33,405 nucleotides of DNA, taken from Chromatiales bacterium (GTDB taxonomy: Bacteria > Pseudomonadota > Gammaproteobacteria > Thiohalospirales > Thiohalospiraceae). Below, in pieces: positions 1 through 33,405 of this stretch; positions within the stretch are counted from its first letter, which is position 1, and each line of letters opens with the position of its first letter. The position numbers and the translations under genes are program-made. The DNA is taken from assembly GCA_026982395.1 (NCBI GenBank), contig JALSHD010000013.1, positions 1-33,405 of the forward strand. Direction: 5' to 3'. The notes below the pieces were generated by a model that saw nothing but the letters and a program-made list of their open reading frames with translations, was not told where the DNA came from and did not search any database.

Positions 1-382
1 TATGCCCGATCAAACCCGCCACCCCGTGCCCCATCTCCAGGCAGATCTTGGGCAACTGAGTAGTCTTGCCGGAGCCGGTCTCTCCGGCAATGATTACCAC
101 CTGATGCTCGTCAATCGCCCTGACAATTTCCGCACGATGCTCAACCACCGGCAATTCGGCGGGATAGCGCGGTAGCGGCAGTGCCGCCCGGCGACACCGA
201 ACCCGCTCAGAGGAGCGGTTAATATCTCTACCAAAGGCCGTCACCACCTCGGCAGAAAGCGGTCGGTTATCACGCAGCCGCTTGCGCAGCCCACGCAGCC
301 GGCGGGACAGGCGGTGGCGATCAGCCAGCAGGCAGTGGGAAAGCTCGGCCTCCAGCGCAGCCAGTTGAGTTTCAATTGTCAA
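1..382 (-). CDS. hrpA: ATP-dependent RNA helicase HrpA, N-terminal part (runs off the window)
   Basis: Only the first 127 codons are present; the gene continues beyond base 1. HrpA is a DEAH-box RNA helicase that acts on mRNA and on stalled ribosomes. The translated reverse strand gives a basic, leucine-rich N-terminal segment (about residues 5-40) typical of HrpA. It is followed by VVIIAGETGSGKTTQLPKI, with the Walker A motif at about residues 100-107. No ATG lies in a sensible place. I chose TTG at 382 because AGGTG sits five bases upstream and the first residues (TIETQLAALEAEL) resemble HrpA starts. The gene is divergent from slt across a 184-bp spacer that must hold both promoters. The family is certain from the motif context; the TTG start is likely but not proven. 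Confidence 0.9.
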   Translation of the reverse strand, partial: MTIETQLAALEAELSHCLLADRHRLSRRLRGLRKRLRDNRPLSAEVVTAFGRDINRSSERVRCRRAALPLPRYPAELPVVEHRAEIVRAIDEHQVVIIAGETGSGKTTQLPKICLEMGHGVAGLIGH

Positions 383-566
383 AATGCACCTGATAAAAAT
401 CTATCGCAGTTAGGCTATCTCTACTATCATATACGCAATGGGGGAGAAATTTTACGATGTATGGCACATCGAGTTTATTCCATGATCCCCCTGTGGTTTA
501 TTATCGATTGTCCTGGTAATTAAAGAAATTCACCTTCAGACCGATAACAGAGTATTTAAGGGATTA

Positions 567-2525
567 ATGGGAGTCTACAGGGTGAAAATGAGTGCACCTC
601 TTCCGGTAACCATGGTGATTGGACTTGTCCTGTTACTGGCGGCATCAGGGGCTACCGCGAGCACCCTGGAACAGAAGCGGGAGCAGTTTCTGCAGGCCGA
701 ACATGCACTGCAGAAAAACCAGTATGCGCAGTACAATGCCCTGTTGCCCAAACTGCGGGACTACCCTCTCTACCCTTATCTTGTCTACAAGGATCTCCGC
801 CAACGCCTCGCCACAGCGAAAAACGACGAACTCTCCCTGTTTTTCTACAAGTACGGCAATACGCCTCTTGCTCCAATGCTGCGAAACGCGCTGCTGAAGT
901 ATCTGGCCAAAAAAAAGAGATGGAAGGATTATCTGGCCCACTACCTGCCCAACGACGACATCTCGCAACAGTGCTACTACCGCACCGCACTACTTGAAAC
1001 CGGACAACAGGACAAGGCTCTCGAGGAGATCGATGAGTTATGGTTGTCCGGTCGCAAGCGCCCCTCAAACTGCGAGCCGGTTTTTCAGGCCGGACGGGAA
1101 ACGGGGAAAATCAACCGAAAACTGATTCGTCAGCGCGCATATCTTGCTCTGGAGCAGGGACAGATCTCTCTGGCCACTTATCTTGCACGAAGCCTGCCCG
1201 GCTTTGAAAAAAACAGGATAAAGCATTTGGCAAAACTCCAACAGCACCCTGAACAGGTAGTAAAAGCAAAAACCCTCGGCAATGACAATAAAGCCACGCG
1301 CCGCATTCTGATCAGAGCCATAAAACGGCTGGCCAGGAATGAGTTTGAACAGGCAACATCAAGCTGGAATATCCTGCAAGGGCGCTTCAACTTCACCCCG
1401 GCGGAAAAAGCTGAAGTAACACGCAGTCTTGGACTGAGGCTTGCGTGGCGACACAACCCGGAAGGACTGAAATGGCTCTCCAGGGTTGGTTCTCTTCACA
1501 GCACAAAAGCGGTACGTGAATGGCGAGTCCGCCTTGCCCTGCGCCAGGGAAACTGGAAAGAAACACTCAAATGGCTGGACAAACTGAGCGACAAGGAAAA
1601 AGCAGTTCAGGAGTGGCGCTACTGGCGCGCCCGTGCTCTGGAATCACTGGGGAAGCAAAAGCAAGCCACTGCCATTTACCAGGAACTGGCAAAAAACCGC
1701 AGCTATCATGGCTTTCTGGCCGCAGATCAACTGCGACAACCCTACCGGTTTGAACAACGCTCCCTAAACTTTTCAACCGTAGAGCTGCAAACAGTAGCCC
1801 AAATCCCGGCTATCCAGCGTGCCAGCGAACTCTATCAATTGGGACGCATTGTTCCGGCAAGGCGCGAATGGCACCTGGCACTGCAACACCTCAAGGGGAA
1901 TGATCTGCTTAAGGCAGCCAAACTCGCGGACTCATGGGGCTGGCATGATCGTGTCATCATCACACTGGGCCGTTCCCATCACATGGACGACCTCGACATG
2001 CGCTTCCCCCTGCTCTACCGGGATCAGATTTTCAAGGAAGCCCACAATAGTGGAATCGACCCTGCCTGGGTCTATGGACTGATTCGTCAGGAAAGCGCCT
2101 TTATGGTTGATGTCCGCTCTCATGCCGGCGCTCTCGGGCTAATGCAACTAATGCCGGCTACAGCCCGTCAGGTAGCCAGACAAATGAAATCACGCATTCG
2201 CATACCGGGAGATGTACTGAAACCGGATACCAATATACGCCTTGGCATCAGCTATCTCAGCGGAAGATATCAGCAATTCAACCAGAATCCCGTGCTGGCC
2301 ACCGCCGCATACAATGCCGGGGCCCACCGAGTCAACCGCTGGCTACCGGAACAGAACCCCGTTACTGCCGATCGCTGGATTGGAAGCATCCCCTTCAACG
2401 AAACCCGCAAATACGTCAAACGGGTGCTGACCTATACCGCCATTTATGAACAACGCCTCGGCCAGACACCAACTCGCCTGCATGAACGCATGCCACTGAT
2501 AACCATCGCCCAGAAGAAGGGGTGA
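567..2525 (+). CDS. slt: Soluble lytic murein transglycosylase Slt
   Basis: This is a periplasmic enzyme that cleaves the MurNAc–GlcNAc bond of peptidoglycan and forms 1,6-anhydroMurNAc ends. The 652 residues match the size of the Slt70 family. A hydrophobic signal peptide lies at about residues 12-32 (VIGLVLLLAASGATAS). A long alpha-helical superhelix region of TPR-like repeats follows (about 33-480), then the C-terminal SLT domain. The catalytic glutamate is E509 in LIRQESAF, followed by GALGLMQLMPATA and AAYNAGAHRVNRW, which are standard goose-lysozyme-fold motifs. The start at 567 is supported by AAGGG five bases upstream. The stop at 2523-2525 lies exactly where a transposase relic begins, but the protein looks full length. 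The gene is probably monocistronic. Confidence 0.95.
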   Translation: MGVYRVKMSAPLPVTMVIGLVLLLAASGATASTLEQKREQFLQAEHALQKNQYAQYNALLPKLRDYPLYPYLVYKDLRQRLATAKNDELSLFFYKYGNTPLAPMLRNALLKYLAKKKRWKDYLAHYLPNDDISQQCYYRTALLETGQQDKALEEIDELWLSGRKRPSNCEPVFQAGRETGKINRKLIRQRAYLALEQGQISLATYLARSLPGFEKNRIKHLAKLQQHPEQVVKAKTLGNDNKATRRILIRAIKRLARNEFEQATSSWNILQGRFNFTPAEKAEVTRSLGLRLAWRHNPEGLKWLSRVGSLHSTKAVREWRVRLALRQGNWKETLKWLDKLSDKEKAVQEWRYWRARALESLGKQKQATAIYQELAKNRSYHGFLAADQLRQPYRFEQRSLNFSTVELQTVAQIPAIQRASELYQLGRIVPARREWHLALQHLKGNDLLKAAKLADSWGWHDRVIITLGRSHHMDDLDMRFPLLYRDQIFKEAHNSGIDPAWVYGLIRQESAFMVDVRSHAGALGLMQLMPATARQVARQMKSRIRIPGDVLKPDTNIRLGISYLSGRYQQFNQNPVLATAAYNAGAHRVNRWLPEQNPVTADRWIGSIPFNETRKYVKRVLTYTAIYEQRLGQTPTRLHERMPLITIAQKKG

Positions 2526-3153
2526 GGTTGATGTCAAATGGTCCCCTGTGACCCAGTTCCAGTTTATCGGCTCGGTCGAGCACATCTCCGAACGCTTCCT
2601 CCTGCCGGTTCTCGAAGCCCTCCTCCAGGCGTTTCCCTTCGTCATCCTCGGCTTCCATTCCGACAATGGCTCGGAGTACGTCAACCCGCGTGTGGCACGC
2701 CTGCTGGAGAAACTCCGTATCGAGGAATTCACCAAATCCCGTGCCCGCAGAAGCAACGACAATGCCCTGGTCGAGTCCAGGAACAGCTCCGTGGTGCGAA
2801 AGCATCTCGGCTACGCTCACATCCCAGGCCAATTCGCCCAGCAGGTCAACGCATTCACCCAGGGCATCCTCTCCCCCTACCTCAACTTCCACCGCCCCTG
2901 CTTCTTCCCCACCGAGGAAATTGATGCCAGGGGACGCCTCAAAAAACGCTACCGCTATGAGGATATGATGACACCTTACGACAAGCTCAAGTCTCTGCCC
3001 AACGCCGAGCAATACCTCAGACCCGGCATCAGCTTCGAACAATTGGATGCCATCGCGTATGCCATGAGCGATAATGAGGCCGCCCAGCGCCTCAATCACG
3101 CCCGGGCTGAATTGTTCCGTTCCATCAACAAAGCCCAGAACCCGGCCGCCTGA
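2526..3153 (+). pseudogene. Truncated DDE/rve integrase-type transposase relic
   Basis: Read in the frame of GTG 2548, this encodes the C-terminal two thirds of an rve-type (retroviral integrase fold) transposase. The second catalytic Asp is in HSDNGSEY, and the Glu is in SNDNALVESRNSSVVRKHLG. A conserved tail follows (YLNFHRPCFFPTE, then MTPYDKLKSL). The N-terminal DNA-binding part and the first catalytic Asp are absent. Translation upstream of about 2526 runs into slt in another frame, so the element cannot transpose by itself. The catalytic frame has no internal stop, which suggests the truncation is fairly recent or the tail is tolerated. I see no clear terminal inverted repeat on either side and no good ribosome-binding site. 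The family is secure; the exact insertion-sequence name is not. Confidence 0.85.
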
Positions 3154-3275
3154 TGGGGCTCAGGAATCACCGGCCCTTCAGGCTCATTTCTGGATTGGAA
3201 AGGACTGTATGGATGTTATGGATAACTTGCGGCTGAAGCTCCCTTGCTACTCGAAAAAAAGAGCACCCAAAACAG

Positions 3276-3299
3276 AAAAAGGCGGCCTGTTGGCCGCCT
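3276..3299 (-). terminator. Rho-independent terminator of the tkt–fba operon
   Basis: On the minus strand a GC-only 7-bp stem (GGCGGCC/GGCCGCC, 3281-3287 with 3292-3298) with a 4-nt loop is followed by TTTTTCTGTTTT. It lies 22 bp past the fba stop, in the right place and orientation to end the whole glycolytic/Calvin operon. It also separates it from the transposase relic. Confidence 0.9.
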
Positions 3300-3321
3300 C
3301 CCCTGTTTGTTCACTATGGTT

Positions 3322-4386
3322 TTAACTGATTTTTGGATCCAGCTTGCCACTCTCATACTGTTTATACATATCCTCCAGAGAGACAGCCTTGATCTTCGAA
3401 GCATGTCCGGCACAACCAAATGCTTCGTAGCGAGCCTTGCAGATCTCCATCATTGCACTGGTTGCTTCCTTGAGGAATTTGCGCGGATCAAAGTTGGATG
3501 GATTCTCGGCCAGATGACGGCGCACTGCACCGGTAGAAGCCATGCGCAGATCGGTGTCGATATTTACCTTGCGTACGCCATGCTTGATTCCTTCCACAAT
3601 CTCTTCCACGGGAACACCGTAGGTCTGACCCATGTCACCACCATAATTGTTGATAATCTCCAGCCACTCCTGCGGAACAGAGGATGATCCGTGCATAACC
3701 AGGTGGGTATCCGGAATGCGCGCATGAATCTCTTTGACGCGATCAATACGCAACACGTCACCGGTCGGTTTGCTGGTGAATTTATAGGCACCATGACTGG
3801 TACCAATGGCAATAGCCAGCGCATCCACACCGGTTTTCTTGACGAAGTCCGCTGCCTCATCAGGATCGGTCAGCAGCTGATCCATATCCAGTTTGCCTTC
3901 AGCACCATGCCCGTCCTCTTCACCCATTTCACCCGTTTCCAGTGACCCCAGGCAACCCAGCTCTCCTTCCACCGATACTCCACCGGCGTGGGCCATCTCC
4001 ACCACAGTACGGGTTACATCGACGTTGTACTCAAAACTGGATGGGGTTTTCATATCTGCCATCAGGGAGCCATCCATCATGACTGAACTGAAACCGGACT
4101 GGATCGAACGCAGACAGACGCCAGGCTCGGAGCCATGATCCTGATGCATGACAATGGGAATGTGGGGATACATCTCAATGGCGGCAGAGATCAGATGACG
4201 CAGGAATGGTTCGCCCGCATAGTTACGAGCACCAGCGGAGCCCTGCATGATGACAGGGCTGTCGGTGGCATCCGCTGCCTGCATAATTGCATGTACCTGT
4301 TCCATGTTGTTGACATTGAAGGCTGGCAGGCCAAAGTTGTTTTCAGCAGCATAGTCCAGAAGCTGACGTAAGGATATCAGGGCCAT
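3322..4386 (-). CDS. fba: Fructose-bisphosphate aldolase, class II, Calvin-cycle subtype
   Basis: This zinc-dependent aldolase condenses dihydroxyacetone phosphate with glyceraldehyde 3-phosphate to fructose 1,6-bisphosphate, and in the Calvin cycle also forms sedoheptulose 1,7-bisphosphate. The protein has 354 residues. The opening [19 protein letters not shown], and HQDHGS (D83, H84; catalytic Asp and a zinc ligand), are typical of the class IIB subtype named for the Calvin cycle (also called cbbA). VEGELGCLG and the later HGSSSVP segment also fit. The ribosome-binding site AGGAG lies 7 bases before the ATG. It is the last gene of the five-gene operon, 63 bp after pyk, and an intrinsic terminator follows it. 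The subtype suits a gluconeogenic or autotrophic direction, but sequence alone does not prove carbon fixation. Confidence 0.95.
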
Positions 4387-4415
4387 TTCACACTCCTAAA
4401 TTGTGTTAAAGAAAA

Positions 4416-4446
4416 AAGAAAACCAAACCCCGCGCCGATCCGGCGC
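4416..4446 (-). terminator. Hairpin with T-rich tail between pyk and fba
   Basis: On the minus strand GCGCCG/CGGCGC (4432-4437 with 4441-4446, 3-nt loop) lies just after the pyk stop, followed by GGGGTTTGGTTTTCTTTTTTC. The U-tract is displaced by about five bases, so it may be a leaky terminator or an mRNA-stabilising hairpin that sets fba apart from the genes upstream. Confidence 0.55.
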
Positions 4447-4449
4447 AGA

Positions 4450-5895
4450 TCAAACAGTCGTAATCGCGTGTTCACCCACACGCAAAATCTTCATGACGTT
4501 AGTGCCGCCATGAACTCCCATCAAATCACCTTTGGTGACAATTACCAGATCACCCTCCCGTACCACCCCCCGGCGCAGCAGTTCATCCACCGCTTCTTTG
4601 TTGACCTGCGGTGCATCACTGCTGGTGGGCTGAAAACTGACCGGATAAACACCGCGATACAGGGTCACTCTCCTGCGGGTTTCCACATGAGGAGTCAGTG
4701 CATAAATGGGAATACCGGAGCTGATACGTGACATCCACAAAGGAGTGGAGCCGGATTCGGTCAGGGCTGCAATAGCCGCGACCGGAAGATGGTTCGCAGT
4801 ATACATGGTAGCCATGGCGATTGCCTCATCGATACGGTTGAACTCCTTGTCGATGCGATGTTCCGAGCGTGTTACCACAGGCTGTTTTTCAGCGACCTGA
4901 CAGATTCGGTCCATGGCGGTAACCGCTTTTTCCGGGTGCATGCCTGCGGCTGTTTCCGCCGATAACATGACGGCATCGGTTCCATCCAGTACGGCATTGG
5001 CTACGTCAAAAACCTCGGCACGGGTCGGAATATGGTTCTCAATCATGGATTCCATCATCTGCGTTGCCGTGATCACCACCTTGTTTCTCTCCCGTGCAGT
5101 ATAAATAAGTTTTTTCTGCACCGGAGGCAGAGCGGCATCACCAATCTCAACTCCCAGATCTCCCCTGGCAACCATAATGGCATCCGAAGCATCAATGATC
5201 TCTTCAATGCAGTCCAGCGCCTCGGCACGCTCAATCTTGGCAATTATCTCACCATGACCACCCGCAGCACGCAACAAGCCCCGTGCTTCATTGATATCTG
5301 CGGCGGTACGGGGAAAAGATACAGCCAGATAGTCCGCCCGAAGCTCGGCCGCCACCTTGATATCGTTCCGGTCCTTGTCGGTCAAAGCCGGAGCCGACAG
5401 ACCGCCCCCCTTGCGATTGATGCCCTTGCGATCAGAGAGTACACCTCCAACCACCACCTTGCAGATGATACGATGGCCCTCGACCTCCTCGACCCACAGC
5501 ACTATCCGGCCATCATCGAGCAACAGTGTATCACCGCGGGAAACCTCTTCCGGCAACTGCTTGTAGGAGATACCAACACAATGCTTGGTCCCTTCCCGTG
5601 GATTGCACCCCGCATCCAGGGTAAATTGCTTGCCTTCCTGCAATTCAATCTTCCCTTTCTTGAAGCACTCGATACGAATCTTCGGACCTTGCAAATCTGC
5701 CAGAATACCCACTTGCCGACCGTGCGCACGCGCTCGATTGCGAACCCGCTCGGCCCGCTCCTTATGCTCCTCCGGCTTGCCGTGAGAAAAATTGACACGC
5801 ACTACATCAACTCCGGCATCGATAAGCTTATCGAGCACCTTGGGATCATCGGTTGCAGGCCCAAGCGTGGCGACAATTTTGGTTCGTCTAGTCAT
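4450..5895 (-). CDS. pyk: Pyruvate kinase
   Basis: It converts phosphoenolpyruvate and ADP to pyruvate and ATP, the last step of glycolysis. At 481 residues it has the usual length of bacterial type II pyruvate kinase. Visible motifs are MTRRTKIVATLGPA at the N-terminus, RVNFSHG (33-39), the active-site signature IIAKIERAEAL (K220, E222) and MVARGDLGVEI (241-251). TATQMMESMI and the regulatory C-domain with TESGSTPLWMSR follow. It lies 51 bp after pgk. The ribosome-binding site is weak (AGGTC about 11 bases from the ATG), which may lower its translation relative to neighbours. A pyruvate kinase inside a Calvin-type gene set links the triose pool to central metabolism; this arrangement is common in autotrophic proteobacteria. 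Confidence 0.95.
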   Translation of the reverse strand: MTRRTKIVATLGPATDDPKVLDKLIDAGVDVVRVNFSHGKPEEHKERAERVRNRARAHGRQVGILADLQGPKIRIECFKKGKIELQEGKQFTLDAGCNPREGTKHCVGISYKQLPEEVSRGDTLLLDDGRIVLWVEEVEGHRIICKVVVGGVLSDRKGINRKGGGLSAPALTDKDRNDIKVAAELRADYLAVSFPRTAADINEARGLLRAAGGHGEIIAKIERAEALDCIEEIIDASDAIMVARGDLGVEIGDAALPPVQKKLIYTARERNKVVITATQMMESMIENHIPTRAEVFDVANAVLDGTDAVMLSAETAAGMHPEKAVTAMDRICQVAEKQPVVTRSEHRIDKEFNRIDEAIAMATMYTANHLPVAAIAALTESGSTPLWMSRISSGIPIYALTPHVETRRRVTLYRGVYPVSFQPTSSDAPQVNKEAVDELLRRGVVREGDLVIVTKGDLMGVHGGTNVMKILRVGEHAITTV

Positions 5896-5946
5896 GTTTT
5901 TCTATTGACCTGTCTACCAATGCATATACATCGGCATAATTAATAA

Positions 5947-7128
5947 TCACTGCGCAGCACGCCGTTCCAGAATCTCGACGGCTGGCAGTTTCTTGCCCTC
6001 CAGAAATTCCAGAAAAGCTCCGCCACCTGTTGATATATAGGATACCTTGTCAGCAATATTATATTTGGATACTGCTGCCAGGGTATCACCACCACCGGCA
6101 ATGGAAAATGCCGGGCTCTCCGCTATCGCCATGGCAATGGCCTTGGTGCCTTCACCAAATTGATCAAACTCGAATACACCGACAGGTCCATTCCAGACAA
6201 TGGTACCAGCCGTCTTCAGAATTTCTGCCAGTTGTTGCGCAGTCTCCGGACCGATGTCAAAAATCATGTCATCATCAGCTACCTCATCCACTCTTTTCAA
6301 TGTGGCAGCAGCGTCCTCTGCAAACTCTTTGGCGCAGACCACATCTACCGGTACAGGAATATCGCCCCCCCGGGCCTTCGCCTGCTCGGAAAGTTTTTTC
6401 GCTTCGTCAATCAGATCAGGTTCATAAAGTGATTTACCCACGTTGTATCCGGCTGCGGCGATAAAAGTATTGGCAATACCTCCACCAACAATAAGCCCAT
6501 CCACAACCTTGGACAGGGATTCCAGAACGGTCAGTTTGGTGGACACCTTGGAGCCACCGACAATCGCTACCATCGGCCGTGCCGGGTTGTCCAGCGCCTT
6601 GCCAAGCGCCTCCAGCTCCCCGGCCAGCAGCGGACCTGCACAGGCAACAGGGGCATATTTGGCTACACCATGGGTTGATGCCTGCGCCCGGTGAGCAGTA
6701 CCAAAAGCATCCATCACATAGACATCGCAAAGCGCGGCATATTTTTTCGCCAGTTCGTCATCATTTTTCTTTTCGCCCTTGTTGAAACGGACATTTTCCA
6801 GCACAGCCACCTCACCCTCGGCAACCTCCGGGGCCTTCTCCAGATAATCCTTGATCAACCGTACCTCCTGACCAAGCAGACCGGAAAGATGATCAACAAC
6901 GGGAGCAAGAGAAAACTCGTCATCATATTCCCCTTCAACCGGTCGGCCCAGATGAGACATCAGCATTACCCTGGCACCCGCCTTGATACAGTGTTCTATT
7001 GTGGGGAGTGAAGCACGAATGCGGGTATCATCAGCCACCTTGCCGTTTTTGATGGGTACGTTGAGATCCTGGCGGATCAGCGCTCGCTTGCCCGCCAAAT
7101 CCAGATCGGTCATCTTGGTTACAGACAT
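5947..7128 (-). CDS. pgk: Phosphoglycerate kinase
   Basis: It transfers phosphate between 1,3-bisphosphoglycerate and ADP, and in the Calvin cycle works in the ATP-consuming direction. The 393 residues are of normal length. Motifs seen are [13 protein letters not shown] (residues 14-26), [20 protein letters not shown], the hinge/nucleotide region [23 protein letters not shown] and the C-terminal [11 protein letters not shown]. The ATG at 7128 has a strong AAGGAG with 6 bases of spacing. It follows gap after a 190-bp spacer that contains a stable 12-bp hairpin, and pyk follows 51 bp later. Also known as cbbK in autotrophs. Confidence 0.96.
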
Positions 7129-7233
7129 GTTTTACTCCTTCACAAGGTTTTATTATCTAAAAATGATTAGCAAAACCCGATCGGCTTGGCTAATTATTCT
7201 CGAACTTCCGGCAAGCGATAAAAGCAGGATATC

Positions 7234-7261
7234 TGCCAGTCGGCCCTGTGACCGACCGGCA
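7234..7261 (-). other. 12-bp intercistronic hairpin between gap and pgk
   Basis: TGCCAGTCGGCC (7234-7245) pairs with GACCGACCGGCA (7250-7261) over 12 positions, two of them G·U wobble when read as minus-strand RNA, with a 4-nt loop. No run of T follows, so it is not a classical terminator. It may be an mRNA stability or processing element inside the 190-bp gap–pgk spacer. Confidence 0.6.
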
Positions 7262-7318
7262 AATTCCGGAAAAAAACGTCACTCCGCCGCAATAACGGTG
7301 GCGGGTAACTGCCGGGAG

Positions 7319-8338
<1,020 letters not shown>

Positions 8339-8352
8339 TTAATTTAAAATGT

Positions 8353-8373
8353 GCCGAAGCCACAAACTCCGGC
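8353..8373 (-). other. Small hairpin between tkt and gap
   Basis: GCCGAAG (8353-8359) faces CTCCGGC (8367-8373), seven pairs with one G·U in minus-strand RNA and a 7-nt loop. It is followed by an AT-rich stretch (ACATTTTAAATT). It is too weak to call a terminator with confidence; a processing or partial-termination role is possible. Confidence 0.45.
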
Positions 8374-8390
8374 GTGAACTCCGGATACGA

Positions 8391-10382
8391 CTAAAGAAGT
8401 TCTTTGACAGCAGCCGCCACGTTCTCGGCAGTAAAGCCAAACTCTTTAAACAGCTGATCCGCAGGAGCGGACTCCCCAAAACGATTGATACCGATCACCT
8501 TGCCGGTCAGACCGACATATTTATGCCAGTAGTCGGTAACACCCGCCTCCACTGCAACCCGAGCAGTTACGGCTGCAGGCAGTACAGATTCACGATAGGC
8601 AGCATCCTGTGCATCAAAAACTTCAGCACACGGAATGGAAACCACACGCACTTTCGCACCTGCCAATTGATCAACTGCGGCCATTGCCAACCCCACCTCC
8701 GAGCCGGTAGCGATGATGATAGCTTCAGGAGTACCGTCACAATCGTGCAATACATAACCACCGCGGGCGATATTGGCAATCTGCTCCTCGGTGCGGGTCT
8801 GGTGAGGCAGCCCCTGGCGGCTGAAGATCAGTGTTGTGGGGCCGGTACGCTTTTCAACCGCCTGCTTCCAGGCCACCGCAGTTTCCACCGCATCACAGGG
8901 GCGCCAGGTTGACATGTTCGGAATCAACCGCAGTGTAGCGATCTGCTCGACAGGTTGATGGGTCGGACCATCCTCACCCAAGCCAATGGAATCATGGGTA
9001 TATACAAAGATACTCTGAATCTTCATTAATGCCGCCATGCGCAAGGCATTGCGGGCATACTCCGAAAACATCAGGAAGGTGGCGCCGAAAGGAATAAACC
9101 CGCCGTGCAGGGTAATACCGTTCATGATGGCAGACATGCCGAACTCGCGCACACCGTAGTGAAGATAATTTCCATCGGAAACAGTATTGCTGATCGCCTT
9201 GTAGCCATTCCAGGTGGTCAGGTTGGAAGGAGCCAGGTCGGCGGAACCGCCCAGGATCTCCGGCAGTACATCGGCGCAGGCCTGAATGGAGTTCTGTGAC
9301 GCCTTGCGTGTAGCCGGGCTTTCGGCTTTTGCATCAACATCACGGATAAATGCCGCCATATGCTCTTCCCAGTTGGCAGGCAGTTCACCCTTGATAACGC
9401 GGCGCTCAAATTCAGCGGCCAGCTCGGGATGGGCCTGTTTATAGGCGGAAAATTTCTTTTCCCAGGCAGATTCATTTTCCGCTCCCTTGGCCCGGGCATC
9501 CCACCCCTGCGCAATTTCATCAGGAATAACGAAAGGAGGATGACTCCAGCCAAGATTCTCGCGCGTAGCAGCAATCTCTTCATCACCCAGCGGCGCACCG
9601 TGACAATCATGGCTGCCACACAGGTTGGGAGCACCATAACCAATCACCGTCTTGCAGCAGATCAGGGTGGGCTTGTCATTAACCGAACGAGCCTCATGCA
9701 CCGCCTTGCTGATCGCATCTGCATCATGCCCGTCCACATCACGAACCACATGCCAGCCGTAGGCCTCGAAACGCTTGGCAGTATCGTCGGTAAACCACCC
9801 TTCCACATGACCGTCGATGGAGATCCCGTTGTCATCCCAGAAGGCGATCAGCTTGCCCAACCCAAGAGTTCCGGCCAGAGAGCAGGCCTCATGGGAGATC
9901 CCCTCCATCATGCAACCATCACCCATAAACACATAGGTGTAGTGGTCGACGATATGATGACCTTCCCGGTTGAACTGGCCCGCCAGCGCTTTTTCAGCAA
10001 TCGCCATACCCACCGCATTGGTAATACCCTGTCCCAGCGGACCGGTAGTGGTCTCCACGCCTGGAGTGTAACCATACTCAGGGTGACCTGGCGTCTTGGA
10101 GTGAAGCTGACGGAAACTCTTCAGATCTTCTATCGAGAGATCGTAACCGGTAAGGTGAAGCAGGGAGTAGATAAGCATGGAGCCGTGGCCATTGGAGAGG
10201 ACGAAACGGTCGCGATCAGGCCACTCCGGGTTGGTCGGATTATGCTTGAGGAAATCATTCCACAGCACTTCGGCAATATCGGCCATCCCCATGGGGGCGC
10301 CGGGATGACCGGACTTTGCCTTCTGAATAGCATCCATACTCAATACACGGATGGCGTTGGCTAGATCTTTGCGGGTCGGCAT
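8391..10382 (-). CDS. tkt: Transketolase
   Basis: This thiamine-diphosphate enzyme moves two-carbon units between sugar phosphates in the pentose phosphate and Calvin cycles. It has 663 residues, the normal length. Motifs are [12 protein letters not shown] (24-35), LSNGHGSML (62-70), TTGPLGQG (112-119) and the ThDP/Mg motif [12 protein letters not shown] running to the DDNG segment (N185). [16 protein letters not shown] follows in the pyrimidine-binding domain. The start ATG at 10382 has AGGAG 7 bases upstream. It is the first gene of the operon, so the promoter should lie in the 451-bp spacer shared with metK. Called cbbT when in a Calvin operon. Confidence 0.96.
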
Positions 10383-10833
10383 ATGCTTCTCCTAACTCTT
10401 TAATTTTAAAAGATTAATGATAATAAAAAACCGGTCTCGGAACAGCGTATGTAAAGCCATAAAATCTGATACTGACAACTGCCACTCCACCTGAAAGAGG
10501 AAAACCCGGCACCCCCCCACAGTTCAGCTGCAACCGGGCAAAAAGTCCCGGATCCGGACGATACCAGAAGGCGTATTCAACATGACACAATTCCGAATAA
10601 GCCGCTGATTCTCGCTCATCAACCGGGATTAGGCAATAGCGGGCTGGAACAGAGAATCATGGAAAACCAAAAAACAACCACTTACAGCCCATACTATATC
10701 TTATTTGTTATATTCATGGCTTCGCGTCAAACATATTCCGATTTCATGTAAGAAAAAACTGGTATAGAATTATCTCCTTTAACCCAATCAAGCCCGCTTG
10801 GCGATACTAGGGGCACATTAGGAATAACAATAT
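10383..10833. promoter_or_regulatory. Divergent regulatory spacer between tkt operon and metK
   Basis: There is no convincing ORF in these 451 bp. For the tkt side, the minus strand holds three short complementary blocks (plus coordinates 10547-10551, 10534-10538, 10505-10509). They can form either of two exclusive 5-bp stems, the later one followed by TTTT. For the metK side, TATAGAAT near 10763 could be a -10 box, but I see no good -35. I recognise no SAM riboswitch in front of metK. Promoters must be present for both directions but cannot be placed with confidence. Confidence 0.5.
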
Positions 10834-11994
10834 ATGAGCAACAGTTATTTATTCACATCGGAGTCCGTCAGCGAGGGGCATCCTGACAAGATGGCGGACC
10901 AGATTTCCGATGCCATTCTCGACGCATTGCTGGAACAGGATAAAACAGCCCGTGTAGCCTGCGAAACGCTGGTCAAGACCGGCATGGTACTGCTGGCAGG
11001 TGAAATTACCAGCAGCGCAACTATCGATTACGAAGAGGTAACGCGCCAGACCATCAAGGAGATTGGCTATGACAGCTCCGAAATAGGCTTTGACTGGGAG
11101 ACCTGCGCCATCCTCAATGCCATCGGCAAACAGTCTCCGGATATTGCCATGGGGGTGGATGAGAGCAGCGATCATGAACAGGGCGCGGGGGATCAGGGCC
11201 TGATGTTCGGCTACGCCAGCAATGAAACCGATGTCCTGATGCCTGCCCCCATCACCTTTTCACACCGGCTGGTAGAGCGCCAGGCAGAGCGGCGCAAGAG
11301 CGGCGCCCTGCCCTGGCTGCGTCCCGACGCCAAGAGTCAGATCACCTTCCGTTACGAAGATGGCAAGCCGGTGGGAATCGACGCGGTGGTACTCTCCACC
11401 CAGCACAGCCCGGAGATCGAACAGAAGGTGCTGCGCGAAGCGGTCATGGACGAGATCATCCTGCCGGTACTGCCCCCGGAGTGGATCGACAAAGATACCC
11501 GCTTCTACATCAACCCCACCGGCCAGTTCATCATCGGTGGTCCCGTGGGTGACTGCGGCCTGACCGGGCGCAAGATCATCGTGGACACCTACGGCGGCAT
11601 GGCGCGCCACGGCGGCGGCGCTTTCTCCGGAAAGGATCCCACCAAGGTGGATCGCTCTGCAGCCTACGCAGGCCGTTACGTGGCCAAGAATATCGTCGCC
11701 GCCGGCTTGGCCGAGCGCTGCGAGATCCAGGTCTCCTATGCCATCGGCGTGGCCGAGCCAACCTCCATCAGCATCGACACCTTCGGCACCGGCAAGCTCG
11801 GCGAGCAGCGCATGGTGGAGCTGGTGCGGGAACTGTTCGATCTGCGCGCCAAGGGGCTGGTGGACATGCTCGATCTGCGACGCCCCATCTACAGACAGAC
11901 AGCAGCTTATGGTCACTTCGGTCGTACTGGCGCCCAGTTTACCTGGGAACAGACCGACAAGGCTGATACCCTGCGCAATGCCGCCGGGATCTAA
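10834..11994 (+). CDS. metK: S-adenosylmethionine synthase
   Basis: It makes S-adenosylmethionine from methionine and ATP. At 386 residues it has the normal length. Visible signatures are [20 protein letters not shown] (7-26; H16 is catalytic), [12 protein letters not shown] (117-128), [12 protein letters not shown], and the glycine-rich [23 protein letters not shown] lies 10 bases before the ATG, within a TATATG context. It is the head of a plus-strand methyl-cycle cluster: ahcY, metF, bioA and rsmE follow in the same direction. The middle and 3' half are visibly more GC-rich than the flanking spacers, as expected for a highly expressed gene. Confidence 0.97.
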
Positions 11995-12022
11995 ACACAT
12001 TGTATTTTAACCGTAACAGTTT

Positions 12023-12092
12023 CTCCGAGGAGCGTTGCAACAGGACCTCCTGCCAGGCTCGGAGAGATGTTTTTTCCTTGCAACCGCGCTCA
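12023..12092 (+). promoter_or_regulatory. SAH riboswitch in the ahcY leader
   Basis: The leader contains the conserved block CCGAGGAGCGTTGCAAC of the S-adenosylhomocysteine riboswitch class. Base pairing supports it. The outer stem CTCCGAG (12023-12029) pairs perfectly with CTCGGAG (12058-12064). CAGG (12041-12044) pairs with CCTG (12049-12052). For the pseudoknot, GTTGCAA (12034-12040) pairs with TTGCAAC (12078-12084), and GAGC (12030-12033) with GCTC (12088-12091). The ahcY Shine-Dalgarno GGAG (12102-12105) begins 11 bases later. In known members SAH binding raises expression of SAH hydrolase, so toxic SAH induces its own removal. It lies in the 120-bp metK–ahcY spacer and could act on a metK read-through transcript or a local one. 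Confidence 0.92.
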
Positions 12093-12114
12093 TTTCATTT
12101 TGGAGTATTAAGTG

Positions 12115-13422
12115 ATGAACGCAGTAGTAGAACAAGTTGAAGATTTCAAGGTAGCCGATATCTCCCTCGCCGACTGGGGACGCAAGGAGATCAGCATTGC
12201 CGAGACCGAGATGCCCGGCCTGATGGCCCTGCGGGAAGAGTACAAAGGAAAGGAACCGCTGAAAGGAGCACGCATTGCCGGCTGTCTGCACATGACCATC
12301 CAGACCGCCGTGCTCATCGAGACACTGATCGATCTGGGCGCCGAGGTACGCTGGTCCTCTTGCAACATCTTTTCCACCCAGGACCAGGCCGCTGCCGCTA
12401 TTGCCGCTGCCGGCATCCCCGTTTTTGCCTGGAAGGGCGAGAGTGAAGAGGAGTTCTGGTGGTGCATCGAGCAGACCATCTTCGGCCCGGACAACTGGCG
12501 TCCCAACATGATTCTGGACGATGGCGGTGACCTGACCCAGATCATGCACGAAAAATATCCCGAACTGCTCAAGGATGTCAAAGGACTGTCAGAGGAGACC
12601 ACCACCGGCGTACATCGCCTCTACGAGATGATGAAAGAGGGCAGCCTCAAAGTTCCTGCCATCAACGTCAATGACTCGGTGACCAAATCCAAATTCGACA
12701 ATCTCTATGGCTGCCGCGAATCCCTGCTGGATGGTATCAAGCGCGCCACCGACGTTATGATTGCAGGTAAGACCTGTGTAGTACTTGGCTATGGTGATGT
12801 CGGCAAAGGATGTGCCCAGGCGTTCCGCGGCATGGGCGCTACGGTTTGGGTAACAGAGATCGATCCCATCTGTGCCCTGCAGGCCGCAATGGAGGGCTAC
12901 CGTGTGGTCACCATGGACGAAGCTGCCAGCCAGGCCGATATTTTTGTCACCGCCACCGGCAATCTGAATGTCATTACCCATGACCATATGGCCGCAATGA
13001 AAAACGAGGCCATCGTGTGCAATATCGGTCACTTTGACAACGAAATCGACGTCGCCGGTATCCGCCAGTACACTTGGGAGAACATCAAGCCCCAGGTGGA
13101 TCACATCATCTTCCCCAATGGCAAGCGGATCATCCTGCTGGCCGAAGGGCGTCTGGTGAATCTGGGCTGTGCTACCGGCCACCCGAGCTTCGTCATGTCC
13201 GCCTCATTCACCAATCAGGTAATTGCCCAGATTGAACTCTGGCACAACAGCGACCAGTACAACAATGAGGTCTACGTACTGCCCAAGCATCTGGACGAGA
13301 AGGTGGCACGGCTGCATCTGCAGCGGATTGGCGTGCAGCTTACCGAACTGACCAGCAAACAGGCCGAGTACCTCGGCATCAGCGTCGATGGCCCCTATAA
13401 ACCCGAGCACTACCGCTATTGA
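12115..13422 (+). CDS. ahcY: Adenosylhomocysteinase (SAH hydrolase)
   Basis: It splits S-adenosylhomocysteine to adenosine and homocysteine, relieving product inhibition of methyltransferases. From ATG 12115 it has 435 residues. A GTG three bases earlier is possible, but ATG sits 9 bases from GGAG. Motifs are [16 protein letters not shown] near the N-terminus, SCNIFSTQD (82-90), the NAD-binding GYGDVGKG (225-232) and the C-terminal KPEHYRY. The protein is of the standard tetrameric NAD-dependent type. Its leader carries an SAH riboswitch. metF starts only a few bases after its stop, which suggests translational coupling. Homocysteine made here is the methyl acceptor for methionine synthase, for which MetF supplies the methyl donor. 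Confidence 0.97.
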
Positions 13423-13426
13423 TGCC

Positions 13427-14272
13427 ATGAAAACCCAGACAAGGCACGAAAAAAGTTTCAGTTTCGAGTTCTTTCCACCCAAAACCGAGGAGGGCGCAGC
13501 CAAGCTGCGCCTGGTCCGTGATCAACTGGGTGCACTGAAACCACGCTATTTCTCTGTTACCTTTGGCGCCGGCGGAAGCACACAGCAGGGAACCACCGAT
13601 ACGGTTGTCGAGATCCAGCAAGCCGGTTTTGAGGCTGCTCCGCATCTCTCCTGCATCGGCTCCATGCGGGAAAAAATCCGGGCCATTCTGAAAAACTACC
13701 GCACACATGGTATCCGGCACATCGTCGCCCTGCGCGGCGACATGCCTTCCGGCACGCGAGAACCGGGAGAGTTCATGTACGCCAACGAACTGGTGACATT
13801 CATTCGGCAGGAAACCGGGAACCATTTCCGCATTGAAGTGGCCGCCTACCCGGAATTCCACCCCCAGGCCGCCAACGCCCGCGCCGATCTGCTCAACTTC
13901 AAACGCAAGGTGGAAGCCGGAGCTGATTCAGCCATTACCCAGTACTTTTACAACGCGGATGCCTATTTCCGTTTTGTGGATGACTGCGAAAAACTGGGGC
14001 TGGATCTGCCAATCGTTCCCGGAATCATGCCGATAACCAACTACACTCAGCTGGCCCGTTTCTCGGACGCCTGTGGCGCCGAGATCCCGCGCTGGATACG
14101 CAAACGGCTGGAGAGTTACGGCAATGACAAGGAAGCTATTTCAGCTTTCGGTGAAGATGTGGTCACCTCTCTTTGCCAACAACTGCTGGAGGCTGGTGCA
14201 CCCGGACTGCACTTTTATACCATGAACCGCGCCGAACCAACCCTTTCCATATGGAAAAACCTTGAACTTTAA
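13427..14272 (+). CDS. metF: Methylenetetrahydrofolate reductase
   Basis: It reduces 5,10-methylene-tetrahydrofolate to 5-methyl-tetrahydrofolate with FAD and NADH, supplying the methyl group for methionine. From ATG 13427 it has 281 residues, near the usual 290. FSFEFFPPKTEEG near the start, VTFGAGGS, HLSCIGS, ALRGDMPSG and AAYPEFHP are family motifs. The open frame extends upstream into ahcY (13388), but ATG 13427, four bases after the ahcY TGA, gives the normal N-terminus. There is no obvious Shine-Dalgarno, so coupling to ahcY translation is likely. A 15-bp gap leads to bioA. Confidence 0.95.
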   Translation: MKTQTRHEKSFSFEFFPPKTEEGAAKLRLVRDQLGALKPRYFSVTFGAGGSTQQGTTDTVVEIQQAGFEAAPHLSCIGSMREKIRAILKNYRTHGIRHIVALRGDMPSGTREPGEFMYANELVTFIRQETGNHFRIEVAAYPEFHPQAANARADLLNFKRKVEAGADSAITQYFYNADAYFRFVDDCEKLGLDLPIVPGIMPITNYTQLARFSDACGAEIPRWIRKRLESYGNDKEAISAFGEDVVTSLCQQLLEAGAPGLHFYTMNRAEPTLSIWKNLEL

Positions 14273-14287
14273 TATAGGCTCTGCTCC

Positions 14288-15640
14288 ATGAGCAACAAGG
14301 CACTGATGCAGCGGGATCTCAAAATTCTGTGGCACCCCTGCACCCAGATGAAGGATCACGAAACCCTTCCCCTGATTCCAATCCGGCGGGGGAAAGGGGT
14401 CTGGCTGGAAGATTTTGACGGCAACCGCTACATCGATGCCATCAGCTCATGGTGGGTCAACCTGTTCGGCCACGCCAATCCGCGCATCAACACTGCGGTC
14501 AAGGCGCAACTGGACACACTGGAACATGTACTGCTGGCCGGATTCAGTCACGAACCAGCTATCCGGCTGGCAGAACAGCTGGTCCAGATCACACCACCCG
14601 GGCTGGAACGCTGCTTCTTTGCCGACAACGGATCGACAGCCGTGGAGGTCGCCCTGAAAATGAGCTTTCACTACTGGCGCAACACCGGCCATAGTGAAAA
14701 AACCCGCTTTATTACCCTGACAAACAGCTACCATGGCGAAACACTGGCTACCTTGGCGGTAGGAGATGTAGCCCTTTACAAGGAGACCTACGAACCACTG
14801 CTGATGAAGGCCATCACCGTACCCTCCCCCGACTGCTTCACACGAGACGAAGGGGAGTCATGGGCCGAGCACAGCAAGAAGATGTTCACTCGAATGGAAC
14901 AGGCACTGGCGCAGTATGCCGACCAAACATGTGCGGTAATCGTCGAGCCACTGGTTCAGTGCGCCGGAAACATGCGCATGTATCATCCGGCGTATCTGCA
15001 ACTGCTGCGGGACGCCTGCAACCGCTACAACGTTCATCTGATCGCTGATGAGATCGCGGTCGGATTTGGCCGCACCGGCACCCTGTTCGCCTGTGAACAG
15101 GCAGGCATTTCACCTGATTTCATGTGCCTTTCCAAGGGACTTACAGGCGGCTACCTGCCACTCTCTCTGACCCTGACCAGCGAACAGATATATCAGGCCT
15201 TCTACGATGATTACGAGAAGCTTACCGCCTTCCTGCACTCCCACAGCTATACCGGTAATCCGCTGGGATGTGCCGCCGCGCTGGCAACGCTGGATATCTT
15301 TGCCAATGACAATGTCATCGAGCACAACCAGCAGACAGCTAGAATAATGGGGAAATCGGTGGCACACCTTGAGGATCACCCTCATGTTGGAGAAATACGG
15401 CAGACCGGAATGGTTCTGGCCATCGAGATGGTCAAGGACAAGGCATCCCGTACCCCCTATCCCTGGCAGGAGCGGCGCGGCCTGCAGGTCTATCGCCATG
15501 CCCTGGAAAGAGGTGCTCTGCTTCGACCACTGGGCAATGTCATCTACTTCATGCCACCCTATGTGATCAACGAGGAACAGATCCGTCAACTGGCACAAAT
15601 TGCAACAGAGGGGATCGAACTCGCGACCGGTGATGATTGA
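14288..15640 (+). CDS. bioA: Adenosylmethionine–8-amino-7-oxononanoate aminotransferase
   Basis: This PLP enzyme of biotin synthesis makes 7,8-diaminopelargonic acid and uses SAM as amino donor. It has 450 residues. LWHPCTQMKDH (14-24), the SSWWVNLFGHANP segment (53-65), the PLP-stacking NSYHGET (146-152), D254 in LIADEIAVGFGRTG and the Schiff-base lysine K283 in LSKGLTGGYLPLS all match BioA rather than other class III aminotransferases. No other bio gene is in the window. Its position after metK–ahcY–metF fits its dependence on SAM. The Shine-Dalgarno is weak. rsmE starts three bases after its stop. Confidence 0.95.
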   Translation: MSNKALMQRDLKILWHPCTQMKDHETLPLIPIRRGKGVWLEDFDGNRYIDAISSWWVNLFGHANPRINTAVKAQLDTLEHVLLAGFSHEPAIRLAEQLVQITPPGLERCFFADNGSTAVEVALKMSFHYWRNTGHSEKTRFITLTNSYHGETLATLAVGDVALYKETYEPLLMKAITVPSPDCFTRDEGESWAEHSKKMFTRMEQALAQYADQTCAVIVEPLVQCAGNMRMYHPAYLQLLRDACNRYNVHLIADEIAVGFGRTGTLFACEQAGISPDFMCLSKGLTGGYLPLSLTLTSEQIYQAFYDDYEKLTAFLHSHSYTGNPLGCAAALATLDIFANDNVIEHNQQTARIMGKSVAHLEDHPHVGEIRQTGMVLAIEMVKDKASRTPYPWQERRGLQVYRHALERGALLRPLGNVIYFMPPYVINEEQIRQLAQIATEGIELATGDD

Positions 15641-15643
15641 GCA

Positions 15644-16363
15644 ATGCGGATCCCGCGTGTCCATATTCCGGCACCCCTGAGTACTGGCAAGCGGCTGGAA
15701 CTCGACAAACAAGCTGCCCGGCATATTCTCACCGTTCTGCGTCTCAAACAGGGAGCCCCCCTTGTCATCTTCGATGGCCAGGGCGGCGCCTTCAAAGCGA
15801 CGCTGGAGCACTCGATGCAGGTCATCATCGGCCAGCAGCTCGACGACAACGCCGAATCTCCCTTACAGATCCATCTTCTCCAGGCCGTATCCCGGGGCGA
15901 GCGGATGGATCACGTCATTCAGAAAGCGGTAGAGCTGGGAGTTGATAAAATCACCCCCGTATTAACCCAACGTTGCATGGTCAAACTGAAGGGAGAGCGA
16001 GCTGCCAGGCGATTGCAACACTGGCGTGCTATCGCAATCAGCGCCTGCGAACAGTGCGGCCGTAACCGGCTTCCTGTTTTAAGCGAAATCACTACTCTTG
16101 ACAAAGCACTGTCCGAACCTTCCAACGACCTGAGGCTGGTTCTGAGTCCCGCAGCACAAAACTCTCTTTCCGGCCTATCCCCCCCAGGCAGTGGTGTTAC
16201 ATTGCTGATCGGCCCGGAGGGTGGGTTAACAGACAGAGAACTCCGTCAGGCACAGCGCTCAAAGTTTATCAGTTTGCGGATGGGACCCCGCATTCTGCGC
16301 ACCGAAAGCGCCGCTGTCGCAGCACTTTCCGCCCTGCAAACATTATGGGGAGATCTTGGCTAG
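15644..16363 (+). CDS. rsmE: 16S rRNA (uracil1498-N3)-methyltransferase
   Basis: This SPOUT-family enzyme methylates U1498 of 16S rRNA in the 30S subunit, using SAM. It has 239 residues. The N-terminal PUA-like part starts MRIPRVHI and includes AARHILTVLRL. AVELGVDKITPVLTQRC lies in mid-protein. The C-terminal trefoil-knot motifs are LLIGPEGGLTDRE (GPEGG at 190-194) and MGPRILRTESA (to about 223). The ATG is three bases after the bioA stop, so the two are almost certainly co-translated. It is the last gene of the SAM-linked cluster; a spacer leading to 6S RNA follows. Confidence 0.94.
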   Translation: MRIPRVHIPAPLSTGKRLELDKQAARHILTVLRLKQGAPLVIFDGQGGAFKATLEHSMQVIIGQQLDDNAESPLQIHLLQAVSRGERMDHVIQKAVELGVDKITPVLTQRCMVKLKGERAARRLQHWRAIAISACEQCGRNRLPVLSEITTLDKALSEPSNDLRLVLSPAAQNSLSGLSPPGSGVTLLIGPEGGLTDRELRQAQRSKFISLRMGPRILRTESAAVAALSALQTLWGDLG

Positions 16364-16385
16364 TAGAAAAACATAAAAACCAGCG

Positions 16386-16394
16386 TAACTACTC
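16386..16394. repeat. TAACTACTC dispersed motif, copy A
   Basis: TAACTACTC, in the context GTAACTACTC, lies 23 bases after the rsmE stop. GTAACT (16385-16390) can pair with AGTTAC (16402-16407). The same nonamer recurs at 30473 and 33064, and inverted at 30586, always outside genes. Confidence 0.5.
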
Positions 16395-16451
16395 ACTGAA
16401 GAGTTACAAACCAGCTACCATTTTTTCGCGCAGATATATCAAAATATTACC

Positions 16452-16481
16452 TTGTCATTTCATTCATTATCAGGATAGAAT
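16452..16481 (+). promoter_or_regulatory. Sigma-70 promoter of 6S RNA
   Basis: TTGTCA (16452-16457, five of six consensus bases), an 18-bp spacer and TAGAAT (16476-16481, five of six) predict a start near 16487. That coincides with the 5' arm of the 6S closing stem. It is among the best promoters visible in the window. Confidence 0.8.
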
Positions 16482-16486
16482 CAAAG

Positions 16487-16680
16487 GGCATCTCCTGCTG
16501 TGTTCGCCAGAATCCGGGTACACCCTTGAGCCTTAAATTAACTACCCGGGGTACTAACATAGTAATGCTGTGTGCAGATCCGCCAATATGCAGCGGAAAG
16601 CCTGACGCATTATTGCAGTTCCCCCCTTGAGCCTAATGGTTCAAGGACGATGGATTCAGCGGCATGCGCGGGAGATGCCT
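16487..16680 (+). ncRNA. ssrS: 6S RNA
   Basis: 6S RNA mimics an open promoter and sequesters sigma-70 RNA polymerase in stationary phase. The ends form a closing stem: GGCATCTCC (16487-16495) with GGAGATGCC (16671-16679). CCCTTGAGCC on the 5' side (16523-16532) resembles the conserved CCCUGAGCC-type block. On the 3' side CCTTGAGCC (16625-16633) folds on GGTTCAAGG (16638-16646), as in E. coli 6S RNA. The gene is followed 18 bases later by the YgfA/Fau reading frame, the classical ssrS–ygfA arrangement. zapA, often upstream of ssrS, is not here. Exact ends are estimates from the stem and promoter. Confidence 0.9.
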
Positions 16681-16697
16681 CTATCCATAAACAGTCC

Positions 16698-17288
16698 ATG
16701 AACTCCCGAAACAGAATTCGTCAACAGCTACGCCGGCGAAGGCGACTATTGAGTCCGGAAGAGCGCAAGCTCGCTGCCGAAAGCCTTTGCAAACAGTTGG
16801 CTGCCTCCCCACTATTCCTCCACAGCCGCCGGATTGCCTGTTATTTCGCCAGTGACGGCGAGATAGAGTTACAACCGGTAATAAACCGCATCTGGCGAAT
16901 GAGAAAAGAGTGCTACCTGCCTGTAGTCAGCCAGCTTACCCATAACCGGCTTGGCTTTGTCCATTTCCGGAAAAATGACATGCTGGTGGCCAATCGCTAT
17001 AACATACCGGAGCCGAAAGTCCGGCATCAACCTGTTCCGCCATGGGCGCTTGATCTGCTTCTATTACCTCTGGTGGCTTTCGACAGGAATGGAAACCGGG
17101 TTGGAATGGGAGGAGGATATTACGACCGGACACTGGCTTACCTGCGGCGACGAAATCAGTGGCATACTCCTTGTTTGATAGGAGTCGGCTATGATTTTCA
17201 AAGAGTCAAGAGCCTCGCCCCCGAGCCATGGGATATCCCTCTGGATGGAGTAATAACTGAATCAAGAATTACAATTTTCAGCCGCTAA
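16698..17288 (+). CDS. fau: 5-formyltetrahydrofolate cyclo-ligase (YgfA/Fau)
   Basis: It converts 5-formyl-tetrahydrofolate to 5,10-methenyl-tetrahydrofolate with ATP, salvaging an inhibitory folate. The open frame extends into 6S RNA, but ATG 16698 gives the normal start (MNSRNRIRQQLRRRRR) and 196 residues. The basic N-terminus, YFASDGEIE (49-57) and the ATP-site motif GMGGGYYDRTL (136-146) are diagnostic. The C-terminal DIPLDGVITE also fits. It is probably co-transcribed with 6S RNA, as in other gammaproteobacteria, where the mRNA is processed to free the RNA. It is followed by an 850-bp repeat-bearing spacer. Confidence 0.93.
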   Translation: MNSRNRIRQQLRRRRRLLSPEERKLAAESLCKQLAASPLFLHSRRIACYFASDGEIELQPVINRIWRMRKECYLPVVSQLTHNRLGFVHFRKNDMLVANRYNIPEPKVRHQPVPPWALDLLLLPLVAFDRNGNRVGMGGGYYDRTLAYLRRRNQWHTPCLIGVGYDFQRVKSLAPEPWDIPLDGVITESRITIFSR

Positions 17289-17308
17289 CCGGTTACGCCA
17301 AAGCTTAT

Positions 17309-17448
17309 GGGCATCTTAAAATTAGTAATTTTTTCGCGAAAGCAAGGAAGCTCCGCGCACAGAACCGCACTCTATAAGGGAATGCATGGAGATTCGAGCA
17401 CGGGGCTGACGCTGCTATCGCGGATAAAGTGCATTTTTAAAGCCACCC
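17309..17448. repeat. MITE-like structured repeat R1
   Basis: A 140-bp element begins GGGCATCTTAAAATTAGTAA and ends in the imperfect inverted counterpart TTTTTAAAGCCACCC. Inside it shares blocks with R2 (17869-18013): CAAGGAAG, GCRCAGAACCGC, GATTCGAGCACGGGG, CTATCGCGG and AAGTGCATTTTT. It has no coding capacity and no transposase. It lies 21 bp after the fau stop. Confidence 0.75.
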
Positions 17449-17868
17449 TTTGCCGCCCTTTGGTCATAGGCAAACATACAGTCAGATATTTCTGCTGATT
17501 TACCGGAACAATACAACCAAAGGTTTCGCCCTCAAGAAACAATGCCATCAATTATTCACACGATGACTTTTGTCAATTTTGGTTGCCAACTCGCCATGTG
17601 AAGAGTTATCAAACTTCCGGGTTTTATCGCTGGCTGGCTGGCTGGTTTCCAAGGATGAATCATGATGAAAAAAGTTTTGCGCATAACCCGTCACTAGAAC
17701 ACCTAACCCGACGGAAAACGCCAATATCAACAGAATATCAGGCTTACGACGCTTCATTTTTATCAACCACGTGGCATTGTTATCCTAATAAATAATCATC
17801 GTTTTTTAAAGGCGGTCTAAATATCGCACAGATGGCAGGCGAAATAAAGAAAATCCTGCAATAAATTC
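17449..17868. other. Spacer between R1 and R2
   Basis: This is 420 bp of AT-rich DNA. The only plausible gene is the small minus-strand ORF listed separately. A short GGCT direct repeat run occurs near 17630-17644. I see no RNA gene or strong promoter. Confidence 0.5.
17548..17757 (-). CDS. Possible small membrane protein, function unknown
   Basis: This 69-residue ORF begins MKRRKPDILLILAFSVGLGV: positively charged start, then one hydrophobic segment (about residues 7-26), then a polar tail ending KIDKSHRVNN. That pattern looks like a real single-pass inner-membrane protein. ATG 17757 is my choice; a TTG three codons earlier is also in frame. The ribosome-binding site is poor. It stands alone on the minus strand between two MITE-like repeats, opposite to fau and the EVE gene. 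I cannot assign a family. It may be spurious. Confidence 0.45.
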   Translation of the reverse strand: MKRRKPDILLILAFSVGLGVLVTGYAQNFFHHDSSLETSQPASDKTRKFDNSSHGELATKIDKSHRVNN

Positions 17869-18013
17869 AGGGTATTTCAAAATTAGTGATATTATCGCGG
17901 GTACAAGGAAGCCCGTGCGCAGAACCGCTGCGTGTTAGAGAAAACACATGAGGATTCGAGCACGGGGGACTGACACCGCTATCGCGGAAAAAGTGCATTT
18001 TTTGAGATACCCT
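17869..18013. repeat. MITE-like structured repeat R2
   Basis: A 145-bp element flanked by near-perfect terminal inverted repeats: AGGGTATTTCAAAA at the left and, at the right, the complement of AGGGTATCTCAAAA. Internally CCCGTGC (17912-17918) pairs perfectly with GCACGGG (17960-17966), enclosing a small hairpin GTGTT/AACAC-like stem. It shares its core with R1 and, more distantly, with sequence at 33172-33231. It lies in front of the EVE gene and could influence its leader. Confidence 0.8.
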
Positions 18014-18138
18014 TTACTCATTCATCGCATTGGCTGGTTTTCGGTTCTCTAATACCCCTGTCGGCACTCATGCCTGATTTCTTGAATCCGGGGTATAATC
18101 AACAAAACCACCCAGAAACAGTTAGAGAATCTATCGCC

Positions 18139-18603
18139 ATGCAATACTGGTTAATGAAATCCGAACCGGATGTGTTCAGTATCGACCACCTGAAACAGAT
18201 GCCGGAGCAAACCGACCACTGGGATGGTGTGCGCAACTATCAGGCACGCAACATGATGCGTGATCAAATGAAAGTCGGGGATCAGGTGTTTTTCTATCAC
18301 TCCAACACCAAGGAGCCCGGCATCGTGGGCATCATGGAGATAGTAAGAGAGGGTTACCCGGATCATACCGCTCTGGATCCGGAATCAAGGTATTTTGACC
18401 CCAAAAGCAGCCAGGAAAATCCACGCTGGTATATGGTAGATGTTCGGTACAAGCGTCACCTGCAGAAAAACATCACCCTTACGGAATTAAAGCAACATCA
18501 GGCACTGCAGGAGATGCCGCTGGTACGCCGCGGCAATCGTCTCTCCATCATGCCGGTAACGACCGAACAGTGGAGGTATATTCTGGATCTGGAATCTATT
18601 TGA
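18139..18603 (+). CDS. EVE-domain protein
   Basis: From ATG 18139 the protein has 154 residues. It begins MQYWLMKSEPDVFSIDHL and contains HWDGVRNYQARNMM, GDQVFFYHSN, GIVGIMEIVREGYPDHTA and a C-terminal LSIMPVT segment. These are hallmarks of the EVE domain (PUA-like fold, related to human THYN1). EVE proteins are thought to bind modified bases in nucleic acids; no precise role is known for this group. The open frame extends upstream to 18070, but that extension is unlike the family. It follows fau in the conserved ssrS–fau–EVE–ilvA order. Its last 8 bases overlap the end of ilvA on the other strand. Confidence 0.9.
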   Translation: MQYWLMKSEPDVFSIDHLKQMPEQTDHWDGVRNYQARNMMRDQMKVGDQVFFYHSNTKEPGIVGIMEIVREGYPDHTALDPESRYFDPKSSQENPRWYMVDVRYKRHLQKNITLTELKQHQALQEMPLVRRGNRLSIMPVTTEQWRYILDLESI

Positions 18604-20107
18604 GGAACAGCTCATAGGCAGGGTTTCTGGTCTCGTCCCGGTAGCTGTATCCCAACTCATCCAGAAAACGCAGAAACGCTCCCCGTTCTGGCGGAGGTAC
18701 CTGTATTCCCACCAGGATACGTCCGAAATCCGCACCGTGATTGCGATAGTGAAACAGGCTGATATTCCAGTTTTGTCCCATCCGGGTAAGGAAGCGCAAC
18801 AAAGCTCCGGGGCGCTCGGGAAATTCAAAGCGATACAACAGCTCATGATCCGCCTGTCCGGCATGCCCCCCGACCATATAGCGCACATGCATCTTGGCCA
18901 TTTCGTTATCGGTCATATCCACAACGGGGTAGTCCGCAGACTGCAACCGGGCAATCAGGTCATCTTTTTCCGAATCACCTGACTGCATCTGCACACCCAC
19001 AAACACATGTGCAGCATCCGGATCGGAGTAGCGATAATTAAACTCTGTTATCGCCCGCAGCCCGACAATGCCGCAAAACCGGCGGAAACTGCCAGGCCGT
19101 TCCGGAATGGTGACCCCGATAAGCGCCTCCCGCCGCTCACCCAGCTCGGCCCGCTCGGCCACATGGCGCAGGCGATCAAAGTTCATATTGGCGCCACTGA
19201 GCACTGCGGCAATATTCCTGCCCTTGATCCCCTCCCGCTGCACATACTTTTTGACTCCGGCAACGGCCAATGCCCCGGCAGGCTCGGCGATGGAGCGTGT
19301 GTCATCAAAGATATCCTTTATGGCTGCACAGATCTCGTCCGTACTGACCAGAATCATCTCATCCACACACTGGCGTGCGATGCGGAACGGCTCCTCCCCC
19401 ACCTGACGCACAGCCACACCATCAGCGAAAATACCCACATGCTCAAGACAGACGCGCTCTCCGTGAGCCAGAGCCTGATGCATTGAGGGGGCATCATCCG
19501 GCTCAACACCAATCACCTTTATATCAGGACGCAAGTTCTTTACATAGGCGGCCATACCGGCAATCAGTCCGCCTCCACCTACAGGAACAAATAGCGCATG
19601 CAGCTCCCCGGAGTGTTGCCGCAGAATTTCCATCGCGACCGTACCCTGTCCGGCAATCACCTCCCTGTCGTCGTAGGGATGGATAAAAGTCATACCCTGT
19701 TCACCAGCCAGCTTGATGGCGTGGCTGTATGCATCATCATAACTGCTGCCGTGCAGCACCACTTCCCCGCCCAGACTGCGTACCGAACTTACCTTGATAT
19801 CCGGCGTGGTCTTGGGCATGACGATCAAACTGCGAATTCCCAGTTTGCGCGCCGATAGTGCAACCCCCTGGGCATGGTTCCCCGCAGAGGCGGCAATAAC
19901 CCCCTTTGCCCTTTCACTCTCGGACAAGGCGGATATCTTGTTGTAGGCACCACGAAGCTTGAAGGAAAAAACCTGCTGCAGATCTTCCCGCTTGAGCAAG
20001 ATGCGATTTTCGAGCCGGCTGGAAAGAGCAGGAGCATGCTCAAGGGGGGTCTCCCTTGCTACGTCGTAGACCCGGGAAGTAAGAATGTCTTTGGTGTACT
20101 GTTCCAT
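18596..20107 (-). CDS. ilvA: Threonine ammonia-lyase, biosynthetic
   Basis: It deaminates threonine to 2-oxobutanoate, the first committed step to isoleucine. The 503 residues match the biosynthetic long form. The PLP lysine is K50 in FSFKLRGAYN, SAGNHAQG (74-81) binds substrate, and PVGGGGLIAG (175-184) binds the PLP phosphate. Two ACT-like regulatory modules follow (about 325-405 and 420-500; both contain ERPG and F-RF blocks), so allosteric inhibition by isoleucine is expected. Its stop overlaps the EVE gene by 8 bp tail to tail. It is divergent from rpiA across 113 bp. No strong Shine-Dalgarno precedes ATG 20107, but homologues align well to this start. Confidence 0.95.
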   Translation of the reverse strand: MEQYTKDILTSRVYDVARETPLEHAPALSSRLENRILLKREDLQQVFSFKLRGAYNKISALSESERAKGVIAASAGNHAQGVALSARKLGIRSLIVMPKTTPDIKVSSVRSLGGEVVLHGSSYDDAYSHAIKLAGEQGMTFIHPYDDREVIAGQGTVAMEILRQHSGELHALFVPVGGGGLIAGMAAYVKNLRPDIKVIGVEPDDAPSMHQALAHGERVCLEHVGIFADGVAVRQVGEEPFRIARQCVDEMILVSTDEICAAIKDIFDDTRSIAEPAGALAVAGVKKYVQREGIKGRNIAAVLSGANMNFDRLRHVAERAELGERREALIGVTIPERPGSFRRFCGIVGLRAITEFNYRYSDPDAAHVFVGVQMQSGDSEKDDLIARLQSADYPVVDMTDNEMAKMHVRYMVGGHAGQADHELLYRFEFPERPGALLRFLTRMGQNWNISLFHYRNHGADFGRILVGIQVPPPERGAFLRFLDELGYSYRDETRNPAYELFLK

Positions 20108-20220
20108 TATCAGGTTAAGTTAACAGTTCATGGCACGAATGTCAGCGTCCATCTGGTGATATCCTGTGAACAAGCTTATACTTTGCGAATATTCCCGAAA
20201 TAACACAGCTGGAGTTTCCG

Positions 20221-20877
20221 ATGAACCAGAACGAAATGAAAAAAGCAGTTGCGGAAGCAGCACTGGAATATGTCGAAGCCGGAACCATAATCGGTGTTGG
20301 AACCGGCTCCACCGCCAACTGTTTTATTGATGCCCTTGCCGACATCAAGAACAAAATCGACGGAACTGTTGCCAGTTCAGTCGCTTCCGCAGAACGGCTC
20401 AAAAGCCACGGGATTGAGGTTCTCGAACTCAACATGGTAGATGAAATCTCGGTTTATGTTGATGGGGCAGATGAAAGCACCAAATATCTGCAGCTCATAA
20501 AAGGGGGCGGTGGCGCGCTGACGCGGGAAAAAATAGTTGCCGCAGCAAGCCGGAAGTTTGTCTGCATCGCAGATGAAAGCAAGCTGGTGGATATTCTGGG
20601 CGCCTTCCCTCTCCCGATTGAGGTCATTCCCATGGCGCGCAGCTATGTCGCACGGGAACTGGTGAAGCTGGGCGGCGAACCGGTATTGCGCGAAGATTTC
20701 ACCACCGATAACGGCAATGTTATTCTCGATATTCACGGACTGCAGATTATGGAACCCGCCAAACTTGAGGCTCAGCTCAATAATATCGCGGGCGTTGTAA
20801 CCAATGGCTTGTTTGCTATTCGTCCTGCAGATATTTTACTGCTTGGAACCAGTGAGGGGGTGAAGACGCTAACCTGA
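20221..20877 (+). CDS. rpiA: Ribose-5-phosphate isomerase A
   Basis: It interconverts ribulose 5-phosphate and ribose 5-phosphate in the pentose phosphate and Calvin cycles. It has 218 residues, the normal length. GVGTGSTA (25-32) is the phosphate loop, VDGADE carries catalytic and binding acids, and [12 protein letters not shown] carries the conserved lysine region. TGGAG lies 7 bases before the ATG, and TATACT (20177-20182) is a reasonable -10 box with a weak -35. The ilvA–rpiA divergent pair is conserved in gammaproteobacteria. A very long inverted repeat begins 30 bp after the stop. Confidence 0.96.
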
Positions 20878-20906
20878 TCCTCGTTCCAGGACAATGTTCC
20901 ATTGCC

Positions 20907-20981
20907 CCTTCAAGAGAGTGTTGTCAGATTCGCTTCGCTCTAAACAATGGCGAACCGAATCTGACAACACTCTCTTGAAGG
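20907..20981. repeat. 26-bp perfect inverted repeat downstream of rpiA
   Basis: The arms at 20907-20932 and 20956-20981 are exact reverse complements over 26 bases. They are separated by 23 bases in which TTCGC (20934-20938) and GCGAA (20950-20954) extend the stem after one C–C mismatch. There is no T-tract on either side, so it is not a typical intrinsic terminator, though it will certainly fold in RNA or as a cruciform. Confidence 0.9.
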
Positions 20982-21547
20982 AACTCGATGATTGAATTAT
21001 GTAATCCAGCCGTGGTTCCTCTTCTGAAACAAGCATATACAAGCATCCGCTTTTCCCGCTCCTTTGGGGTGCACCATCCCGCTTTCAAACACATGTTTTC
21101 TGGCTGAGCAAAAGGCTGAATATCAAATCAGTTCAAGATTTTTCGCAATAACTCAAGATATTCACTGCGTACAAGCTTACCTACAAATAAATAATAGAAA
21201 ATAAATCTTCCATTTTCAGGATATCAGGCTAAATGGCATCATTCAAAGTGGAGTACTATTCAGAACGGATATTTGGCGGTTGCACACTGCGCAAGCGTCA
21301 ATTTTTCATCACCAAAACATAACCCGCCTCCCTGCAAATCCAAACCAGAACAGGCAAAAAAACTCAAGTGAAAAAAATATATTTTTTTCATTTTGTGACG
21401 AACTTTCTTGCGCAAGGTATAACACCCTGTTTTTGCTAAAATTTAAAATAACGATGCCGACTGCTGGCGGTTATCCATAACCTTGATCCGGGTAGGTTTA
21501 TAAGCCATCATTACAACCAAATCAGCTATCCAAAATCAGAGGAATAC
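20982..21547. other. AT-rich non-coding spacer before the binding-protein gene
   Basis: I see no convincing ORF in these 566 bp. The stretch is visibly richer in A and T than the flanking housekeeping genes. It holds a 22-bp perfect palindrome at 21369-21390 (TGA, seven-A run, central TATA, seven-T run, TCA) and a CTTGCGCAAG palindrome near 21408. A promoter for the downstream gene is expected here but is not clear. Confidence 0.5.
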
Positions 21548-22591
21548 ATGGCTTTATCCAGGCGCGCTTTCCTGACGGGTGTTGCTACACTGCCTTTTCT
21601 TTCACTACCAACCCATGCAAACTCTGACAAGTCACTTCACTTTCTGAATTGCTGCCATAGTGTTGATCGAACAGCACTACAGGATTTCGGAAAAGCGGAG
21701 AATATCGATGTTTCAATGGACACCTACAATGATGAAGCGCAGTTTATCGCAGAGTTTTTAAATGGTGACCCCCGTTACGATGTGGTTCTTGCATCAGATG
21801 ACAACATTGCTCACTTGGTTCAAACAGGGTTACTTGACTCTTTAAACCGCTCGTTAATTCCAAATGTGCGCCAAATTGACCCACATTTTCTGACAACGGA
21901 GTTTGACCCAAACCGCGAATTCAGCTTACCTTACATGTGGGGAACTCTGGGCATCTGTTATCGAAAATCAGCCGTGAAACAGATCCCCGACAGCTGGGAA
22001 TTTTTGCTGGATTCAGACAAATACTCCAAACGCATCGCCCTGTTATCAGAAAAACTTGCCATTTTTCAAATAGCACAAAAATATCTTGGCTACTCTGTCA
22101 ACTCCAGCAAAAAAAAAGCAATAGAAAAAGCAGAGCGGCTTCTTCTGAAACAAAAACCTCATATCAAGTTTTTTTCTAGCAACACCTGTAAATTGCTCAT
22201 CTCTGGGGAAATAGATCTGGCCATGACATGGAGCAGTGATTTTTTGCAAAACATGAATCAATCTCCTGATATTGGTTATGTTGTGCCAAAAGAGGGAACA
22301 TTAATCTGGCAGAAATCTTTATGCATTCCAAAACATGCCGCCGACCCCGTAGCTGCTCACAAGTTTATCGATTTTCTTCTGGATAAAGAGATAGCAGCCA
22401 GACTGGCCAAAAAGCTGCTCTTTGCCACCCCCAACAGGGATGCGTTAGAGTTGATGGATAACAAATACCTGAACAACCCTGCTCTTTTTCTCCCCCCGGC
22501 GGTACTAAAAAAGTCTGAGAGTAGAGGGTTCCCGGGCGGAAGCCAGAACCAGATATATACGAGGGCATGGAAGCATATTATGAGCATATAA
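21548..22591 (+). CDS. Orphan PotD-like ABC-transporter substrate-binding protein
   Basis: This is a predicted periplasmic solute-binding protein of 347 residues. MALSRRAFLTGVATLPFLSL is a twin-arginine-like signal (R5, R6), with cleavage likely near THANS (about residue 25). The mature part matches the spermidine/putrescine-binding (PotD) fold: YDVVLASDDNIAHLVQTGLL, then SLPYMWGTLGICYRKSAV and later AMTWSSD. There is no ATPase or permease gene nearby, so it either serves a transporter encoded elsewhere or a signalling system. GAGG lies a few bases before the ATG. Codon use is more AT-rich than its neighbours, which hints at acquisition. The ligand cannot be told from sequence. Confidence 0.85.
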   Translation: MALSRRAFLTGVATLPFLSLPTHANSDKSLHFLNCCHSVDRTALQDFGKAENIDVSMDTYNDEAQFIAEFLNGDPRYDVVLASDDNIAHLVQTGLLDSLNRSLIPNVRQIDPHFLTTEFDPNREFSLPYMWGTLGICYRKSAVKQIPDSWEFLLDSDKYSKRIALLSEKLAIFQIAQKYLGYSVNSSKKKAIEKAERLLLKQKPHIKFFSSNTCKLLISGEIDLAMTWSSDFLQNMNQSPDIGYVVPKEGTLIWQKSLCIPKHAADPVAAHKFIDFLLDKEIAARLAKKLLFATPNRDALELMDNKYLNNPALFLPPAVLKKSESRGFPGGSQNQIYTRAWKHIMSI

Positions 22592-22676
22592 CCCCGCCAT
22601 CATAAAACAGGGATGTATAAACAAAACTCGAAGCTGTTTGCACAAACCTCTTTTTCCATGATTATCGGATAAACTG

Positions 22677-23357
22677 CTATATTTTCATGACGGCACTTGT
22701 TGTTTTCGCGCTGTTAATCCAGCTGCTGACGACGTTGAGCTCAGGAACCTCCTTGACGCGATGCTCCCGCTCATTGACATCTTTCAGCTTTTCCAGCAGC
22801 TGACCTGGCTCCCGACCCGCCAAGTCCTGAACTGACTCCACACCGGAAAATTCCAGCAGCTCTGCAAACTGTCCCATTATTCCGGGAATACGCATCAAGT
22901 CCGCCATACTTGCCCATTTTCTGACAACATAGCGCTCTTTTAGACCAATTTTATCCGCAACCCCTTCCCAGCCATCCCTGGTGCTGCAGCGTTGCAGCAA
23001 ATCTTCGGTAGTTTCAATCCCCAAAGCCCGCAGTTTTTTACCAAAACCCTTGCCAATACCCTCAACCTCTTCAACAGGATAGGGGTAATCATCACTATCC
23101 AGTCCTTCCTGATACTCATGCGTAGTAACCTGACTTGCGCCTTTGGCTACCAGTAACGTTTCGTACTTTGTCTTCCAGTCATCATTTTCACCCCGCAGCT
23201 GTGTATAATCACGCTTCAAGCGCGCATATCGGTCAGCCCAGTCCGTATCATCAGCAGATTCGGCACGCCTGGAACGGCAAAACAGGCAACCGATAATAAA
23301 TCCAAGTACAAACGCAATTAGCAAACACAGCACTATTTGTCCGATTAAATAAACCAT
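22677..23357 (-). CDS. Membrane-anchored DUF4332 helix-hairpin-helix protein
   Basis: This 226-residue protein begins with a transmembrane segment (VYLIGQIVLCLLIAFVLGFI, about 2-27), then a charged, partly coiled-coil stretch (33-70). The C-terminal domain (about 93-215) has helix-hairpin-helix-like motifs: VEEVEGIGKGFGKKLRALGI and LMRIPGIMGQFAELLEFSGV. This is the pattern of DUF4332 proteins. Such repeats often bind DNA non-specifically, but no role is established here. Its start lies 2 bp after the stop of the BON/OmpA gene, so they form one operon. The domain assignment is fairly secure; the function is unknown. Confidence 0.85.
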   Translation of the reverse strand: MVYLIGQIVLCLLIAFVLGFIIGCLFCRSRRAESADDTDWADRYARLKRDYTQLRGENDDWKTKYETLLVAKGASQVTTHEYQEGLDSDDYPYPVEEVEGIGKGFGKKLRALGIETTEDLLQRCSTRDGWEGVADKIGLKERYVVRKWASMADLMRIPGIMGQFAELLEFSGVESVQDLAGREPGQLLEKLKDVNEREHRVKEVPELNVVSSWINSAKTTSAVMKI

Positions 23358-23359
23358 TG

Positions 23360-24424
23360 TTAACTCCCCTGAATATTGACATTGAATTCGATTCGGCGAT
23401 TTTTTGTGCGCCCGGCTTCAGTTTCATTGTCAGCAACGGGCCTCGATTCTCCATAACCAACAGCAAACAGTCGATTTTTTGAAATACCTTTATGTACCAG
23501 ATAATCAACCACGGATTCCGCGCGTGCCTGGCTCAGCTTCATGTTCACCTGTTCACTTCCACGCGCATCGGTATGTCCTTCGATCTCAATTTTCGCACTG
23601 GAGCACTCTGAAGCAACACGCGCAAGCTCATCCAGCAATGGATAACTTTCCGGTGTAATTTGCGCGCTGGCTGTCTCGAAATGAATCTTCCGTTCTACCA
23701 GCAACTTGTCAAACTGCTGTTGACAGCCGCTTGCAGCGGCGAGAGGCGCTGGAACCATAATTTCATATTTGGGCTTATACCCCCCTGAAGATAGAGAACC
23801 ACTAATGGCCTGTTCTATATCCATCCGCACATCAGCAGAATCCACAACCCCGGCCAGCCGGAGTTCATTATCAACCAAGGCCGCATTCATGCGCAGAAAC
23901 CGGTCAAGTTCAACTGCAATTCCCTCCGCGGCAGAACGCCAGCCCACAGGAGCACCGGAAACTATCTGCAGTCGATCCTGAACCTTGTCTGCGCCAACAT
24001 GCTGCCGGGCTATTTCAACCACAGATACCCGAGTCTCTTCATCAGGCACCATGCCGCTGATTACCACTCCACCGCTGTCTTTGCTGAAATTTATTTCGTA
24101 GGGTACAGACAAGGCAACGGGAGATGGAGCAGCGACAGAGGAGTTACTAACCGTAATACGATTGTCAACGGTACGTACGCCATAAACACCTCGAGCAATT
24201 TCCCCTGCCCTGTCCCGAAGGTCCGCAGCAGCCGCCTTACCCGTTAATATGACATCACGCCCATCAATGCCGACACTGGACCAATCAATACCCGCCGTTT
24301 TCAAGGCATCATCGGTGCGGGTAACAAGATCCTGTTCTATCGCTGGCGCATGCCGACCCAGACACAGCCAGGCAAGCAGTATCAGCGCAATAGCCCCAAA
24401 CAGAAGAATGAGTATTTTATTCAT
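23360..24424 (-). CDS. BON-domain / OmpA-family peptidoglycan-binding protein
   Basis: From ATG 24424 (GGAGAG upstream) the protein has 354 residues; the open frame runs 20 codons further up. An N-terminal membrane anchor (about 3-22) is followed by BON-like repeats (roughly 30-93, 107-157 and 162-225; the third is weaker). A C-terminal OmpA domain follows (245-352). IHFETASAQI, IEGHTDARGSE (D286), LSQARAESV (R301) and KNRRIEF show the peptidoglycan diaminopimelate-binding site is intact. BON domains are thought to contact membranes or lipids. The architecture resembles mycobacterial OmpATb (ArfA). It probably tethers the inner membrane to the cell wall. It is the first gene of a two-gene operon with the DUF4332 protein. 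Confidence 0.9.
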   Translation of the reverse strand: MNKILILLFGAIALILLAWLCLGRHAPAIEQDLVTRTDDALKTAGIDWSSVGIDGRDVILTGKAAAADLRDRAGEIARGVYGVRTVDNRITVSNSSVAAPSPVALSVPYEINFSKDSGGVVISGMVPDEETRVSVVEIARQHVGADKVQDRLQIVSGAPVGWRSAAEGIAVELDRFLRMNAALVDNELRLAGVVDSADVRMDIEQAISGSLSSGGYKPKYEIMVPAPLAAASGCQQQFDKLLVERKIHFETASAQITPESYPLLDELARVASECSSAKIEIEGHTDARGSEQVNMKLSQARAESVVDYLVHKGISKNRLFAVGYGESRPVADNETEAGRTKNRRIEFNVNIQGS

Positions 24425-25174
24425 ATCAACTCTCCGGTATATCCGGTTTGTTCTCACTAAATAACAATCAGTCAGGCAAACCACAGTGTTTTGAACTGAA
24501 AATCAATCGATAAACAGCTATGCACCAAGAAGCCCTGGACCCCAGAAAAACATCGACTTAAAGCAAATCATAACCAACAAAAACAGACAGAACCCGTGCA
24601 ACCGGCACCGGTTGACCTTGCAACACGGAGACAAAACGTCAACAACGTTCAAACACGGGGACTCATTGGTTCGTAATGGATATAGCGGGAAAGGCAGGAA
24701 AAAACAGTAAAGCGAAGCTGGTACACAAAGGCCGTAAGCCATCCTGCGAGGCCATCTTTCCATCGGTCTGTTTACCGTACTGGAAAAACCGGGTGTTGGG
24801 CTTTTTTCAAACCAAAACAGCTGATTCATTCCCTAATCCAACAATCTCCGAGGGCACTTTATAACACAAATCAGCCACATAAGCCAAAAGGATAGATGGC
24901 AATTTTTGATCCAAACGCCCCTGATAATTGGTAAACTTGCTGTCAGGACATCCGTTCCAACCCATCCGGGCTGAATTGAGGAGCCGCAGGAAGCATTCTC
25001 GATTAGTGTGATACCGAGGCTTTTTTGTACGGACATGGCACAGCGAAGCGCAATAGTATTCTATTGCGACGAGCCGCAACGCCACTGGCATAAAAACCGG
25101 AACCCCGTCATGAACGGTGATTGAGAACGCCCCCGGCACTGACATGTAATATGGTTTACAGGAGTCTGATTCAA
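24425..25174. other. Non-coding spacer between the BON/OmpA operon and lemA
   Basis: These 750 bp contain only unconvincing ORFs. Two small perfect hairpins are visible: CAACCGG/CCGGTTG with a 2-nt loop (24599-24614) and CGCAATAG/CTATTGCG with a 4-nt loop (25049-25068). Both divergent promoters should lie here but I cannot place them. Confidence 0.5.
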
Positions 25175-25726
25175 ATGCTTGAAGAGTATGCACCGATAAT
25201 ATTGTTCATCTGCCTGATAGCGGTTCTCTGGCTTGTCGGAACATATAACAACTTCATCAAGCGCCGCAATATGATCGAGGAGCAATGGAGTGGCATTGAT
25301 GTAGCCCTGAGACGGCGTTATAACCTGATTCCCAACCTGATTAAGGCCGTAAAGGGATATGGGAAACATGAATCAGAACTGCTGCAGAAAACCACAGAGC
25401 AGCGAACCAACGGGGATAATATTACGCAACGCGCAGCCAGCGAAAGTGAGATTTCCCGATCGCTGAATAATCTGCTGGCTGTTGCGGAACAGTATCCCGA
25501 TCTAAAAGCCAGCAATAACTTTCTTGCCCTGCAGAGCAGTCTTAATGAGATAGAAAAAGAGGTTCAGCAAGCCCGTCAAGGTTATAATGCGGCGGTGCGG
25601 AAATTCAACACACTGGTTGAATCTTTTCCCAGCAATATCATGGCAAAAATATTCAACTTCAAAACATTTAGTTATTTTACACTCGAACTGGCAACACAAC
25701 GCGAGTTCCCTGACGTCGATTTTTAA
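25175..25726 (+). CDS. LemA family protein
   Basis: This 183-residue protein has an N-terminal transmembrane segment (about 7-23). The conserved LemA core is EEQWSGIDVALRRRYNLIPN, then VKGYGKHES and ATQREFPD-like blocks, with a long coiled helical body (QSSLNEIEKEVQQARQGYNAAVRKFN). ATG 25175 has AGGAG 10 bases upstream; earlier in-frame starts lack this. LemA proteins are widespread and of uncertain role. Many are encoded beside TPM-domain proteins or HtpX, but here the next gene is a cytochrome c5, 30 bp downstream. Start of a probable two-gene unit. Confidence 0.9.
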   Translation: MLEEYAPIILFICLIAVLWLVGTYNNFIKRRNMIEEQWSGIDVALRRRYNLIPNLIKAVKGYGKHESELLQKTTEQRTNGDNITQRAASESEISRSLNNLLAVAEQYPDLKASNNFLALQSSLNEIEKEVQQARQGYNAAVRKFNTLVESFPSNIMAKIFNFKTFSYFTLELATQREFPDVDF

Positions 25727-25756
25727 CCAACCCTTGTTATAAAGGAGCTTAGATAG

Positions 25757-26272
25757 ATGGCAAACCAAAGTAAATTCCCCACATCGCTGATTGTAGGTGC
25801 AGCCGTAGTACTGGCTGCAACAGCTTACCTGGTGCTACCCACGCTGGGAGGGGGACCGGATGTAGATATGAGTGAAGCTGCTGTACAGGAGAGAATCAAG
25901 CCTATCGGCACTGTTGCAACAACAGCCCAACCGGCAAACACGACACCGGCCAAACCGGAACCCGGTAAAGTGGCTGAGCCTGCCGCACTCGCAGCGTCTG
26001 CAGCACCTGGAGCAACAGCGGCTTCCACCGCCCGCTCTGGAGAGGATATATTCAACTCTTTCTGTACAGCCTGCCACTCCACTGGCGCAGCGGGAGCGCC
26101 CAAAGTGGGTGACAAGGAAGCATGGGCACCCTTTATTGCTACAGGCATGGATACGATGCTGGAAATTGCCATTAAAGGAAAAAATGCAATGCCGCCCCGG
26201 GGTACCTGCGCAGACTGTTCCGACGACGAGCTGAAGAGTGCCATTGAGTATATGGTGTCCAAGAGCCAGTGA
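25757..26272 (+). CDS. Membrane-anchored cytochrome c5 family protein
   Basis: This 171-residue electron carrier has an N-terminal membrane anchor (LIVGAAVVLAATAYLVL, about 11-27) and an Ala/Pro-rich linker (about 45-92). A single-heme domain follows: CTACH (C103, C106, H107), the axial Met in AMPPRGTCADC (M145), and the extra cysteine pair C151/C154 typical of cytochrome c5. It is likely periplasmic, passing electrons between respiratory complexes. AAAGGAG lies 9 bases before the ATG. It follows lemA by 30 bp and an 11-bp hairpin follows it. The partner oxidase or dehydrogenase is unknown. Confidence 0.92.
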   Translation: MANQSKFPTSLIVGAAVVLAATAYLVLPTLGGGPDVDMSEAAVQERIKPIGTVATTAQPANTTPAKPEPGKVAEPAALAASAAPGATAASTARSGEDIFNSFCTACHSTGAAGAPKVGDKEAWAPFIATGMDTMLEIAIKGKNAMPPRGTCADCSDDELKSAIEYMVSKSQ

Positions 26273-26303
26273 TTTTTTCATTCACCTGGTCTTCCAAAAC
26301 CGA

Positions 26304-26330
26304 TTGCTCCCTCTTCAGCAGAGGGAGCAA
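26304..26330 (+). terminator. Probable terminator hairpin after the cytochrome gene
   Basis: TTGCTCCCTCT (26304-26314) and AGAGGGAGCAA (26320-26330) form a perfect 11-bp stem with a 5-nt loop, 31 bp past the stop. No T-tract follows on the plus strand, so it may be a 3'-end stabiliser rather than an intrinsic terminator. Confidence 0.5.
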
Positions 26331-26336
26331 CTGTTA

Positions 26337-26364
26337 GGGCGCCTCTAAAAATAGTGATTTTTTC
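26337..26364. repeat. Half-copy of the R1/R2 repeat terminus
   Basis: GGGCGCCTCTAAAAATAGTG followed by ATTTTTTC matches the left end of R1 (GGGCATCTTAAAATTAGTAA then TTTTTTCGCG). A matching right end is not visible, so this looks like a remnant. It lies between the cytochrome gene and the tRNA genes. Confidence 0.55.
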
Positions 26365-26473
26365 CTAGGGCCAGCCCGCTCCGGGTATGGAGCCGTACTC
26401 CGGCAAAAACCCGTAAATTTCAGAAGGGTGTGGTTAGACGTTCAGCAAACATGCCACAGGGAGAAGAAAAGAA

Positions 26474-26550
26474 TGGGGTGGACGATGGGACTCGAACCCA
26501 CGACGACCGGAATCACAATCCGGGGCTCTACCAACTGAGCTACGCCCACC
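26474..26550 (-). tRNA. tRNA-His (anticodon GTG)
   Basis: The reverse strand gives a complete 77-nt cloverleaf. The acceptor strands GTGGGCG and CGTCCAC pair with one G·U. The extra G at position -1 typical of tRNA-His is present, the anticodon loop TTGTGAT reads GTG, the T-loop is GTTCGAGTC, and CCA is encoded. It is the last tRNA of the three-gene unit. Confidence 0.96.
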
Positions 26551-26587
26551 ATAGTGGAAAAATGCGCCCTGTTATCCGACAGCAATA

Positions 26588-26664
26588 TGGCACGCCCGGC
26601 AGGACTCGAACCTGCTACCCTCGGCTTAGAAGGCCGATGCTCTATCCAGATGAGCTACGGGCGC
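26588..26664 (-). tRNA. tRNA-Arg (anticodon TCT)
   Basis: A 77-nt cloverleaf on the minus strand: it starts GCGCCCGTAGCTCATCTGG, has the anticodon loop CTTCTAA (TCT, for AGA/AGG) and the T-arm GCAGGTTCGAGTCCTGC, and ends with encoded CCA. It is the middle gene of the tRNA cluster, 37 bp from tRNA-His. Confidence 0.96.
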
Positions 26665-26744
26665 ATAATTCTCAGGCCGCGGGATTCTATCACAAGCCTT
26701 TCCTTGACGTACCTGATACTCACACAAGCAAGTATACCAGTGTT

Positions 26745-26821
26745 TGGTCGGGGTAGAGAGATTCGAACTCCCGACATCCTGCTCCCAAAGCAGGCGCGCT
26801 ACCAGACTGCGCTATACCCCG
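26745..26821 (-). tRNA. tRNA-Pro (anticodon TGG)
   Basis: A 77-nt cloverleaf on the minus strand: it starts CGGGGTATAGCGCAGTCTGG, has the anticodon loop TTTGGGA (TGG), the T-loop TTCGAATC and encoded CCA. It is first in the cluster, about 34 nt after the predicted transcription start. Confidence 0.96.
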
Positions 26822-27148
26822 AATTGTGCTCTACTTCGCACGATTGCACGCAAGGCGACAAATAATACGCGGCGCAATGAATTACGTCAACCTACACCTT
26901 GTCCAATGCACATGAGCCGAACGGGGCGGATTATTTTCCTGCAGCAAGAACTATCGCAGTGGATAACATACGGCTCCTTTGTCATCAACCATTCCCAAAA
27001 AACCCCTTCCTTTGTCGGCTTATTAGTAATTTCTAAAGTTTTATAAGACGAGGCCGTTACAATTCAGACACAATTCACTTCAAGACCGAAGCGGGGTGAT
27101 AACAAGTGAGTTCTGCACACTTAAAAAGCATACAAAGGAAATATCACT
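26822..27148. other. Spacer between the tRNA cluster and the chemoreceptor gene
   Basis: The first 70 bp carry the tRNA promoter (listed separately). The rest holds no ORF I would support. The chemoreceptor Shine-Dalgarno AAAGGA lies about 9 bases before its ATG at 27149; its promoter is not obvious. Confidence 0.6.
26862..26890 (-). promoter_or_regulatory. Near-consensus promoter of the tRNA operon
   Basis: On the minus strand TTGACG (26885-26890), a 17-bp spacer and TATTAT (26862-26867) match the sigma-70 consensus at ten of twelve positions with ideal spacing. It predicts a start near 26855, just ahead of tRNA-Pro. Confidence 0.85.
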
Positions 27149-28810
27149 ATGAATGTTTTATTGACGCCAGCTATCCATCTGATGAACCGAATTCAGTTCC
27201 GAACCAAGTTTTTTCTGCTGTTTGTAGTCAGTGCGGCACCATTACTGATTTTTGGTTACGAACTCTTCAGCGCAAGCAACGCAGAAACAAGCAAGACAGT
27301 GGAGTATCTGAATATTGCTCTTCTGGTTGGCAGTCTGCTGTTGCTGTCTTATCTCTATCTCGCCATCTATGCAGCAATCTGCTCGACCATCAGGCAGCTT
27401 CGTGACGTCAGTAAAAACATGGCCGAAGGTGACATGAGCAGGCGCCTGGCACTGGAGAGCCATGACGAGATGTCGGAGATCGCCTCATCTATTAATCATA
27501 TTTCCGATGGTGTCGGACAAGCGATCACCTCAGTACTCACCACCGTTGGTGTATTGGCTGACACATCTGACAAGCTGGCGGCTCTCAACAAGAAATCGGG
27601 CGAGAATGTCTCCATCCAGGCCGACAGCATTGAACAGGCTGCTGCGGCAATGACTGAAATGACTGCTACGGTACAAGAGGTCGCACGCAACTCATCTCAC
27701 GCAGCCGATGCGGCAAGGCAGGCGGATAACTCAATTCTTAACGGACAAAAGGTTGTAGAAGAGGCCGTCGGTTCCATCAACGCTCTGGCCGGGGATGTAC
27801 AACAGGCAGTCGACGCAATCGGGCGGCTGGAAAGCCACAGCAGCAACATCAATGGCATTCTGGACATTATTCGCGATATTGCCGAACAGACCAATCTGCT
27901 AGCGCTGAATGCGGCTATTGAGGCGGCACGAGCCGGGGAGCAGGGACGCGGTTTTGCGGTGGTGGCAGATGAGGTGCGCTCCCTGGCCAGGCGTACCCAG
28001 GAGTCGACCCTTGAGATCCAGAATATGATTGAGGATTTGCAAAGGGATACCCGCGAAACCGCCCAGGTTATGCTTTCCAGTGGAGAGCGGGCCAAACAGA
28101 GCGTGGAACAGGCCAACGGAACCTGTTCGGTACTTGACGAAATTGCCGGAGCCATCACCTCCATTACAGAAATGAATGAGTTGATCGCAACGGCAGTTGA
28201 ACAACAAAGTGTCGTGGCCGAGGATATAAATAGCAATATCAACCGCATCTCTCAGGCAGTGGACGAGATAAACCATGATGCCCAGCATGCTGGCTCCGAA
28301 AGCGGTCGGGTTGCCGCCATGGCCGCAGAGGTACGTATGCTGCTGGATCGCTTCCAGATTAATCATAAAGCCATACAGGACAGAAAATCCGCACAGGACA
28401 GTAACCTGCTGTTTCGTTGGGATGAATCATTCATGGTCGGTATTGCCGAAATCGATCGTCAGCACAAACTGCTGGTCGATATCGTGAACGAACTCTACTA
28501 TGAAGCAGGCAATAACTGCAGTCACGAGATGCTGGGGCGAATCCTGAACGGACTGGTGGAATACACCAAAACCCACTTTGCCTATGAAGAGGGCCTGCTG
28601 GCAATGCACGGCTATCCCGATCTGGGCCCACACCAGCTCAAACACAAAAAACTGGTCGCCCGCGTAATGGAGTTCCAGGGCCGGGTTACCGCCAATGACG
28701 AGAGTGTACTTGAAGAGCTGTTACAGTTTCTGAAGAACTGGCTGGCCAACCATATCCAGGGTACCGACAAGAAATATGTCCCCTTCCTGAAAGAAAAAGG
28801 GGTCAGATAA
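27149..28810 (+). CDS. Methyl-accepting chemotaxis protein with C-terminal hemerythrin domain
   Basis: This 553-residue receptor has two transmembrane segments (about 20-38 and 53-77) separated by only about 14 residues, so there is no periplasmic sensor domain. A HAMP region follows (about 78-130), then the signalling domain with the conserved tip [20 protein letters not shown] (about 246-265) and [16 protein letters not shown]. The C-terminus (about 422-550) is a bacteriohemerythrin with all seven diiron ligands in normal spacing: H439, H476, E480, H495, H499, H535, D540. This predicts intracellular sensing of O2, or possibly NO or redox state, to steer movement. No che genes are nearby. 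It has its own spacer upstream and is followed by DUF4389 after 103 bp. Confidence 0.95.
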
Positions 28811-28913
28811 ACAGCACACCCAAAACGGTTGTTCTATACTGAAAAGAGCCGCTTTGCAGTTATTTGATTTGGTAGCGACAGCTCTGTTTTGAGTAGTCGG
28901 GGAATAACATATT

Positions 28914-29249
28914 ATGGAACCTGACAGTAACAATAACCAACCGTTCTCTCCCGCCATCTGGCGGCGCGGGCTCTTCATGCTAGTATGCGGCTTCCTATAC
29001 AAAATTGCCGAAGTAGTGGTCGTAGCGGTGGCCATACTGCAGTTTCTGTTTAAACTGACTACCGGAGACGAAAACAAGCAACTGAAGATTCTCGGTCAGG
29101 GCCTGAGTCTGTTTTTTTACCAGACCATGCAATTCCTCACCTTCAACAGCGAGGAAAAACCTTTTCCATTCAATCCATGGCCCAACAACATCAACTCCGG
29201 GACAAAAACGGTTAAACCAAATGGAGATCAGCCGGATACAAACAAATGA
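28914..29249 (+). CDS. DUF4389 membrane protein
   Basis: This 111-residue protein contains WRRGLFMLVCGFLYKIAEVV, a long hydrophobic helix (about 20-48), then LGQGLSLFFYQTMQFLTFNS and EEKPFPFNPWP. These are the conserved features of DUF4389 (inner-membrane, unknown function). GGGGA lies 9 bases before the ATG. mazG begins 6 bp after its stop, so the two are co-transcribed. The polar C-terminal tail is not conserved in the family as I know it. Confidence 0.88.
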   Translation: MEPDSNNNQPFSPAIWRRGLFMLVCGFLYKIAEVVVVAVAILQFLFKLTTGDENKQLKILGQGLSLFFYQTMQFLTFNSEEKPFPFNPWPNNINSGTKTVKPNGDQPDTNK

Positions 29250-29255
29250 ACAACA

Positions 29256-30065
29256 GTGGATAATCTTTTTCGTCTTCTCAATATCATGGCGAACCTGCGT
29301 GACCCTGCAAAAGGCTGCCCCTGGGATCTGAAACAGACCTCTGTTTCCATTGCCCCCTACACCCTTGAAGAAGCTTATGAGGTCGTTGAAGCCATTGAGC
29401 AGAATGATGCAGCTGCTCTGCGGAACGAACTGGGAGACCTCCTGTTTCAGGTGGTCTTTCATGCCCGGATAGCCGAAGAGAAAAATCTGTTCGATTTTTA
29501 TGACGTCGCAGCTGCGGCAGCAAACAAGATGGAACGCCGTCATCCCCACGTATTTGCTGATGTAAAGATTGGCAGCGCCGAAGAACAGGCGCAGGCATGG
29601 ACCGAGATAAAAATCAAGGAGCGCCACACCCTTCCCCCGAAAACAGAACAGATACAACCCAGCCAGATCGATAATATATGTAACACCCTGCCCGCCTTGC
29701 TCCGCGCAAAAAAGCTGCAGCAACGCGCCGCAGAAGTCGGATTTGACTGGCCTGATCTCGAGCCAGTGCTGGAGAAGGTTGCCGAAGAGCTGGAAGAGGT
29801 ACGCACCACCATCAAGAACAGAGAAGGCTCTGAACGGCTGGCGGAAGAGATCGGTGATCTGTTATTTGCCTGCAGCAATGTGGCACGTCTTGCGGGTTTT
29901 GACGCCGAAGCCTTGCTGAGAGCCGCTAACCGGAAATTTGAAAAACGCTTCCGGGCACTGGAGGCCCAGTTTCGCTCCCGGCATCACTCCTTGCAATCAG
30001 CCTCACTGACAGAAATGGAAGCAGCCTGGCAACAGGTTAAACTGGCGGAAAAACCGGAAAACTGA
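29256..30065 (+). CDS. mazG: Nucleoside triphosphate pyrophosphohydrolase MazG
   Basis: It hydrolyses NTPs and dNTPs to monophosphates and pyrophosphate, and may clear damaged nucleotides or modulate the stringent response. It has 269 residues with two MazG domains. The N-terminal domain shows LEEAYEVVEAI (37-47) and ELGDLLFQVVFHARIA (58-73). The C-terminal domain shows AAEVGFDWPD, KVAEELEEV and EEIGDLLFACSNVARL. The start is GTG 29256; an ATG at 29246 is out of frame and stops at once. Spacing to DUF4389 is 6 bp, which suggests coupling. This mazG is a housekeeping type and is not next to mazEF. Confidence 0.94.
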   Translation: MDNLFRLLNIMANLRDPAKGCPWDLKQTSVSIAPYTLEEAYEVVEAIEQNDAAALRNELGDLLFQVVFHARIAEEKNLFDFYDVAAAAANKMERRHPHVFADVKIGSAEEQAQAWTEIKIKERHTLPPKTEQIQPSQIDNICNTLPALLRAKKLQQRAAEVGFDWPDLEPVLEKVAEELEEVRTTIKNREGSERLAEEIGDLLFACSNVARLAGFDAEALLRAANRKFEKRFRALEAQFRSRHHSLQSASLTEMEAAWQQVKLAEKPEN

Positions 30066-30093
30066 CCTTTTTCACGGTGCAATATACCCTCCC

Positions 30094-30121
30094 TTGAATT
30101 AGCCGGCAAAAGAGCTAAAAT
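30094..30121 (+). promoter_or_regulatory. Possible promoter for the small acidic protein
   Basis: TTGAAT (30094-30099), 16 bp, TAAAAT (30116-30121): four and five matches to sigma-70 boxes, in the 98-bp mazG spacer. Plausible, not proven. Confidence 0.4.
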
Positions 30122-30163
30122 TCACATCTCAAACGGAAAAAATCAACTGTGGAGCCGGAGATC

Positions 30164-30466
30164 ATGCCCGCGCAAGATGAGCCTGAAGTTGGAAACTGGT
30201 ACTCAACCCTGGAGGGTGAACAGTTCAGGGTAGTCGCAATAAACGATGATGATGAAACCATCGATATCCAGTATTTTAACGGTGATATCGATGAAATGAG
30301 TCTGGATACCTGGTATGAAACAGAGCTGGAACAGACAGCCGCGCCCGAGGACTGGTCCGGCCCCTTTGACGATCTGGTTGCGGATGATTTCGGTGATACC
30401 GAGCAGCCGTTTCATTTCAAGGATGGAATCAATCCTCTGGATACCATTGAACCCGAAGAGATATAA
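30164..30466 (+). CDS. Small acidic protein, DUF6763-like
   Basis: From ATG 30164 the protein has 100 residues, very acidic, with NWYSTLEGEQFRVVAINDDD, IDIQYFNGDIDEMSLDTWYE and APEDWSGPFDDLVADDFGDT. I recognise the pattern of a small conserved proteobacterial family (DUF6763-like); the name is from memory and no function is known. GGAG (30151-30154) lies 9 bases before this ATG; a GTG at 30149 is a less likely start. It has its own possible promoter. No signal peptide or membrane segment is present, so it is cytosolic. It is followed by a MITE-like repeat. Confidence 0.8.
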   Translation: MPAQDEPEVGNWYSTLEGEQFRVVAINDDDETIDIQYFNGDIDEMSLDTWYETELEQTAAPEDWSGPFDDLVADDFGDTEQPFHFKDGINPLDTIEPEEI

Positions 30467-30472
30467 GGAAAG

Positions 30473-30594
30473 TAACTACTCAGAATATGTTGTGTAACCG
30501 CCCGGATTGCTTCTGAAACGGGCGGGATCAAGGCGAAAAAATGGCCATTTTTCAACGCAGAGATGGCGCGCTTCAGGAGCAAACCGAGTAGTTA
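30473..30594. repeat. MITE-like element bounded by TAACTACTC inverted repeats
   Basis: TAACTACTC (30473-30481) and its exact complement GAGTAGTTA (30586-30594) bound a 122-bp segment. Inside are a CCGCCCG/CGGGCGG stem (about 30499-30524) and a 16-bp palindrome with a TGGCCA core (about 30537-30552). It has no coding potential. It starts 6 bp past the stop of the small acidic gene and may shape that gene's 3' end. Confidence 0.65.
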
Positions 30595-30662
30595 GCAAGG
30601 GAAACAGCATTCTGCCTCTCCTTCCGGCCACCGGGCCTCACAGGACAAGACAAAAAAACCGG

Positions 30663-31850
30663 CTATCTTCTGGCGCGCAAACGCCGCTGACTATAGTATT
30701 GCATCCACATAGCCACTGTACTCCAGAACGATTCCAGCAAACGCTGATACCAGGGCCGGCTGCGCCATTGTGCATATTGAATTTCACGACTGTTGGCAAA
30801 ATCGTTCTGAAGAAGTGCAGTTATTTGCTCTGAAAAAAAGCTGTTATTTACCTCCTGGTTGGCCTCCAGGTTCCAGTGCTGCGTCCAGCGATCAAGGTTG
30901 GTGGAACCGACACTGACCCAGTCATCACACAGCCAGATCTTGGCATGCATAAAACGCGGTTGATACTCGAAAATACGTACGCCGTTGCGCAGCAGGCGCT
31001 GATAATAGCGTTGACCAACACGGCGAATTGCCGGGTGATCTGTTTTCTCTCCAGGCACCAGAACTCTTACATCGACACCACGCTTTGCTGCCCGCTGAAG
31101 AAGGCGGCATATTTTTCTGGTCGGGATAAAATAGGCTGTAACAATCCAGATACGCCGATGGCTGCCGCGTATCCGGTTCGTCAGAGAGCCTTTAACTTCT
31201 TGAAAAGGGGGGTGAATAAGCGTCAGTCTGGCCAACAGTCCGCCTTCCCGATCTGCGCCCGGAACAGGAAGTTGCAGAGCCGTTCCGGCACACAGCTTCC
31301 AGACAGATGAAAAGGCATGCTGCCAATCCGCTACCACGGGCCCACGGCATTCGACCATAACATCGTGCCAATAATCGACAGAGGACTCCACTGAAGAAAA
31401 TTCGTCTGTAATACCGGCTCCTCCAGTAAAAACAATCTTCCCGTCAATCAACAAGAGTTTGCGGTGGTCCCGATAAAGATTGGTGCGCCACTTGTCATAT
31501 TGCAAGGGGTTGAAAAACGCGAGATGCACACCGGCATCGATTAACCGCTGTCTCTCCTGCTGACCCAGGGCACGCGCCCCGAAGTCATCCAGCAACAGAT
31601 ATACCGCTATGCCACGATGCACTGCACGAGTGAAGGCAGCAATAAACTGGTCGGCAATCTCTCCGGACTCGACCAGGTACATCTCCAGCAACACATAATG
31701 TTGCGCATTTTCAATGCACTCCAGCATCCGGGGGAAAAAACAGGGACCATCCACCAGCAGAGATATCCGGTTTCCACTGCGCCAGGGGTATACAGACTGG
31801 AGAGAACCATTGCCAACAGGGTTTGTAGCAAAGGGCTGAGGCAAGCTCAT
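30663..31850 (-). CDS. Cardiolipin synthase-like phospholipase D family protein (ClsB-type)
   Basis: This 395-residue protein has two complete HKD motifs. The first is HRKLLLIDGK (H129, K131, D136), followed by TGGAGITDE. The second is HAKIWLCDD (H302, K304, D309), followed by SVGSTNLD. This is the layout of bacterial cardiolipin synthases, which join two phosphatidyl groups. No N-terminal transmembrane pair is present, and the N-terminus goes straight into the first PLD domain, so it is like ClsB rather than ClsA. Its ATG overlaps the rnd stop (ATGA), so it is translated with rnd. A poly-T run follows the stop on the minus strand but I see no good stem for a terminator. Confidence 0.88.
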   Translation of the reverse strand: MSLPQPFATNPVGNGSLQSVYPWRSGNRISLLVDGPCFFPRMLECIENAQHYVLLEMYLVESGEIADQFIAAFTRAVHRGIAVYLLLDDFGARALGQQERQRLIDAGVHLAFFNPLQYDKWRTNLYRDHRKLLLIDGKIVFTGGAGITDEFSSVESSVDYWHDVMVECRGPVVADWQHAFSSVWKLCAGTALQLPVPGADREGGLLARLTLIHPPFQEVKGSLTNRIRGSHRRIWIVTAYFIPTRKICRLLQRAAKRGVDVRVLVPGEKTDHPAIRRVGQRYYQRLLRNGVRIFEYQPRFMHAKIWLCDDWVSVGSTNLDRWTQHWNLEANQEVNNSFFSEQITALLQNDFANSREIQYAQWRSRPWYQRLLESFWSTVAMWMQYYSQRRLRARR

Positions 31851-33007
31851 GTTATATCTGACACACCTGTTGCTACCAACCGCCCCTGTTCCATATGCAG
31901 AGAAATCCGGCCTTCAAGAAATGCTCGCAACTTGTTACCACACAGCTCTGCCCGCCAGCCCTGCATAACTGGTGTATTCGACTCGCCGACGACAAGACGC
32001 TCCAGCTCCTTGCGGGTAGTCAAGCTAGCCGGGCTGATACGGTTATTCTTCGCAACAAGCCGTACCAGCCCCATCATCACATCAACCATACTCTCCTGCC
32101 CGGCTGACAAACGCACCCGTGTTCCGGCACTGGGCCACTGCTCTGACGGCAACTCCCGTGCCTTTCGTATCAAAGCAAGAATCTCGCTGCCATAGCGGCG
32201 CCGGGTGCCCGTTTCCAGTCCCCGAATCTTGCCCAGGGCCTGGTGCTCCCTGGGCTGGTGCCGGGCCAGCTCCAGAAGCACTTCATCCCGCAACAGCCAT
32301 TTACGGGGTTTGTCCAGCTGGCGGGCCAGCTCCTCACGCCATGCGGCTACTGCTTGCAAAACAACCAGCTGCGCGCCTCCAAGGCGCTGGTGTCCACGCA
32401 CCCTCCTCCAGGCCTCAATGGCACTATTCCGGTAAGTATGGGGATCGACCAGAACAGCAAAATCATTTGCCAGCCACTCCAGTCGTCCGAGTTTGGCCAG
32501 TGCCTGTTGCTGTTTTTGATACAGCTCCCGCAGATATCGCACATCATCAGCCGCATAGTGAACCTGCTCCGGTTCCAACGGACGTAATGACCAGTCAGTC
32601 CGGCTATGAGCCTTGGCCAGATCCACTCCCAGCATCTTCTTCACCAAAGCACCATACCCGATTTGATCCCCGTACCCCAGCAGGGCCGCCGCAATCTGGG
32701 TATCAAACACCGGTCGCGGAAGCTCTTTTCCGAGATAGTAGAAAATTTCCAGATCCTGGCGACCCGCATGAAATACCTTGAGAACCGCCGGATCGTGGAT
32801 AATATCAAACAGCTCATCCAGATTCTGCAATACAAGCGGATCAACACAGGCAACCAGTTCATCACTGGCTATCTGTAGCAGACACAAGCGTGGATAGTAG
32901 GTTTTTTCACGGATAAATTCTGTATCCAGCGCCAGCCACGAACTGCCTCGCAACCGGTGACACAGATCAGTCAGCTCACGGGGGGTATCAATATAGAGTT
33001 CCTGCAC
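31847..33007 (-). CDS. rnd: Ribonuclease D
   Basis: This 3'–5' exoribonuclease matures tRNA and other small RNA 3' ends. It has 386 residues. DEDD-family residues are clear: D28 and E30 in LALDTEFIRE, D85 in FHAGRQDLEIF, and Y151/D155 in HYAADDVRYL. An HRDC domain follows (about 208-290). The start is GTG 33007, with AGGA 7 bases upstream; the nearby ATG is out of frame. The overlap with the cardiolipin-synthase-like gene shows an operon. The promoter should be in the repeat-rich end of the window. Confidence 0.94.
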   Translation of the reverse strand: MQELYIDTPRELTDLCHRLRGSSWLALDTEFIREKTYYPRLCLLQIASDELVACVDPLVLQNLDELFDIIHDPAVLKVFHAGRQDLEIFYYLGKELPRPVFDTQIAAALLGYGDQIGYGALVKKMLGVDLAKAHSRTDWSLRPLEPEQVHYAADDVRYLRELYQKQQQALAKLGRLEWLANDFAVLVDPHTYRNSAIEAWRRVRGHQRLGGAQLVVLQAVAAWREELARQLDKPRKWLLRDEVLLELARHQPREHQALGKIRGLETGTRRRYGSEILALIRKARELPSEQWPSAGTRVRLSAGQESMVDVMMGLVRLVAKNNRISPASLTTRKELERLVVGESNTPVMQGWRAELCGNKLRAFLEGRISLHMEQGRLVATGVSDIT

Positions 33008-33405
33008 TGCATTTTCCTGTTCTGTCGGGACTCAGGAAGGATACATCAGTGCATCAAATGATGTAACTACTCGGCGAATAGTACGAATATTGTGTAATTT
33101 TTTAACAAGAGCAAGGCGGCATCGCGCGCACGACTGCCGGAGGTAAAGCGATATCTGGAGCAATTACCGGAAACCGCAGTGTATGTAAGCAAATACATAA
33201 GGGTTTGAGCACAAAACTGGCACCGCAATCGCTGACCGCCATGGAGAGCGAAGCGAAGGCGGTTAGTCCCCGATAGGCAACGCCGTCTGCATATTCGCAG
33301 TTAGGAGCGTTAGCGAGTGACGGAGAAGATGCAGCAGTGGCTTTCTGTTGCCGTAGAGTCATTGAGGGAGTCATGGCGTAGTGTGGCGAGGAACGAGGTC
33401 ATACG
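33008..33405. repeat. Repeat-rich non-coding end of the window
   Basis: It starts with TAACTACTC at 33064. A block at 33172-33231 then resembles the core of R2: AACCGC, a variant hairpin TGTAT/ATACA, TTTGAGCAC and CACCGC-ATCGC. Further on, TGACCGCC (33233-33240) pairs with GGCGGTTA (33258-33265), and similar short blocks with GCGAAGCGAA and GCGTTAGCGAG occur. I find no credible gene. The ORF at 33102-33374 has no family character and no ribosome-binding site. The end of the element is not reached. Confidence 0.6.

Follow-up and report, generated by a model that had tools for sequence, protein, structure and literature searches.

The window analysed here is a stretch of 33,405 nucleotides from a Chromatiales bacterium (assembly GCA_026982395.1, contig JALSHD010000013.1, positions 1 to 33,405). 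On its minus strand lie two genes with intact frames and 2 bp between them, which encode a protein with BON units and an OmpA-like domain (named gene 1) and a membrane-bound DUF4332 protein (named gene 2) (Table 1). The start of gene 1 was taken as the ATG at 24424; an alternative GTG at 24484 would lengthen the frame. Scans for promoters and terminators gave no signal above shuffled sequences. The genome (2.72 Mb in 193 contigs) holds the pair in one copy, besides eight further OmpA-type matches and one soluble DUF4332 gene, and the nearest named relatives carrying the pair are Gammaproteobacteria MAGs.

Table 1. Positions in the window of the two genes, their domains and their ribosome-binding sites.
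Feature	Position	Strand	Basis
Gene 1, putative signal anchor, three BON-type units and OmpA-like peptidoglycan-binding domain, 354 aa	23360..24424	(-)	intact frame, Pfam, model
Shine-Dalgarno-like GGAGAG of gene 1, 5' of ATG 24424	24430..24435	(-)	
Gene 1 membrane helix, residues 4-22; C21 preceded by L, no lipobox	24359..24415	(-)	
BON unit 1, residues 29-93	24146..24340	(-)	Pfam and model
BON-type unit 2, residues 108-156	23957..24103	(-)	Pfam (two BON stretches) and model
BON-type unit 3, residues 160-226	23747..23947	(-)	secondary structure of model
OmpA-like domain with D286 and R301, residues 241-350	23375..23704	(-)	Pfam, alignment, structure matches
Shine-Dalgarno-like AGGGGAG of gene 2, within the last codons of gene 1, just 5' of the gene 2 ATG	23364..23370	(-)	
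Gene 2, predicted reverse-anchored membrane helix, coiled coil and DUF4332, 226 aa	22677..23357	(-)	intact frame, Pfam, model
Gene 2 membrane helix, residues 1-27 (MVYLIGQIVLCLLIAFVLGFIIGCLFC), family motif MxYLxxQ...AxxxGxxxG	23277..23357	(-)	
Gene 2 stalk, residues 28-73, continuous helix in model (46 residues)	23139..23276	(-)	
DUF4332 domain, residues 92-222; two probable HhH-type helical units, ~92-155 and ~148-223	22692..23084	(-)	Pfam, model, structure alignment

Domain organization of the BON-OmpA protein

Pfam searches assigned two stretches of gene 1 to BON (PF04972; 61 bits against a cut-off of 27, E 1.3e-16) and its C-terminal part to OmpA (PF00691; 92.9 bits against 27.2, E 1.6e-26). 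The two residues expected to grip peptidoglycan, D286 and R301, are present and near-invariant in an alignment of 18 relatives, in agreement with the sequence-only reading, which had described BON domains joined to an OmpA domain with both residues intact. The equivalent residues of A. baumannii OmpA, D271 and R286, are described as binding diaminopimelate in PMC6572160. Against the named NCBIfam OmpA equivalogs (YiaD, PA1041 anchor, Pal, PdsO and YfiB), gene 1 scored under every cut-off, for example 130.8 against 175 for YiaD and 82.5 against 152.2 for PdsO. The AlphaFold2 model (mean pLDDT 91.1) contains a helix at residues 2-43, alpha/beta units at ~49-92, ~110-154 and ~162-223, which may all be read as BON units, and then the OmpA domain; the pTM of 0.42 leaves the relative placement of these domains open.

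A lipoprotein reading of gene 1 was rejected: C21 follows L, and a lipobox (G, A or S before the cysteine) is absent. Wherever the cysteine occurs among the 18 aligned relatives, it is preceded by L, F, Y or I. Lysine and arginine counts around the helix (1.65 before and 1.37 after) do not by themselves fix its orientation. Since there is no lipobox and the OmpA domain must be periplasmic to reach peptidoglycan, we infer that the N-terminal helix is an uncleaved signal anchor in the inner membrane.

Fold of the DUF4332 domain in gene 2

Pfam also assigned DUF4332 to gene 2 (PF14229; 110.7 bits against a cut-off of 23.2, E 6.8e-32, residues 100-219). In the model (pLDDT 90.4, with 96-98 in most blocks of DUF4332), a helix spanning residues 2-73, made up of the single membrane helix and a charged stalk, is followed by an all-helical domain. 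Structure alignment with VIA-align matched the second half of the domain to DNA polymerase theta (9bh6; Z 10.2, 68 aligned residues, 2.3 A), NusA AR2 (6ib8; Z 8.9, 63 aligned, 2.1 A) and RadA N-domains (3ntu; Z 8.9, 59 aligned, 2.2 A), and the first half to a chain of human BCDX2 (8faz; Z 6.7, 58 aligned, 1.3 A) and the thumbs of Y-family polymerases (Z 6.4-6.9), with the caveat that Z values of 7-10 between helical domains can reflect a common arrangement. A Foldseek search with the model returned nothing below E 0.001, and a gene 2 profile run against the sequences of solved structures gave weak HhH matches (the best being DNA polymerase IV, 7yll, E 2e-4) along with chance matches to coiled coils. 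From the alignments of both halves, the domain is best read as two HhH-type units, a statement about fold and not function. The model thus bears out the earlier view of DUF4332 as an HhH-type fold placed on a membrane anchor.

Recurrence of the pairing

Whether the two genes form a recurring module had been left open in the sequence-only reading. In 369 gammaproteobacterial genomes, where each partner was searched separately, a BON-OmpA gene lies directly upstream of 14 of the 16 membrane-anchored DUF4332 genes; one of these 14 places is known from the OmpA end at a contig edge, and the two unpaired proteins (G055 and G195) come from one family. A contig scan with 80 kept loci found the full-length membrane form next to an upstream BON-OmpA gene in 12 of 12 cases, including MAGs of Leucothrix mucor, Thiomicrorhabdus and Campylobacterales. 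After pooling and collapsing by identical ends, a same-strand BON gene was present within 400 bp of 28 of the 31 membrane DUF4332 forms, or 29 of 31 once the contig-edge case is added, as against 1 of 81 soluble forms. That sole BON-adjacent soluble gene, in a Geminicoccaceae MAG, adjoins a distinct minimal unit of this kind, in which a 99 aa BON protein is paired with a protein made of membrane helix, coiled coil and HhH. The pairing therefore recurs and is not a chance juxtaposition; the alternative that the genes are rarely adjacent elsewhere is clearly contradicted.

By a hand tally, 29 or more of the 369 genomes carry a unit, and these span 15 families. Of 56 pairs, 54 have a gap of -4 to +40 bp between the two genes, and this spacing, the recurrent adjacency and the coupled ribosome-binding site support the view that the frames lying 2 bp apart form a unit. 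Counting all distinct proteins with the membrane helix, 56 of 65 have a BON neighbour, a ratio biased by the many loci fetched via their BON side, so that 14/16 and 12/12 are the fair figures. Closer to the source organism, among 144 genomes (the own genome and relatives), a membrane-anchored DUF4332 occurs in seven genomes of the genus, which is represented by eight, and in seven from other families, and the preceding gene encodes BON-OmpA in all but G055. The eighth genome of the genus (G001) carries a 64-residue fragment of gene 2 (C79:3423-3614) beside a soluble copy, and the contig of the fragment showed no recognisable BON gene.

From the class survey, the weak profile rows G340 and G254, RmuC-like by eye, were excluded from the counts, and about ten further weak rows, all with E above 1e-6 (e.g. 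G066:C62, G205:C74, G376:C8, G082:C30, G173:C8 and G126:C122), were left aside. The threshold of the helix profile missed at least two paired loci that are visible by eye (L229 and L230). Among the matches listed for 150 genomes of the class to which the Campylobacterales MAG belongs, those in G377 and G426 are the only ones to cover the BON-OmpA profile over its full length. For 190 genomes of the class that includes the Geminicoccaceae MAG, the HhH tail of other proteins accounts for most matches, and among the matches listed only those in G378, G713 and G593 reach the membrane helix.

A constant membrane helix with an exchangeable tip

The first 34 residues of gene 2 align without gaps in 37 examples and follow the approximate pattern M-x-Y-L-x-x-[QE]...A-x3-G-x3-G-W, after which come basic residues. 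Behind this helix, the C-terminal end is variable: in 56 BON-adjacent helix proteins it is DUF4332 in 24, another HhH type in 21 and neither in 11, four short loci (L150, L152, L155 and L163) that were at first scored as having none having been re-read for their tips in longer stretches (L040, L177, L184 and L195). With scores under the family cut-offs, the second HhH type matches tails that NuoE, L21, S2 and PhaH carry in Alphaproteobacteria; it is not a domain of this window, and its alphaproteobacterial hosts are other proteins. The 11 units with neither tip comprise five proteins of 32-59 residues, one of them cut by a contig end, and six that are mostly coiled coil or acidic. Partner proteins range from 32 to 1026 aa; that of the Leucothrix MAG has 917 aa and tandem copies of DUF4332. 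Some units have no OmpA domain and others no HhH tip, and two membrane HhH proteins (G348 and G253) have no BON neighbour.

At four loci (L172, L173, L192 and L188), an ORF of 32-58 codons, barely more than the membrane helix of gene 2, directly follows the BON-OmpA gene; at the first three, another protein that begins with a hydrophobic helix comes after the small ORF. Two BON-less helix-coiled coil proteins with the same helix motif (L218: 2723-3506 and L223: 3820-4621) adjoin a gene for a small polymer-forming protein, which matches bactofilin in L218 (PF04519, E 3e-24) and is similar by eye in L223.

Topology and contact between the two proteins

The partner proteins carry on average 0.12 lysine or arginine in residues 1-18 as against 3.0 in the 12 residues after the helix, and every one of the 51 proteins shows this sense. 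Under the positive-inside rule, the basic residues after the helix place the HhH end in the cytoplasm. The DUF4332/HhH end of gene 2 is thus predicted to be cytoplasmic and the short N-terminus to lie outside. This predicted topology, with wall binding outside and HhH inside, fits the link from the envelope to the nucleoid or to an RNA/DNA complex that had been put forward from the sequence alone. We consider it very improbable that the topology is the opposite one, in which DUF4332 would be periplasmic and would catch incoming DNA beside the wall. ComEA, a membrane-anchored HhH protein, offers a precedent for such a DNA receptor, but the charge pattern, with positive residues after and not before the helix throughout, argues for the cytoplasmic placement, and no competence genes were recognised in the neighbourhoods read by eye.

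Cysteines were examined as a possible sign of contact between the two membrane helices. At the tips of the tree, C11 of gene 2 and C21 of gene 1 co-occur strongly (counts 20/1/2/28, Fisher p 6e-11, the first position windows having been chosen after the data were seen); the counts were 11/1/2/22 by 36 clusters and 21/6/1/22 under a relaxed rule. Parsimony on the BON tree placed joint changes of the two cysteines on no branch (0 of 7 and 8 changes), so shared ancestry explains the co-occurrence and the C11-C21 pairing was dropped as evidence of contact.

The missing joint changes fit an alternative in which the two proteins come from one transcript but form no complex, gene 1 being an ordinary BON-OmpA protein of envelope stability and gene 2 acting independently. 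The nine of 65 distinct membrane-helix proteins that stand without a BON neighbour agree with this, as does the occurrence of the BON-OmpA architecture in Rv0899, for which we know of no gene 2-like partner. Such independence nevertheless seems improbable to us in view of a helix motif that stays gapless and constant while everything behind it varies, an adjacency kept across 15 families and far divergence, and units that retain a protein of 32-58 residues, little else than the helix, still beside BON-OmpA.

Candidate ligands of the tip

Soluble DUF4332 proteins share the domain (mostly 35-47% identity over ~130 residues) but differ from gene 2 in having neither membrane helix nor stalk, and also in their neighbours. 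In the class survey, 16 of 39 soluble genes have a gene for a HerA_C-type ATPase no more than 1.5 kb away, usually divergent, with three more within 2.6 kb, the HerA_C identity (PF05872) having been tested on three neighbour proteins (E 5e-226 or better); a BON gene within 500 bp was found at 0 of 39 class loci. The loci surveyed were L054, the class loci L285-L320, L053 and L056. The soluble gene of the own genome and its HerA_C-type ATPase neighbour (G000:C35; L054: 6398-6808 and 7211-8647) are likewise divergent. The soluble DUF4332 protein and the ATPase may be a functional pair in their own right. As for the membrane units, a HerA_C ATPase stands beside three of one family (G077, G208 and G311) and within 500 bp in 2 of the 42 unit loci that span at least 6 kb.

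The net charge of DUF4332 is -2 in this copy and has a median of -4 in membrane forms. The GxG of the first hairpin is absent from 7 of 30 membrane DUF4332 domains as against 5 of 104 soluble ones; the GIG hairpin is present in gene 2 here. These features are consistent with a tip that serves as a protein-binding adaptor, so that what the bridge tethers to a membrane site anchored on the wall would be a protein complex, be it a ribosome, ATPase, cytoskeleton or enzyme. NusA AR2, which the second half of the domain resembles, was solved in complex with the protein SuhB, and HhH-type folds bind proteins too; the known hosts of the alternative HhH tail include a subunit of complex I, two ribosomal proteins and a phasin; and the two stand-alone relatives with the same helix adjoin a bactofilin-type gene. 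On the other side, DUF4332 and its substitute are both HhH folds and the GIG hairpin is largely retained, and the HerA-type neighbours suggest nucleic acid, although the ATPase might just as well be the protein partner. We regard the protein adaptor as a serious but tentative possibility. With the HhH fold, the HhH swap and the HerA-type neighbours weighed against the acidity and the hairpin loss, the evidence for nucleic-acid binding is mixed, and nucleic acid and protein stand nearly level as partners of the tip.

A proposed bridge through the inner membrane

We propose that the two proteins form a bridge through the inner membrane, gripping the wall outside and ending in an HhH tip in the cytoplasm, a reading that we hold to be evenly poised between right and wrong. 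Gene 1 would be held in the inner membrane by its uncleaved N-terminal helix, its three BON units would make a periplasmic arm, and its OmpA domain would grip peptidoglycan. Gene 2 would enter the same membrane in the opposite sense, with its short N-terminus out and its C-terminus in, and its conserved small-residue helix may pack against the helix of gene 1. The coiled-coil stalk would then hold the HhH tip in the cytoplasm (DUF4332 here, the NuoE/L21-type HhH elsewhere), where it most likely captures a nucleic acid or a nucleic-acid-handling machine and so fixes it to a wall-anchored membrane site. The gene order, the domains, the predicted topology and the exchangeable tip of the pair come directly from the computation; that the proteins of gene 1 and gene 2 bind each other, and what the tip captures, we infer. 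More speculative, and in our view rather doubtful, is a bacterial counterpart of the LINC complex: the two proteins would span the inner membrane and tie the peptidoglycan wall to the nucleoid or else to a HerA-family DNA-handling ATPase, with the stalk length (from some 40 to over 900 residues) and the HhH tip exchanged between lineages.

Parts of this arrangement resemble known systems. OmpATb/ArfA of Mycobacterium tuberculosis (Rv0899) likewise combines a membrane helix, a BON region and an OmpA domain, in this order, in one chain, and is the best match of gene 1 among solved structures (phmmer E 3e-21 for the OmpA part, Foldseek E 3.9e-13). The partners of arfA are arfB and arfC; the next gene here encodes a predicted reverse-anchored HhH (DUF4332) protein. 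The anchors of MotB/PomB and Pal type share with gene 1 an OmpA-like peptidoglycan grip on a membrane-held protein; gene 1 differs in having no ion-channel partner, no lipobox and BON units in between. BON domains also occur in the envelope in DolP, described as a dual-BON lipoprotein in PMC7806268, and in other BON proteins, but the anchor of gene 1 is a helix without a lipobox and its OmpA domain follows the BON units. The known NuoE/L21/S2/PhaH tail, in turn, takes the place of DUF4332 as the tip of 21 of the 56 units. The predicted cytoplasmic position of the HhH, with its consistent charge pattern, separates gene 2 from a periplasmic receptor like ComEA. A wall-bound inner-membrane anchor is thus a known kind of protein, and the predicted cytoplasmic HhH partner is what is new.

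The searches of the PMC literature turned up no description of the pair itself. DUF4332, which we found named in one paper there, as the label of a neighbour, gains a genomic context and a probable fold. Physical links between wall and nucleoid are often invoked, and to our knowledge few candidate proteins have been put forward. The pair described here is widespread and easily recognised, and it sets predicted wall binding and a fold of DNA-repair type on opposite sides of the inner membrane; if the two proteins form a defined complex, the idea of a wall-nucleoid link becomes testable.

Genes around the unit

LemA and cytochrome c genes (25151-26272; L049-L052) are divergent from the unit, and several members of the genus retain them. 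Three minus-strand tRNA genes (His, Arg and Pro) follow at 26474-26821, and the overlapping ORFs at 26430-27046 are likely spurious. YidB-like genes adjoin both membrane units (L044: 9437-9943, and L167) and soluble DUF4332 genes (L053, L313 and L314), the family (PF20159) being assigned for L044 and L053. At 27149-28810 the window encodes a chemoreceptor, plausibly an oxygen sensor, that combines HAMP and MCP signalling domains with a hemerythrin domain at its C-terminus.
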